Below are positions 1-64,000 of a stretch of DNA of 64,000 nt, piece by piece. The stretch lies in NCBI RefSeq assembly GCF_000177235.2, contig NC_014829.1:124001-188000 (forward strand). The letters run 5' to 3'. The translations under genes were made by a program, and so were the position numbers. The DNA comes from Evansella cellulosilytica DSM 2522. Lineage in GTDB: Bacteria; Bacillota; Bacilli; Bacillales; Salisediminibacteriaceae. The notes under the pieces are model-generated. The model was not told where the DNA came from. It saw only the letters and a program-made list of their open reading frames with translations, and searched no databases. Numbering within the stretch: position 1 is the first letter of the stretch; every line of letters begins with the position of its first letter.

Positions 1-1
1 T

Positions 2-391
2 GTACATGATGGAGCAAGACCATTTATAAAACAACCGATTATCGACGCCCTTGTTGATTCGGTCATGAAAAGGGGAGCGTCTATTGTAGCTACCCCCGTA
101 AAAGATACAGTCAAGCAAGTTTCGAAAGAATATATTCACCATACCGTCGATCGTACAAGCTTGTGGGCTGCACAAACCCCCCAAGCTTTTCGTCATGAGC
201 AAATATTAAGAGCCCATGAACACGCAGTAAAGGTAGGGTATACTGGTACTGATGATGCATCATTGTTAGAGCATAATGGGGAGAAAGTCTATATTGTTCC
301 AGGAGATTATGAGAATATAAAAATAACAACACCTGAAGATTTAATATTTGGAGAAGCTATTATTAAAAGTCGGAAGGAAGGAAATAAATGA
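2..391 (+). CDS. ispD: 2-C-methyl-D-erythritol 4-phosphate cytidylyltransferase, C-terminal part
   Basis: Catalyses CTP + MEP to CDP-ME in the non-mevalonate isoprenoid pathway (cytosol). The 5' end lies outside the window. The open frame runs from base 2 and begins VHDGARPF, a signature of the family, followed by [16 protein letters not shown] and DDASLLE and the C-terminal ITTPEDL block, so the last 129 residues (roughly the second half of a ~230 residue enzyme) are present. Its TGA overlaps the ATG of ispF (ATGA), so the two are translationally coupled and act two steps apart in one pathway. Confidence 0.96.
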
Positions 392-864
392 TAAGAATTG
401 GACAAGGGTTCGATGTACACCAACTAGTAGAAGGACGCCCATTAATTATTGGGGGGATTATTATCCCACATGATAAAGGGCTATTAGGACATTCGGATGC
501 TGACGTTTTATTACATACAATAGCGGACGCTTGCCTTGGAGCAATAGGGGAAGGGGATATAGGAAAACATTTTCCTGATACAGATCCATTATTTAAAGAT
601 GCTGATTCTGCTAAATTACTCGTTCATGTATGGAATTTAGTGAAAGAGAAAGGATACGCGTTAGGTAATTTAGATTGTACCATTATGGCACAAAAGCCTA
701 AAATGGCACCACACATTCAAGCGATGCGAGGTAGGATAGCTGCATTATTAGAAGCGGATGTTTCACAAATTAATGTGAAAGCAACTACGACAGAAAAACT
801 CGGATTTACAGGAAGAGAAGAGGGAATAGCTTCAATGGCTGTCGTTCTCTTAACGAAATCCTAA
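388..864 (+). CDS. ispF: 2-C-methyl-D-erythritol 2,4-cyclodiphosphate synthase
   Basis: Cyclises CDP-ME 2-phosphate to MEcPP with release of CMP; a trimeric, metal-dependent cytosolic enzyme. 158 aa, normal for the family. Metal ligands are visible as Asp9, His11 (GFDVHQL) and His43 (HSDADVLLH); the C-terminal [14 protein letters not shown] block is the family signature. The start is the ATG overlapping the ispD stop, with AAGGAAGG just upstream as ribosome binding site. Confidence 0.97.
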
Positions 865-870
865 GAAAGC

Positions 871-901
871 TTGACGCAATGTAGCGACAAAATGTTAATA
901 T
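871..901 (+). promoter_or_regulatory. Candidate sigma-A promoter for gltX
   Basis: TTGACG (871-876) and TAATAT (896-901) are 19 bp apart, with TGT just before the -10 box (extended -10). It lies in the ispF-gltX gap. In B. subtilis gltX heads its own transcript, which supports the placement. The long spacer lowers confidence. Confidence 0.45.
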
Positions 902-954
902 ATGATCAACAAAGAGAATATAAAGAAGAACAAAAGATTGGAAGGTGTCATAAT

Positions 955-2412
955 ATGACTCAACAAGTACGTGTGAGATTTGCTCCAAGTCCGACTGGTC
1001 ATTTACACATCGGAGGGGCACGATCCGCTTTATTTAACTATTTATTTGCAAGAAATCAAAATGGAAAGTTCATTGTTAGAATAGAGGATACAGATCAGGC
1101 AAGAAACGTAGATACTGCTACGGAAAAACTGTTAAACAGTCTTAAATGGCTAGGGATAGAATGGGACGAAAGTGTAGATATTGGTGGGCCACATGCCCCT
1201 TATAAAAGCATGGAGCGTATCGATATTTATAAGAAATATATTGATCAGCTTATTGAAGAAGGAAAAGCGTATTACTGCTATATGACTGAAGAGGAGTTAG
1301 AGGCAGAACGAGAAGAACAACGTGGTCGCGGCGAGACACCAAAATATAGTGGAAGAGATCGGCACTTAACAGCAGAACAAAGGAATGCTTATGAACAAGA
1401 AGGTCGCAAGCCAGTAGTTCGATTTTTAGTGCCTGAAAATAAAACGATTGTCGTTGACGATATCGTTCGCGGGAACGTTACTTTTGACTCCGACGGTATT
1501 GGTGACTTTGTTATTGCTAGAAAGGATGGCATTCCAACTTATAACTTTGCCGTCGTTATTGATGACTATTTGATGGAAATTAGTCATGTCATTAGAGGTG
1601 AAGAACACTTATCTAATTCACCGAGACAAGTACTATTATATGAAGCATTAGGTTGGGAAACTCCTCGCTTTGCTCATGCTTCACTCATTCTTAACGAAGA
1701 TCATAAAAAAATGAGTAAGCGCGATGAGTCTATTATTCAGTTTGTAGAACAATATCGAGATTTAGGATATTTACCAGAAGCGATAGTGAACTTTATTGCT
1801 CTATTAGGATGGTCTCCAGGAGGAGAAGAAGAAATTTTAACGAAGGACCAGTTAGTAAATCAATTTAGCTTAGAGCGGGTAATTAAAGCACCTGCAGTTT
1901 TCGATACGAAAAAGCTAGCTTGGATGAACAATCAGTATATGAAAGAAGCAGACATTGACAAAGTAGTGGAGGTTTCACTGCCACATTTAATACATGCCGG
2001 TAGATTGCCAGAGGACTTAGATGGCGAGGAAAGACAATGGGCTTATGAACTTATAGCACTTCATCAAGAAAAAATGAGCTATGGTGCTGAAATTGTGGAG
2101 TTAACGGAGTTGTTCTTTAAGGAAGAAATCGATTATAATGAAGAAGCAACAGAAGTGTTAGAAGAAGAGCAAGTGAATGAGGTTCTTCAAGCTTTTAAAG
2201 AAAAGTTAACACTTCTAAATGAGTTTTCTGCAGAAGCCATTAAAAAGGCGATGAAAGAAGTGCAAAAGGAAACTGGTCATAAAGGGAAAAAGTTATTTAT
2301 GCCAATTCGTGTAGCTACTACAGGTCAAACGCACGGCCCGGATTTGCCAAAGGCAATTGTACTATTAGGAAAAGAAAAAGTAATTTCAAGAATAACGAGT
2401 ATCATTAAGTAA
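955..2412 (+). CDS. gltX: Glutamyl-tRNA synthetase
   Basis: Class I aminoacyl-tRNA synthetase. In Bacillaceae the enzyme charges tRNA-Glu and also misacylates tRNA-Gln, which GatCAB then amidates. 485 aa. The nucleotide-binding motif [10 protein letters not shown] is near residue 15 and KMSKR is near residue 250; the anticodon-binding helical domain follows. An open frame extends 28 codons upstream to 871, but homology begins at [15 protein letters not shown], and GGAAGGTG precedes that ATG, so 955 is the start. Confidence 0.96.
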
Positions 2413-2917
2413 ATATGTTTTATCGATGCTATTTGTAGCGTTCAAAGAGCAAATAAAACGTAATTTTTTAATAAATGAATCAATTTATCATTCACTTTCA
2501 AAAAAAACATCTTATTAAAAAATTTCTTGTAAATTTAACTTTAGTGTTGATTTTCACTTCAGGCTACTCGCTTGCCGCGGGCAAGGCTTCAGCTAATCGG
2601 GGAACCTCACCCCGATGGATCTTCAGCTCTTGCTTTTCCCGCAGGCGTCTCGTATCCTTTCGTTTCAATCAACAATACTTTGAACAAAACGTCATAATTA
2701 TGCTGCTACTGAATTCGACATTTTGGGGAAGTACTCCTCTTGTCATGCTTTTAAACACTTGTCTTGTAATGGGCTATAATTATGAAATTGATTCAAAAAT
2801 TAAGCTCTGCTATAGGCTAGTGTGGATAGCCACGTAAGGTGCGAGGGTCTGCGGCTAGCGAGCATCCTGAAGCAAAAATAAACAAAAAAGTTTAGCATAA
2901 CCTAAAATAAAATACAT
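2413..2917. other. Non-coding interval between gltX and the cysE T-box
   Basis: About 500 bp with no supported gene. It contains the palindromic repeat at 2545-2674. Downstream of that (2675-2917) I see only AT-rich sequence with no homology I recognise. The one open frame through it (2475-2837) is a chance frame across the repeat. Confidence 0.7.
2545..2674. repeat. Palindromic Bacillaceae-type dispersed repeat, about 130 bp
   Basis: Bounded by the inverted 8-mers TGTTGATT (2545-2552) and AATCAACA (2667-2674). Inside are a second imperfect arm pair, TGCCGCGGGCAAG and CTTGCTTTTCCCGCAGGCG, and a perfect central hairpin ATCGGGG/CCCCGAT (2596-2602 and 2610-2616). The GC-rich core is unlike the AT-rich flanks. 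This layout resembles the short palindromic repeats scattered through many Bacillus genomes (from memory). No open reading frame, so it would be non-autonomous. Confidence 0.7.
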
Positions 2918-3162
2918 TAAGAAATCGTTGATAAGGAAAAGTAGAGATTTGTTTTCCTTTTTAGAGAGAGCTGTCATGGCTGAGAGCAGCTTAAGGAGAA
3001 GAATTTCGAAATGCACCTTTGAGACCCTTGCAGAATATTTAGTATGCTAGGGCGTTTAGGAAACGTTACATTCCTAGAGTGGAGCAAACATATTTGCTCA
3101 AGCAGGGTGGAACCACGTGAAAGCGTCTCTGTGTCTATACGGCACAGTGACGCTTTTTTTCT
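2918..3162 (+). promoter_or_regulatory. T-box riboswitch, probably reading tRNA-Cys
   Basis: Stem I landmarks are visible: AGTA at 2940-2943, AGAGAG at 2963-2968 and GGCTGAGAGCAGC from 2979. The likely specifier is TGC (Cys) at 3012-3014. The T-box AGGGTGGAACCACG (3104-3117) is followed by a terminator hairpin, AAGCGTC/GACGCTT plus T-run (3119-3160). Uncharged tRNA-Cys should stabilise the antiterminator and allow cysE-cysS transcription, as known for the B. subtilis gltX-cysES region. The 5' boundary is approximate. Confidence 0.88.
3119..3162 (+). terminator. T-box attenuator terminator
   Basis: Stem AAAGCGTC paired with GACGCTTT, inner pairing CTGTG/CACAG, then a T-rich tail. It is the default-off state of the T-box leader. 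Confidence 0.85.
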
Positions 3163-3356
3163 TGTCTATGAAAAACCTTGCTGTAGAAATGGATAGTCTC
3201 TTTCTGGGGGCATTATCACTTCAACAAAGTTTTTAGTAAAAAAGAACGGGAATAGAAAAATTACTACCATCAAGGCCGGTTTGGTTTTATTGGAAAGGGT
3301 TTAAAACTGTAATAAATCAGTATTAATACTCTTTTCAAATTGGAAGGGGGGGCAAC

Positions 3357-4004
3357 ATGTTTAAAACATTAAAGAATGATATAGACGTTGTATTAGAAAG
3401 GGATCCAGCTGCACGAAATAGGTTAGAAGTTTTCATTAATTATTCTGGTGTTCACGCTATATGGAATCATCGATTTGCACATTGGTTATGGAAAAAAAGG
3501 TTGTATTTTATTGCTAGGTTTATTTCACAAGTAAGTCGATTTATTACAGGTATTGAAATTCATCCGGGTGCTAAAATTGGCCAACGCTTGTTTATAGATC
3601 ATGGCATGGGTGTTGTCATAGGGGAAACTTGTGAAATTGGGGACAACGTTACTATTTTTCAAGGAGTAACGTTAGGTGGTACAGGAAAGGAAAAAGGGAA
3701 GCGCCACCCGACATTAGAGGATGATGTACTTATTGCAACAGGTGCTAAAGTGTTAGGTTCTATGAGAATTGGAAAAGGAGCAAGGATTGGAGCTGGAGCG
3801 GTCGTGCTAAAAGAAGTGCCACCTAATTCAACAGTTGTAGGTATTCCAGGAAGAGTAGTGATACAGGATGGCGTTAAAGTTAGTCACGACTTAGATCACA
3901 TTAACTTACCAGATCCAATTTCAGATAAGTTTAAAGAGTTGGAAGTAGAAATTCTTGAATTGAAAAAAGAGTTAACCGAGCTAAAAAGAGAAAAAGTCAA
4001 CTAG
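3357..4004 (+). CDS. cysE: Serine O-acetyltransferase
   Basis: Transfers acetyl from acetyl-CoA to L-serine, the first step of cysteine synthesis. 215 aa. An N-terminal helical region is followed by left-handed beta-helix hexapeptide repeats ([16 protein letters not shown] onward). The catalytic histidines are those in DHGMG and KRHPT. ATG follows a GGAAGGGGGG binding site. A 190 nt leader separates it from the T-box terminator, and cysS follows 26 nt downstream, so both answer to cysteinyl-tRNA supply. Confidence 0.97.
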
Positions 4005-4030
4005 AGAAGAACGTATTAGGAGGATTGAAG

Positions 4031-5431
4031 ATGACTATTCAAGTTTATAATACATTAAGTCGTAAAGTAGAACCTTTTCAGCCGATAGAGGAAGGTAAAG
4101 TAAGCATGTATGTATGTGGTCCTACAGTATATAATTACATTCATATCGGTAATGCAAGGCCAGCTGTCGTATTTGATATGGTTAGAAGGTACCTTCAGTA
4201 CAGAGGATACGAAGTGCAATATATCTCTAATTTTACAGATGTTGATGATAAAATCATTAAAGCTGCTGAGGAAATGGGAGAAGATGTACCGACTATTGCT
4301 GAAAGGTTTATTGAAGCATATTTTGAAGATACAGCAGCATTAGGTGTGCAAAAAGCAGATAAGCATCCACGAGTGACAGAAACGATGCCTGAAATTATTG
4401 ATTTTATTGCACGTCTTATAGAGAAAGGCTATGCATATGAATCGCAGGGTGATGTTTACTTTCGTACGAGGAAATTTGATGGATATGGAAAGCTCTCTCA
4501 CCAATCTATTGATGACTTGAAATTAGGATCGCGTATTGAAGTTGGTGATAAAAAAGAGGATCCGCTTGACTTTGTACTTTGGAAAAGTGCAAAAGAAGGA
4601 GAAATATATTGGGATAGTCCATGGGGGAACGGGCGACCTGGGTGGCATATTGAATGCTCTGCCATGGTAAAAAAATATTTGGGGGATACGATCGACATCC
4701 ATGCGGGTGGTCAAGACTTGTCTTTCCCACACCATGAAAACGAAATTGCCCAATCAGAAAGCTTAAATGGAAAGAAAATGGCTAATTATTGGATTCATAA
4801 TGGCTATATTAACATTGATAACGAAAAGATGTCTAAATCACTAGGCAACTTTATACTCGTCCATGACATTATAAAAAAATATGACCCGGAAGTTGTTCGC
4901 TTTTTTATCGTCAATGCACATTATAGAAGTCCAATTAATTTTAGCGATGAGCAATTAACTAGTGCGAAAAGCGGATTAGAGCGTATAAAAACGACTTATT
5001 TAAATGTAAAACATCGTTTAAGTGAAACAGCCAATTTAGGAGAAGATGTAGAAAAGTGGACGAAGGATATGGGGGTTATTCATACACGCTTTTTAGAAGC
5101 GATGGATGATGATTTTAATAGTGCCAATGCGGTAGCGGCAATGTTTGACTTAATTAAGCTCGGTAACCTTTATTTAAGGGAAGACCATACGAATAAACGA
5201 GTACTTGAGTATTTTATAAAGCAGCTTGATGATATGTCCTATGTTTTAGGATTAACGTTAAATAAAAAAGAAGAAATTCTTGATGAAGAAATAGAAGTTT
5301 TAATACAAGAAAGAATAGATGCAAGAAAAAACCGTAACTTTGCTAGAGCAGATGAAATACGTGACTTATTAAAAGAGCAAAACATTATCCTTGAAGATAC
5401 ACCTCAAGGAACAAGATGGAAAAGGGCGTGA
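4031..5431 (+). CDS. cysS: Cysteinyl-tRNA synthetase
   Basis: Class I synthetase charging tRNA-Cys. 466 aa, as in B. subtilis. Zinc and cysteine-sensing residues are seen as [15 protein letters not shown] and the HHENE block; the HIGH-type motif is HIGN and the KMSKS motif is [14 protein letters not shown] at 4018-4023 is 7 nt before ATG 4031. An in-frame TTG at 4025 sits too close to that site, so 4031 is used. It is co-transcribed with cysE under the T-box. Confidence 0.97.
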
Positions 5432-5437
5432 CGAATC

Positions 5438-5857
5438 GTGAAATTAAATGACATCGTTACAGAGCCCGAACAAATTAATGCATTAGCGCTTGCATACATG
5501 GGAGATGCGGTACTGGAGACTTATGTCCGGTACCGCTTAATAGCGAAAGGTCAGGTTAGACCGAATAAGCTTCACCGCGAGGGAACAAAATATGTATCAG
5601 CAAAGGCGCAAGCAAAGGTGCTACACACTTTCTTTGAGAAAAATTTGTTAACAGATGAGGAAAAGAGTGTAGCGTTACGAGGGCGTAATGCAAAATCTGG
5701 AACAGTGCCGAAAAATACAGATCATGCAACGTATCGTTATAGTACTGCATTTGAAGCGCTGATCGGTTTTCTGTATTTGACAAATAAGCTAGCGCGTTTA
5801 GATGAGCTTATTGGACAAGCATTTCACATTGTAGAAGGAAAGGAGGGAGAAGGATGA
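5438..5857 (+). CDS. mrnC: Mini-ribonuclease III
   Basis: Matures the 3' and 5' ends of 23S rRNA in Firmicutes as a homodimer. 139 aa, consisting only of an RNase III catalytic domain without a dsRNA-binding domain. The signature [10 protein letters not shown] carries the catalytic aspartate; the KSGTVPKN and [10 protein letters not shown] blocks complete the domain. Starts at GTG 6 nt after cysS and its stop overlaps the rlmB ATG, so it is part of the same operon. Confidence 0.93.
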
Positions 5858-6612
5858 GTCAGGAGTTAGAATACATTTTTGGAAAAAATCCCGTCTTAGA
5901 AGCACTGAGAGGAAAGCGTCCAATCAATAAAATTTGGATTGCGGAAGGATCGCTTCGAGGGCCGATGATTCAAGTACTGGAATTATCAAAAGAGAAGAAA
6001 ATAAACACACAAATTGTTCCTAAGAAAAAATTAGACCAAATGGTTCCTAAAGATCAACAGCATCAAGGGGTTATTGCTCAGGTGGCAGCATATGAATTTC
6101 AGGAAATCGATGTATTGTTTGAAAGAGCAAGACAAAAAAACGAGCAACCATTTTTCTTGCTTTTGGACGAGCTAGAAGATCCGCACAACTTAGGTTCCAT
6201 TTTAAGGACTGCCGATGCCGTTGGTGCCCATGGAATTATTGTTCCGAAAAGGAGATCAGTTGGCTTAACATACACTGTAGCTAAAGCATCTGCAGGTGCA
6301 ATAGAGCATGTACCTGTAACTAGAGTAACGAACTTAGCAAGAACAATGGACGAATTAAAAAAAGAAGGCCTTTGGTTTGTCGGTACCGATGCTAAAGGAG
6401 AGCAAGATTATCGAGAGGTTGACTTGGACATGCCAGTCGTTTTAGTAATCGGTAGTGAAGGAAGAGGGATAAGCCGATTAGTGAAAGAAAAGTGTGATTT
6501 CCTAGTGCAAATTCCATTAGCTGGCAAAGTAACGTCATTAAATGCGTCAGTAGCGGCTAGTCTACTCATGTACGAAGTATATAGACGAAGATTTCCGCAA
6601 GGTTTGAAGTAG
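5854..6612 (+). CDS. rlmB: 23S rRNA (guanosine-2'-O-)-methyltransferase, TrmH/SPOUT family
   Basis: SAM-dependent 2'-O-methyltransferase with a deep trefoil knot fold. 252 aa. An N-terminal substrate-binding domain (about residues 1-80) begins with [14 protein letters not shown] motifs are [26 protein letters not shown] and [20 protein letters not shown] overlaps the mrnC stop and is preceded by GGAGGGAGAAGG. The target may be G2251 as in E. coli RlmB; the exact site in this organism is inferred. Confidence 0.92.
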
Positions 6613-6613
6613 C

Positions 6614-7126
6614 ATGAGACGCGTTTTATTAGTGGATGGCTATAATATGATTGGTGATTGGCCAGAGTTAAAAGACCTTCAATTAACAGATTTAGAAGGA
6701 GCTCGAGATAAACTGATTGAGCACATGGCCGAGTACCAAGCATATACGGGAATAGAGGTCACAGTGATTTTCGATGCGCATATGGTACCTGGTCTTGGCA
6801 AAAAATATCAGAACTATCGCATCAATATTATTTATACACGTGAGAAAGAAACGGCTGATGAGCGGATAGAAAAGTTAGTTAAAGAATTAAAAAGAGTAGA
6901 TACACAAATTTATGTGGCAACTTCTGACTTTGTTGAACAACGAGTTATTTTTGCGAGCGGTGCTTTTAGGAAGTCTGCAAGAGAGTTGAGAACTGAAGTA
7001 CTTTCAATTGAAAAAGGAATTGAAAAAGAAGTTGAGAAACGGAAACAAAAAAGAGCAAAAACAAAGCTGCCAATAACAGACGAGATGGCAGAGTTATTTG
7101 AAAAATGGCGTCGAGGTGAGAAGTGA
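6614..7126 (+). CDS. rae1: Ribosome-dependent mRNA endonuclease Rae1 (YacP), NYN domain
   Basis: 170 aa NYN/PIN-like nuclease. In B. subtilis, Rae1 cleaves mRNA in the ribosomal A site. Acidic metal-binding residues are visible in LLVDGYNMIGDW, in VIFDAHMV and in IYVATSDFVEQ; the C-terminus is a basic helix (EKRKQKRAKTKLP). It starts one base after the rlmB stop, as in B. subtilis, so the cysE to rae1 genes form one operon devoted to tRNA charging and RNA processing. Confidence 0.92.
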   Translation: MRRVLLVDGYNMIGDWPELKDLQLTDLEGARDKLIEHMAEYQAYTGIEVTVIFDAHMVPGLGKKYQNYRINIIYTREKETADERIEKLVKELKRVDTQIYVATSDFVEQRVIFASGAFRKSARELRTEVLSIEKGIEKEVEKRKQKRAKTKLPITDEMAELFEKWRRGEK

Positions 7127-7131
7127 GAACC

Positions 7132-7161
7132 TTGACGCTTTTGTTTTTTTTCCTGTATACT
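7132..7161 (+). promoter_or_regulatory. Sigma-A promoter of sigH
   Basis: TTGACG (7132-7137) and TATACT (7156-7161) are 18 bp apart and end about 100 bp before sigH. In B. subtilis sigH is read by sigma-A and repressed by AbrB; no AbrB site can be recognised reliably by eye. Confidence 0.65.
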
Positions 7162-7258
7162 ATTTCTATATTTAGACAATTCTTTTTGTTTAAAAAGGTC
7201 GTAATATATCCAAAATAATACTTTTTTAAACAAAATAAGATTGGGCGGAGGGATCGCG

Positions 7259-7912
7259 GTGGCTTTAAATATCATCGAGAATGGACTGCAAGCCAATTAT
7301 GATGAAATAGAAGACGAAAGCCTCGTGGAATACGTGCGCGAAGGAGATAGCTCTGCATTAGAGTACTTAATCAATAAGTACAAAAATTTCGTGAGGGCAA
7401 AAGCAAGGTCCTACTTTTTAATTGGAGCTGATCATGAGGATATCGTCCAAGAAGGAATGATTGGGTTATACAAAGCAATTCGTGACTTTAAAGGAGACAA
7501 GCTTTCTTCTTTTAAAGCGTTTGCGGAGCTCTGTATTACTAGACAGATTATTACCGCGATCAAAACAGCAACAAGACAAAAGCATATCCCGTTAAATTCT
7601 TACGTTTCATTAGATAAGCCGATATATGATGAAGAGTCAGATCGAACCCTTCTTGATGTTATTGTTGGCTCTAAAATAAGCGATCCAGAAGAATTGTTAA
7701 TAAATAGGGAAGAATTTGATGATATTGAATTAAAAATGAGTGAAATATTGAGTGACCTTGAGCGGAAGGTACTCATGCAATACTTAGATGGACGAAGTTA
7801 CCAAGAAATCTCTGTAGATTTAAAAAGGCACGTGAAATCAATTGACAATGCACTTCAAAGGGTGAAAAGAAAGCTCGAAAGATATGTAGAACTCAAAGGT
7901 GTAAAGCTATAA
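7259..7912 (+). CDS. sigH: RNA polymerase sigma-H factor (transition and sporulation sigma)
   Basis: Sigma-70 family factor directing post-exponential and early sporulation genes. 217 aa. Region 2 is FVRAKARSYF through GLYKAIRDF and region 4.2 is SYQEISVDLKRHVKSIDNA. The first ~25 residues diverge from the B. subtilis protein and the rest is close. GGCGGAGGG precedes GTG 7259 by about 8 nt; the in-frame TTG at 7241 lies within that binding site and is rejected. Confidence 0.95.
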   Translation: MALNIIENGLQANYDEIEDESLVEYVREGDSSALEYLINKYKNFVRAKARSYFLIGADHEDIVQEGMIGLYKAIRDFKGDKLSSFKAFAELCITRQIITAIKTATRQKHIPLNSYVSLDKPIYDEESDRTLLDVIVGSKISDPEELLINREEFDDIELKMSEILSDLERKVLMQYLDGRSYQEISVDLKRHVKSIDNALQRVKRKLERYVELKGVKL

Positions 7913-7920
7913 AACTTGGA

Positions 7921-8011
7921 AATTAAATTTTTCCGCCAAGTGCACTTTCGAGAAGAGCAATCACTAGCACTTTAAGAGATACGGCGAAATTCAAACACTT
8001 TAAAGAAAGAC
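7921..8011 (-). repeat. Dispersed repeat copy downstream of sigH
   Basis: Aligns over about 90 bp with 31913-32003: shared blocks are CGAGAAGAG (7949-7957), CTTTAAGAG (7970-7978) and TACGGCGAAATTC (7980-7992). The ends TTTCCGCC and GGCGAAAT can pair, so the unit could fold. Both copies sit after a gene and immediately before an intrinsic terminator. Orientation is given to match the copy at 31859-32003, whose other half resembles the tRNA-cluster units. Confidence 0.6.
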
Positions 8012-8048
8012 GTTAATAGCAGCTTCGTGAAGCTGTTATTACGTTTTT
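8011..8048 (+). terminator. Intrinsic terminator after sigH
   Basis: CGTTAATAGCAGCTT paired with AAGCTGTTATTACG around a CGTG loop, followed by TTTTTCTT. Confidence 0.85.
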
Positions 8049-8117
8049 CTTATATTTTAATAAATTTTACTTATGAAATGATAAAAATTAGTCGACAATG
8101 AAGAGTGCTAGGAGAGA

Positions 8118-8146
8118 TTGACTAAAGCTTGTCCCTGTGATAAGTT
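8118..8146 (+). promoter_or_regulatory. Candidate promoter of rpmG-secE-nusG
   Basis: TTGACT (8118-8123), 17 bp, TAAGTT (8141-8146) with TGA directly before the -10 (extended -10 type). It lies after the sigH terminator and before rpmG, where a start is needed. Confidence 0.5.
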
Positions 8147-8192
8147 TTAACAGTGTGTATGATAACATCGTAAGCAAAAAGGAGTTAAGGCG

Positions 8193-8342
8193 ATGTCGCA
8201 AAAAATAGTATTGGCTTGTGATATTTGCAAGTCAAGAAATTATACAACGAATAAAACAGAGCAAGAGCGGACAAACCGTCTTCAAATAAACAAATATTGT
8301 AAAACTTGCGGTATTCATACAATGCATGTTGAAACAAAGTAA
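8193..8342 (+). CDS. rpmGB: 50S ribosomal protein L33, zinc-type
   Basis: 49 aa small-subunit-size protein of the large ribosomal subunit. Two CxxC pairs, CDIC and CKTC, make a zinc ribbon, so this is the zinc-dependent (C+) paralogue. AAGGAG lies 6-7 nt before the ATG. In B. subtilis rpmGB likewise stands directly before secE. The encoded length is normal for L33. Confidence 0.93.
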
Positions 8343-8372
8343 AAACAAATATGAGAGTCGGGGGTGGCGTTC

Positions 8373-8552
8373 GTGGGCGCAACTAAGTTTTTAAAAGACG
8401 TTTCTACTGAAATGAAGCGTGTATCATGGCCTAAACGAAAAGAATTAGTGAGATATACAGGTGTTGTAATTGCAACGGTCGCGTTCGTAGCTGTATACTT
8501 TGCTATAACAGATTTTGGTATTTCTGAATTAATTCGCGCAATCTTAAATTAA
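8373..8552 (+). CDS. secE: Preprotein translocase subunit SecE
   Basis: 59 aa, single-spanning subunit of the SecYEG channel. An amphipathic helix (KFLKDVSTEMKRVSWPKRKEL) with the conserved VSWP is followed by one membrane segment (about residues 29-48). The GGGGG site at 8360-8364 is 8 nt before GTG 8373, which gives exactly the B. subtilis length; the in-frame GTG at 8364 lies within the binding site and is not used. Confidence 0.92.
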   Translation: MGATKFLKDVSTEMKRVSWPKRKELVRYTGVVIATVAFVAVYFAITDFGISELIRAILN

Positions 8553-8580
8553 TTTTTGTGTAGAAAATAGGTTTTGCTAG

Positions 8581-8611
8581 AGGAGGGAAGGACAACTTGT
8601 CCCGATTGTAA
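8581..8611 (+). other. Possible four-codon leader peptide coupled to nusG
   Basis: The strong site AGGAGG (8581-8586) is 24 nt from the nusG ATG, too far for direct use. It is 10 nt from TTG 8597, which opens a frame TTG-TCC-CGA-TTG-TAA whose TAA (8609-8611) shares its last base with the nusG ATG (TAATG). This could be a minimal upstream frame that delivers ribosomes by termination-reinitiation. Inference only. Confidence 0.4.
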
Positions 8612-9144
8612 TGGAAAAGAATTGGTACGTCGTTCACACATATTCAGGATATGAGAATAAAGTGAAGACAAATTTGGAAAAACGTTTGGAATCAATGGAC
8701 ATGTCAGACAAGATCTTTCGTGTACTTGTTCCAGTTGAAGAAGAAACAGAAGTGAAAAATGGTAAAAGTAAGCAAGTAACAAAAAAAGTTTTTCCAGGAT
8801 ATGTCATTGTGGAAATGATTATGACAGATGATTCTTGGTATGTAGTTAGAAACACACCTGGTGTTACAGGATTTGTTGGATCAGCAGGTGCAGGTTCAAA
8901 GCCTACTCCTTTATTACCGGAGGAAGTGGAAGGCATCCTTCGTCAAATGGGTGTAGAAGAACCGAAAGCAGATATTGATTTTGAATTGAAAGAATCTGTC
9001 AAAGTCAAAGAAGGACCATTCGCTAATTTCATTGGGACGGTTGAAGATATACATGCTGACAAACAGAAGCTTAAGGTGCATGTAAACATGTTTGGACGCG
9101 AAACTCCTGTGGAACTAGACTTTACTCAAGTAGAAAAATTATAA
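8611..9144 (+). CDS. nusG: Transcription elongation/termination factor NusG
   Basis: 177 aa, as in B. subtilis. An N-terminal NGN domain (MEKNWYVVHTYSGYENKV to about residue 115) binds the polymerase clamp; a C-terminal KOW domain (from VKVKEGPFANFIG) links to ribosomes or Rho. In Firmicutes NusG also promotes sequence-specific pausing. The ATG is fixed by homology although its nearest strong ribosome binding site is unusually distant (see leader-peptide entry). Follows secE, the canonical pair. Confidence 0.96.
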   Translation: MEKNWYVVHTYSGYENKVKTNLEKRLESMDMSDKIFRVLVPVEEETEVKNGKSKQVTKKVFPGYVIVEMIMTDDSWYVVRNTPGVTGFVGSAGAGSKPTPLLPEEVEGILRQMGVEEPKADIDFELKESVKVKEGPFANFIGTVEDIHADKQKLKVHVNMFGRETPVELDFTQVEKL

Positions 9145-9194
9145 ATTTACTTGCTATCTCATGTTTGAAGTGATAAAATCTTAATGTTGTTTAT

Positions 9195-9221
9195 GAACGT
9201 GAACATCCGTTCACGTTTTTT
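9195..9221 (+). terminator. Intrinsic terminator between nusG and rplK
   Basis: AACGTGAAC (9196-9204), loop ATCC, GTTCACGTT (9209-9217), then T-run. Separates the secE-nusG transcript from the rplK operon, at least in part. Confidence 0.85.
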
Positions 9222-9304
9222 CCTGCAAAATATGCAGGTATATGAGTGGGAGAGCAAATATAAAGCTCGGTTTACCACATCACGGACTTAAGGAGGTGTG
9301 TCGC

Positions 9305-9730
9305 GTGGCTAAAAAGGTCATTAAAGTAGTTAAGTTACAAATTCCAGCTGGTAAAGCGAACCCAGCACCACCTGTTGGACCTGCATTAGGTCAAGCTGGT
9401 GTAAACATTATGGGATTCTGTAAAGAGTTTAATGCTCGTACACAAGAACAAGCGGGATTAATTATTCCAGTAGAGATTACGGTATTTGAAGACCGTTCAT
9501 TTACATTTATCACAAAAACTCCACCTGCAGCAGTTCTTTTAAAGAAAGCAGCTGGAATTGAAACAGCATCAGGTGAACCTAACACAAAAAAGGTTGCTAC
9601 ACTGAAGCGTGATAAAGTGCGCGAGATCGCTGAAACAAAAATGCCTGACCTAAATGCTGCTGATGTAGAAGCAGCGATGCGTATGGTTGAAGGTACTGCC
9701 CGTAGCATGGGAATTGTTATTGAAGACTAA
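9305..9730 (+). CDS. rplK: 50S ribosomal protein L11
   Basis: 141 aa component of the GTPase-associated centre, binding 23S rRNA helices 43/44; also required for RelA activation and the target region for thiostrepton-type drugs. N-terminal [20 protein letters not shown] holds the conserved proline-rich loop, and the RNA-binding C-terminal domain follows. AAGGAGGTG precedes GTG 9305; an upstream in-frame extension to 9242 is not conserved and is rejected. Confidence 0.97.
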
Positions 9731-9744
9731 TTGAACCCATGAAC

Positions 9745-9806
9745 GTACAAGAGGTTGCGAGTAAAGGACTTGAGTCCTGCCTATCATTGACAGGTTCGCA
9801 ACCTTT
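9745..9806 (+). promoter_or_regulatory. Structured leader before rplA
   Basis: A long stem AGGTTGCGA (starting about 9750) pairs with TCGCAACCT (ending about 9805) and encloses a perfect small hairpin AGGACT-TG-AGTCCT. It lies between L11 and L1 genes, so autoregulation by L1, or attenuation, is a reasonable guess. There is no T-run long enough for a terminator. Confidence 0.45.
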
Positions 9807-9854
9807 ATTAGTGGGAGGTATAACCGCTAAAACCACAATTGAGGAGGAAAGAAC

Positions 9855-10550
9855 ATGGCTAAGAAAGGTAAAAAGTACGAAGACGCGATTAAATTAGTTG
9901 ATCGCGAAAGAGTATATGAAATACAAGAAGCTGTAGAATTAGTAAAGAAAACAGCAACTGCTAAATTTGATGAAACTGTTGAGCTAGCAGCACGTTTAGG
10001 GGTTGACCCTAAAAAAGCGGATCAACAAATCCGTGGAGCGGTAGTTTTACCAAATGGTACAGGTAAAACACAACGCGTGCTAGTTTTTGCGAAAGGTGAT
10101 AAAGCAAAAGAAGCAGAAGCTGCAGGAGCAGATTTTGTAGGAGAAGATGACTTAATTAATAAAGTTAACCAAGGTTGGTTTGACTTTGATGTAGTCGTTG
10201 CTACTCCTGACATGATGGCTCAAGTAGGTAAGTTAGGGCGTGTATTAGGACCGAAAGGCCTTATGCCAAACCCTAAAACTGGAACTGTTACTTTTGATGT
10301 AACAAAAGCGGTAAATGAAATTAAAGCTGGTAAGGTAGAGTATCGTGTTGATAAAACAGGTAACATTCATGTGCCGATCGGGAAAGTTTCTTTCAGTGAT
10401 GAAAAACTAGCTGAAAACTTAACGACAATTATTGAAACTTTACTAAAAGCTAAGCCTGCATCATCAAAAGGGACATACATGCGTAATGTAGCCATTGCTT
10501 CTACAATGGGTCCTGGTGTTAAGGTAAATGTTTCCGCAGTTAAACTTTAA
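9855..10550 (+). CDS. rplA: 50S ribosomal protein L1
   Basis: 231 aa, L1 stalk protein guiding E-site tRNA release, and translational repressor of its own operon in many bacteria. Recognisable blocks are the N-terminal KKGKKYEDA, the domain [17 protein letters not shown] signature and the C-terminal SSKGTYM. ATG has GAGGAGG 8 nt upstream. It is 124 nt downstream of rplK with a structured leader between. Confidence 0.97.
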
Positions 10551-10558
10551 TCAATAAG

Positions 10559-10587
10559 TTGACTTCTCGTTAACATATATATATACT
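10559..10587 (+). promoter_or_regulatory. Sigma-A promoter of rplJ-rplL
   Basis: TTGACT (10559-10564), 17 bp, TATACT (10582-10587): near consensus with ideal spacing. It places a start about 200 nt before rplJ, directly ahead of the L10 leader. Confidence 0.75.
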
Positions 10588-10599
10588 ATTGAATGTGAA

Positions 10600-10732
10600 A
10601 TTAATATTTTCATACCGTAGACAGTAGGGGCTATTTGCTTAATTATCCTACCGAGGTGCGTGAAGTAATGAAGCCTATTTTAGGATAGGATTAAATACTA
10701 ATGCCTCCATGTCTACATGGAGGCATTCTTTA
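10600..10732 (+). promoter_or_regulatory. L10 ribosomal protein leader
   Basis: Between the promoter and rplJ lies a structured untranslated region whose middle (10625-10690) can form imperfect stems and whose end is a strong terminator hairpin (10701-10732). Position and layout match the known Firmicutes L10 leader, bound by L10(L7/L12)4 to shut off rplJL. The fold was judged by eye. Confidence 0.7.
10701..10732 (+). terminator. Attenuator in the L10 leader
   Basis: ATGCCTCCATG paired with CATGGAGGCAT over a short loop, followed by TCTTTAT. The T-tract is weak, which suits conditional termination. Confidence 0.75.
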
Positions 10733-10790
10733 TATAACGCTAATGTTTACGAACATACGGTATGACAGCAATAATATAGGAGGTGTCAGA

Positions 10791-11291
10791 ATGGGCGCAG
10801 TGATTGAAAAGAAAAAGCAAGTTGTAGACGAAATTGCAGAGAAATTACAAGCGAGCCAATCGACAATTGTTGTTGATTATCGTGGTCTAAACGTTTCTGA
10901 AGTAACTGAACTTCGAAAGCAGCTTAGAGAAGCTGGTGTTGACTTTAAAGTATATAAAAACACTTTAGCACGCCGTGCGACTGAAAAAGCTGGACTTACT
11001 GAGCTTGATGAAAACTTAGTTGGACCAACAGCGATTGCATTTAGTAATGATGACGTTATTGCTCCGGCGAAAGTATTAGCAGGTTTCGCTAAGAAACACG
11101 ACGCTTTAGAAATTAAAGCTGGTGTTATCGAAGGGAAAGTAGTTAGTCTTGATGAAGTAAGAGCAATTGCAGAACTTCCATCTCGCGAAGGGTTACTATC
11201 TATGTTACTCAGCGTGATGCAAGCTCCAATCCGCAACTTTGCTTTGGCAACAAAAGCAGTTGCAGAACAAAAAGAAGAACAAGGTGCATAA
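10791..11291 (+). CDS. rplJ: 50S ribosomal protein L10
   Basis: 166 aa, base of the ribosomal stalk; its C-terminal helix carries L7/L12 dimers and its N-terminal domain binds 23S rRNA with L11. Conserved [20 protein letters not shown] and [11 protein letters not shown] are present. AGGAGGTG precedes ATG 10791, giving the standard length; the open frame continues upstream to 10701 through the attenuator but is not coding. Confidence 0.97.
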
Positions 11292-11354
11292 TTACGTTAG
11301 CACCAAAATGCGTGATATAAAAATAATTTTAAATTAATAGGAGGAACAAATAAA

Positions 11355-11717
11355 ATGACTAAAGAGCAAATGATTGAAGCTATTAAAGAAATGTCTGTTT
11401 TAGAATTAAATGATCTTGTAAAAGCAATCGAGGAAGAGTTTGGCGTAACTGCTGCTGCTCCTGTTGCTGTAGCTGGTGGCGGTGCTGCTGAAGCTGCTGA
11501 AGAGAAAACTGAATTTGATGTAATCTTAGAATCTCCTGGTGGATCTAAAATCAATGTAATTAAAGTGGTACGTGAAATCACTGGTCTTGGCTTAAAAGAT
11601 GCTAAAGCACTAGTTGATGGAGCTCCAGCACCAGTTAAAGAAGGCGTATCTAAAGAAGACGCTGAAGAAATGAAAGCGAAGCTTGAAGAAGCAGGCGCAT
11701 CTGTAGAAGTTAAGTAA
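11355..11717 (+). CDS. rplL: 50S ribosomal protein L7/L12
   Basis: 120 aa, multi-copy stalk protein that recruits and stimulates translational GTPases. An N-terminal dimerisation helix ([19 protein letters not shown]), an Ala/Gly-rich hinge (about residues 33-50) and the C-terminal domain with the [19 protein letters not shown] factor-binding surface are all present. Strong AATAGGAGG site; terminator 16 nt downstream. Confidence 0.97.
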
Positions 11718-11732
11718 TGTTGATTTGACTCC

Positions 11733-11766
11733 AAAACTCGCTTTGAATTCAAAGCGAGTTTTTTAG
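11733..11766 (+). terminator. Intrinsic terminator after rplL
   Basis: AAAACTCGCTTTGAA pairs perfectly with TTCAAAGCGAGTTTT and runs into T residues. Confidence 0.92.
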
Positions 11767-11932
11767 TAATTTGCCTCATTATTACTGAAAAAGTGTTTAT
11801 TTAAAAATCGAAAAGGTTATATTTTTAAAAAAGTAAAAAAATTTAGAATGGACTACTTAAATAGTGGTAATGATGATAAGAGGTTTATTTCTATTAAAAG
11901 TTTGTGATTGTTTATGAGAAGGTGTTTATTGA

Positions 11933-12535
11933 ATGTCAGATCATTATTATTCTGAGAAACCGACTGTGAAAAGTGAGCGAAAAAAAATAACGGAAACAAT
12001 TACAAACGATCAGTACACTTTCTATGTTGACAGAGGAATTTTTTCTAAGACAGGTTTAGACTTTGGTTCTAGACTTCTCATAGAATCGTTTGAATTGCCT
12101 AATGTTGTTGGGACGATTGTAGATGTCGGTTGCGGTTGGGGTCCCATTTCTATTTCATTAGCAAAAAGAAACCCAAATATTGATTTTATTGCACTAGATA
12201 TCAATGAACGTGCCGTGAAATTAACAGAGGAAAATGTGAAATTAAATGGTGTGACAAATTTACATGTCATGCAAAGTAATTTGTTAGAAGGGCATGAAGG
12301 TAAGTATTACTCGGCTATAATAACGAATCCACCAATCCGTGCGGGGAAAAATACCGTGTTTAAACTATATGAACAAGCTGCAAATGCGCTAGTGAAAAAT
12401 GGTGAGATATGGATTGTCATTCAAAAAAAGCAAGGTGCACCTTCGACAATAGCTAAACTAGAGGATTTAGGCTTTGATGTGGAAGTTATAAAAAAGTCAA
12501 AGGGATATTATATAATTAGAGGAAAAAAATGTTGA
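11933..12535 (+). CDS. rsmC: 16S rRNA (guanine-N2)-methyltransferase, RsmC/YbxB type
   Basis: 200 aa class I SAM methyltransferase with the small methyltransferase domain only (the E. coli enzyme has an extra N-terminal half). Motif I is VDVGCGWGPIS, the acidic end of strand 2 is FIALDINERA and the catalytic motif is NPPIRAGK. Likely methylates a 16S guanine, as YbxB is predicted to do. Stands between rplL and rpoB exactly as in B. subtilis. Confidence 0.9.
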   Translation: MSDHYYSEKPTVKSERKKITETITNDQYTFYVDRGIFSKTGLDFGSRLLIESFELPNVVGTIVDVGCGWGPISISLAKRNPNIDFIALDINERAVKLTEENVKLNGVTNLHVMQSNLLEGHEGKYYSAIITNPPIRAGKNTVFKLYEQAANALVKNGEIWIVIQKKQGAPSTIAKLEDLGFDVEVIKKSKGYYIIRGKKC

Positions 12536-12560
12536 CTCTAATTTCTATCTATGATATTGT
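12532..12560 (+). promoter_or_regulatory. Candidate rpoB-proximal promoter
   Basis: TTGACT (12532-12537, overlapping the rsmC stop), 17 bp, TATTGT (12555-12560). It would start a transcript 260 nt ahead of rpoB. The -10 is a weak match. Confidence 0.4.
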
Positions 12561-12639
12561 TATTTAATGCGTATGAATGTAAACGTGAAAAATGGGCAAT
12601 TTTGCTAAAAATATAGGTGATGAGTATAAAAAAGGGTGA

Positions 12640-12792
12640 CTTTGGACAAACTAGTAACGTCTTTTATGCCTTTACAAAATTAAGGCTATCACGCCTTTTT
12701 TTTATTTTCTATCCTATATTAATATAAAAATATTTATGTTTATCAAAAATTATGTCTATCAAAGGAGTTACGCATTTCATGCGTCCTTTTGA
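12640..12792 (+). promoter_or_regulatory. rpoB leader with two hairpins
   Basis: A short terminator-like hairpin AAGGC-TATCAC-GCCTT with eight T (12682-12702) and a second hairpin combining AAAGGA/TCCTTT and ACGCA/TGCGT (12761-12790) lie in the 290 nt gap before rpoB. They may tune RNA polymerase gene expression by attenuation. Inference from sequence only. Confidence 0.4.
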
Positions 12793-12825
12793 AGATAAAA
12801 ACGTTAGTTTTGAGGGGTGAAGCAG

Positions 12826-15800
12826 TTGACAGGTCAACTAGTTCAGTATGGACGCCACCGCCAGAGAAGAAGCTATGCCCGAATCAGTGAAGTATTGGAC
12901 CTTCCAAACTTAATTGAAATCCAAACGGCTTCTTATCAATGGTTTCTTGATGAGGGTATTCGCGAGATGTTTCAAGATATCTCTCCAATTGAGGACTTTA
13001 CTGGTAATTTGGTGCTTGAGTTTATTGATTACAGTTTAGGTGAACCAAAATATTCAGTGGAAGAGTCGAAGGAACGAGACGTAACATATTCAGCACCTCT
13101 TCGAGTGAAAGTTCGTCTCATTAATAAAGAGACGGGTGAGGTGAAGGAACAAGAAGTATTTATGGGGGATTTCCCATTAATGACTGACACAGGTACTTTT
13201 GTAATTAATGGTGCTGAACGTGTCATCGTATCTCAGCTCGTTCGTTCTCCAAGTGTGTACTACAATAAAAAAGTGGATAAAAACGGTAAAAAAGGTTTTA
13301 CTGCTACTGTTATCCCAAATCGTGGTGCGTGGTTGGAGTTAGAAACGGATGCAAAGGATATTGTGTATGTTCGTATTGATCGTACACGTAAAATCCCAGT
13401 AACCGTTCTTTTACGTGCGCTTGGCTTTGGAACTGATCAAGAGATTATTGAGCTATTAGGTGAAGATGAATATTTACGTAATACGCTCGAAAAGGATAAC
13501 ACAGATAATAGTGAAAAAGCTTTACTTGAAATCTATGAACGACTTCGTCCTGGTGAACCACCAACAGTTGAAAATGCTAAAAGCTTATTAGAATCTCGCT
13601 TTTTTGATCCTAAAAGGTATGATTTAGCAAATGTTGGACGCTATAAAATGAATAAAAAGCTTCATATAAAAGATCGCTTATTTAACCAGCGTTTAGCAGA
13701 AACACTAGTAGATCCAGACACAGGTGAAGTGCTTGCGGAAGAAGGCGCTGTAATCGATCGTCGACTATTAGATAAACTTATTCCGTACTTAGAAAACAAT
13801 GTTGGATTTAAACACTATACATTACGTGGTGGAGTAATAGAAGAAGATGAAGTAGAATTACAATCTATTTTAATAACTAACCCAGAAAGTGTTGATGAAC
13901 AACCGATTCGTGTGTTAGGTAACGGGGTAGTAGAAAAAGCTGTGAAAAATATTACAGTTGCAGATATTATCGCATCTATTAACTATTTCTTTAATCTATT
14001 ACATGGTGTCGGCAACACAGATGACATTGATCATCTAGGTAATCGTCGACTACGTTCTGTTGGTGAATTATTGCAAAACCAATTCCGAATTGGTTTATCT
14101 AGAATGGAACGAGTTGTTCGAGAGCGTATGTCCATTCAAGATGCTAACGTCATTACACCACAAGCGTTAATAAATATTAGGCCAGTGATTGCTTCCATTA
14201 AAGAGTTCTTTGGTTCATCCCAATTATCTCAATTTATGGATCAAACAAATCCACTTGCTGAGTTGACGCACAAACGTAGGTTATCAGCACTAGGGCCAGG
14301 TGGTTTAACGAGGGAACGTGCAGGTTTTGAAGTGCGTGACGTTCACTACTCACACTACGGACGTATGTGCCCGATTGAAACCCCTGAGGGACCGAACATT
14401 GGGTTAATAAACTCATTATCTAGTTTTGCGAAAGTAAACGAATTTGGATTCATGGAAACACCTTACAGAAAGGTAGACCATGAAACTGGAAGAGTAACAT
14501 CTCAATTCGATTATTTAACAGCCGATGAAGAGGACAACTACGTTGTTGCTCAAGCAAACGCAAAGCTTGATGAAAACGGTGCTTTTATGGATGAAAATAT
14601 CATTTGCCGTTTCCGTGGTGAAAACATTATCGTATCTAGAGATAGAGTTGACTACATGGACGTATCACCAAAGCAAGTTGTCTCAGCAGCTACAGCGTGT
14701 ATTCCGTTCTTAGAAAATGATGACTCTAACCGTGCGTTAATGGGTGCGAACATGCAACGTCAAGCTGTGCCACTACTTAAGCCGGAAGCACCACTAGTAG
14801 GAACAGGGATGGAATATGTATCTGCGAAAGACTCTGGTGCTGCTGTTGTTTCTAAAGTAAGAGGTCGAGTGGAACGTGTATCTGCAAAGTACGTAGAGAT
14901 TCGCCGAGTCGAAACAGTAGACGGTAATGAAGTTGAAGGGGATATAGTTAGATATAACCTTCAAAAGTTCGAGCGTTCTAACCAAGGTACTTGTTACAAC
15001 CAACGTCCGATTGTTAGTGAAGGCAACTTTGTAGAAATCGGAGAAATACTTGCTGACGGTCCTTCGATGGAGCTAGGAGAAATGGCGCTTGGAAGAAACG
15101 TCATGGTTGGTTTCATGACTTGGGATGGTTATAACTATGAGGATGCAATCATCTTAAGTGAACGTCTCGTAAAAGACGATGTGTATACTTCTGTTCATAT
15201 TGAAGAATATGAGTCTGAAGCTAGAGATACAAAATTAGGACCAGAAGAAATTACTCGTGATATTCCAAATGTCGGGGAAGATGCTCTTAAAAACCTTGAT
15301 GAAAGAGGGATTATCAGAGTTGGTGCTGAAGTGAAGGATGGCGACATTCTAGTAGGAAAAGTAACACCAAAAGGGGTTACAGAGCTAACAGCAGAGGAAC
15401 GCTTGTTACATGCGATTTTCGGTGAAAAAGCTCGAGAAGTACGTGATACTTCATTAAGAGCACCGCACGGTGGAGATGGTATCGTTTTAGACGTTAAAGT
15501 ATTTAACAGAGAAGACGGAGATGAACTCCCACCAGGTGTAAACCAATTAGTGCGCGTATATATTGTACAAAAAAGAAAGATTCACGAAGGGGATAAAATG
15601 GCAGGGCGTCACGGTAATAAAGGGGTTATTTCTCGTATATTACCAGAAGAGGATATGCCTTATTTACCAGATGGCACGCCTATCGACATTATGTTAAATC
15701 CTCTTGGTGTACCATCGCGTATGAATATCGGTCAAGTATTAGAGCTTCATTTAGGTATGGCGGCAAGAAACCTAGGTATCCATGTAGCAAGTCCTGTATT

Positions 15801-16365
15801 TGATGGAGCCCGAGAAGAGGATGTTTGGGGAACATTAGAAGAAGCTGGTATGGCACGAGACGGTAAAACTGTGCTTTATGATGGTCGTACTGGAGAACCA
15901 TTCGACAACCGCGTTTCTGTTGGGATTATGTACATGATTAAGCTTGCTCACATGGTTGATGATAAGCTTCATGCAAGGTCAACAGGACCATACTCTCTTG
16001 TAACGCAACAACCGTTAGGTGGTAAAGCGCAATTTGGTGGACAGCGTTTTGGGGAGATGGAAGTATGGGCACTAGAAGCTTATGGTGCAGCTTATACTTT
16101 ACAAGAAATCTTAACAGTAAAATCTGATGATGTTGTTGGTCGTGTTAAAACGTACGAAGCGATTGTCAAAGGCGAAAATGTCCCAGAACCTGGTGTTCCT
16201 GAGTCATTTAAAGTACTTATTAAAGAGCTCCAAAGTTTAGGTATGGATGTTAAAATGCTTTCAAGTAATGAAGAAGAAATTGAAATGCTAGAGCTTGATG
16301 ATGAGGAAGAGCAAGGAAATGACAAATTGAACTTAAACTTGGAATCGAGCGAATCAAACGGTTAA
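12826..16365 (+). CDS. rpoB: DNA-directed RNA polymerase subunit beta
   Basis: 1179 aa catalytic subunit. The rifampicin-binding cluster (Q466 onward, [20 protein letters not shown] and RLSALGPGG) has the sensitive-type residues throughout. [13 protein letters not shown] and the C-terminal [21 protein letters not shown] are intact. The acidic tail is shorter than in B. subtilis. TTG 12826 is chosen because homology starts at [12 protein letters not shown] and GAGGGGTGA lies about 6 nt upstream; B. subtilis rpoB also uses TTG. rpoC follows. Confidence 0.97.
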
Positions 16366-16401
16366 TAGCTGAACATGAATGCTGAAAGGGAGGTTAGCCC
16401 C

Positions 16402-19400
16402 TTGATAGATGTAAATAACTTTGAGTATATGAAAATTGGTCTCGCATCGCCAGATAAAATTCGTTCCTGGTCCCGTGGAGAGGTAAAAAAGCCAGAAACG
16501 ATCAATTACCGTACACTAAAACCAGAAAAGGATGGTTTGTTCTGTGAACGAATCTTCGGCCCTCAAAAAGATTGGGAGTGCCATTGTGGAAAATATAAAC
16601 GTGTACGATATAAAGGTGTCGTTTGTGACCGTTGTGGTGTAGAAGTAACACGAGCTAAAGTTCGTCGTGAGCGCATGGGGCATATTGAGTTAGCTGCCCC
16701 TGTCTCTCATATTTGGTATTTCAAAGGTATTCCAAGTCGAATGGGATTAGTTTTAGACATGTCTCCTCGTTCGTTAGAAGAAGTCATTTACTTTGCTTCT
16801 TACGTAGTTACGGATACTGGTGATACACCACTTGAGTTAAAGCAGCTTTTATCTGAAAAGGAATATAGAACATACCGTGAAAAGTATGGTCGTGGCTTTA
16901 AAGCGCAAATGGGAGCTGAAGCTATTAGAAAGCTGTTACAGGATATTGACTTAGATAAAGAAGTTAATATGTTAAAAGAAGAATTATTGACAGCACAAGG
17001 TCAACGTCGTACGAGAGCAATTAAACGATTAGAAGTGCTAGAAGCATTTCGTCATTCAGGAAATCACCCTGATTGGATGATTCTTGATGTACTTCCTGTC
17101 ATACCGCCTGAATTAAGACCAATGGTTCAGTTGGATGGTGGACGCTTTGCAACATCCGATCTAAATGACTTATATCGTCGAGTGATCAACCGAAATAATC
17201 GTTTAAAGCGTCTATTAGATCTTGGAGCGCCGAATATTATCGTTCAAAACGAAAAACGTATGCTTCAAGAAGCTGTTGATGCGCTTATTGATAACGGTCG
17301 TCGTGGAAGACCTGTAACAGGTCCTGGTAATCGTCCGTTAAAATCTCTTTCACACATGCTGAAAGGTAAGCAAGGGAGATTCCGTCAAAACTTATTAGGT
17401 AAGCGTGTTGACTATTCAGGTCGATCAGTTATCGTAGTCGGACCGCACTTAAAGATGTATCAATGCGGACTACCTAAGGAAATGGCGTTAGAGCTTTTCA
17501 AACCTTTCGTGATGAAGGAGCTCGTAAGTAATGGATTAGCCCATAATATAAAAAGTGCTAAAAGGAAAGTGGAACGAGTACAGCCAGAGGTGTGGGACGT
17601 ATTAGAGGAAGTAATTAGAGAACACCCTGTCCTACTTAACCGTGCACCTACACTACACAGACTAGGTATTCAAGCTTTTGAACCAACGCTTGTAGAAGGT
17701 CGTGCAATTAAACTTCACCCACTCGTTTGTACAGCATATAACGCTGACTTCGACGGGGACCAAATGGCCGTTCACGTACCATTGTCTGCTGAAGCACAAG
17801 CGGAATCTCGATTATTAATGTTAGCTGCGCAAAACATCTTGAACCCGAAAGATGGTAAGCCAGTTGTTACACCATCACAAGATATGGTACTTGGGAATTA
17901 CTATTTAACACTTGAAAGAGAAAATGCTGTTGGTGAAGGGAACGTCTATAAGGATGCTAATGAAGTGTTAACTGCATACCAAAATGGATATGTTCACTTG
18001 CATTCACGTATTGCAATACCAGTGTCTTCATTAAGTAAAACAAACTTTAAAGAAGATCATTACGGTAAGCTATTGTTGACTTCTGTTGGTAAAATTATTT
18101 TTAACGAAATTTTACCTGAGACATTCCCGTACTTGAATGAGCCAACAACCGAAAATTTAGTTATCGAAACACCTGATAAATATATTGTTCCAATGACTAC
18201 AGATGTAAAAGAAGAGTTTAAGCAACGAGATGTTGTTTTACCATTCAAAAAAGGTTTCTTAGGAGATATTATCGCAGAAGTCTTTAAGAAATTTAAAATC
18301 TCTGAAACGTCAGTCATGCTAGACAAAATGAAGGACCTTGGTTTCCATTATTCCACGAAAGCTGGGATAACGGTAGGGGTAGCTGACATCGTAGTATTAA
18401 AAGAAAAGAAAGAAATCCTTGAAGAAGCAGAGATTAAGGTGGAACGTATTTTAAAACAATACCGCCGTGGTTTAATTACCGAAGAAGAAAGATACGATAA
18501 GGTAATTGAAGTATGGAGTTCTTCTAAAGATCTCATTCAAGAAAAGTTAATGGGAACACTAGATAAATTGAACCCAATCTTTATGATGAGTGACTCTGGT
18601 GCGCGTGGTAACGCATCTAACTTTACTCAGTTAGCTGGTATGCGTGGATTAATGGCTAACCCATCTGGGCGAATTATCGAGCTTCCAATTAAATCAAGTT
18701 TCCGTGAAGGGTTAACAGTTCTTGAGTACTTTATTTCTACTCATGGTGCTCGTAAAGGACTTGCTGATACAGCATTGAAAACTGCTGACTCAGGTTACTT
18801 AACTCGTCGACTAGTGGACGTTGCCCAAGATGTTATCGTTCGAGAAGATGATTGCGGTACGGATAGAGGGTTAGAAGTAGCAGCAATCAAAGAAGGTAAT
18901 GAAGTGATTGAACCGTTATATGACCGCCTTGTTGGTCGTGTTGTTCACCAGACGGTATATCACCCTGAAACAAATGAAGTTCTTATTGCAAGGAATGAAG
19001 AAATTAATGAAGATATGGCTAAGACAATTGAAGACTTAGGCATTGAAATAGTCGTGATTCGCTCAGCGTTTACTTGCGATACGAAGCACGGTGTATGTAA
19101 AGCATGTTACGGTCGAAACCTCGCTACTGGTTCTGAGGTAGAGGTCGGTGAAGCAGTTGGTATTATAGCTGCACAATCAATTGGTGAGCCTGGAACACAG
19201 TTAACGATGCGTACTTTCCATACTGGAGGGGTTGCAGGTGATGATATCACTCAAGGTTTACCTCGTATCCAAGAGGTATTCGAAGCACGTAACCCGAAAG
19301 GTCAAGCAGTAATCTCTGAAATTGAAGGTACTGTATCAGATATAAAAGAAGTAAACGATAAAAAAGAAATTGTCGTTCAAGGTGCAATTGAAACAAGAAG

Positions 19401-20016
19401 CTACACTCCGCCATACGGAGCACGTCTAAAAGTAGAAGTTGGTCAAGAAGTTCGCCCAGGTCAAGAGTTGACGGAAGGGTCGATTGATCCTAAAGAATTG
19501 CTTACTGTCTCTGGGGTACAAGGAGTTCAAGAATACCTACTTCGAGAAGTTCAAAAAGTATACCGTATGCAAGGGGTAGAAATTGGTGACAAGCACGTAG
19601 AGGTAATGGTACGACAAATGCTTCGTAAAATCCGTGTTGTAGATGCTGGAGATACTGATGTGTTACCAGGTTCTCTTGTAGAGGTTCATCAGTTTATTGA
19701 AGCGAACCGTGATATTTTACTTCGCGGTGGAATGCCAGCTTCTGGTAGACCGGTGCTTCTTGGTATTACGAAAGCGTCCCTTGAAACAGATTCATTCTTA
19801 TCAGCTGCATCTTTCCAAGAGACTACTCGTGTCCTTACAGATGCTGCGATCAAAGGTAAGAAGGATGAGCTAGTAGGGTTGAAAGAAAACGTCATTATCG
19901 GTAAGCTTGTTCCAGCAGGTACAGGAATGCAACGTTACCGACAAATTGCACCAAAAAACCCTGCGCAAGAGGAAAGCACAGAGGACGTATTAGAGGAAGT
20001 AATCGTTCAAGATTAA
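16402..20016 (+). CDS. rpoC: DNA-directed RNA polymerase subunit beta'
   Basis: 1204 aa. Zinc ribbon Cys60, Cys62, Cys75 and Cys78; active-site NADFDGD with Asp449, Asp451 and Asp453 holding the catalytic magnesium; a second zinc site around [13 protein letters not shown]; bridge helix and trigger loop in the GLTVLEYF to TLRTFHTGG stretch. GGGAGG is 8 nt before TTG 16402 ([10 protein letters not shown]); an ATG at 16375 gives a non-conserved extension. Only 36 nt separate it from rpoB. Confidence 0.97.
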
Positions 20017-20058
20017 ACAGAACGTTCGATTACACGGTAAAGTTTTTCACATAAAATG

Positions 20059-20087
20059 TTGACACCGCTATGTCACGGTGGTAATAT
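20059..20087 (+). promoter_or_regulatory. Sigma-A promoter of the str operon (rplGB-rpsL-rpsG-fusA-tufA)
   Basis: TTGACA (20059-20064), 17 bp, TAATAT (20082-20087). The spacer contains the dyad CACCG-N8-CGGTG (20063-20080), which could be chance or an operator. Confidence 0.75.
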
Positions 20088-20130
20088 ATCTAAGTGTGCC
20101 AAATAACCTGATGCTTTGGAGGATTGAGAG

Positions 20131-20379
20131 ATGTCTTATGAAAAAGTAGTGCAGGCAACGGAAAGAGTCGTTGGCACGAAACAAACGATTAAAGCACTGG
20201 AAGATAAGCAGGTAAAAGAAGTCATCGTAGCAGAGGATGCCGATGCGAAAGTTCTTCAAAAAGTGACATTACTAGCAGAAAAACAAGGTGTACCTTTAAC
20301 AAAGGTAGATTCTATGAAGAAGCTAGGAAAGTCATGTGGAATAGATGTGAGTGCAGCAACTGTTGCGATTAAAAAGTAA
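20131..20379 (+). CDS. rplGB: L7Ae-family RNA-binding protein (YbxF, ribosomal protein L7Ae-like)
   Basis: 82 aa single L7Ae/L30e/S12e domain. B. subtilis YbxF binds kink-turn RNA and associates with the ribosome in growing cells. KQVKEVIVAEDADAKVL and the loop VPLTKVDSMKKLGKSCGI show the kink-turn-binding surface. TTTGGAGG precedes the ATG. It opens the str operon, as in B. subtilis. Confidence 0.92.
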   Translation: MSYEKVVQATERVVGTKQTIKALEDKQVKEVIVAEDADAKVLQKVTLLAEKQGVPLTKVDSMKKLGKSCGIDVSAATVAIKK

Positions 20380-20475
20380 AAACAAGTTTTTGCCACCAGG
20401 CTTACTGTTGGCAAAAACTTTCCTTTTACACATTTATGAACCACCTGGACCAGTGGACTTAAACATTGTTGATAG

Positions 20476-20904
<429 letters not shown>

Positions 20905-20965
20905 GCAAGAGATGATGACCATCTATTTAAAAATAAATTAAGAATTTTTGAAAGGAGGGACCCGG

Positions 20966-21436
20966 ATGCCTCGTAAAGGACCTGTACCTCGTAGAGATGT
21001 TTTACCTGATCCGATTTATAATTCTAAGCTTGTTACCCGTTTGATCAACCGTATCATGATTGATGGTAAGAGAGGTGTTGCTCAAACGATTTTATATAAA
21101 GCATTTGAATTAGTTCAAGAACGTAGTGGTAATGACCCTCAAGAAGTTTTTGAACAAGCATTAAAGAATATCATGCCAGTATTAGAGGTTAAAGCTCGTC
21201 GTGTTGGTGGTGCTAACTACCAAGTGCCAATCGAAGTAAAGCCAGAAAGACGTACTACACTTGGACTTCGTTGGTTAGTAAGCTATGCTCGTCTTCGTGG
21301 AGAAAAAACGATGGAAGAGCGTTTAGCAAACGAAATTTTAGACGCAGCTAACAACACTGGTGCTGCAGTTAAAAAGCGTGAAGATACACACCGTATGGCA
21401 GAAGCTAATAAAGCATTTGCTCACTACCGCTGGTAA
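20966..21436 (+). CDS. rpsG: 30S ribosomal protein S7
   Basis: 156 aa primary binder of the 16S 3' major domain, organising the head and contacting E-site t[23 protein letters not shown] is the expected N-terminus; the [11 protein letters not shown] and [12 protein letters not shown] motifs are present. AAAGGAGGG lies 8 nt before ATG 20966; a six-residue extension from TTG 20948 overlaps that site and is rejected. Confidence 0.97.
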
Positions 21437-21578
21437 TTATAGAATAATCCAATGTAGCAAATTGCTAAAAGTTGGATAGAATAACATTTGGGTGCTACAG
21501 TCTATGAGACGTTTCATTGACTGTATTATCCCTTACACATAAAAAAAATTATTCTCTTTAGGAAGGAGAAAGTAACCG

Positions 21579-23657
21579 ATGGCTAGAGAGTTCTCCTTAG
21601 AAAAAACACGTAATATTGGTATCATGGCACATATTGATGCTGGTAAAACGACAACTACAGAACGAGTTCTTTTCTATACAGGACGTATTCACAAAATTGG
21701 TGAAACACACGAAGGTGCTTCTCAGATGGACTGGATGGAGCAAGAGCAAGAGCGTGGAATCACAATTACGTCTGCTGCAACTACTGCACAGTGGAAAGAA
21801 CATCGCGTAAACATTATTGATACTCCTGGGCACGTAGACTTTACTGTTGAGGTAGAGCGTTCATTACGTGTACTTGATGGAGCAGTTGCGGTTTTAGATG
21901 CACAATCTGGTGTTGAACCGCAAACGGAAACAGTTTGGCGTCAAGCTACAACTTATGGTGTACCAAGAGTTGTGTTTGTTAACAAAATGGATAAAATTGG
22001 TGCTGACTTCATTTATTCTTTAGGTACTTTACATGATCGCCTTGGAGCTAATGCCCATGCGATTCAATTACCTATTGGTGCTGAAGATGATTTCGAAGGA
22101 ATTATTGACTTAGTAGAGATGAAAGCATACTTCTATGAAGATGACTTAGGTACTCGTACTGAGGCGAAGGAAATTCCTGAAGAATATAAAGCGCAAGCAG
22201 AAGAATATCATGATAAGCTTGTAGAAGCAGTTTCTGAGTTAGACGAAGAATTAATGATGAAGTACCTTGAAGGTGAAGAAGTTACAGTTGATGAACTAAA
22301 AGCTGCTATCCGTAAAGGTACAATTAATGTTGAATTCTATCCAGTAATTTGTGGATCTGCATTTAAGAACAAAGGTGTTCAATTAATGCTAGACGCAGTA
22401 ATTGACTATTTACCAGCACCAACTGATGTACCTGATATTAAAGGTATTTTACCGGATTCAGAAGAAGAAGTTACACGTAAATCAAGTGATGATCAGCCAT
22501 TCTCAGCTTTAGCATTTAAAGTTATGACGGATCCATTCGTTGGTAAGTTAACATTCTTCCGTGTGTACTCTGGTACTGTTGATGCAGGTTCTTATGTAAG
22601 AAACTCAACAAAAGGGAAGCGTGAACGTATGGGGCGTATTCTCCAAATGCACGCAAACCACCGTGAAGAGATTGCTACTGTTTATGCAGGGGACATCGCA
22701 GCGGGTGTTGGTTTAAAAGAAACGTCAACAGGGGATACACTCTGTGACGAAAAGAATCTTGTTATTTTAGAGTCTATGGAATTCCCAGAGCCAGTTATCT
22801 CTTTATCTGTTGAGCCTAAATCAAAGGCTGACCAAGATAAAATGGGTATGGCTTTAGCGAAACTTGCAGAGGAAGATCCTACTTTCCGTACACATACTGA
22901 TGAAGAAACTGGTCAAACGATCATCGCTGGTATGGGTGAACTTCACCTTGATATCATCGTTGACCGTATGAAACGTGAATTTAAAGTAGAAGCGAATGTA
23001 GGTGCTCCACAAGTATCTTACCGTGAAACAATTCGTCAAGCTGCGAAATGTGAAGGTAAATTTGTACGTCAATCTGGTGGTCGTGGACAATATGGTCACG
23101 TTTGGGTAGAGTTCTCTCCTAATGAAGAGGGAGCAGGCTTTGAATTCGAAGATGCGATTGTCGGAGGGGTTGTTCCACGTGAATACATCCCATCTGTAAA
23201 AGCTGGTTTAGAGGACGCAGTCGATAACGGTCTTCTTGCTGGATTCCCATTAATCGATATTAAAGCAAAACTATTCGACGGGTCTTACCATGACGTTGAC
23301 TCAAACGAAATGGCATTTAAAGTTGCTGCATCTATGGCACTTAAAGATGCTAAAAACAAGTGTAATCCTGTAATACTTGAGCCTGTTATGAAGGTTGAAG
23401 TTGTTATTCCAGAAGAATATATGGGTGATATTATGGGTGACATTACTTCTCGCCGTGGACGTGTAGAAGGAATGGATGCTCGTGGTAACGCACAAATTGT
23501 TAAAGCGATGGTGCCATTAGCTGAAATGTTTGGTTATGCAACATCACTTCGCTCAAACACTCAAGGTCGTGGACAATATACAATGCACTTCGACCATTAC
23601 GAAGAAGTTCCTAAGAGTGTTGGAGAAGAAATTATTAAGAAAAACGCTGGTCAATAA
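21579..23657 (+). CDS. fusA: Elongation factor G
   Basis: 692 aa translocase GTPase, the same length as in B. subtilis. G1 [13 protein letters not shown]3 DTPGHVDF and G4 NKMDK are present, followed by domain II, domain III and domains IV-V (the [15 protein letters not shown] loop of domain IV is near residue 570). GGAAGGAGAAAG precedes the ATG. Usual neighbour of rpsG and tufA. Confidence 0.98.
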
Positions 23658-23783
23658 TACGTAAAATATTGTCTATCAGCTCAATTTATTGTAAGCTAAG
23701 AAAGGTGAAAAGGACGAAGCTGTTCATTTGCCTTTCTTAATAAAAATAAAAAATCTTTTTCTCAAATTAAGGAGGAATTAAAC

Positions 23784-24974
23784 ATGGGTAAGGAAAAATT
23801 TGACCGTTCCAAAACACATGCCAATATTGGTACAATTGGACACGTTGACCATGGTAAAACTACATTAACTGCTGCAATTACACACGTATTACACAAAAAA
23901 TCTGGTAAAGGTACTGCAATGGCATATGACCAAATTGATGGTGCTCCAGAAGAGCGTGAGCGTGGAATTACAATTTCAACTGCACACGTTGAGTACGAAA
24001 CAGATACTCGCCACTATGCGCACGTTGACTGCCCTGGGCACGCTGACTATGTTAAAAACATGATCACTGGTGCTGCACAAATGGACGGAGCTATCTTAGT
24101 AGTATCTGCTGCTGATGGCCCAATGCCACAAACTCGTGAGCATATCTTACTTTCTCGTCAAGTAGGTGTTCCATACATCGTTGTATTCTTAAACAAAGTT
24201 GATATGGTTGACGACGAAGAGTTACTTGAATTAGTAGAAATGGAAGTACGTGACCTTCTTTCTGAGTACGACTTCCCTGGTGATGACATTCCTGTAATCG
24301 CTGGTTCTGCTCTTAAAGCACTTGAAGGTGATGCTCAGTATGAAGAAAAAATCCATGAATTAATGGCTGCTGTAGATGATTACATCCCAACTCCAGAGCG
24401 TGACAAAGACAAGCCATTCATGATGCCAGTTGAGGACGTATTCTCAATCACTGGACGTGGTACTGTTGCAACTGGACGTGTTGAGCGTGGACAATTAAAC
24501 GTAGGTGACGAAGTATCTATCATTGGTCTTACTGAAGAGCCAGGAAAGACTACTGTTACTGGTGTTGAAATGTTCCGTAAGCTTCTTGACTATGCTGAAG
24601 CTGGGGATAACATTGGTGCATTATTACGTGGTACTGCACGTGATGAGATCAACCGTGGACAAGTACTTGCTAAGCCAGGGACTATCACTCCACATACAAA
24701 GTTCAAAGCGGAAGTTTATGTTCTTTCAAAAGAAGAAGGTGGACGTCACACTCCATTCTTCACTAACTACCGTCCACAGTTCTATTTCCGTACAACGGAC
24801 GTAACTGGTATTTGCCAACTTCCAGAAGGTGTGGAAATGGTTATGCCTGGAGACAACGTTGAAATGACTGTAGAATTAATTGCTCCAATCGCTATTGAAG
24901 AAGGTACTAAGTTCTCTATCCGTGAGGGTGGACGTACTGTTGGTGCTGGCGTTGTAGCTTCAATTCAAGAGTAA
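23784..24974 (+). CDS. tufA: Elongation factor Tu
   Basis: 396 aa GTPase that brings aminoacyl-tRNA to the ribosome. G1 [11 protein letters not shown]2 region [15 protein letters not shown]3 DCPGHADY and G4 NKVD are intact; domains II and III end in [14 protein letters not shown]. Only one tuf copy is in the window, as usual for Bacilli. Codon choice is the most biased of the region. TTAAGGAGG precedes the ATG and a strong terminator follows. Confidence 0.98.
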
Positions 24975-24992
24975 TTTTAATAAGTAATGTAA

Positions 24993-25028
24993 GATACTTT
25001 GGGATAATTCCCAAAGTATCTTTTTTTA
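24993..25028 (+). terminator. Terminator of the str operon
   Basis: GATACTTTGGGA and TCCCAAAGTATC form a 12 bp stem followed by eight T. Confidence 0.95.
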
Positions 25029-25031
25029 TTA

Positions 25032-25311
25032 GGTCTCTTTAAACCACAGGCTATGCCTGTGTGAAAATTAACCTTTAAGGGCGTAACAGAAAAATCTCCA
25101 TAGAAGTTGGCCGCCAAACCAACTTCTAACAACGAAAGAAGACTATCTCATGAGTGACAATAGTTTATCACATACGAGAGCAGGAAGCAGAAGACCGTTT
25201 GCGAGACAACATGACGAAACGTGAATATGTAGATCCATAAAAAAATAGAGTAAGATAAACGGTTGGCGGTCAATTTAGAGCCATTTTAGGGGCTTTGTTG
25301 GTAAAGAGACC
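25032..25311 (+). mobile_element. Internally deleted IS200/IS605-type element (MITE-like)
   Basis: Perfect hairpin CACAGGC-TAT-GCCTGTG (25045-25061) near the left end; a second hairpin GAAGTTGG/CCAACTTC just before the remnant start resembles the one that hides the transposase start in IS200. ATG 25150 opens MSDNSLSHT, the usual TnpA N-terminus. After a frame change, 25181-25240 encodes QEAEDRLRDNMTKREYVDP and a stop, matching the TnpA C-terminus. The catalytic HUH core and Tyr are deleted. A right-end hairpin is near 25281. The block is flanked by inverted 9-mers GGTCTCTTT and AAAGAGACC. Recognition is from memory of the family. Confidence 0.75.
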
Positions 25312-25380
25312 ACGCTTAGGGTTTATAAATATAAGTTTAAACATATTGTCTTACCGTGAAATAACCTAGCTTATATATAA

Positions 25381-25428
25381 AAGACTATTAACTAACAAAA
25401 GCCACTATTAGTTAATAGTCTTTTTCTT
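25381..25428 (+). terminator. Intrinsic terminator of unclear owner
   Basis: AGACTATTAACTAA (25382-25395) pairs with TTAGTTAATAGTCT (25408-25421), followed by TTTTCTTTTT. No gene lies directly upstream, so it may be a second tufA terminator or the trace of a lost gene. Confidence 0.8.
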
Positions 25429-25429
25429 T

Positions 25430-26100
25430 TTATTATGAGTAACGGTCAAAAACTAATAAGATAAACGAAGTGATATTATTGTTTTTTATTAATACGATCG
25501 GTTAATTTATTCTCGAACATGGCTATCTTTTTTAAAAATGATAGTGAATGTCTTTTTCTTTATTTTACTTATATTATAATAATTTTCGAAACTAGAAATA
25601 TTTTTGTTTCGAAATAATTTTCGTGTCATATTATCTGACATTTATATATTAAACAACGAATAAAAAGAGTATTATAATAATATTAAAAAAATATTTTCAT
25701 TATACAAATCTGAGAAAAAGGTAACTATTATGGTGAAATATAGATAAAATTCTGTGAATTTAAACATTTATTCGACAATTCTCATTTAAAATAATATTCA
25801 GAAAAATTTATAATATTATATTGGAAATATTTATTATTGATTTTAACATAAGGTTCACTTATAATTAAAAACTAGTTGTAGTTGTTGGTTAAGTCTATAT
25901 TTGAATAATATCTATTATATGTAATAGGTATAAATAGTACGGTTCGATAATATTCAGATAAATCAAAATTGAATCTATAGTTCCAAAATACTTTCAGATT
26001 TAAATGTTACATCGTTCGGGTTGAAAAGAATAGATTATTGTAAATCTGTATATAGTAATGTCGTATCTTGTAATATCATTGCCATTTGTAAAACGGAGTA
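25430..26100. other. AT-rich non-coding stretch before the opp operon
   Basis: About 670 bp, strikingly AT-rich, without open frames of note or repeats that I could find. It should hold the promoter of the opp operon, but no box pair stands out from the many AT-rich matches. Confidence 0.6.
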
Positions 26101-26155
26101 AACGATGGGATTAGTTATTTCTATTCTTAAATCAAGGGTTATAAGGGTGATTAAT

Positions 26156-27166
26156 GTGAGTGAACATTTAGTTGAACTAAAAAACTTAAAAACATCATTT
26201 AGGATCTTAGATGATTACTACGCAGCTGTAGATGATGTTTCATTAAATATTAATAAAAATGAAGTGCTTGCTATTGTTGGGGAATCCGGATCCGGTAAAA
26301 GTGCATTAGCCTTTTCGATTATGGGTTTACACAACAGAGCGAAAATCGAAGGCACAATAGATTACAAAGGTAACAATATAGCAAACATATCTTCCTCGAA
26401 GTTAAACAAGCTACGCGGGAAAGAAATGGCGATGATATTTCAAGATTCATTATCTGCTTTAAACCCGTTAATGGTTATCGGCGACCAAATTGACGAGGCG
26501 ATACTTCTCCATAATTCTAAATTATCAAAGAAGGATCGAAAAGTGAGAGTGTTGGATCTACTTGATAAAGTCGGAATCCCTCGCCCAGATAAAACATATT
26601 CTCAGTACCCACACGAGCTATCGGGGGGGATGAGACAACGAGTAGTTATTGCGATGGCAATAGCTAATCAACCAGAGTTATTAATAGCAGATGAACCAAC
26701 AACAGCACTGGATGTAACTATCCAATCTCAAATATTAGATTTATTGAAAGAACTAAAAAATGATATGAGGGCTGGAATCGTACTGATTACACATGATTTA
26801 GGTGTAGTAGCTGAGATGGCCGATCGTGTTGCGGTTATGTATGCTGGACAAATTGTAGAGATTGCAGATGTTTATTCTTTACTTGAGAACCCACAGCATC
26901 CGTATACAAGGTCATTATTAAACTCAGTTCCATCAGACGATAAAGAGAAACTACACGTCATTGAAGGTGTTGTTCCAGCACTTCAATACTTGCCGCGACA
27001 AGGATGTCGATTTAAGTCGAGAATTCCTTGGATAGATGATTCGGCACATGAGGAAAACCCTCAACTACATGAAATTAAACCAGGGCACTTTGTTCGTTGT
27101 ACATGCTACAAGCATTTTGACTTCCCTGATAATAGCAAGGAGGAAAGTAGTAATGGCACTTCTTGA
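26156..27166 (+). CDS. oppD: Oligopeptide ABC transporter ATP-binding protein OppD/AppD
   Basis: 336 aa ATPase energising peptide import with OppF. Walker A GESGSGKS, signature LSGGM, Walker B LLIADEPTTALD and the switch His in LITHDLG are intact. The C-terminal Opp domain usually has four Cys; here the usual RCP is RIP and another Cys position reads AHEENP, leaving GCRF and RCTC. GTG 26156 fits the family N-terminus; ATG 26105 would add 17 atypical residues but has a GGAG site and remains possible. Overlaps oppF by 14 nt. Confidence 0.88.
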   Translation: MSEHLVELKNLKTSFRILDDYYAAVDDVSLNINKNEVLAIVGESGSGKSALAFSIMGLHNRAKIEGTIDYKGNNIANISSSKLNKLRGKEMAMIFQDSLSALNPLMVIGDQIDEAILLHNSKLSKKDRKVRVLDLLDKVGIPRPDKTYSQYPHELSGGMRQRVVIAMAIANQPELLIADEPTTALDVTIQSQILDLLKELKNDMRAGIVLITHDLGVVAEMADRVAVMYAGQIVEIADVYSLLENPQHPYTRSLLNSVPSDDKEKLHVIEGVVPALQYLPRQGCRFKSRIPWIDDSAHEENPQLHEIKPGHFVRCTCYKHFDFPDNSKEESSNGTS

Positions 27167-28088
27167 GGTTAAAGATTTAAAAGTTCATTTTCCGATTCGA
27201 GGTGGACTATTTCGAAGAGTGGTAGATCAGATAAAAGCTGTTGATGGCGTGTCCTTAAATATAGAAGAGGGACAAACATACGGGCTTGTTGGGGAATCTG
27301 GATCAGGAAAGTCAACTACAGGTAGAGCAATAATTGGGTTAAATCAAATTACTTCTGGTGAAGTAATTTTCAATGGACACGACCTATCTAAAAGCACACG
27401 AAAATCTCATTTAAACGTACGCCGCGATATTCAAATGATATTCCAAGATCCTTACTCATCATTAAATCCTAAAAAACGTGTAGTAGATATCGTTGCAGAA
27501 CCACTTCGTAACTTTGAAAAATTATCTGCGACAGAAGAGCGGCGTCGCGTTCAAGAGTTGATGGATATGGTTGGATTGAGTCCTGAGGCGATTTATAAAT
27601 ACCCACATGAGTTTTCCGGTGGACAACGTCAACGAATTGGTATCGCAAGAGCTATTGCTTTAAAACCGAAGCTTATTATTGCTGATGAACCAGTATCGGC
27701 ATTAGATGTATCTGTACAAGCGCAAGTTTTAAATTTTATGCAGGATATTCAAAAAGAGTTAAACCTCACTTATTTATTTGTAAGTCATGATTTAGGAATT
27801 ATTCGCCATATGTGTGATCATATCGCCATTATGTATAAAGGGCGTTATGTTGAACAAGGAACAGCAGATGACATCTTTGAAAATGGCCAACATATTTATA
27901 CGAAGCGTTTGCTCGCTGCTATTCCTGATATTGATCCGAGACAGAGAGAAATACAATTAGAAAATCGTCAAAAGGTAAAAGAGGATTTTGACAATCTACA
28001 AAAAGATTATTTTGATGAAGAAGGGTTACCCTACTCATTAAAACCAATTTCCAAGACACACTATGTGGCTTTGCCTGAGAGAGGTTGA
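27153..28088 (+). CDS. oppF: Oligopeptide ABC transporter ATP-binding protein OppF/AppF
   Basis: 311 aa. Walker A GESGSGKST, signature FSGGQRQRIGIARA, Walker B LIIADEPVSALD and switch His in FVSHDLG. The start MALLEVKDLKVHFPI is preceded by AAGGAGGAAAG; an open frame to 27036 runs inside oppD and is not used. The stop abuts the oppB start. It pairs with OppD on the cytoplasmic face of the OppBC channel. Confidence 0.94.
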   Translation: MALLEVKDLKVHFPIRGGLFRRVVDQIKAVDGVSLNIEEGQTYGLVGESGSGKSTTGRAIIGLNQITSGEVIFNGHDLSKSTRKSHLNVRRDIQMIFQDPYSSLNPKKRVVDIVAEPLRNFEKLSATEERRRVQELMDMVGLSPEAIYKYPHEFSGGQRQRIGIARAIALKPKLIIADEPVSALDVSVQAQVLNFMQDIQKELNLTYLFVSHDLGIIRHMCDHIAIMYKGRYVEQGTADDIFENGQHIYTKRLLAAIPDIDPRQREIQLENRQKVKEDFDNLQKDYFDEEGLPYSLKPISKTHYVALPERG

Positions 28089-28093
28089 ATGAT

Positions 28094-29056
28094 ATGTGGA
28101 AACTAGTTGTACGAAGAATTATGATAATGATTCCTCAAATATTTGTACTAAGTATATTAGTATTCTTAATGGCAAAAGCGATGCCAGGGGATGCTTTGAC
28201 AGGGTTAATAGATCCGAGTATTGATGCAGAAGCGAGAGAAGCAATGCGAGAACGACTTGGGCTAAACAATCCATGGTACGTACAGTATTGGGATTGGATA
28301 ACAAATGCGATGCAAGGTAATTTCGGTCAATCATTCCGTTATAAAATGGACGTTTCTGAGCTGATTGGTCAAAGAATGGTTAATACGTTTTGGCTATCAT
28401 TAATGACGTTAATTTTCACTTATTTAATTGCCATTCCTTTAGGAATTACAAGTGGTCGTTATAACGACACTTGGGGCGACCGCCTAATTACTGGATACAC
28501 ATACGTTGGTTTCGCAGCACCACTTTTCATTTTTGCGCTATTAATGGTATTTATCTTCGGATTCCAGTTAGGTTGGTTCCCAACAAGCGGTAGTGTGACA
28601 CCTGGTTTACAGCCTGGAACATTTGAATATGTACTAAGTAAAATAAATCATTTATTACTACCATCACTTTCGATGGCACTCATTACGACTGTTTCGACAG
28701 TTCAATATTTACGAAGTGAGATTATCGATACAAAGCAAAAAGAATTTATTATTACTGCAAGAGCGAAGGGTGCTTCTGAACAGCGTGTGTATAATCGACA
28801 CATTTTACGAAACTCCCTATTACCAATCGCTGCTTTCTTTGGTTTTGAGCTTACTGGATTAATTGGAGGTACTGTCTTTATAGAGAATATCTTTAACTAT
28901 CCAGGAATGGGGCAACTTTTCTTACAGTCAATTCAAATGCGTGACTTCAGTGTCGTAACTGCATTGGTGTTACTGTTCGGTATTGCTTCAATATTAGGTG
29001 CTTTATTGTCTGATATTATATTAAGTCTTGTAGACCCGCGTATTCGAATTAAATAA
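28094..29056 (+). CDS. oppB: Oligopeptide ABC transporter permease OppB/AppB
   Basis: 320 aa membrane permease. About six hydrophobic segments, the first at residues 10-30 (IPQIFVLSILVFLMAKAMPGD). The cytoplasmic EAA loop is seen as TARAKGASEQRVYNRHILRNS. ATG 28094 follows AGAGAGG by 9 nt; a TTG at 28085 would also be in frame but lies too near. In the operon order D-F-B-C-A, which recalls the B. subtilis app operon where the ATPases come first. Confidence 0.93.
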   Translation: MWKLVVRRIMIMIPQIFVLSILVFLMAKAMPGDALTGLIDPSIDAEAREAMRERLGLNNPWYVQYWDWITNAMQGNFGQSFRYKMDVSELIGQRMVNTFWLSLMTLIFTYLIAIPLGITSGRYNDTWGDRLITGYTYVGFAAPLFIFALLMVFIFGFQLGWFPTSGSVTPGLQPGTFEYVLSKINHLLLPSLSMALITTVSTVQYLRSEIIDTKQKEFIITARAKGASEQRVYNRHILRNSLLPIAAFFGFELTGLIGGTVFIENIFNYPGMGQLFLQSIQMRDFSVVTALVLLFGIASILGALLSDIILSLVDPRIRIK

Positions 29057-29078
29057 ACTCGGTAACTGAGGTGAAAAA

Positions 29079-29984
29079 ATGAGTAGTACAAATACAAACA
29101 CAAGCTCGCCAAAGGTTCTAGAGAAGAGTCCGTCGGGTCTTAGAATCCTCTGGCGGGAAATCGTTAGAGATAAATTAGCTTTGTTTTCTTTAATATTTTT
29201 AATTTTACTAATTACTTCTGTTTTTACAGTTTCTTTGATCCTCGATCAAGATCAAATTGTAACAGTAGATTTGTTCTCACTGTATCAACCACCATCTGCT
29301 GATTTTTGGTTAGGTACTGACTATGGTGGAAGAGATATATTTGGGCAACTAATTATTGGAACTCGTAATTCATTACTCATTGGTCTTATTGTAACTGCAA
29401 TGACAGGCATTATCGGTATACTTGTTGGGCTTATGGCAGGGTACTTCGGAGGAACAATTGATAATATTCTGATGAGAATATTAGACTTCTTCTTAATATT
29501 ACCGACTTTAATGGTTGTTATCGCATTCGTAACAACAGTTCCAAATTACAATATTGTTCATTTCTCATTAATTATGACTGCATTCTTATGGATGGGGATT
29601 GCACGTCTTATTCGTTCGAAGGCGCTCCAAGAAAAAGAACAAGAATACGTAGCTGCCTCGAAAACACTTGGTTCATCCGATTTTAAAATAATGTTTACAC
29701 AAGTGTTACCTAATTTAAGCTCATTGATCATCGTTACGATGACATTGAATTTAGCTGCAAACATAGGGCTCGAATCAGGATTATCTTTCTTAGGTTTTGG
29801 TTTTCCTGAAAGCACGCCAAGTTTAGGTACACTAGTAAGCTATGCTACAAACCCGCAAACATTAGAGTTTCGCTGGTGGATATGGTTACCTGCATCAATC
29901 ATGATTTTAGTATTGATGTTGAGTATAAATAATGTTGGTCAAGCGTTAAAACGTGCGACTGACGCAAGACAAAGAAGAGGATAA
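29079..29984 (+). CDS. oppC: Oligopeptide ABC transporter permease OppC/AppC
   Basis: 301 aa partner permease. One N-terminal membrane segment (about residues 35-55), the DYGGRDIFGQLIIGTRNSL signature of OppC periplasmic-side loop, then five further segments with the EAA loop around AASKTLGSSDFKIMFTQVLP. TGAGGTG lies before ATG. It forms the translocation path with OppB. Confidence 0.93.
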   Translation: MSSTNTNTSSPKVLEKSPSGLRILWREIVRDKLALFSLIFLILLITSVFTVSLILDQDQIVTVDLFSLYQPPSADFWLGTDYGGRDIFGQLIIGTRNSLLIGLIVTAMTGIIGILVGLMAGYFGGTIDNILMRILDFFLILPTLMVVIAFVTTVPNYNIVHFSLIMTAFLWMGIARLIRSKALQEKEQEYVAASKTLGSSDFKIMFTQVLPNLSSLIIVTMTLNLAANIGLESGLSFLGFGFPESTPSLGTLVSYATNPQTLEFRWWIWLPASIMILVLMLSINNVGQALKRATDARQRRG

Positions 29985-30000
29985 AAAAAGGGAGGAAGTT

Positions 30001-31806
30001 ATGATGAAAAGTACTATGAAGTATTTATTCGCACTTATGTTAGTTCTCATGTTAGCTCTAGCTGCATGTGGTAGTCCAGATGAGACTGAAGAAGGCGGTT
30101 CTGATGCTGATGAGAACGCGGCTGAAGATAACGGAGACGAGCTATATAGCATCGACGACTTCAGTAATATTAAAACAAATGAAGGAGAAGCAATCGAAGG
30201 TGGAACGGTTACTTTCGGACTTGTTTCTGACACTGCATTTGAAGGTACGTTAAATTGGAATTTCTATTCTGGTAACCCAGATGCACAAGTATTAAACTGG
30301 TTTGATGAGCCATTATTAACATGGGATGAAAACTATGTATATACGCAAGATGGTGCTGCAACATACGAAGTTTCTGAAGATGGACATACGTTCACTTTCA
30401 CAATTCGTGATAATGTTAACTGGCATGATGGGGAGCCTGTAACTGCAGAAGATTGGTTGTTTGCGCATGAAGTAATTGCACACCCGGATTATGATGGACC
30501 TCGTTACGGTTCTGATATTCGTAACGTTGAAGGTATTGAAGAATTCCGCGCAGGTGAAGCTGATACAATTTCTGGTATTGAAGTAATTGATGAGAAAACA
30601 CTAGCAATTACGTATAAAGAAGTATCTCCTTCTTTAGTAACAGGTAGTATTTGGACATATCCTTTAGCGAAGCACATTTTTGAGGATATTCCTGTAGAAG
30701 ATATGTCTTCATCTCCAGAAGTAAGACAAAACCCAATTGGTTTTGGTCCATTTATCGTTGATACAATCACTCCAGGTGAGTCTGTAACTTACGTGAAAAA
30801 TGAAGATTACTGGAGAGGTGAGCCTAACCTAGACGGCGTAACTCTACGAGTAATCAACCCTAATACAGTAGTACAAGAATTACAAACTGGTGCAGTAGAT
30901 ATGGTAAGTAGCTTCCCAGTTGACCAATTCCCAGCTAATGCCGACATGTCAAATGTTGAATTCCTCGGCGATATCGACCGTGCGTACACGTACATCGGTT
31001 TCAAATTAGGACATTGGGATGAAGAAGCAGGCGAAAACGTTGTAGACCCAGACATGAAAATGGGTGATGTTAACTTACGTAGAGCGATGGCACATGCTAT
31101 TGATGATACTACAGTTGGAGAGCGTTTCTATCATGGACTTCGTTGGAATGGTACAACTTTAATTCCGCCATCTCACCCTGAGTTCCATGATGATGCAAAT
31201 GAAGGTTTAGTGTTTGACGTAGAATTAGCTAACCAAATTCTTGATGAAGCTGGTTATGAAGATGTGACGGGTGATGGTTTCCGTGAAACTCCTGAAGGAG
31301 AAGAGTTAGTAATTAACTTTGCTTCTATGACAGGTGGAGACACTGCAGAACCATTAGCGCAATATTATGTTCAATCTTGGAGAGAGATTGGCTTGAATGT
31401 AGATTTAGAAATGCTTGAATTCAACACTTTCTATGATCGTGTTGAAGAAGATCATCCTGACATTGATGTTTACCAAGGTGCTTGGGGTGTAGGTATTGAT
31501 GTTGATCCAACTGGTCTTTGGGGTCCAGTTTCACCAATGAACTATACTCGTTGGACTAACGAAGAAAACACTCGTTTACTAAGAGAAGGTGTTTCTTCAG
31601 AGGCGTTTGATTTAGACTATCGTGCAGAAGTATATAATGAATGGCAACAATTAATGGTTGAAGAAGTTCCTGCTTTCCCAACTGTATATCGTGCAGTGTT
31701 ATCACCGGTTAATAACCGAGTTCACAACTATGCGATTGGTGATGGAACAGGTGTCTACAGATATCAAATCGCTGTTACACAAGAAGATAGACTAGCAGCT
31801 GAATAA
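30001..31806 (+). CDS. oppA: Oligopeptide-binding lipoprotein OppA/AppA
   Basis: 601 aa extracellular solute-binding protein family 5. The signal peptide ends in the lipobox LAAC with Cys23 as the lipidation site, followed by a very acidic linker (DETEEGGSDADENAAEDNGDE). The SBP_bac_5 body has the usual FTIRDNVNWHDGEPVTAEDW motif. GGGAGG precedes two adjacent ATGs (30001, 30004). Being last and followed by a terminator fits high-level expression of the receptor. The acidity hints at an alkaline or saline habitat. Confidence 0.94.
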   Translation: MMKSTMKYLFALMLVLMLALAACGSPDETEEGGSDADENAAEDNGDELYSIDDFSNIKTNEGEAIEGGTVTFGLVSDTAFEGTLNWNFYSGNPDAQVLNWFDEPLLTWDENYVYTQDGAATYEVSEDGHTFTFTIRDNVNWHDGEPVTAEDWLFAHEVIAHPDYDGPRYGSDIRNVEGIEEFRAGEADTISGIEVIDEKTLAITYKEVSPSLVTGSIWTYPLAKHIFEDIPVEDMSSSPEVRQNPIGFGPFIVDTITPGESVTYVKNEDYWRGEPNLDGVTLRVINPNTVVQELQTGAVDMVSSFPVDQFPANADMSNVEFLGDIDRAYTYIGFKLGHWDEEAGENVVDPDMKMGDVNLRRAMAHAIDDTTVGERFYHGLRWNGTTLIPPSHPEFHDDANEGLVFDVELANQILDEAGYEDVTGDGFRETPEGEELVINFASMTGGDTAEPLAQYYVQSWREIGLNVDLEMLEFNTFYDRVEEDHPDIDVYQGAWGVGIDVDPTGLWGPVSPMNYTRWTNEENTRLLREGVSSEAFDLDYRAEVYNEWQQLMVEEVPAFPTVYRAVLSPVNNRVHNYAIGDGTGVYRYQIAVTQEDRLAAE

Positions 31807-31820
31807 TATAGTACTAAGAG

Positions 31821-31850
31821 TAAGGGGTCCTTCAATGGACCCCTTTTTTT
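31821..31850 (+). terminator. Terminator of the opp operon
   Basis: AAGGGGTCC, loop TTCAAT, GGACCCCTT, then T-run. Confidence 0.93.
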
Positions 31851-31858
31851 AGGATCTG

Positions 31859-32003
31859 TTAAACTTCGTTGTTGATTTTCGCATTAATGATGAATCCGTC
31901 GAGACAGCTCGGATTGTATTTTATCGCCGTGCGTACTAGCGAGAAGAGTACTCACTATAACTTTAAGAGCTACGGCGAAATTCGACTGCTTATAAGAAAA
32001 GAC
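31859..32003 (-). repeat. Dispersed repeat related to the sigH-downstream copy and to the tRNA-cluster units
   Basis: Its right part (31913-32003) aligns with 7921-8011. Its left part, read on the minus strand, carries CCGAGCTGTCTCGACGGATT (31911-31892), 18 of 20 identical to the core of the tRNA-Lys array (60564-60583), followed by CAACGAAG as in the array. The far end has TGTTGATT (31869-31876), the same terminal octamer as the palindromic repeat at 2545. ATCGCCGT and ACGGCGAAAT can pair. No coding potential. Confidence 0.65.
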
Positions 32004-32004
32004 A

Positions 32005-32034
32005 AAAAACGAGCTTCAAGCTCGTTTTAGATTT
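32005..32034 (+). terminator. Terminator-like hairpin after the opp repeat
   Basis: AAAACGAGC, loop TTCAA, GCTCGTTTT. Second hairpin downstream of oppA, placed just as the terminator after the sigH repeat. Confidence 0.75.
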
Positions 32035-32257
32035 TCTTATATTGAAAGTATTTAGTAATATTGTATATTGTCGCTAAAAAGTAAAGAGGAACCAATCATT
32101 CGTAATAAACATCAACGTTACCTATCAGAAATAGTCTAAATTAAGAAAGTGAATGTCGCACTATATAATAGAAGGAACTTACAACAAAAAGAAGATTGAA
32201 TAATTTACAATATGGGTATGATGGTAAAGGTTACTATTAATTCTTTTGTATTTAATG

Positions 32258-32286
32258 TTGTTGTTGGTATTTTGCCGATGTATAAT
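32258..32286 (+). promoter_or_regulatory. Candidate upstream promoter of the S10 operon
   Basis: TTGTTG (32258-32263), 17 bp, TATAAT (32281-32286). Perfect -10 but moderate -35; may work with the stronger promoter 66 bp downstream. Confidence 0.5.
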
Positions 32287-32323
32287 AGGAAAAGTGTTAC
32301 GAGAAAAAATATGCATAAAATGA

Positions 32324-32795
<472 letters not shown>

Positions 32796-32832
32796 TAAAT
32801 TGAAAATTAATGATTAATAGGAGGTGTGACTC

Positions 32833-33468
32833 ATGGCCAAAGGAATCTTAGGTAAAAAAATAGGTATGACTCAAATTTTCGCTGAAAATGGTGAAGTTGT
32901 TCCTGTAACAGTTATTGAAGCTACACCAAACGTTGTTCTTCAAAAGAAAACAACAGAAGGTGAAGGATACGAAGCAATTCAGTTAGGTTTTGATGATAAA
33001 AAGCAAATTCAACAAACAAAACCTGCGAAAGGTCATGCTGAAAAAGCGAAGACAAACCCTAAGCGCTTCGTGAAAGAGTTCCGCTTATCTAATGTTGCGG
33101 AATATGAAATTGGTCAAGAAGTCAAAGTAGATACATTTGCTGTAGGAGATATCGTTGATGTAACTGGTACATCAAAAGGGAAAGGTTTCCAAGGTGCAAT
33201 TAAGCGTCATAACCAATCTCGCGGACCAATGTCCCACGGTTCACGTTACCATCGTCGACCTGGTTCAATGGGACCTGTAGATCCTAACCACGTACGTAAA
33301 GGTAAACTATTACCTGGACGAATGGGTGGAGAGCAAGTGACTATTCAAAATTTAGAAATCGTTCGTGTAGATACAGAGCGCAATTTACTGCTAGTTAAAG
33401 GTAACGTACCTGGTGCAAGAAAAAGTTACGTCACTGTACAATCTGCAGTAAAAGCGACTGCTGAATAA
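32833..33468 (+). CDS. rplC: 50S ribosomal protein L3
   Basis: 211 aa early-assembly protein reaching to the peptidyl transferase centre. N-terminal [14 protein letters not shown] and the central extension with [16 protein letters not shown] are typical; the conserved Gln/Asn position of the loop that is hydroxylated or methylated in some bacteria cannot be judged. AGGAGGTG precedes ATG. Confidence 0.97.
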
Positions 33469-33494
33469 GATCGTAAAAGAAAGGAGGAGCCAAG

Positions 33495-34118
33495 ATGCCT
33501 AAAGTTACATTGTACAATCAAACTGGCTCACAAGTAGGCGATATTGAACTTTCAGAGGCTATTTTCGGTATTGAGCCAAATGAAAGTGTTCTATTTGACG
33601 CTGTTGTGATGCAGCAAGCATCTCAACGTCAAGGTACTCATGCTACTAAAGGTCGTTCTGATGTTCGTGGTGGAGGACGTAAACCATGGAGACAAAAAGG
33701 AACAGGTCGAGCAAGACAAGGTTCGATTCGTTCACCTCAATGGGTTGGTGGTGGCGTAGTATTCGGACCACAACCACGTAGCTATGCGTATAAAATTCCG
33801 AAGAAACAACGTCGTTTAGCATTAAAATCTGCTCTTTCTTCTAAGGTGAATGCTGATGAAATTCTAGTATTAGAAGGGTTAAACTTCGATTCTCCAAAGA
33901 CGAAAGAAATGAAAGCTGTTCTTAGCGGATTATCTGTTGGGAGAAAGGCTTTAGTCGTTACTGCTGATTATAATGATGCGGTTGCATTATCTGCACGTAA
34001 CATCCCTGGAGTAAAATTCATCACAGCTGAAGGTGTGAATGTTCTTGATCTATTAAATTATGATCAATTAATTATTACTCAAGATGCTGTGAAAAAGGTA
34101 GAGGAGGTGCTTGCATAA
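33495..34118 (+). CDS. rplD: 50S ribosomal protein L4
   Basis: 207 aa; lines the exit tunnel with L22 and, in E. coli, represses the S10 operon. The tunnel loop [20 protein letters not shown] is wild-type at positions where macrolide-resistance changes usually occur. Its TAA overlaps the rplW ATG (TAATG). Confidence 0.97.
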
Positions 34119-34408
34119 TGGCTGATGCACGCGATATTATTAAGCGCCCCGTAATTACAGAAAGATCTACTGATCTTATGGCTGAGCAAAAGTATACTTT
34201 TGAAGTAGAACCAACAGCGAATAAGACACAAATAAAAATGGCAATTGAAGAAATTTTCGGTGTGAAAGTTGCTAACGTAAACACAATGAACTATAAAGGT
34301 AAGTTCAAGCGTTTCGGGCGTCACACTGGTTACACTAGTAAGCGTAAGAAAGCTATTGTACAGCTTACACCAGATAGTAAAGAACTTGAGTTCTTTGAAG
34401 GTGTATAA
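34118..34408 (+). CDS. rplW: 50S ribosomal protein L23
   Basis: 96 aa; sits at the tunnel exit and docks trigger factor and [20 protein letters not shown] and the basic loop [17 protein letters not shown] identify it. Start overlaps the rplD stop by one base; GTAGAGGAGG site lies inside rplD. Confidence 0.97.
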
Positions 34409-34436
34409 TTAGTTTTTGTGAAAGGAGGAAATTTGA

Positions 34437-35267
34437 ATGCCAATTAAAAAGTATAAACCAACCACTAACGGTCGTCGTGGTATGTCGGTACTTGATTTCC
34501 AAGAAATTACTACTGATAAGCCAGAAAAATCTCTTTTAGCCCCAACTAAAAGAAAAGGCGGTCGTAATAATCAAGGGAAATTAACAGTTCGTCACCAAGG
34601 TGGAGGACATAAACGTCAATATAGAATCGTTGACTTTAAGCGTGATAAAGATGGAATTCCAGGGCGCGTTGCTACGATCGAATATGATCCAAACCGTTCT
34701 GCTAACATCGCTCTAATCAATTATGTTGATGGAGAAAAGCGTTACATCCTAGCGCCAAAGAATTTGAAAGTAGGCATGGAAATCATGTCTGGAAAAGACG
34801 CTGATATTAAAGTAGGTAATGCACTTCAACTGAAAGACATTCCTGTTGGTACAGTAATCCATAATATCGAGCTTCGCCCAGGTAAAGGTGGCCAGCTAGT
34901 GCGTTCTGCAGGTGCTGAAGCACAATTACTTGGTAAAGAAGGCGATTATGTTCTTGTTCGTTTACGTTCAGGTGAAACTCGTTTAATCTTAGCTACTTGC
35001 CGTGCTTCTATCGGTCAAGTTGGTAATGTTGAGCACGAACTAGTGAACATTGGTAAAGCTGGACGTTCTCGTTGGATGGGTAAAAGACCAACAGTTCGTG
35101 GTTCTGTTATGAACCCTAACGATCACCCACATGGTGGTGGTGAAGGACGCGCTCCTATCGGACGTAAATCACCAATGTCACCTTGGGGTAAACCAACTCT
35201 TGGATTTAAAACTCGTAAGAAAAATAAAGACACGGATAAATACATTGTGCGTCGTCGTAAAAAATAA
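34437..35267 (+). CDS. rplB: 50S ribosomal protein L2
   Basis: 276 aa; near the peptidyl transferase centre and needed for subunit association. The C-terminal [20 protein letters not shown], with the conserved His near the active site, and the basic C-terminus [16 protein letters not shown] are intact. GAAAGGAGG precedes ATG. Confidence 0.97.
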
Positions 35268-35330
35268 CGGGATTGCGCTACGGTTCTCAAAAGTAAGGGC
35301 CGTAGGTCAATCGCGAAGGGAGGTACAATC

Positions 35331-35603
35331 ATGGGTCGCAGCTTAAAAAAAGGACCTTTTGTCGATGATCATTTAATGAAAAAAGTAGAAGCAATGGGTG
35401 AAGACAGAAGAGTAATTAAAACTTGGTCTCGTCGTTCTACAATTTTCCCTGAATTCATCGGTCATACAATTGCCGTATATGATGGTCGTAAACACGTACC
35501 GGTTTATATTTCTGAAGATATGGTTGGACATAAGCTTGGTGAGTTTGCACCATCAAGAACTTATAAAGGCCATGCAGCAGACGACAAGAAAACACGACGT
35601 TAA
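35331..35603 (+). CDS. rpsS: 30S ribosomal protein S19
   Basis: 90 aa; forms a head complex with S13 and contacts the A-site tRNA region. [17 protein letters not shown] and [16 protein letters not shown] are present. GGGAGG precedes ATG. It lies between rplB and rplV as usual. Confidence 0.97.
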
Positions 35604-35624
35604 TAAAGAGGGGAGGTACTTACC

Positions 35625-35966
35625 ATGGAAGCAAAAGCAGTTGTAAAACAAGTGCGTATTGCTCCTCGTAAAGTTCGCCTAGTGGTTGATTTGATTCGAG
35701 GAAAAGGTGTTGGAGAAGCAATTTCCATCTTACGCCATACTCCGAAAAAAGCATCTCCAGTAGTTGAAAAGCTGTTAAATTCAGCTATTGCGAACGCAGA
35801 GCATAACTATGAACTAGATCCTAACAGTTTAGTTGTTAGTAAAGTATTTGTAGATGAAGGTGTTACGTTAAAAAGATTCCGTCCACGTGCGATGGGACGT
35901 GCGAGTAGAATTAATAAAAGAACTAGCCATATTACATTAGTTCTTACAGAAAAGAAGGAGGGATAA
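35625..35966 (+). CDS. rplV: 50S ribosomal protein L22
   Basis: 113 aa; tunnel-wall protein. N-terminal [20 protein letters not shown]; the beta-hairpin tip [16 protein letters not shown] is of macrolide-sensitive type. The stop is 2 nt from the rpsC start. Confidence 0.97.
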
Positions 35967-35968
35967 GT

Positions 35969-37258
<1,290 letters not shown>

Positions 37259-37279
37259 TCCTGGGAGGAGGTCTGCACA

Positions 37280-37543
37280 GTGACAGAACGTAATAATCGC
37301 AAGAGCTATACTGGTCGTGTAGTTTCTGACAAAATGGATAAAACGATCACAGTTCTTGTAGAAACGTATAAAATGCATTCACTCTACGGAAAGCGTGTTA
37401 AATACTCTAAAAAGCTTAAAGCTCATGATGAGAATAACACTGCAAAACAAGGTGACATCGTTCGAGTAATGGAAACACGTCCATTATCTAAAGATAAGCG
37501 ATTTAGACTTGTAGAAGTAGTTGAAAAAGCTGTTATTATTTAA
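37280..37543 (+). CDS. rpsQ: 30S ribosomal protein S17
   Basis: 87 aa OB-fold primary 16S binder. [17 protein letters not shown] and [20 protein letters not shown] are conserved. GTG start after GGGAGGAGG. Confidence 0.96.
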
Positions 37544-37586
37544 TAGAAGTTGATGTTTGCTTACCTGAAGGGAGGTAAAGGAATCT

Positions 37587-37955
37587 ATGATTCAACAAGA
37601 AAGCCGATTAAAAGTAGCTGATAATTCAGGAGCGCGTGAAGTACTATGCATCAAGGTTCTTGGAGGCACAGGTCGTAAAACTGCTAATGTAGGAGACGTT
37701 ATCGTCTGTACTGTAAAGCAAGCAACACCTGGTGGCGTTGTCAAGAAAGGTGAAGTTGTACGCGCAGTAATCGTACGTTCAAAAAGCGGAGTGCGTCGTC
37801 CAGATGGGTCATATATTAAGTTCGACGAAAATGCAGCTGTAATTGTACGTGACGATAAGAGCCCACGTGGTACGCGTATCTTCGGTCCGGTTGCACGTGA
37901 ATTACGTGATAATCAGTTTATGAAGATCGTATCTTTAGCTCCTGAAGTACTTTAA
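37587..37955 (+). CDS. rplN: 50S ribosomal protein L14
   Basis: 122 aa; forms intersubunit bridges and binds the silencing factor Rsf[35 protein letters not shown] and [13 protein letters not shown] are present. GGGAGG is 8-9 nt before ATG. Confidence 0.97.
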
Positions 37956-37998
37956 TCATATAAATGAACGGAAATTTAGGTGTTAAGGAGGTGCCCTC

Positions 37999-38325
37999 AT
38001 GTCACAAACTAAATTACATGTGAAAAAGGGAGATACAGTTAAAGTAATCTCTGGTAAAGACAAAGGTAAAGAAGGAACAATCCTTGAAGCTTACCCAAGT
38101 CAATCACGCGTACTTGTTGAAGGTGTTAACGTTGTTAAAAAACACGCGAAGCCATCACAAACGAATCCACAAGGTGGAATCATTAGTAAAGAAGCGCCAA
38201 TTCACGTTTCTAACGTAATGCCATTAGATCCGAAAACGAGCGAACCGACTCGTGTTGGGTATAAAGTGGAGAATGGTAAAAAAGTAAGAATCGCGAAAAA
38301 ATCTGGCGAAGCATTAGATAAGTAG
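37999..38325 (+). CDS. rplX: 50S ribosomal protein L24
   Basis: 108 aa assembly-initiator protein, KOW domain [20 protein letters not shown]. The C-terminal tail is about five residues longer than in B. subtilis. AAGGAGGTG precedes ATG. Confidence 0.96.
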
Positions 38326-38354
38326 TAGTCAATGGGTGAAAGGAGGTTTACTCA

Positions 38355-38894
38355 ATGAATCGTCTGCAAGAGAGATATAGAAGTGATATTATCCCTACAA
38401 TGACGGAGAAATTCAATTACTCTTCTGTAATGGAAGTACCTAAAGTTGAAAAGATTGTCATTAATATGGGTGTTGGTGATGCAGTTCAAAACTCTAAAGT
38501 TTTAGATAAAGCTGTTGAAGAGCTTACAGATATTTCTGGTCAAAAGCCTTTAATCACAAAAGCAAAGAAATCTATCGCAGGTTTCAAGCTTCGTGAAGGA
38601 ATGCCAATCGGTGCAAAAGTAACATTACGCGGAGAGCGTATGTATCAATTTTTAGATAAACTAGTAACGGTTTCCTTACCTCGTGTACGTGACTTCCGTG
38701 GTGTATCTAAGAAAGCATTTGATGGTCGTGGAAATTATACTTTGGGAGTTAAAGAACAATTGATCTTCCCAGAGATTGAGTACGATAAAGTTGATAAAGT
38801 TCGCGGAATGGATATCGTCATTGTTACAACGGCGAATACGGACGAAGAAGCACGTGAACTTCTCACTCAAATGGGCATGCCGTTCCAAAAATAA
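38355..38894 (+). CDS. rplE: 50S ribosomal protein L5
   Basis: 179 aa; binds 5S rRNA and contacts P-site t[18 protein letters not shown]-type block (here [12 protein letters not shown]), [14 protein letters not shown] and [17 protein letters not shown] identify it. AAAGGAGG site. Confidence 0.97.
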
Positions 38895-38904
38895 CTCGTG
38901 CTAA

Positions 38905-39108
<204 letters not shown>

Positions 39109-39135
39109 TTCCGTTTAGGGAAGGAGGTAAATACG

Positions 39136-39534
39136 ATGGTCATGACAGATCCAATTGCTGATATGCTTACAAGAATTCGCAATGCGAATACTGTTCGACA
39201 CAATAGTTTGGAGCTTCCAGCTTCAAAAATTAAGCGTGAAGTCGCTGATATATTAAAGCGCGAAGGATTCATTCGCGATTATGAATACATCGAGGATAAC
39301 AAACAAGGTATCCTTCGTATTTTCCTTAAGTACAGTGGAACGAACGAACGTGTTATCACTGGTCTTAAGAGAATTAGTAAACCTGGACTTCGTGTATACG
39401 CAAAAGCGGATCAACTTCCGCGCGTATTAGGTGGATTAGGAATTGCAATAATTTCTTCATCCAACGGAGTAATTACAGATAAAGAAGCTCGCCAACAACA
39501 AGTTGGTGGAGAGGTTTTAGCTTACGTTTGGTAA
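39136..39534 (+). CDS. rpsH: 30S ribosomal protein S8
   Basis: 132 aa; binds 16S helix 21 and, in E. coli, represses the spc operon. [36 protein letters not shown] and [13 protein letters not shown] are conserved. ATG 39136 matches B. subtilis; an ATG two codons later is possible. Confidence 0.97.
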
Positions 39535-39564
39535 TAAGATTGTTACAGAATGGAGGTGTAAGGT

Positions 39565-40101
39565 ATGTCTCGTATTGGTTTAAAGCCAGTTGAGATTCCT
39601 TCAGGAGTTGAAGTGAAACTTAACGGAAACAACATTACAGTAAAAGGACCTAAGGGCGAATTGAACCGTGATCTTCATCAAGATATGGTTATAAAGCATG
39701 AAGATAACCAAGTAATCGTTGAACGTCCTTCAGATCATAAATCACATCGTTCACTTCATGGTACTACTCGTAGTGTCATCAACAATATGGTTGAGGGTGT
39801 AACGAAAGGTTACGAAAAAACACTTGAGCTTGTCGGTGTTGGTTATAGAGCAACTAAATCAGGAAATAAATTAGTACTTAACGTGGGATTATCTCACCAA
39901 GTAGAATTTGAACCTGAGAATGGATTGGAAATTGAGGTTCCGGCAAACACGAAAATCATTGTTAAAGGAATCGATAAAGAGCGTGTTGGTGCTTTAGCAT
40001 CAAACATTAGAGCAACTAGAAAACCTGAACCTTACAAAGGTAAAGGGATTCGTTACGAAGGCGAATATGTACGTCGTAAAGAAGGTAAGACTGGTAAATA
40101 A
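39565..40101 (+). CDS. rplF: 50S ribosomal protein L6
   Basis: 178 aa; two-domain protein near the factor-binding site. [30 protein letters not shown] and the C-terminal [20 protein letters not shown] signature are intact. TGGAGGTG precedes ATG. Confidence 0.97.
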
Positions 40102-40134
40102 GGGTAAATAACGGGAAGAAAGGACTGACGTTCA

Positions 40135-40497
40135 ATGATCACGAAGACTAATAAGAACGCGGTACGTAAGAAAAGACACGCACACGTTCGTCGCACGGTC
40201 ACAGGAACTGCTGAACGTCCACGTTTGAACGTTTTCCGTTCTAATAAGCAAATTTATGCACAGTTAATTGATGACGTTGCAGGAGTAACAATCGCAAGTG
40301 CATCTAGCTTAGATAAAGAACTAAAACTCGAAAACGGTGGGAACAAAGAAGCAGCTCGTCAAGTTGGCGATCTTGTAGCAAAACGTGCCCTTGAAAAAGG
40401 TCATGAATCTGTAGTATTTGACCGTGGTGGTTATTTATATCATGGTCGTGTACAAGAGCTTGCAGATGCAGCCCGTGAAGCTGGTCTGAAGTTTTAA
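40135..40497 (+). CDS. rplR: 50S ribosomal protein L18
   Basis: 120 aa 5S rRNA binder. [37 protein letters not shown] and [20 protein letters not shown] are conserved. The ribosome binding site (AGAAAGGAC) is weaker than its neighbours'. Confidence 0.97.
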
Positions 40498-40525
40498 TCA
40501 AGGCTAGAAGGAGGGAAATACATTC

Positions 40526-41023
40526 ATGCGTATCGATCCAAATAAATTGGAACTTGAAGAAAGAGTCGTTACTGTCAACCGTGTTGCAAAAGTTGTAAAG
40601 GGTGGACGTCGTTTCCGCTTTGCTGCATTGGTTGTCGTTGGAGATAAAAACGGACACGTAGGATTCGGTATGGGTAAAGCTTTAGAAGTACCGGAAGCGA
40701 TCCGTAAAGCAATAGAAGACGCTAAGAAAAACTTAATTGCAGTACCTATTCAAGGAACAACAATTCCACACCAAATTACTGGTAGATTTGGAGCTGGAAG
40801 TGTATTCTTAAAGCCAGCATCTGAAGGTACTGGAGTTATCGCAGGTGGTCCTGTACGTGCAGTACTAGAATTAGCTGGTGTAGGTGATATCCTGTCTAAA
40901 TCATTGGGATCAAATAACCCAATTAACATGGTGCGTGCAACAATTGAAGGACTAAGAGATGTAAAAAGTCCGGAAGATGTGGCAAAACTACGCGGCAAAA
41001 CAGTTGAAGAGCTGCTAGGTTAA
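40526..41023 (+). CDS. rpsE: 30S ribosomal protein S5
   Basis: 165 aa fidelity protein at the mRNA entry site. [20 protein letters not shown] holds the loop mutated in spectinomycin resistance, and it is wild-type here. S5 C-terminal domain around [20 protein letters not shown] site. Confidence 0.97.
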
Positions 41024-41036
41024 GGAGGGATTTGGC

Positions 41037-41225
41037 ATGGCTAATAAATTAGAGATCACCCTCAAACGTAGCCTGATCGGTCGTCCAGAAGATCAGCGCG
41101 TCACTGTGAAGACTTTAGGTCTTCGTAAAGTGAATCACACTGTCGTACAAGAGGATAATCCAGCAATTCGCGGAATGATTACTAAAGTTTCTCATCTCGT
41201 CAGTGTTAAAGAAGTTCAAGCGTAA
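41037..41225 (+). CDS. rpmD: 50S ribosomal protein L30
   Basis: 62 aa. [20 protein letters not shown] and [20 protein letters not shown] are the L30 signature. AAGGAGGG precedes ATG, 14 nt after rpsE. The C-terminus ([12 protein letters not shown]) is slightly longer than in B. subtilis. Confidence 0.95.
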
Positions 41226-41254
41226 TTGATATAAACAGTTGAGGAGGTGCCAAC

Positions 41255-41695
41255 ATGAAACTTCACGAACTAAAGCCTGCAGAAGGCTCACGTAAAACTA
41301 GAAATCGTGTAGGACGTGGTATCGGATCTGGTAACGGTAAAACAGCTGGACGTGGACATAAAGGTCAAAACTCTCGTTCCGGCGGTGGTGTACGTCCTGG
41401 ATTTGAAGGTGGGCAAATGCCTATATTCCGTCGTTTACCTAAACGAGGGTTCACAAATCCTACTCGTAAAGAATATGCAATTGTAAACTTAGAGACATTA
41501 AATCGTTTTGAAGATGGAGCGGAGGTTTCACCAGAATTATTAATCGAATCAGGAATCGTTAGTAACGAAAAAGATGGGATTAAAATTCTTGGTGAAGGAA
41601 AACTTGAGCGTAAACTTACAGTAAAAGCTCATAAATTCTCAGCATCCGCAAAGGAAGCTATCGAAGCTGCTGGCGGATCTACTGAGGTGGTTTAA
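41255..41695 (+). CDS. rplO: 50S ribosomal protein L15
   Basis: 146 aa. [20 protein letters not shown], the glycine/arginine-rich N-terminal extension ([20 protein letters not shown]) and the RLPKRGF motif. Its TAA shares a base with the secY ATG, so SecY synthesis is coupled to ribosomal protein synthesis. Confidence 0.97.
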
Positions 41696-42990
41696 TGTTT
41701 CAAACAATTTCCAATATGATGCGTGTAGGTGATATAAGGAATAAAATCCTTTTCACCTTGGCGATGTTAATCGTATTTCGCATAGGTGCACACATTCCTG
41801 CTCCAGGAGTTGATGCTGCACGATTGGATTTTGCTGGGGAAATGAATGCCTTTGGTTTTTTAAATACCTTTGGCGGTGGAGCACTAGAAAGGTTTTCAAT
41901 ATTTGCAACGGGAATCATGCCGTATATAACTGCATCTATCATCGTTCAATTACTTAGAATGGATGTAGTTCCTAAGTTTGCGGAATGGGCAAAGCAAGGT
42001 GAAGCTGGGCGCAAGAAGTTAGCCCAAGTGACCCGATACGGTACGATTGTCATTGCATTTCTACAGGCCTTGGCGATGTCAATTGGGTTCAATAACATTT
42101 TCCAAGGACTTGTTCCAAATCCAACTCTTCCGACTTATTTAATGATTGCTTTAACATTAACAGCTGGCACAGCATTCTTAATGTGGTTGGGTGAACAGAT
42201 CACTGCAAAAGGTGTAGGTAATGGAATTTCCATCATCATTTTTGGAGGTATTGCAGCTGGAATTCCAAACGGGATAAACCAGATCTATGCCACACATATA
42301 CAAGATGCTGGTGATGCTTTGTTTATCAACATAGTAATCATTATGCTATTACTTCTTGCTGTTTTAGCTATTACTGTCGGCGTAATTTTTGTTCAACAAG
42401 CGTTACGTAAAATACCTGTGCAATATGCCAAACGTTTAGTTGCTGGGAAGCCGCAGGGTGGTCAATCGACACACTTGCCTTTAAAAGTAAATTCAGCTGG
42501 TGTTATACCTGTAATATTCGCAATGGCTCTCTTTATTTTTCCGCCTACAATAGCGAGTTTTATAGGGGGAGATAATGAAATTGCGGGTTGGGTTACCCAA
42601 AACTTTGATTATACAAGGCCATTTGGGCTTGCAATCTATGCAGCCTTAATCATTGGGTTTACGTATTTCTATACGTTCATTCAAGTTAACCCTGAACAGA
42701 TGGCTGATAATTTGAAGAAACAAGGCGGTTACATCCCTGGAATTCGCCCTGGTAAAACGACGCAAGAGTATATAACTCGAATCCTTTATCGATTGACTTT
42801 TGTCGGTGCGCTATTCCTAGCAGCAGTATCCGTTATCCCTGTCTTTTTTACAGCATTGGCAGGATTACCACCTGCAGTCCAAATAGGTGGTACAGGATTG
42901 TTGATCGTTGTTGGTGTAGCATTAGATACGATGAAGCAAATAGAAAGTCAATTAATACAACGTTCCTATAAAGGGTTTATGAAGAAATAG
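41695..42990 (+). CDS. secY: Preprotein translocase subunit SecY
   Basis: 431 aa channel subunit of SecYEG with ten membrane segments. Plug region GGGALERFSIFATGIMPYI, loop C5 KIPVQYAKRL-type sequence binding SecA and the ribosome, and C-terminal QSYKGF-like end (RSYKGFMKK). The SecE partner is at 8373. Confidence 0.97.
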   Translation: MFQTISNMMRVGDIRNKILFTLAMLIVFRIGAHIPAPGVDAARLDFAGEMNAFGFLNTFGGGALERFSIFATGIMPYITASIIVQLLRMDVVPKFAEWAKQGEAGRKKLAQVTRYGTIVIAFLQALAMSIGFNNIFQGLVPNPTLPTYLMIALTLTAGTAFLMWLGEQITAKGVGNGISIIIFGGIAAGIPNGINQIYATHIQDAGDALFINIVIIMLLLLAVLAITVGVIFVQQALRKIPVQYAKRLVAGKPQGGQSTHLPLKVNSAGVIPVIFAMALFIFPPTIASFIGGDNEIAGWVTQNFDYTRPFGLAIYAALIIGFTYFYTFIQVNPEQMADNLKKQGGYIPGIRPGKTTQEYITRILYRLTFVGALFLAAVSVIPVFFTALAGLPPAVQIGGTGLLIVVGVALDTMKQIESQLIQRSYKGFMKK

Positions 42991-43013
42991 AAAAGGGAGT
43001 ATATCTCCCTTAA

Positions 43014-44455
<1,442 letters not shown>

Positions 44456-44469
44456 AGGTGGTCACTATT

Positions 44470-44772
44470 ATGAAGGATCCTGATTCGGTTCCACAGGTCG
44501 GTGAGCTTGTGAGAATTCTAAGTGGTAGGGACAAAGATCAGTTTGCGTGTATAATAGAGGTGTTGGATAATCGCTTTGTACTTATTGCGGATGGAGACAA
44601 ACGTAAAGTCGATAAAGCGAAGAGGAAAAATCTTCAACACATCGAATTACTCGGAACGATTGCCCCCGAAGTGAAAAATAGCATAGTTGAAACGGGTCGT
44701 GTTACCAATGCTAAATTGCGATTTGCAATTTCAACATATATTGATGATAATTTACTGAAGGAAGGAGAGTAA
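44470..44772 (+). CDS. KOW-domain RNA-binding protein, YbzG/L14e-like
   Basis: 100 aa. An N-terminal KOW-like fold ([20 protein letters not shown]) resembles eukaryotic/archaeal L14e, followed by [17 protein letters not shown]. In B. subtilis the gene between map and infA (ybzG) is of this type; the function is unknown, presumably ribosome- or RNA-associated. ATG 44470 follows AAGGTGG by 7 nt; GTG 44458 overlaps that site. Confidence 0.82.
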
Positions 44773-44776
44773 ATTC

Positions 44777-44995
44777 ATGGCCAAAGAAGATGTAATTGAA
44801 GTAGAAGGAACGGTGATTGAGCCTCTTCCAAATGCGATGTTCCGCGTAGAATTAGAAAACGGACATAAGATCTTGGCACATGTCTCTGGTAAAATTCGTA
44901 TGCACTTCATTAGAATATTACCTGGTGACAAAGTAACTGTAGAATTATCTCCGTACGATTTAACTCGTGGTCGTATCACATATCGTTATAAATAA
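44777..44995 (+). CDS. infA: Translation initiation factor IF-1
   Basis: 72 aa OB-fold protein that blocks the A site during initiation. [20 protein letters not shown] and [17 protein letters not shown]-type sequence are conserved. GAAGGAGAG precedes ATG. Confidence 0.97.
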
Positions 44996-45154
<159 letters not shown>

Positions 45155-45173
45155 TAATTAGGAGGTGTAAAGT

Positions 45174-45539
45174 ATGGCACGTATAGCTGGTGTCGACATT
45201 CCTCGTGACAAACGAGTTGTCATTTCATTAACGTACGTTTATGGAATTGGTACTTCTAGTGCAAAAGCTATTTTAAGCGAAGCTGGAGTATCTGAAGAAA
45301 CACGCGTACGCGATTTAACAGAAGATGAATTAGGTAAAATCCGTGAAGTACTTGATAAATACAAAGTAGAAGGTGACCTTCGTCGTGAAGTGTCTCTTAA
45401 CATTAAGAGATTGATCGAAATCGGATCTTATCGTGGTATTCGTCATCGTCGTGGATTACCTGTTAGAGGTCAAAAAACTAAGAATAACGCACGTACACGT
45501 AAAGGTCCACGTCGTACTGTTGCAAACAAGAAGAAGTAA
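45174..45539 (+). CDS. rpsM: 30S ribosomal protein S13
   Basis: 121 aa; head protein contacting P-site tRNA through its basic C-terminal tail ([14 protein letters not shown]). [20 protein letters not shown] and [17 protein letters not shown] are conserved. TTAGGAGGTG site. Confidence 0.97.
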
Positions 45540-45557
45540 AGGAGGTTATGTTTGATT

Positions 45558-45950
45558 ATGGCTAAACCGAAAACGACTCGTTCAAAGCGTCGTCAACGTA
45601 AAAATATTGAATCCGGTGTTGCGCACATTCGTTCCACTTTTAACAATACAATTGTAACAATCACTGATACAAGTGGTAATGCAATTTCTTGGGCTAGTGC
45701 AGGTGCTTTAGGTTTTAAAGGTTCTCGTAAATCTACACCTTTCGCAGCACAAACTGCAGCAGAAACTGCAGCAAAAGCAGCGATGGAGCACGGAATGAAA
45801 GTAGTAGAAGTTTCAGTTAAAGGGCCGGGTGCAGGTCGTGAAGCAGCAATCCGTTCACTTCAAGCAACTGGTTTGGAAGTAAACATGATCAAAGATGTTA
45901 CTCCAGTTCCACATAACGGTTGCCGTCCACCAAAACGTCGTAGAGTATAG
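45558..45950 (+). CDS. rpsK: 30S ribosomal protein S11
   Basis: 130 aa platform protein near the mRNA exit. [29 protein letters not shown] and the C-terminal [13 protein letters not shown] are typical. ATG 45558 gives the conserved MAKPK start, 12 nt after AGGAGG; TTG 45552 is closer to the site and would add two residues. Confidence 0.96.
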
Positions 45951-45957
45951 TCGCATC

Positions 45958-46095
45958 AGAGGTATGAAAGCTCATACCCATGTCAATAATGGTTTAAGAG
46001 TCTTAAAAGTATTGACGGTATCGTGACAGGTTCGGGATGTGCCCAATGAGGGATTCCGGTTGGACGAACAGATTCAACCGGGGTTTCGACGTTTT
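45958..46095 (+). promoter_or_regulatory. Structured leader between rpsK and rpoA
   Basis: Two hairpins: GGTATGA-AAGC-TCATACC (about 45961-45979) and CCGGTTG/CAACCGG (about 46056-46081), in a 162 nt gap much longer than the others in the operon. No T-run follows, so they look like a processing or translational control site, not a terminator. Inference. Confidence 0.4.
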
Positions 46096-46112
46096 GAAGG
46101 AGGGTTTGTTTA

Positions 46113-47057
46113 ATGATCGAAATAGAAAAGCCAAAAATTGAAGCAGTTGAAGTAAGTGAAGATGGTTCGTACGGGAAATTTGTTGTAGAGCCATTAGAGA
46201 GAGGATACGGAACAACGCTTGGAAATTCTTTGCGTAGAATTCTATTATCTTCCCTACCAGGTTCTGCAGTTACTAGTGTTCAGTTTGATGGAGTACTGCA
46301 TGAATTTTCTACGATTGAGGGTGTAGTAGAAGACATCACCTCTATCATTCTTAACTTAAAGAAACTAGCTCTAAAAATTTACTCAGATGAAGAAAAAACA
46401 TTAGAAATTGAAGCGACAGGAGAAGGGGTAGTCACTGCTGCGGATTTTATGCATGATAGTGATGTGGAGGTTTTAAACCCTGACCTCCATATTGCAACTC
46501 TTTCGAAGGGTGCTCAATTTCATATGAAGGTTGCAGCTAACAGAGGAAGAGGATATGTTCCTGCTGAAGGAAATAAATCTGAAGAACTTCCTATCGGTGT
46601 CATTCCAGTTGATTCTATATACACACCAGTAGCACGTGTAAATTATCAAGTGGAAAACACACGTGTAGGTCAAATTACGAACTACGATAAATTGACACTA
46701 GACGTTTGGACTGATGGAAGCACTAGACCTGAGGAAGCTGTATCACTTGGCGCAAAAATCTTAACTGAGCATTTAAATATCTTTGTAGGATTGACTGACC
46801 AAGCTCAACATGCAGAGATTATGGTTGAGAAAGAAGAAGACCAAAAAGAAAAAGTGCTTGAAATGACGATCGAAGAATTAGACTTATCTGTTCGTTCGTA
46901 TAACTGCTTAAAACGAGCAGGTATTAATACAGTGCAAGAATTAACGCACAAATCAGAAGAAGATATGATGAAGGTACGTAACCTTGGAAGAAAGTCTCTT
47001 GAAGAGGTTCAAGAGAAACTTGCTGAATTAGGTTTAGGACTTCGTAAGGAAGAATAG
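46113..47057 (+). CDS. rpoA: DNA-directed RNA polymerase subunit alpha
   Basis: 314 aa. N-terminal assembly domain with [20 protein letters not shown]; acidic linker ([12 protein letters not shown]); C-terminal domain with [16 protein letters not shown] and [11 protein letters not shown], which binds UP elements and activators. GAAGGAGGG precedes ATG. Located between rpsK and rplQ as in all Bacilli. Confidence 0.98.
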
Positions 47058-47126
47058 ATTTATTTTTCCCATACTTCACTTGGTAATATTATACCTAGAA
47101 TTTTGACTTGAGAAGGAGGGACTCCC

Positions 47127-47489
47127 ATGGGCTATAGAAAATTAGGTCGTGATAGCAGCGCACGTAAAGCTTTATTTCGTGACTTAGCTACTGATTTAAT
47201 CATCAATGAGCGCATCGAAACAACAGTACCTAAAGCGAAAGAGCTTCGTTCCGTTGTTGAGCAAATGATTACACTTGGTAAACGTGGTGACTTACACGCA
47301 CGTCGTCAAGTAGCTGCATTTGTACGGAATGAAGTTGCTGACACTGAAACAGGACAAGATGCAATTCAGAAATTATTTGATGATATCGCACCACGTTATG
47401 AAGAGCGTCAAGGTGGTTACACACGCGTTCTTAAACTGGGACCTCGTCGTGGAGACGGTGCAGAAATGGCAATTATCGAGCTTGTTTAA
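47127..47489 (+). CDS. rplQ: 50S ribosomal protein L17
   Basis: 120 aa; exit-tunnel protein. [20 protein letters not shown] and [20 protein letters not shown] are conserved. Last gene of the alpha operon, followed by a terminator. Confidence 0.97.
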
Positions 47490-47589
47490 TTGTCTAAAAA
47501 GTCTCGACAGTTCGAATTTACTTATTGAGACAAACAATTTCATTTGATATAGGAAGAATAATCATATCAAATTAACGAAATGATTCTTC

Positions 47590-47643
47590 AAAAGGGCGCA
47601 ACACCAGAACTTCCAACTATTCTGGTGCTATGCCCTTTTTTTG
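47590..47643 (+). terminator. Terminator of the S10-spc-alpha superoperon
   Basis: AAAAGGGC with GCCCTTTT outside and CACCAGA with TCTGGTG inside form a long two-part stem; T-run follows. Confidence 0.9.
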
Positions 47644-47722
47644 TACCATCTATTGTATCGGAGAAGCTACTATCTCTCCTTATTTTTATTTGTATGAAAG
47701 TACATTCATAGGGGCTGGATTA

Positions 47723-48562
47723 ATGAGCGAATTATTGGATATTGATCATGTATGTTTACGATACAATACAGAGCACGACTTAGCGCTACGTAATATTACA
47801 TTACGTATCTTTGAAGGGGAAAATATAGCAATAGTCGGTCATAACGGTTCCGGAAAGTCTACTTTAGCTAAAGTCATTTGCGGTGTGTTACAACCTACTA
47901 GTGGAAAAATGGATGTGAATGGACTAAATATTTGTGATGAAAACTATCGTTCACAAATAAGTAGATATGTCTCAATCGTTTTTCAAAACCCTGATAATCA
48001 AATTGTGGCCCCTACTGTTGAGGATGACGTAGCATTTAGTCTAGAAAATATAGGCACTCCACGAGAAGAAATGATAAAGCGTGTACAAGAAAGTATTAGT
48101 AAACTTGGACTTTCAGGATTAGAAAAAACAGATCCACATCATTTATCAGGCGGACAAAAGCAGCGTGTTGCTTTAGCTGGAGCTTTGGCGATGAGACCGA
48201 AAATACTAGTATTGGATGAAGCGACATCTATGCTAGACCCAAAGGGAAGAGCTGAAGTACAATATTATTTAAATAAAATAAATGTCGAGGATCGTGTCAC
48301 GATTATTTCTATTACACACGACCTTTCCGTAGCGATGAAAGCAGACCGTATCATCGTTATGAAGGAAGGGGCGATTGTTGCAGATGAAAAGCCATCCATG
48401 ATACTAACGAATGATCACATACTAAAAGAGACTAGTTTAAAAAAGCCATTTATGTATGAAATAATAGGTGAGCTTCAAGCGAGGGGAGTAAATTTCCCTG
48501 AAACAATTCATTCCGAGGAAGAGTTGGTGTCGCAATTATGCAAATTAAAACAGAGGCATTAA
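47723..48562 (+). CDS. ecfA1: ECF transporter ATPase EcfA1 (CbiO1/YbxA)
   Basis: 279 aa ATPase of the shared energy-coupling module for vitamin and metal uptake. Walker A GHNGSGKST, Q-loop FQNPDNQIV, signature LSGGQKQR, Walker B ILVLDEATSMLDP, His in ISITHDL. ATG 47723 gives the conserved MSELLDIDHVCLRY; the frame stays open to 47630 but enters the preceding terminator. It overlaps ecfA2 by 25 nt. Confidence 0.94.
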   Translation: MSELLDIDHVCLRYNTEHDLALRNITLRIFEGENIAIVGHNGSGKSTLAKVICGVLQPTSGKMDVNGLNICDENYRSQISRYVSIVFQNPDNQIVAPTVEDDVAFSLENIGTPREEMIKRVQESISKLGLSGLEKTDPHHLSGGQKQRVALAGALAMRPKILVLDEATSMLDPKGRAEVQYYLNKINVEDRVTIISITHDLSVAMKADRIIVMKEGAIVADEKPSMILTNDHILKETSLKKPFMYEIIGELQARGVNFPETIHSEEELVSQLCKLKQRH

Positions 48563-49413
48563 ACTATACATATAAGAAAAATACGCCATTTGAAAAGAAA
48601 GCGATAAGAGATATTAATGTCACTATACCAGCTAATTCTTTTAATGTAATGATTGGTAAAACCGGATCTGGAAAATCAACTTTGCTTCAATTATTAAATG
48701 GCATGCTAGTCCCTACATCAGGAAATGTAGTCATTGGCGAATACACGATTAATTCTAAAATAAAGAAAAAAAGCTTGCATCCAATACGCAAAGTAGTAGG
48801 TACAGTTTTTCAAAATCCTGAAAATCAGCTATTTAGCGATACGGTTTTGCAGGATGTAATGTATGGTCCGTTAAATTTTGGTTTTACTAAACGACAGTCA
48901 GAAGCTCAGGCGAGGGAAGCGATGGAGCTAGTAGGAATTGCTGAATCGTTATTTAGCCGATCACCTTTCCAGCTCAGTGGTGGTCAAATGAGGAGAGTAG
49001 CGATAGCGGGGGTGCTCGCATGTCAACCGAAGGTCCTCTTTTTAGACGAGCCCACAGCTGGGTTAGATCCACAAGGCCATGACGATATCATGACGTTATT
49101 CCAAAAATGGTATAAAGAACGAGAGGATCGTTCTATTATTCTCATCACACACGAAATGGAAGATGCTGCAAAATACGGTGATAATATCTATATATTGCAC
49201 GAAGGGGAAATTGTATTAGAAGGTCATCGTACAGAAATTTTCCAACAAGTAGAGTTACTAGATAAACTCGGATTGGATATTCCAGTTGCTAGTAGGTTAT
49301 TAAGTAAATTAAAGGAAGCAAGTGGTGAAAATATCGCGGTAGCTCAATACGACGTTCAAGGAGTCGTGAAGGAGTTGTTATCTTTTATCGGAAGGAATAA
49401 AAAGGATGTTTGA
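48538..49413 (+). CDS. ecfA2: ECF transporter ATPase EcfA2 (CbiO2/YbaE)
   Basis: 291 aa. Walker A GKTGSGKST, FQNPENQLFSDTV, signature LSGGQMRR, Walker B VLFLDEPTAGLDP, His in LITHEME. Forms a heterodimer with EcfA1. ATG 48538 lies inside the ecfA1 end, GGAAGAG site upstream; the stop overlaps ecfT by 8 nt, so the three are coupled. Confidence 0.94.
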   Translation: MQIKTEALNYTYKKNTPFEKKAIRDINVTIPANSFNVMIGKTGSGKSTLLQLLNGMLVPTSGNVVIGEYTINSKIKKKSLHPIRKVVGTVFQNPENQLFSDTVLQDVMYGPLNFGFTKRQSEAQAREAMELVGIAESLFSRSPFQLSGGQMRRVAIAGVLACQPKVLFLDEPTAGLDPQGHDDIMTLFQKWYKEREDRSIILITHEMEDAAKYGDNIYILHEGEIVLEGHRTEIFQQVELLDKLGLDIPVASRLLSKLKEASGENIAVAQYDVQGVVKELLSFIGRNKKDV

Positions 49414-50206
49414 CCATGTTATTATCGGACAATATGTATCTAGTAACTCGTTTATACATCGACTAGATGCTAGGGCAAAATTACTATGCTTGATAGTATT
49501 TATTGCCATTCTTTTTGTTTATCGTCATCCATTTGTAATGGCGTCAGCGAGTATTCTTTTAGTAATAGCTTTTATTTTAGCAAGGATACCTATTATATAT
49601 TATTTGAAAGGGCTGCGTTTCGTAGTACTCATGATAACTTTTACTTTTTTATTTCATGCTCTTTTTCAAGGTGGAGATATATTGTTATTGGAAACACCGA
49701 TAGCAAATGTATATCTTGAAGGATTAATAGAGGGCGGCTACTTTGCATTAAGGTTATTGATGATCTTTATTTTTGCATCTTTACTATCATTGACGACGAC
49801 ACCAGTAGAGCTGACAGATGGATTAGAGAAGCTATTAAGTCCTTTGAAAAAGCTAAAGCTACCTATTCATGAGCTCGCGTTTATGATGGGGATCTCGATG
49901 CGGTTTATTCCTATTTTAAGTGACGAAGCAGAAAAGATTATTAAAGCCCAAACCGCAAGAGGAGCTCATTTTTCTTCTGGTTCTTTGTGGAAAAGATTGA
50001 CCGCGTTTATTCCAATTTTCATTCCTCTTTTTGTTCGAGCTTTAAATAGAGCTGAGGAGGTTGCTATAGCGATGGAAGCACGAGGGTATACTGGTGGTGA
50101 AGGAAGAACAAAGCTACGTGACATGAGATGGCGTCAAATGGACACAGCATCATTAAGTATTTTTTGTTGTTTTTTGATCGTGGCTATCATTTTGAGGTTT
50201 TCATAA
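49406..50206 (+). CDS. ecfT: ECF transporter transmembrane subunit EcfT (YbaF)
   Basis: 266 aa membrane protein with about five hydrophobic helices. The two coupling motifs Ala-Arg-Gly (QTARGAH and MEARGYTGG) that dock onto the ATPases are clear. It recruits interchangeable substrate-binding S components encoded elsewhere. Confidence 0.94.
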   Translation: MFDHVIIGQYVSSNSFIHRLDARAKLLCLIVFIAILFVYRHPFVMASASILLVIAFILARIPIIYYLKGLRFVVLMITFTFLFHALFQGGDILLLETPIANVYLEGLIEGGYFALRLLMIFIFASLLSLTTTPVELTDGLEKLLSPLKKLKLPIHELAFMMGISMRFIPILSDEAEKIIKAQTARGAHFSSGSLWKRLTAFIPIFIPLFVRALNRAEEVAIAMEARGYTGGEGRTKLRDMRWRQMDTASLSIFCCFLIVAIILRFS

Positions 50207-50224
50207 GGGAGGAGGGATGACTAC

Positions 50225-51007
50225 GTGAAACGAGTAAAAGGGATCGTTACATATGATGGTACAAAATATTCGGGCTATCAAGTACAAGTAGATAAAAAGA
50301 CAATACAAGCCGAATTAGAAAAGGCGTTAGCTAAAATACATAAAGCTGATTCGTGGAACGTAGTGAGCTCTGGAAGAACAGATACAGGTGTACATAGTCT
50401 TGGGCAGACGATTCATTTTGACACATCACTTTCTATACCTGAGGAACGTTGGCCACAGGCTTTCAATAGACTATTACCAGATGATATACAAGTAAGAGAC
50501 CTCCAGTATGTTCATCATGATTTTCATGCCAGGTTTGATAGTGTCGGGAAAAAGTATGTTTATAAAGTGAATACTGCACGAGAAAAAGATATTTTTAAGC
50601 GGAATTTTGTTTACCATCACCCTTACGTACTTTCTTATGAAAAGATGCTGGAAGCGGCCATGCATCTTGAGGGGACACATGACTTTACTAGTTTTTCCTC
50701 TCCGCGAACGGATGTTATTGATAAAGTGAGAACGATTTATGCTATTGAACTAGAAAAAAATGGTGATGAATGGACTTTTACTTATATAGGAAATGGATTT
50801 TTGTATCAGATGGTAAGGGTGTTAACTGGTACATTACTCCATGTTGGTAAAGGGAAAATAAGACCAGAAGAGATCCCTGAAATCTTTGAAGGGAAGGACC
50901 GCTCCCTCGCTGGACCATCAATACCAGGCACAGGGCTTTATTTAACAAATGTATACTATGATCAAGAAGCGCTTGAAGTGGCAGTGAAAAACTTGAAGCA
51001 TTCATAG
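50225..51007 (+). CDS. truA: tRNA pseudouridine(38-40) synthase
   Basis: 260 aa; modifies U38-U40 in anticodon stem-loops. Catalytic Asp in GRTDTGVHSLGQ; GNGFLYQMVR motif near the C-terminus. GTG start after GGAGGAGGG, 18 nt from ecfT. It is slightly longer at the C-terminus than the B. subtilis enzyme. Confidence 0.95.
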   Translation: MKRVKGIVTYDGTKYSGYQVQVDKKTIQAELEKALAKIHKADSWNVVSSGRTDTGVHSLGQTIHFDTSLSIPEERWPQAFNRLLPDDIQVRDLQYVHHDFHARFDSVGKKYVYKVNTAREKDIFKRNFVYHHPYVLSYEKMLEAAMHLEGTHDFTSFSSPRTDVIDKVRTIYAIELEKNGDEWTFTYIGNGFLYQMVRVLTGTLLHVGKGKIRPEEIPEIFEGKDRSLAGPSIPGTGLYLTNVYYDQEALEVAVKNLKHS

Positions 51008-51076
51008 AATAGTGTCATCGATAAGGTCAGTTTTAAAAAAAAATGAAAAGACAACGAAACCTGGTGTAACATTTTA

Positions 51077-51105
51077 TTGACATGAGTATTCATATGTTAT
51101 ATGAT
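51077..51105 (+). promoter_or_regulatory. Sigma-A promoter of rplM-rpsI
   Basis: TTGACA (51077-51082), 17 bp, TATGAT (51100-51105): strong match, about 100 nt before rplM. Confidence 0.8.
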
Positions 51106-51106
51106 G

Positions 51107-51195
51107 ATATACGGTATTCTTATGCCCACTAGCCCCGGGTACGGAATCTACAGTTGATATTTGACGCTAAAGTTTTTGTGAAAGTTTATTAGGAG
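51107..51195 (+). promoter_or_regulatory. L13 ribosomal protein leader (probable)
   Basis: The untranslated region between promoter and rplM contains ACGGTATTC and CCCCGGGTACGGAATC blocks that can pair partly. The known Firmicutes L13 leader stands at this position; assignment rests on position more than on a checked fold. Confidence 0.5.
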
Positions 51196-51203
51196 GGAAA
51201 CAA

Positions 51204-51641
51204 ATGCGTACGACATATATGGCAAAGCCAAGTGAAGTAAACCGTAAATGGTATGTTGTAGACGCTGAAGGACAAACATTAGGTCGCCTAGCGAGTGAAG
51301 TTGCAAGCATCCTTCGCGGTAAACATAAACCAACATTCACACCGCACATTGACACAGGAGATCACGTGATCTTAATCAATGCGGAGAAGATTCATTTAAC
51401 AGGAAACAAATTAGCAGACAAGAAATATTACCGTCATAGCCAATATCCAGGTAGTCTTAAAACGACGACTGCTCAGGAAATGCTTGACAAGAAACCTGAA
51501 AGAGTGCTCGAGTTAGCGATTAAAGGAATGCTTCCAAAGAATTCTCTTGGTCGTAAACAAGGCATGAAGCTTCATGTATATGCAGGAAGCGAACACCCAC
51601 ATCAAGCTCAACAACCGGAAGTATACGAACTACGCGGTTAA
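51204..51641 (+). CDS. rplM: 50S ribosomal protein L13
   Basis: 145 aa early assembly protein. [36 protein letters not shown] and [12 protein letters not shown] are diagnostic. GGAGGG 8 nt before ATG. Operon with rpsI, 20 nt apart. Confidence 0.97.
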
Positions 51642-51661
51642 TATAGAAGGAGGTAATTTAC

Positions 51662-52054
51662 ATGGCACAAGTTCAATATTATGGAACAGGTCGTCGTAAG
51701 AACTCCGTTGCACGTGTGCGTTTAGTTCCGGGAGACGGACGCATCGTAATTAACAACAGAGACATTAACGACTACTTTGACCTTGAAACTTTAAAGTTAA
51801 TTGTTAAACAACCATTAGTAGAAACACAAACAGAAGGTACGTATGACGTACTTGTAAATGTTAAAGGTGGAGGCTACACAGGACAAGCGGGTGCTATCCG
51901 TCACGGAGTTGCACGTGCACTTCTAGGTGCTGACCCTGAGTACCGTGGTTCACTTAAAAAAGCTGGATTCTTGACTCGTGACGCTCGTATGAAAGAGCGT
52001 AAGAAATACGGTCTTAAAGCAGCTCGTCGTGCACCTCAGTTCTCAAAGCGTTAA
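51662..52054 (+). CDS. rpsI: 30S ribosomal protein S9
   Basis: 130 aa; its C-terminal tail (RRAPQFSKR, ending in Lys-Arg) reaches the P-site tRNA anticodon loop. [19 protein letters not shown] and [19 protein letters not shown] are conserved. The intact 3' end lies next to an integrase remnant. Confidence 0.97.
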
Positions 52055-52077
52055 TATCCTTGTTATACAAGGGATCA

Positions 52078-52117
52078 AGCCCTCTTTGCTCATCAATGGA
52101 GCAGAGAGGGTTTTTTC
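52078..52117 (+). terminator. Terminator of rplM-rpsI
   Basis: CCCTCTTTGCTC pairs with GAGCAGAGAGGG, then six T. Confidence 0.93.
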
Positions 52118-52147
52118 GTGTCCAAATATGGAATTGAATACCCCGCG

Positions 52148-52562
52148 CTAAAATGTCATGTACTTTTGGAACATCTCCGCTGTTTTCTCCTTCGCTTCAT
52201 CGGTCATATGAGTGTAAATATTCATCGTCGTTTGAATATCTGTATGGGAGAGCCGAGCTTGTACATCTTTGATGGAAGCACCAGCTACAGGCATCAAACT
52301 GGCATGTGTATGCCTAAAGGCGTGAACATTTATTTTCGGGAGCTCTAGGTTCTTTTTGTAGATTTGCTCCAGCTTTTCATTCAAGTAAGCCAGTCGGCAA
52401 TAATCCATATCATGTTTAAACGGATTATAGACCGTAAAGACAGGCTGTTTATCATCAGATTGAAAAGAAGTCGAAAGTTCTAACGTCAGATAGCGCTGTA
52501 TTTGCTTGCTACGCCATTTCTTTAAGATCACCAGATTTTCATCGTCTACACTAACCTCACTC
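52148..52562 (-). pseudogene. Tyrosine recombinase (phage/ICE integrase), C-terminal remnant
   Basis: About 138 residues related to the catalytic half of Int-family recombinases. HAFRHTHAS gives the His-x2-Arg-x2-His box, ARLSH the next His and TMNIYTHMT the nucleophilic Tyr. The arm-binding and core-binding domains and the first catalytic Arg are missing. The open frame continues to 52639, but those 26 residues (MEIIYKFCKIF...) are unlike integrases. Its end points at rpsI, a gene whose 3' end is a known insertion site for integrative elements in streptococci. A non-functional relic. Confidence 0.85.
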
Positions 52563-52667
52563 CGTTGTTGATTAATACGATAAAAAAGTTTTTTTGCATA
52601 AAAGGAAAATATTTTACAAAATTTATATATTATTTCCAATTTATTGTGGTATTATGTAGTGGAAAAT

Positions 52668-53086
52668 AACAAAATAAGGAGTAATCTGAGTAAACTGTAA
52701 GTTTCAGTAATGTTAATGCTATTTTTGCTGTGTTAGTTTCGTTTACCGCCTTAACCGCACAAGAATCCGTTTGAAGTTAAGCACGACGATGAATCTAGAG
52801 GTGCTAGAAAACGTTGAAGTGTCTCCCGAACTACCCGCCCTACGTAGATAGTGGAGAAGGAGAAATTTCCCCATTCGGTATAGGTATACCGCGTGATGTA
52901 AGGGACATCAGTAGAAAGGGTCAATATGACTTTCGAGGAAAGGCATCAAGGTCTGATTTTTTATAGAACTTTGAATGTGCTCCTGGCGCAATCCTTTTTT
53001 CGATCGAAAGCAGGTTGAGCAGTACAAATAACGAATATGTAAAATTTCATGGTCCTAGTGATTCCACATACTATTTTTCAAACGCC
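52668..53086 (+). pseudogene. Degenerate gene for a small secreted protein
   Basis: No single open frame, but joined frames read as one protein. An AAGGAG site (52676-52681) and signal-like VSFSNVNAIFAVLVSF start about 52697; then HKNPFEVKHDDESRGARKR (from 52758); VSPELPA (from 52817); YVDSGEGEISPFGIGIPRDV and following RDISRKGQYDFRGKASRSDF (from 52840), a stop, then EYVKFHGPSDSTYYFSN near the end. At least three frameshifts, one or more stops and a lost start codon. It recalls small exported proteins of Bacilli with SGEG-x-I-x-PFGIGIP (from memory). Confidence 0.65.
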
Positions 53087-53112
53087 AAAGCTATTCTTGG
53101 CGTTTGTCTTTA
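53080..53112 (+). terminator. Terminator after the secreted-protein pseudogene
   Basis: AAACGCCAA (53080-53088) pairs with TTGGCGTTT (53097-53105), followed by GTCTTTAT. Confidence 0.8.
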
Positions 53113-53143
53113 TGTCACACATTTACATTAAGGGAGAACATTC

Positions 53144-53929
53144 ATGACAAGCACTCAGCTGAAAATTATTGCACTGATCGCCATGTTTATTGACCATTAT
53201 GGATTATTCATATCGGGGACGCCAGAATGGATGGGCTGGATAGGGAGGATTGCAGCGCCAGTCTTTATTTATTGCGTAGTTATCGGTTTTCAAAACACGT
53301 CTAACAGGACAAAGTATTTGGTACGTTTAGGGGTAGCTGCAATCGGAATGAGCTTTATAAATCTATTTATAAATTTACGTCTCTTCTATACAGATTTGAG
53401 CGGACCGTATCTTGAGCTGAACTTCTTCGCTACTTTATTTTTAATAGCATTCCTAATTATGCTACTGGAAAATAAGAGGATAAAACTTCTTCTATTGTTC
53501 TTTGCTTGGCAAATTATTTCTTTTATCCTATTTGGCTTACTGGAAGTTTTCGGGTTGCAACCTCAGCCATTCGCAATTTTTACAGCTCAAATTTCTGGGA
53601 ATGTTCTTGTAGTTGAGGGCGGCCCTCTTATCATTCTACTAGGTGTTTCCTTTTATTTTGCAAACGATAATAGATGGACAGTTACTGCGGGTTATAGTTT
53701 TTATTGTCTTGCAATATTTTACTCTGTGCGAAGGTGGGGGTGGCGTCTTGAAGGATTATACCAACATTTGTTTGGGTTTGCTGACTATCAATGGATGATG
53801 ATTTTCGCATTACCTCTCTTTCTGTTATACAATGGTAAAAAAGGAATTGGTTTAAAGTACTTATTCTACATATTTTACCCTTTACACATCGTAATACTTT
53901 GGTATATAGGTACACATATACTATCATGA
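53144..53929 (+). CDS. TraX family membrane protein
   Basis: 261 aa with about eight hydrophobic segments. The N-terminus STQLKIIALIAMFIDHYG and the C-terminus LKYLFYIFYPLHIVILWYIG are typical of the TraX family, whose founding member acetylates F-pilin; the Firmicutes members are of unknown function. AAGGGAG precedes ATG. It is absent from this place in B. subtilis and sits beside an integrase relic, so it may be cargo left by an excised or decayed element. No transfer genes are present. Confidence 0.85.
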   Translation: MTSTQLKIIALIAMFIDHYGLFISGTPEWMGWIGRIAAPVFIYCVVIGFQNTSNRTKYLVRLGVAAIGMSFINLFINLRLFYTDLSGPYLELNFFATLFLIAFLIMLLENKRIKLLLLFFAWQIISFILFGLLEVFGLQPQPFAIFTAQISGNVLVVEGGPLIILLGVSFYFANDNRWTVTAGYSFYCLAIFYSVRRWGWRLEGLYQHLFGFADYQWMMIFALPLFLLYNGKKGIGLKYLFYIFYPLHIVILWYIGTHILS

Positions 53930-54233
53930 TAATTGTAGAATGATGTATGTGCACTTGCTGTTCTCGCGGGAGTATTTTTGGCATTAATAAAATATATAAT
54001 GAGAAAATATGAGTGAAAATAAAAATGATTTCCTTGGAAATACAATCCTTTATAGGTGTACAAAGGGTTGTATTTTTTTATGTCTTTATCATTTTAACCA
54101 TATGAATAGAAGGTAAGATAAGGATACACTAATCATTCCCATGGACATAATCCACTATGTATTCCAAGTTTTTTCCCTTATGAAATAAAAAACAAGTTCA
54201 ACACTAAGAGTAAAAAACAGAGGAGACATGGCG
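53930..54233. other. Interval with a possible gene fragment and a terminator
   Basis: Bases 53942-54016 read VCALAVLAGVFLALIKYI plus MRKYE and a stop without a start codon; this looks like the membrane-spanning C-terminus of a lost gene, though it is too short to be sure. The terminator 54039-54079 follows. The remainder holds only the ybaK ribosome binding site. Confidence 0.4.
54039..54079 (+). terminator. Intrinsic terminator downstream of traX-like gene
   Basis: AATACAATCCTTT pairs with AAAGGGTTGTATT (13 bp, one G-T), then T-run. Confidence 0.88.
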
Positions 54234-54671
54234 ATGAATGTAGTGACGGATTTAGGCGAAAGAAGGAGAAGGAAACAATGGAAGTTCGAGCGAAGTATGC
54301 TAAGAGCGTTATCAATAGAAGACATGCGCAAGGACGTTCAAGAGCAGTTTTTTGATCAGTTAGTCGGTCAATCTGTAGGTAAGCTATATTTAGTCGACTA
54401 TTGCTTAGATATTGGAATAGACGCATATCTCCTTGGTTCTGAGTTCGGACGTTTTGGGTATTACGGTGAGACTGCTGAGCAAGCACAACACCGTTGTATA
54501 GAAGAGATTAACGCATATATTGAGCAAACGACAGGCCAATTTAAGTCATGGTTCACGCTAGATGAAGTCGAAACGACGATACAACACGAAAAGAGCAGGG
54601 CATTTATACTGAGGTGGTGGAATAAAGGCTTTGCAGAAGGAGAAAAAAAGTACAGACTTAGGCTTCATTAA
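54234..54671 (+). CDS. ybaK: YbaK family protein (DUF2521)
   Basis: 145 aa conserved Bacillaceae protein of unknown function. No signal or membrane segment. A basic N-terminus (GERRRRKQWKFERSML) and the WWNKGFAEGEKKYRLRLH C-terminus are recognisable. AGGAG lies 8 nt before ATG 54234, too close to ATG 54228. It precedes cwlD as in B. subtilis, where ybaK and cwlD are neighbours. Confidence 0.85.
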   Translation: MNVVTDLGERRRRKQWKFERSMLRALSIEDMRKDVQEQFFDQLVGQSVGKLYLVDYCLDIGIDAYLLGSEFGRFGYYGETAEQAQHRCIEEINAYIEQTTGQFKSWFTLDEVETTIQHEKSRAFILRWWNKGFAEGEKKYRLRLH

Positions 54672-54741
54672 AAATTAATTTGATCATATTTTTAACCCTG
54701 TCCCATATATATGGAAAGGAAGGACAAAGGGGGACGGGGTT

Positions 54742-55461
54742 ATGCGAAGATCAAAATTAATTAAAATAGTAGCGATTGCATTAGCATTAGGGCTACTGAT
54801 CGTTGTCATTCAAATACAATTAAGCAGTAAAAATTCAACTGGTTGGCACTTGCCACTATCAGGTCAAGTCATCGTCATTGACCCTGGTCATGGAGGAATT
54901 GATGGAGGCGCATCTTCTAAAGCTGGTGATTTAGAAAAGGACATTACACTTCAAATTAGTTTTAAACTACGCGATTATCTTCAAGAATCAGGAGCACTTG
55001 TGTTAATGACAAGAGAGGGTGATCATGACCTAGCTTCTGATAGTACTTCAAGAGTACGGTCAAGAAAAGCAGAGGACTTAAGAAAACGGGTATCATTAAT
55101 TAATGATTCAAACGCAGATTTATTTGTCAGCATTCATCTTAACTCTATTCCGTCACCAAAGTGGCGTGGAGCGCAAACGTTTTATAACCGTGCAGTAGAA
55201 GGTAATGAAGAGCTTTCTAAGCACATTCAAGGTGAATTAAGAAGAAACCTTGAAAATACAACGAGAGAAGCAAAGCCTATCAATAGCGTGTATATTTTAC
55301 AACAAGCTAACGTAACTGGATCGTTAGTAGAGGTAGGTTTTTTATCAAATCCAAGTGAAGCGGAGCTATTAAGTACGAAGGATTATCAGCAAAAAGTAGC
55401 AGCCTCCATATATGAGGGGATATTAAGACATGCAAGCGGTGATCCGCTTCCTAGTTCATAA
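54742..55461 (+). CDS. cwlD: Germination-specific N-acetylmuramoyl-L-alanine amidase CwlD
   Basis: 239 aa; with PdaA it makes the muramic-delta-lactam of spore cortex. N-terminal membrane anchor/signal (about residues 7-26), then Amidase_3 domain: zinc His in DPGHGGIDGGA, Glu in LEKDITLQ, His in FVSIHLNS and catalytic Glu in LVEVGFLSNP. ATG after GGGGGACGGGG. Expected to be made by sigma-E/G. Confidence 0.94.
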   Translation: MRRSKLIKIVAIALALGLLIVVIQIQLSSKNSTGWHLPLSGQVIVIDPGHGGIDGGASSKAGDLEKDITLQISFKLRDYLQESGALVLMTREGDHDLASDSTSRVRSRKAEDLRKRVSLINDSNADLFVSIHLNSIPSPKWRGAQTFYNRAVEGNEELSKHIQGELRRNLENTTREAKPINSVYILQQANVTGSLVEVGFLSNPSEAELLSTKDYQQKVAASIYEGILRHASGDPLPSS

Positions 55462-55462
55462 C

Positions 55463-55506
55463 AAAAAGACCAACACTGTCATAAATAAGCTGTGTTGGTC
55501 TTTTTG
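55463..55506 (+). terminator. Terminator after cwlD
   Basis: AAAAAGACCAACAC pairs with GTGTTGGTCTTTTT. Confidence 0.93.
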
Positions 55507-55646
55507 AAAAATTGTAAGTGATAGAAAAATGGTTTTCGTATCCAATACATTTTTCGTGTGATCTATATCATCATGAACATAGTGTAATTGTGTTATACTT
55601 TTACTATAACTAAAGGAATACATAAGTATATAAAGGCGGTGTTACG

Positions 55647-56696
55647 ATGTTAACGGAAGAACAGGTGCTTCAAGCATTAAAGGATGTGCAGGAGCCATTT
55701 CTTAAGAAAAGCCTCGTTGAATTAAATGCGATAAAAGAAATAAAGATTAAAAAAGGAATGGTGAGCTTAAAGCTTGCTTTATCTCAAACAGGTACTGGTG
55801 AACAAATGCAGTTACAGCAGCAAGTCGTTTCTGCAGTTAAAGGTGCAGGTGCAGAGAGTGTAGGCTTACGCTTTGAAAAAATGGCTGATGAAGAAATCGG
55901 AGAGCATGGGGGACAAGCAGGAGAAGAGAAAAAATCGTTGCTTGACCGAACTGATAAGACCACATTTATCGCTGTAACGAGTGGTAAAGGTGGTGTTGGG
56001 AAGTCAACAGTCTCTGTTAATTTAGCGACATCATTGGCAAGAAAAGGTAAAAAAGTCGGTATTATTGATGCCGACATATATGGCTTTAGCGTACCTGATA
56101 TGATGGGGATCGAAGAAAGACCTAAAGTAGTGAACCAGAGAATTTATCCTGTACAGCGCTTTGATGTACAAGTGATTTCGATGGGCTTTTTTGTAGAAGA
56201 TAATTCGCCAATTATTTGGCGTGGACCGATGCTAGGTAAAATGTTAAATAACTTCTTCTCGGAAGTGGAATGGGATGATCTTGACTACCTCATTCTTGAC
56301 CTTCCACCAGGAACGGGAGACGTTGCATTAGATGTTCATTCAATGCTACCTTCATCTAAAGAAATTATTGTAACAACACCACATGCAACAGCGGCCTTTG
56401 TTGCCGCACGTGCAGGTGCGATGGCAATTAAAACAGAGCATGAAATATTAGGTGTTGTTGAAAATATGGCTTATTTTGAAAGTAAAGTAACTGGAGAAAA
56501 GGAATATGTATTTGGTAAAGGTGGAGGAGAGAAGCTAGCAAAAGAGCTGAATAGCGAAGTTTTAGCGCAAATTCCTTTAGGTCAACCTGATATCGATGAA
56601 GATAACTTTGCTCCTTCTGTATATGCTGAGGAGCATCCAATCGGAAAAATTTACTTAAATATGGCACAGCAAATTATAGATAAAATTGAACAATAA
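55647..56696 (+). CDS. salA: Mrp/NBP35-type ATPase SalA
   Basis: 349 aa. N-terminal MIP18/DUF59-like domain (residues 1-90), then a P-loop Mrp ATPase with deviant Walker A GKGGVGKST and DLPPGTGD. In B. subtilis SalA represses scoC and so raises exoprotease production; Mrp proteins elsewhere carry Fe-S clusters, but the CxxC usual for that is not seen here. ATG after AAAGGCGG. Confidence 0.92.
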   Translation: MLTEEQVLQALKDVQEPFLKKSLVELNAIKEIKIKKGMVSLKLALSQTGTGEQMQLQQQVVSAVKGAGAESVGLRFEKMADEEIGEHGGQAGEEKKSLLDRTDKTTFIAVTSGKGGVGKSTVSVNLATSLARKGKKVGIIDADIYGFSVPDMMGIEERPKVVNQRIYPVQRFDVQVISMGFFVEDNSPIIWRGPMLGKMLNNFFSEVEWDDLDYLILDLPPGTGDVALDVHSMLPSSKEIIVTTPHATAAFVAARAGAMAIKTEHEILGVVENMAYFESKVTGEKEYVFGKGGGEKLAKELNSEVLAQIPLGQPDIDEDNFAPSVYAEEHPIGKIYLNMAQQIIDKIEQ

Positions 56697-56700
56697 TTAA

Positions 56701-56748
56701 AAAGGGGAGACTCAAAAGGCAAAATCATCCTATTTGAGTCTCCCTTTC
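56701..56748. terminator. Bidirectional terminator between salA and gerD
   Basis: AAAGGGGAGACTCAAA and TTTGAGTCTCCCTTT form a stem with A- and T-rich flanks on both sides, serving the two convergent genes. Confidence 0.88.
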
Positions 56749-56752
56749 GTAT

Positions 56753-57475
56753 TTATTCCTCTTCACTTTCGCCACTATCTTGACCTTCTTCTTGTTGTTC
56801 TTGATCTTGTTTATTCATTTGCTCTTCAGCGACATTAGAGAAAATGTCATTTAGTTTAGCTACAAAATAAGGGCTTTCAAAAGCATCTTGCATGACTGTC
56901 ATCACTTGTTGACGGTACTCCTTACTTTGCATTAATTCTAAATACTTTTCTTCCATTTCAGGATCCTTTAATACGTCCATCATCATGCCCTGATATTCAG
57001 GATCCTTCATTAAGCTTTTCATCATCTTTTCATTTTGACTTTGAATACTCTCAGCAAATGATTTTGCAAATTCAGGATCTTGCATGACTCTTTGCCAATA
57101 TTCTTTTCCTTCATCGGAGGTTAGTGTAGTCTGAATCGTTTGTTTGACATAATCCTCTTCCATAACAAGGTTTTGACGAACTTCCTCATCTTGAAGTACA
57201 TCTTGAATGGCTTGTTTCCCTTCATCTGTTTTTAACATATCTACCATCATTTTTTTTGTGCTTTCGTAATCTGGCTGCTGAGAGCTATTATCCTCCATAG
57301 CTGCACAGCCATTTAACAACAAGATGAAAAGTAGCGGTATATAAACAACGGCCTTCTTCAAGGAAATGTTATTAATAACTTTTTCAAAATATCGGTGCCA
57401 TTGTGGAACACGTTTATATTTATTATGATAATACCACACAGGAAGCGGCTCCTTTCCATTGGTACTTTTGTTCAT
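56753..57475 (-). CDS. gerD: Spore germination lipoprotein GerD
   Basis: 240 aa as drawn. GerD gathers germinant receptors into the inner-membrane germinosome. Lipobox LLNGC, then DYESTKKMMVDMLKTDEGK and repeated acidic helices; very acidic C-terminus (EEGQDSGESEEE). From ATG 57475 the lipobox Cys is residue 57, far too deep. A TTG at 57361 would give a classical 18-residue signal (MKKAVVYIPLLFILLLNG) but has no clear ribosome binding site. The start is therefore uncertain. Opposite strand to salA, as in B. subtilis. Confidence 0.88.
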   Translation of the reverse strand: MNKSTNGKEPLPVWYYHNKYKRVPQWHRYFEKVINNISLKKAVVYIPLLFILLLNGCAAMEDNSSQQPDYESTKKMMVDMLKTDEGKQAIQDVLQDEEVRQNLVMEEDYVKQTIQTTLTSDEGKEYWQRVMQDPEFAKSFAESIQSQNEKMMKSLMKDPEYQGMMMDVLKDPEMEEKYLELMQSKEYRQQVMTVMQDAFESPYFVAKLNDIFSNVAEEQMNKQDQEQQEEGQDSGESEEE

Positions 57476-57618
57476 AATATGCTAAAGGAAAGCCTTATTT
57501 ATACAAAGTAAATGTCCTATAAACGACAATTTTTTTGGAAAAAGAGAAAAAAGTAGCGATAGAAAAAGAATTTTTGATATGATTGTATGTGGATTGAAAT
57601 GTACAGGAGGAAATCATA

Positions 57619-58236
57619 GTGAATACAAGAAAAGTAGTATATTTATTTTATACAACGTTACTTCTAGGGACATTCTCAGGGGCATTAGTTGGTTTTTTAT
57701 TGGATTGGAGAACGCATATCAATGACTTAGCTAACCTACAATTTGGTGGCATTATTATGGTTATCATCACAGCATCAATTTGGGCTGTTATCGCACAAAT
57801 GGGGTTTTTCGCCTATTTAACGATACATCGATTTGGTCTTGGGATTTTTAAGTCCGTCCAGCTATGGAATAGAGTCCAAGTCATCATTATTGCTTTTGTA
57901 TTATTTGACCTTGTTATCTTTCGGTACTGGGCCTTCGCTGAAGGTGAAGGGATTTGGGGATATTTAATTATGCCAGGTTTATTATTGGGATACGGGTTAA
58001 TTGTTGCGTCTATAAAGAGTAAAGAGACAAATCGCCTAGCCTTTATACCAGCTTTATTTTTTATAGTCGTTGTTACAACGATTGAATGGATTCCTGCGCT
58101 ACAACAAAACGACTTTACGTTTTTAACGACATCGATCGTACCGCTGCTTGTAGCGAATACATGGCAATTATTAGTTTTACATCGCTTGCAAGAGCCCGCC
58201 TCAAAGTCTGATGGTAAAAATAACAAAACAAAATAA
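57619..58236 (+). CDS. kbaA: KinB-signalling membrane protein KbaA
   Basis: 205 aa with about six hydrophobic segments. In B. subtilis KbaA is required for KinB activity in the sporulation phosphorelay. Start GTG 57619 follows AGGAGG. Recognised by position between gerD and pdaB and by its membrane pattern and sequence (RFGLGIFKSVQLWNRVQVI). Confidence 0.88.
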   Translation: MNTRKVVYLFYTTLLLGTFSGALVGFLLDWRTHINDLANLQFGGIIMVIITASIWAVIAQMGFFAYLTIHRFGLGIFKSVQLWNRVQVIIIAFVLFDLVIFRYWAFAEGEGIWGYLIMPGLLLGYGLIVASIKSKETNRLAFIPALFFIVVVTTIEWIPALQQNDFTFLTTSIVPLLVANTWQLLVLHRLQEPASKSDGKNNKTK

Positions 58237-58311
58237 ATGCTTTGATTTGTTATGTATAAGAAATCCACTTATTATGGGCTTTAAGAGATTGCGGCGGCTC
58301 CGCCATTGCTT

Positions 58312-58358
58312 AGAGGATGACTCCAAAGGTAAAAATTCGACCTTTTGAGCCATCCTCT
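58312..58358. terminator. Bidirectional terminator between kbaA and pdaB
   Basis: AGAGGATGACTCCAAAGGT pairs with ACCTTTTGAGCCATCCTCT (few mismatches). An additional GGCGG/CCGCC hairpin lies at about 58291-58303. Confidence 0.8.
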
Positions 58359-58376
58359 GTTTTTATTTCTGATAGA

Positions 58377-59135
58377 TTATTGGACTTCTTTTGTTACAAC
58401 TTCAGCTCCTGAGACGAGTTCAGAAACGGTATTAAAATGATATCCTTCACTTTCGATGTAGGAAATGATCTCTGCCAATGCTTCATTTGTTTGTTTAGCT
58501 GAATCAGAGGCGTGCATAAGAACGATATCTCCGTTTGAAATGTTACGAGTAACATTTTCAACGATCGTATCTACACCAGGGTTTTGCCAGTCATTTGAAT
58601 CCACACTCCAGTGAATGACATCGTAATTTTGATTTTCCGCAATAGACAAAACTCGCTCGTCAAAACTACCATTTGGAGGTCTTAATAGATTAGGGACTTC
58701 TTGACTTACTTCTTGAATGATTCGATGTGCTGTTTGAATGTCTTTTTTAATCTGTTCATCATCTTTTTTCGTATAGTGCTCGTGAACATAGCCATGACTT
58801 CCTAATTCATGACCGTCCTCTACAATTCTTTCTACTATTTCTGGGTGCCTCTCTGCCCAATCAGCTGAAACGAAAAATGTCGATGTTACATCATGCTCTT
58901 TCAGCGTATCTAAAATAGGTAATGCACGTTCTTCTCCCCAGCTTACGTTAAAAGTAAGGGCAACTTCTTTCTCTTCTGCATCAACTTTATAGATAGCAAC
59001 AGGCTGATCATCAGTAGAAAAAACAGGTATTTGTGAGCGTTCTACAAATAGGATCCCAGCAGTGAAAAGTGCAGCAACCGCAATGATAGCATATCTTTTT
59101 AATGTTTTAGCATTCCATACCCAAATAAAATTCAT
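58377..59135 (-). CDS. pdaB: Polysaccharide deacetylase family sporulation protein PdaB
   Basis: 252 aa; needed to keep B. subtilis spores viable and refractile. Membrane anchor at about residues 14-30, then a NodB-type domain. The first motif reads VALTFNVSWGEE: Asn63 stands where deacetylases have the catalytic-base Asp (TFDD), and PdaB proteins usually have TFD-x-SWG. HELGSHGYVHEHY keeps the His-x3-His metal pair; RPPNGSFD is motif 3. ATG is preceded by AAGGAGGATCGG. Confidence 0.92.
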   Translation of the reverse strand: MNFIWVWNAKTLKRYAIIAVAALFTAGILFVERSQIPVFSTDDQPVAIYKVDAEEKEVALTFNVSWGEERALPILDTLKEHDVTSTFFVSADWAERHPEIVERIVEDGHELGSHGYVHEHYTKKDDEQIKKDIQTAHRIIQEVSQEVPNLLRPPNGSFDERVLSIAENQNYDVIHWSVDSNDWQNPGVDTIVENVTRNISNGDIVLMHASDSAKQTNEALAEIISYIESEGYHFNTVSELVSGAEVVTKEVQ

Positions 59136-59260
59136 TTAACCGATCCTCCTTGTCCAATCTTTACTTTATATGTATTCAATGGACAGGGTCATATGAATAA
59201 AAATTGGAAAAAACGAAAATAATTTCTTATACATAACATTTAAGGGGGCGTTTACAAGAA

Positions 59261-59503
59261 ATGCTTGGTATGATGTTAACAGGTAAAGAATCGCAGGAGA
59301 TTGAATACTTACTAAAGAGAGAGCTAGAAGAACTTTTACTTGATTTTTCTGATTCACGTATTGATGGGGTTGTTAAAAGAGCGATGGAAGAAAGATACCA
59401 AATGATTTTTCAGCTTTATAAGCGTTTTACAACAAAGCAAGAATATTTAAAGTACGTTAGGAATCGTCAATACACAGAATATAAAACATCTCAATCTGAT
59501 TAA
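59261..59503 (+). CDS. Conserved small Bacillaceae protein of unknown function
   Basis: 80 aa, soluble and mostly helical, with many charged residues (LLKRELEELLLDF, DGVVKRAMEERYQ). ATG after AAGGGGGCG. I recall similar short proteins after pdaB in related bacilli but know no function. It reads away from pdaB, so it may share the divergent promoter region. Confidence 0.65.
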   Translation: MLGMMLTGKESQEIEYLLKRELEELLLDFSDSRIDGVVKRAMEERYQMIFQLYKRFTTKQEYLKYVRNRQYTEYKTSQSD

Positions 59504-59654
59504 ACACTGCTGTTTTCCAATTGGAAACTAAATATTTTTCAAATTTAAAAGTATAAAATGTGCATTGGTCGGTCAACATTATATAGGGTAAATTGTATAT
59601 AAGTCTTCGTGGCCGACTTGTACATTAGTACGACATATTTTTTCAAAAATACTA

Positions 59655-59683
59655 TTGCAATCACGGAAAAAAAATAGTATTAT
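59655..59683 (+). promoter_or_regulatory. Promoter of the tRNA cluster
   Basis: TTGCAA (59655-59660), 17 bp, TATTAT (59678-59683), about 50 bp before the first tRNA-Asn. The flanks are AT-rich as for strong stable-RNA promoters. Confidence 0.7.
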
Positions 59684-59736
59684 ATCAAATGTCGGTCAAG
59701 TAATTGAATCTTTAGGTAATCAACGTATACTGATAT

Positions 59737-59812
59737 TCCACAGTAGCTCAGTTGGTAGAGCAATCGGCTGTTAACCGATCGGTCGTAGGTTCGAGTCCTA
59801 CCTGTGGAGCCA
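59737..59812 (+). tRNA. trnN: tRNA-Asn (GTT), copy 1
   Basis: 76 nt. Acceptor TCCACAG/CTGTGGA, D-arm AGCTCAGTTGGTAGAGC, anticodon GTT in the loop CTGTTAA, T-arm GTAGGTTCGAGTCCTAC, discriminator G and encoded CCA. First gene of the cluster. Confidence 0.97.
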
Positions 59813-59898
59813 AACTTTCATCCTTAAAGATCATGATGCTCGTTCTATTGAACTGTAAGAGAGCAAGGGAAAAAGCTAAGGAAATATATTAATGCCGT

Positions 59899-59974
59899 TC
59901 CACAGTAGCTCAGTTGGTAGAGCAATCGGCTGTTAACCGATCGGTCGTAGGTTCGAGTCCTACCTGTGGAGCCA
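59899..59974 (+). tRNA. trnN: tRNA-Asn (GTT), copy 2
   Basis: Identical to copy 1 over all 76 nt. The spacers after copies 1 and 2 begin alike (ACTTTCATCCTTA) and end alike, so gene and spacer were duplicated together. Confidence 0.97.
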
Positions 59975-60071
59975 AAACTTTCATCCTTAGAGAAACATGC
60001 CGCTGTTTAATGCTTCGAAAGATCCTGAAAGTGAAGCAAGGAATTGTTAAGGAATTTTTTATTGATAGCAT

Positions 60072-60147
60072 TCCACAGTAGCTCAGTTGGTAGAGCAATC
60101 GGCTGTTAACCGATCGGTCGTAGGTTCGAGTCCTACCTGTGGAGCCA
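60072..60147 (+). tRNA. trnN: tRNA-Asn (GTT), copy 3
   Basis: Identical to copies 1 and 2. Only one base separates it from tRNA-Thr, which shows that copy 3 marks the ancestral position and copies 1 and 2 arose upstream. Confidence 0.97.
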
Positions 60148-60148
60148 G

Positions 60149-60224
60149 GCTTCCTTAGCTCAGTAGGTAGAGCGCATCCATGGTAAGGATGAGGTCAGCG
60201 GTTCAAGCCCGCTAGGAAGCTCCA
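60149..60224 (+). tRNA. trnT: tRNA-Thr (GGT)
   Basis: 76 nt. Acceptor GCTTCCT/AGGAAGC, anticodon stem CATCC/GGATG around ATGGTAA (anticodon GGT), T-arm GCGGTTCAAGCCCGC, CCA encoded. Confidence 0.97.
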
Positions 60225-60229
60225 TTAAT

Positions 60230-60304
60230 GGCCCGTTGGTCAAGTGGTTAAGACACCGCCCTTTCACGGCGGTAACACGGGTTCGAATCCCGTACGGGTC
60301 ACCA
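60230..60304 (+). tRNA. trnE: tRNA-Glu (TTC)
   Basis: 75 nt. Acceptor GGCCCGT/ACGGGTC (one G-T), anticodon stem CCGCC/GGCGG around CTTTCAC (anticodon TTC), CCA encoded. Charged by the GltX at 955. Confidence 0.96.
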
Positions 60305-60371
60305 ACTTTGATAGAATTATGCACGAGTGAATCTGACGAAGAGATTCGAAGTTTATTTTAAACAAAACCAT

Positions 60372-60446
60372 TGGGCTATAGCCAAGCGGTAAGGCAACGG
60401 ATTTTGATTCCGTCATGCGCAGGTTCGAATCCTGCTAGCCCAGCCA
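60372..60446 (+). tRNA. trnQ: tRNA-Gln (TTG)
   Basis: 75 nt. Acceptor TGGGCTA/TAGCCCA, anticodon stem ACGGA/TCCGT around TTTTGAT (anticodon TTG), CCA encoded. In Bacillaceae misacylated with Glu, then amidated. Confidence 0.97.
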
Positions 60447-60519
60447 TTTATTTTTTCTAATTCTAGAAGAGGAAGACATTGGTCGTAATCTTTATTAAAG
60501 CATCATTTGAACAATCTGC

Positions 60520-61167
60520 GAGCCATTAGCTCAGTGACGAGCGTTTACATCGTCGGAAAATCTCCGAGTTGTCTCGACGCATTAAGCAACGAAGCAATAC
60601 TAGAAGAGGAAGAGACAGGTGTAAACTACAAAGCAAAGCATCGTCCGTAATCATCATGAAAAGCATCATTTGAATAATCTGCGAGCCATTAGCTCAGTGA
60701 CGAGCGTTTACATCGTCGAATAAACTACGAGTTGTCTCGACGGATAAAGCAACAAAGCAATACTAGAAGAGGAAGAGACAGGTGTAAACTACAAAGCAAA
60801 GCATCGTCCGTAATCATCATGAAAAGCATCATTTGAATAATCTGCGAGCCATTAGCTCAGTGACGAGCGTTTACATCGTCGAATAAACTACGAGTTGTCT
60901 CGACGGATAAAGCAACAAAGCAATACTAGAAGAGGAAGAGACAGGTAAGACCACAAAGCAAAACATCGTCCGTAAATATCATGGATATGCAACAATGAAA
61001 AACTACGAGCCATTAGCTCAGTGACGAGCGTTTACATCGTCGAATAAACTACGAGTTGTCTCGACGGATAAAGCAACAAAGCAATACTAGAAGAGGAAGA
61101 GACAGGTAAGACCACAAAGCAAAACATCGTCCGTAAACATCATGGATATGCAACAATGAAAAACTAC
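60520..61167 (+). repeat. Array of four tandem units each starting with the 5' end of tRNA-Lys
   Basis: Units at 60520-60682 (163 bp), 60683-60845 (163), 60846-61006 (161) and 61007-61167 (161), ending exactly at tRNA-Lys. Each opens with GAGCCATTAGCTCAGT, nt 1-16 of that tRNA, then GACGAGC, which still closes a D-stem (GCTC/GAGC) over a shortened loop. After that tRNA identity ends. Shared core: CGAGTTGTCTCGACG, then AGAAGAGGAAGAGACAGG and CATCGTCCGTAA. Units 3 and 4 differ at about one base. First halves of units 2-4 are identical; second halves group as 1=2 and 3=4. No open frame and no anticodon arm. Confidence 0.92.
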
Positions 61168-61243
61168 GAGCCATTAGCTCAGTTGGTAGAGCATCTGACT
61201 TTTAATCAGAGGGTCGAAGGTTCGAGTCCTTCATGGCTCACCA
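61168..61243 (+). tRNA. trnK: tRNA-Lys (TTT)
   Basis: 76 nt. Acceptor GAGCCAT/ATGGCTC, D-arm GCTCAGTTGGTAGAGC, anticodon stem TCTGA/TCAGA around CTTTTAA (anticodon TTT), T-arm GAAGGTTCGAGTCCTTC, CCA encoded. The only complete tRNA-Lys after four partial copies of its 5' end. Confidence 0.97.
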
Positions 61244-61315
61244 TTTAATTAGGTGAGAAAATATAGCGCAACATCGTCTGTAACCTTCATGAATAAGCTT
61301 CATTGAAAAGTCAAC

Positions 61316-61472
61316 GGGGCCTTAGCTCAGCTACGAGCAAAGCTGCCAAGAATAATCAACGAGTTGTCTCGACGCATTAGCAGCTGTGAATATGCAGAAG
61401 AGGAAGAGACAGGGACTACAAAGCGCCACATCGTCCGTAATCTTCATGAATAAGCATCAATGAAAAAACAAC
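61316..61472 (+). repeat. Single 157 bp unit starting with the 5' end of tRNA-Ala
   Basis: Opens with GGGGCCTTAGCTCAGC, nt 1-16 of the tRNA-Ala that begins at 61473, then TACGAGC closing a small D-arm. It continues with the blocks shared with the tRNA-Lys array: CGAGTTGTCTCGACGCATTA, AGAAGAGGAAGAGACAGG and CATCGTCCGTAATC. It differs in the middle by an inverted pair AGCTGC/GCAGCT. The preceding spacer (from about 61265) resembles the unit tail. Confidence 0.9.
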
Positions 61473-61548
61473 GGGGCCTTAGCTCAGCTGGGAGAGCGCC
61501 TGCCTTGCACGCAGGAGGTCAGCGGTTCGATCCCGCTAGGCTCCACCA
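61473..61548 (+). tRNA. trnA: tRNA-Ala (TGC)
   Basis: 76 nt. Acceptor GGGGCCT/AGGCTCC (one G-T), D-arm GCTCAGCTGGGAGAGC, anticodon stem CCTGC/GCAGG around CTTGCAC (anticodon TGC), CCA encoded. Last gene of the cluster. Confidence 0.97.
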
Positions 61549-61561
61549 AACAAACATTTAC

Positions 61562-61592
61562 TCCTTGAGTGTTAAACACTCAAGGTTTTTTA
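61562..61592 (+). terminator. Terminator of the tRNA cluster
   Basis: CCTTGAGTGT-TAA-ACACTCAAGG followed by six T, 14 nt after tRNA-Ala. Confidence 0.95.
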
Positions 61593-61788
61593 TATGGAGC
61601 ATTTTGGTCGAGTGAGAAAGAGCGTAACACATCTGACAGACTCGCTATCGAATTCTTGTTTAAGTGTTCATAGAAGACCGCCTTTGCACATAATTTACCT
61701 CAATCAAGCCCAATTTACTCACACAAGTCTCTCTCGGCATGATGACATTCACAGTCACAAAAAGAGGGTAATCTTACAAAAAAATAAT

Positions 61789-61822
61789 AAAAAAATGCCT
61801 CTTAAGCAGTGGCATTTTTTCA
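61789..61822. terminator. Terminator for the spo0E-like gene
   Basis: AAAAATGCC (61791-61799) pairs with GGCATTTTT (61811-61819); A-rich and T-rich flanks allow either direction. It lies 10 bp beyond the end of the minus-strand gene. Confidence 0.8.
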
Positions 61823-61831
61823 AAACATTTA

Positions 61832-62008
61832 TTATTTTTTCTCTCTTATTGATAAGTATTGATATTTTATTAATAAATCATCAAGGTGAGTGCTAATTTC
61901 TACGACTTCATGTGAAGTTCTATTCATCTTTTCTGATAATTTATTCATTTTATCACGAGCTGTTTCTATTTGATTAAGCAGCTCTTTTTTGGAAACTGTA
62001 CTATTCAT
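61832..62008 (-). CDS. Spo0E-like aspartyl-phosphate phosphatase
   Basis: 58 aa. The Spo0E family removes phosphate from Spo0A~P and so delays sporulation. The helical pair LLNQIETARDKMNKLSEK and VVEISTHLDDLLIKYQYL carries the S-x2-LD signature. AAAGGAGG is 8 nt before ATG 62008; the frame is open to 62053 but that start has no such site. Which response regulator it targets cannot be told from sequence. Confidence 0.82.
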   Translation of the reverse strand: MNSTVSKKELLNQIETARDKMNKLSEKMNRTSHEVVEISTHLDDLLIKYQYLSIREKK

Positions 62009-62143
62009 ATATAGAACCTCCTTTGTTGTCATCAGTTCCGCTATTATAGACATTCTACCCCATGTGCGTCGTAATAAAACATCACATTATTTTTGAAAAA
62101 ATATGGTATTTTTTTTTGACAATGCTAAAATGAAGATAATGTT

Positions 62144-62170
62144 TGAAACCTTTTATAGGTTGTTTTCGTA
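62144..62170 (+). promoter_or_regulatory. SigW autoregulatory promoter
   Basis: TGAAAC (62144-62149), 17 bp, CGTA (62167-62170), 35 bp before sigW. This matches the sigma-W consensus (TGAAAC and CGTA), and the B. subtilis sigW operon is read from such a site. Confidence 0.82.
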
Positions 62171-62204
62171 TAGGAGATAACCGCAGCAGAGTGGGGGTTT
62201 ATAT

Positions 62205-62768
62205 ATGGATGCGGTTGTAAAAAAAATAGTTATAGAAGTAAAGAAAGGTAATCAACAAGCTTTCTCAGAGCTAGTTGAGCTATATAAAGATAAAGTTTAT
62301 CAAATTGCATATCGAATGCTAGGGAATGTGCATGAGGCGCAGGATGTTGCTCAAGAAGCGTTTTTACGTGCATATGTGAATATTGAGTCGTATGATACAA
62401 ATAGGAAGTTTTCAACTTGGCTTTTTAGGATTGCAACAAACTTAGCTATCGATAGAATTAGAAAGAAGAAACCAGATTTTCATCTCGAAGATAAAGTGGC
62501 GGGGACAGAGGATTTAGATTATTATTCTCAATTTGCTACAGAGGATAAATTACCAGAAGAAAAGGTTGTCCAATACGAAACACAAGATTGGGTACAAAAA
62601 GAAATTATGGCTTTACCACCGAAGTATCGATCAGCTATCATTTTGAAATATATAGAAGATCTTTCTTTAAAGGAGATTAGTAATATTTTGAACCTACCCG
62701 TTGCTACAGTGAAAACGAGGATTCATCGAGGTAGGGAAGCATTAAGGAAACGGCTACGAGAAACTTGA
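62205..62768 (+). CDS. sigW: ECF RNA polymerase sigma factor SigW
   Basis: 187 aa, same length as in B. subtilis; controls the response to membrane-active agents and alkaline shock. Region 2 (NVHEAQDVAQEAFLRAYVN and STWLFRIATNLAIDRIR), region 4 (LPPKYRSAIILKYIEDLSLK and PVATVKTRIHRGREALRK). ATG has GTGGGGG upstream. Forms an operon with its anti-sigma factor 21 nt on. Confidence 0.95.
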   Translation: MDAVVKKIVIEVKKGNQQAFSELVELYKDKVYQIAYRMLGNVHEAQDVAQEAFLRAYVNIESYDTNRKFSTWLFRIATNLAIDRIRKKKPDFHLEDKVAGTEDLDYYSQFATEDKLPEEKVVQYETQDWVQKEIMALPPKYRSAIILKYIEDLSLKEISNILNLPVATVKTRIHRGREALRKRLRET

Positions 62769-62789
62769 GTCGAGAAAGGAAGATCAATA

Positions 62790-63422
62790 ATGGCTTGTAA
62801 AAAAGATTATGCAGAACAAATACACCATTATTTAGATGAAGAGCTTACACTGTTAGAGAGAAAAAGGTTTGAAAGCCATATACAAAAATGTAGTGCTTGT
62901 CATGCTCATGTTAGGGAACTTAGGAAGACGGAGGCAATTGTACAAAGTGCCTCTCATATAAAGGCGCCAGCAAATTTTACTGATAATGTCATGAGTCAGT
63001 TGCCAAAGCAATCGCAGAAAGCACGCTATAAAAACTGGATGAGAAAGCACCCATATATTATTACTGCTGCTACTTTCTTTTTAGTATTTATTGTGAGCTT
63101 AACTTCTATTTGGAATGACGGCGGAAAAGAAATTTCTGTAAAAGGCGATGGTCACTTCATAGTAGATGAGGAGCGAGGTGTCGTTATTATTCCTGAAGGA
63201 GAAACTATTTCTGGAGATATTACTGTCCGTAATGGAAATATAGAAATAAATGGAGAAGTGCTAGGTAATATAACTGTAATTAATGGAGAGCAATATTTAG
63301 CCTCAGCTGGTAGTGTTGCTGGTGAGATACAAGAAATAAATCAAGTGCTAGAGTGGATGTGGTTCCATACAAAGTCCTTTTTCTCTGAAGTACTAAATGT
63401 TATGAATGGTGATAAACAGTAA
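62790..63422 (+). CDS. rsiW: Anti-sigma-W factor RsiW
   Basis: 210 aa, single-pass. N-terminal zinc anti-sigma domain with His-x3-Cys-x2-Cys (ESHIQKCSACH); membrane segment about residues 86-105 (YIITAATFFLVFIVSLTSIW); extracellular part with GDITVRNGNIEINGEVLGN. Released by PrsW, RasP and ClpXP in B. subtilis. GAAAGGAAG precedes ATG. Confidence 0.94.
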   Translation: MACKKDYAEQIHHYLDEELTLLERKRFESHIQKCSACHAHVRELRKTEAIVQSASHIKAPANFTDNVMSQLPKQSQKARYKNWMRKHPYIITAATFFLVFIVSLTSIWNDGGKEISVKGDGHFIVDEERGVVIIPEGETISGDITVRNGNIEINGEVLGNITVINGEQYLASAGSVAGEIQEINQVLEWMWFHTKSFFSEVLNVMNGDKQ

Positions 63423-63442
63423 TGAGATAAAAAATATATTTT

Positions 63443-63476
63443 GACCTTTTTGAGCATCGCTCGAAAAGGTCTTTTC
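63443..63476 (+). terminator. Terminator after rsiW
   Basis: GACCTTTTTGAGC, loop ATC, GCTCGAAAAGGTC, then TTTTC. Confidence 0.92.
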
Positions 63477-63565
63477 TTATAAAATTATGATATAATGTTA
63501 AAGTTAATGGTAATGAGGGAAGAAATATATTAGATAAGGACCTAAAATTACTTGGGGGAAATGCG

Positions 63566-64000
63566 ATGTTAGGAAGTATTTTTGAAAATATCTCATTATT
63601 AGATTTACTAGTTGTTGTCATTGATATATTATTAGTGGCTTATGTTATATACAAATTAATTAATGTAATACGAGGCACTAGGGCAGTCCAGCTTCTGAAA
63701 GGGATAACTGTAATCTTAGTGGTCTGGTTTTTAAGTAGGCAATTTGGATTTATAACACTTGAGTGGATTATGCAACAAGCTGTCGTCTATGGTCTACTTG
63801 CAATTATTATTATATTCCAGCCTGAGCTTAGACGAGCACTAGAACAAATTGGTAGAGGTCGTTTTTTTTCAAAAGGCTCCACAGCTGAAGAGGAAGATGT
63901 TAAGAAAAATATAGAGCATATTGTGAAAGCTGCAAATTACATGGGGAAGCGTCGAATTGGTGCTTTAATCTCGATCGAAAAGGAAACGGGAATGAACGAC
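63566..64000 (+). CDS. cdaA: Diadenylate cyclase CdaA (YbbP), N-terminal part
   Basis: First 145 residues; the 3' end is outside the window (the family is about 270 aa). Makes c-di-AMP, which governs potassium and cell-wall balance. Three N-terminal membrane segments (about residues 12-30, 43-60 and 65-85), then the start of the DAC domain with FQPELRRALEQIGRG and YMGKRRIGALISIEKETG. GGGGGAA is 7 nt before ATG. The partner cdaR is expected to follow. Confidence 0.95.
   Translation, partial: MLGSIFENISLLDLLVVVIDILLVAYVIYKLINVIRGTRAVQLLKGITVILVVWFLSRQFGFITLEWIMQQAVVYGLLAIIIIFQPELRRALEQIGRGRFFSKGSTAEEEDVKKNIEHIVKAANYMGKRRIGALISIEKETGMND

Follow-up and report, generated by a model that had tools for sequence, protein, structure and literature searches.

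A short structured repeat, probably an insertion element, behind copied tRNA gene starts in Evansella cellulosilytica and related bacteria

The tandem units that precede a tRNA-Lys gene of Evansella cellulosilytica DSM 2522 each consist of a copy of the start of that gene (the head), a dispersed repeat of 79-81 nt, ACGAG...GAGACA, here called E, and a tail. We propose that E is a small insertion element specific for AGNN^, that its presence at tRNA genes is accompanied by duplication of the tRNA start, and that the array was built by unequal exchange; we give this reading a probability of about 0.68. The identity of E and its target rule are well supported, E is structured, apparently non-coding and apparently mobile, and insertion rather than excision is the direction that we infer. 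E would then be an all-structure mobile element inside essential tRNA genes of Bacillaceae, which it does not destroy, and would offer AGNN as a clear target rule, together with naturally empty sites and the puzzle of a useless-looking tRNA piece that matches its neighbor. It would also explain tandem oddities upstream of tRNA genes that annotation pipelines have passed over.

The array lies within the window, that is, the whole stretch of 64,000 nt that was analyzed. It is real (TRF score 1091) and comprises four tandem units of 163, 163, 161 and 161 bp starting at 60520, 60683, 60846 and 61007, the last of which ends at 61167 and abuts the only intact tRNA-Lys gene, starting at 61168, just as the first-pass annotation had described it. 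The same annotation was right that every unit copies tRNA-Lys nt 1-16, with nt 17 differing (G in the head, T in the tRNA), and that the units form a mosaic: over the first 100 nt units 2, 3 and 4 are identical and unit 1 is 93% identical to them, and in the remainder the identity is 100% between units 1 and 2, 98.4% between 3 and 4 and 69.8% between 2 and 3. Head plus E is exactly the same in units 2-4, yet two tail types are found among them, and the mosaic break falls 3 nt beyond the 3' end of E. A fifth unit, overlooked earlier, is situated upstream of tRNA-Ala and has the tRNA-Ala start as its head. ORFs overlapping 60450-61480 reach just 51 aa. The features are as follows, with heads and tails from sequence comparison, E from the covariance model and intact tRNAs from a tRNA gene search:

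60463..60519, + strand, remnant of an older, truncated unit (3' end of E, ctagaagaggaaga..., with tail), by eye from the sequence
60520..60536, + strand, unit 1 head, tRNA-Lys nt 1-16 plus G for T at nt 17
60537..60617, + strand, unit 1 element E, 81 nt (model R1, 84.5 bits)
60618..60682, + strand, unit 1 tail, type 1
60683..60699, + strand, unit 2 head
60700..60780, + strand, unit 2 element E (89.5 bits)
60781..60845, + strand, unit 2 tail, type 1
60846..60862, + strand, unit 3 head
60863..60943, + strand, unit 3 element E (89.5 bits)
60944..61006, + strand, unit 3 tail, type 2
61007..61023, + strand, unit 4 head
61024..61104, + strand, unit 4 element E (89.5 bits)
61105..61167, + strand, unit 4 tail, type 2, opening with GGTA, the tRNA-Lys continuation past the insertion point
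61168..61243, + strand, intact tRNA-Lys (ttt)
61316..61332, + strand, Ala-unit head, tRNA-Ala nt 1-17
61333..61411, + strand, Ala-unit element E, 79 nt (75.1 bits)
61412..61472, + strand, Ala-unit tail, opening with GGGA, the tRNA-Ala continuation
61473..61548, + strand, intact tRNA-Ala (tgc)

Three tRNA-Asn genes with similar spacers also stand in tandem at 59737-60147 of the window, a recent tRNA duplication beside the array. Further tandem arrays were seen before tRNA-Thr, Lys and Met genes (ARAGORN names) in Halalkalibacter, Evansella and one further genome (L136, L171, L250, L255, L264, L301).

The roughly 140 bp following each head had been described as conserved sequence unrelated to the tRNA. 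Conservation elsewhere concerns only the 79-81 nt directly after the head, that is, E, which makes up most of that sequence, so that the suggestion of a small element at tRNA genes is supported with E, and not the whole unit, as the element. The covariance model (E-value <=1e-3) finds 86 copies in the E. cellulosilytica genome (4,681,672 nt searched), and the unit used as query has at least 50 matching places there, 40 of 99 first-look candidates having been scored. With up to two mismatches, the core 15-mer CGAGTTGTCTCGACG has 87 occurrences in the genome and none in the reversed control, therefore its repetition is not due to chance. In the family the same model detects E in 24 of 35 genomes and six of eight genera, with 1 to at least 132 copies each; in the other 11 genomes no copy was found among the best candidates scored (up to 133 per genome). 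A strict pattern matches 32 of 397 genomes and 17 of 135 genera of the order, and Evansella, Fictibacillus, Shouchella, Halalkalibacter, Anaerobacillus and others are among the matches listed. In a phylum sample of 249 genomes only E. cellulosilytica was positive, a weak absence since the best 18 candidates per genome were scored. No match to E was obtained in viral contigs, phages and plasmids, and in the Rfam search tRNA alone exceeded the gathering threshold, with nothing on 60520-61167 in lists up to E-values of 5 and 0.5. Rfam includes families such as HEARO, group II intron and RtT. The abstracts and passages returned by a literature search hold no description of E. Inspection by eye of 30 ORF clusters lying up to 1.5 kb from it revealed no recognizable integrase, transposase or reverse transcriptase, and the lack of the latter two counts against the insertion reading.

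E away from tRNA genes, in loci of at least 2.5 kb, lies inside a mechanical ORF of at least 90 aa in 26 of 141 cases, and the remaining 115 show no clear bias of orientation to neighboring ORFs (33 ++, 32 --, 28 +-, 17 -+). We also considered whether relatedness of E copies tracks tRNA type or genome. Any such signal is weak: mean identity is 0.832 for pairs sharing both genome and tRNA, 0.736 within a genome between different tRNAs, 0.723 for one tRNA compared across genomes and 0.691 for pairs sharing neither; the nearest neighbors of 53 copies fall into these classes 9, 9, 12 and 23 times, respectively. A decayed E-like core, CGAGCTGTCTCGACG, absent from the covariance-model matches, was noticed at 31897-31911 (- strand) of the window near a GTTGATTTTC-type MITE end.

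The structure of E is well maintained. Its arms are fully complementary in 242 of 257 copies and mismatched in 15, the pairs being TGTCTC/GAGACA (221), TGCCTC/GAGGCA (6), TGTTTC/GAAACA (5) and TGTTCC/GGAACA (4), with the rarer matched changes TGTCCC/GGGACA (3), TGTCTT/AAGACA (2) and TGTTCT/AGAACA (1). Two of the search patterns behind this count named matched variants; a recount with a pattern blind to arms and closing pairs gave 253 copies and 2024 cells, of which 1967 are Watson-Crick, 21 G-U, 12 A-C and 24 other. Taken as a strand cue, the wobble counts (G-U 21 versus A-C 12) do not fix the strand. E position 2 and the G before the arm form C-G in 97 of 105 copies, A-U in five, and G-C, U-A and U-G in one each. 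The closing pairs covary, with 99.2% of cells paired and 19 double changes against 1.3 in shuffles, in 56 diverse copies (of 58 picked, two omitted) that all come from the patterns of the 257-copy count; for further pair types taken alone, 45 of 500 shuffles reached the observed level. RNAalifold recovers the main helix unaided. E consists of two neighboring domains closed by covarying pairs. The A1-U and U-A(last) pairs are adjacent, which brings the 5' and 3' ends of E together at the insertion junction; in alignment these ends, ACGAGC and GAGACA, do not form an inverted repeat. At one Shouchella locus (L209) the first domain has shrunk to ACGAG-CGCAG-CGAGT, presumably a tandem G-A hairpin.

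After duplicate removal there were 359 E-like matches, of which 150 lay no more than 1 kb from a tRNA on the same strand; 141 of these had a head match (score >=6) and nine lacked it, and the 109 loci in which E directly adjoins a tRNA form the base set for the head and AG counts. The head corresponds to the first 12-31 nt of the locus's own tRNA, perfectly at 85 of 109 loci, and 2264 of 2300 nt match (36 mismatches), a count favored by the selection of loci on a head-match score threshold. E starts exactly 2 nt past an AG at 108 of the 109 loci, which fall into 18 site classes whose members are not independent of one another, and 17 of these classes follow the rule; the exceptional locus is L131, where the E start is uncertain. 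As background, 76 of 432 positions (positions 10-33, one tRNA for each of the 18 site classes) are 2 nt past AG. E is not confined to the D-loop, the site that had been suggested earlier, but is located at tRNA nt 12, 14, 17, 24-27 and 31, and tRNA-Phe alone hosts it at 12, 17, 24 and 26, always 2 nt past AG. The tRNA genes concerned represent 10 amino-acid specificities and, according to our assignment of loci to organisms, 13 named genera.

This distribution bears on the explanation that a broken tRNA plus its spacer was multiplied locally by unequal crossing over and no mobile element took part. Units in tandem, the mosaic pattern and the nearby tRNA-Asn genes all suit it, and unequal crossing over does fit array growth and the mosaic. 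However, the unit contains more than a broken tRNA and a spacer, and the same E accompanies different tRNA starts across these specificities and genera and also lies within MITEs. The first-pass annotation had named relatives at other tRNA genes as the test of plain local duplication, which their presence already contradicts, and we consider it scarcely tenable.

Directly after E the next bases of the tRNA, 1-6 nt, are found in 97 of 103 parsed loci (109 minus six unparsable) and none in six; examples are GTTAA (Asp), GGATA (Arg), GGGA (Val), often GTC (Met) and T alone (Gly). This continuation averages 2.34 nt with the own tRNA versus 0.45 nt with other tRNA classes, and reaches at least 2 nt in 64% versus 11% (n=103). 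Since the tRNA continues directly after E, its start has been cleanly interrupted by E and the copy then ends, the order at a locus being tRNA start, E, a few nt of continuation, tail and complete tRNA. Not one of the 103 loci shows a tRNA simply split by E that retains its 3' half (longest continuation 6 nt), which counts against insertion. No antisense tRNA lies within 330 bp of 275 strictly defined E copies with sufficient flanking sequence. A nearby repeat of the preceding 12 nt exists for 126 of these copies and is missing for 149; in 95 of the 126 it belongs to a recognized sense tRNA and in 31 it lies elsewhere, which we read as further array units or unrecognized tRNA copies, except at L129. 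There, at +2765, a non-tRNA 12-nt direct repeat, TTAGCTCCTCCA, flanks E. In a sample not chosen for tRNAs (51 regions of strict-pattern genomes outside the genus, omitting three places of genome G103 and one of G238) a head match of score >=6 accompanies 57 of 71 E-like matches. As to the tails, we rejected descent from a decayed tRNA 3' half (local score 5.60 with the 3' part of the own tRNA and 5.71 with those of others; the own tRNA scored higher in 44 of 103), and we find no support for descent from a decayed E (the excess is above 3 in 9 of 102 tails and in 8 of 102 left spacers). A motif near ACATCGTCCGTAA is common to Lys, Ala and Arg tails (L001, L136, L148, L158, L285, L329) and occurs with Met in L166 and L210.

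At the Fictibacillus tRNA-Lys locus E is present in four and missing in seven of 11 genomes, a twelfth (L345, another genus) being left out because the promoter match was absent. The empty leader equals the left spacer of filled loci, which add E, a tail and one head. Filled loci have similar-looking tails, and both of the two leader types occur in filled as well as in empty genomes, which suggests an old insertion followed by several losses through deletion between the repeats. Two MITE-like repeats, here called MITE A and MITE B, occur both with and without E. Among 30 fetched copies of MITE B from three genomes, 10 with E and 20 without are otherwise nearly identical: arm AGGA is followed by GTC in the 20 and by ACGAGC in the 10, so the left junction is exact, and the right junction differs by a few nt. 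No target duplication distinguishes MITE B copies with and without E. The long target duplication suggested earlier applies to tRNA genes, where the tRNA start and initially some leader were duplicated, and not to MITEs. MITE A was found with E in five copies and without it in 12, its arms not being located in 13 of 30; a MITE A left arm without E (L418) lies at 2640-2686 (- strand) of the window. The inverted repeats seen by eye are those of the host MITEs, not of E. In E. caseinilytica (L245-L263) E is also present in near-identical copies of MITE C, whose length was estimated by eye at about 300 bp, and several of these hold another E-like piece into which a TCATCGCGCGCGATGGCA-type hairpin is inserted; no MITE C without E was found in that genome, with 2-mismatch matches alone, nine versus two in the control. 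Travel as a MITE passenger may be the route of spread for many dispersed E copies, and we count it against insertion by E itself.

The copied tRNA start is kept strikingly exact. In 89 single-unit loci the heads are 98.5% identical to the tRNA (28 mismatches in 1839 nt), yet at -1 identity is down to 85%, and by -13 it has reached background. Similarity upstream of the head is locus-specific (mean extension 7.5-12.6 nt versus 2.0-5.0 shuffled), from which it follows that the duplication originally extended into the leader. Four orthologous Fictibacillus loci have heads identical at 17 of 17 nt with divergent E loops and tails, and heads track tRNA variants (Gly TTAGTGG/TTAATGG, Met GGGGTGG/GGGATGG). 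Head identity is higher than would be expected after drift in insertions that look old, which speaks against insertion. Heads are kept either by conversion from the adjacent tRNA or by a function; we lean towards conversion for long heads, and it is strained by heads of 12-14 nt.

A function is the core of the view that E and the tRNA start form a leader RNA acting in cis on processing or transcription of the downstream tRNA, with selection preserving the head. The exact, variant-tracking heads beside divergent E loops and tails, the conserved pairing and the lack of antisense tRNAs agree with this, but in a single genus E occurs patchily and exact empty sites exist, one tRNA hosts it at several points, and dispersed copies show no clear gene-orientation bias. 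We judge a leader role improbable. The units may also be transcribed as tRNA mimics, as was suggested earlier from the sequence. Finally, the tRNA start could be a 5' guide and E a scaffold, an RNA-guided nuclease cutting the empty tRNA site and so driving spread. The head does match the downstream site closely, unpaired bases included, and E does follow the match; however, the match begins near tRNA base 1 and varies in length from 12 to 31 nt, unlike a fixed-length guide, the intact site persists next to E, no nuclease was found in the ORF clusters inspected by eye, and Rfam gave no match, which makes this very improbable.

In the insertion reading that we prefer, the first step would be clean entry of E into a tRNA gene. 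A template switch or sister exchange, either simultaneous with insertion or later, would connect the sequence a few nt beyond E to the leader of an intact copy and restore a working tRNA downstream, so that persistence would be limited to insertions early in the tRNA gene. The short direct repeats would then permit precise loss, growth of arrays by unequal exchange and homogenization of heads with the real tRNA, and the four Lys units and one Ala unit of the window would have followed the same route. Covarying ends and sense-only orientation lead us to guess at an RNA or single-stranded intermediate. A tentative idea, to us more probably wrong than right, would make E the first member of a novel class of RNA-like mobile elements. 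It would be a structured 80-nt module that has no terminal inverted repeats, inserts after AGNN through such an intermediate and specializes, in the sense orientation, on tRNA genes; by carrying or rebuilding the tRNA start it would let the host gene survive, and the copied start would be actively kept identical to the real one.

Among known systems, RtT repeats at E. coli tyrT are tandem units of about 160-180 bp, each with part of the neighboring tRNA, its 3' end. The window units are likewise tandem, of similar size and carry part of the adjacent tRNA gene, but here the 5' start is copied, the 80-nt E is nested within and recurs at many tRNAs, and the units have no Rfam match. Integrative elements that target tRNA genes, such as phages and islands, usually restore the tRNA 3' end and encode an integrase. 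E resembles them in that a tRNA gene is entered and an intact tRNA left, and differs in its size of about 80 nt and in duplication of the 5' start; the window units have no ORF above 51 aa, and no integrase was recognized by eye in the 30 ORF clusters near E. MITEs and small interspersed repeats such as bcr1, RUP, BOX and Bhal-1 are short, structured and dispersed like E (PMC2267715). Bhal-1 is a stem-loop family of 74 bp with 36 copies in B. halodurans (PMC2267715) and may overlap with E. In place of a short fixed target duplication there is none in MITE B, and the repeats at tRNA genes measure 12-31 nt or more. What further separates E from MITEs and small repeats is that its ends are not inverted repeats and that it sits 2 nt past AG in tRNA starts.
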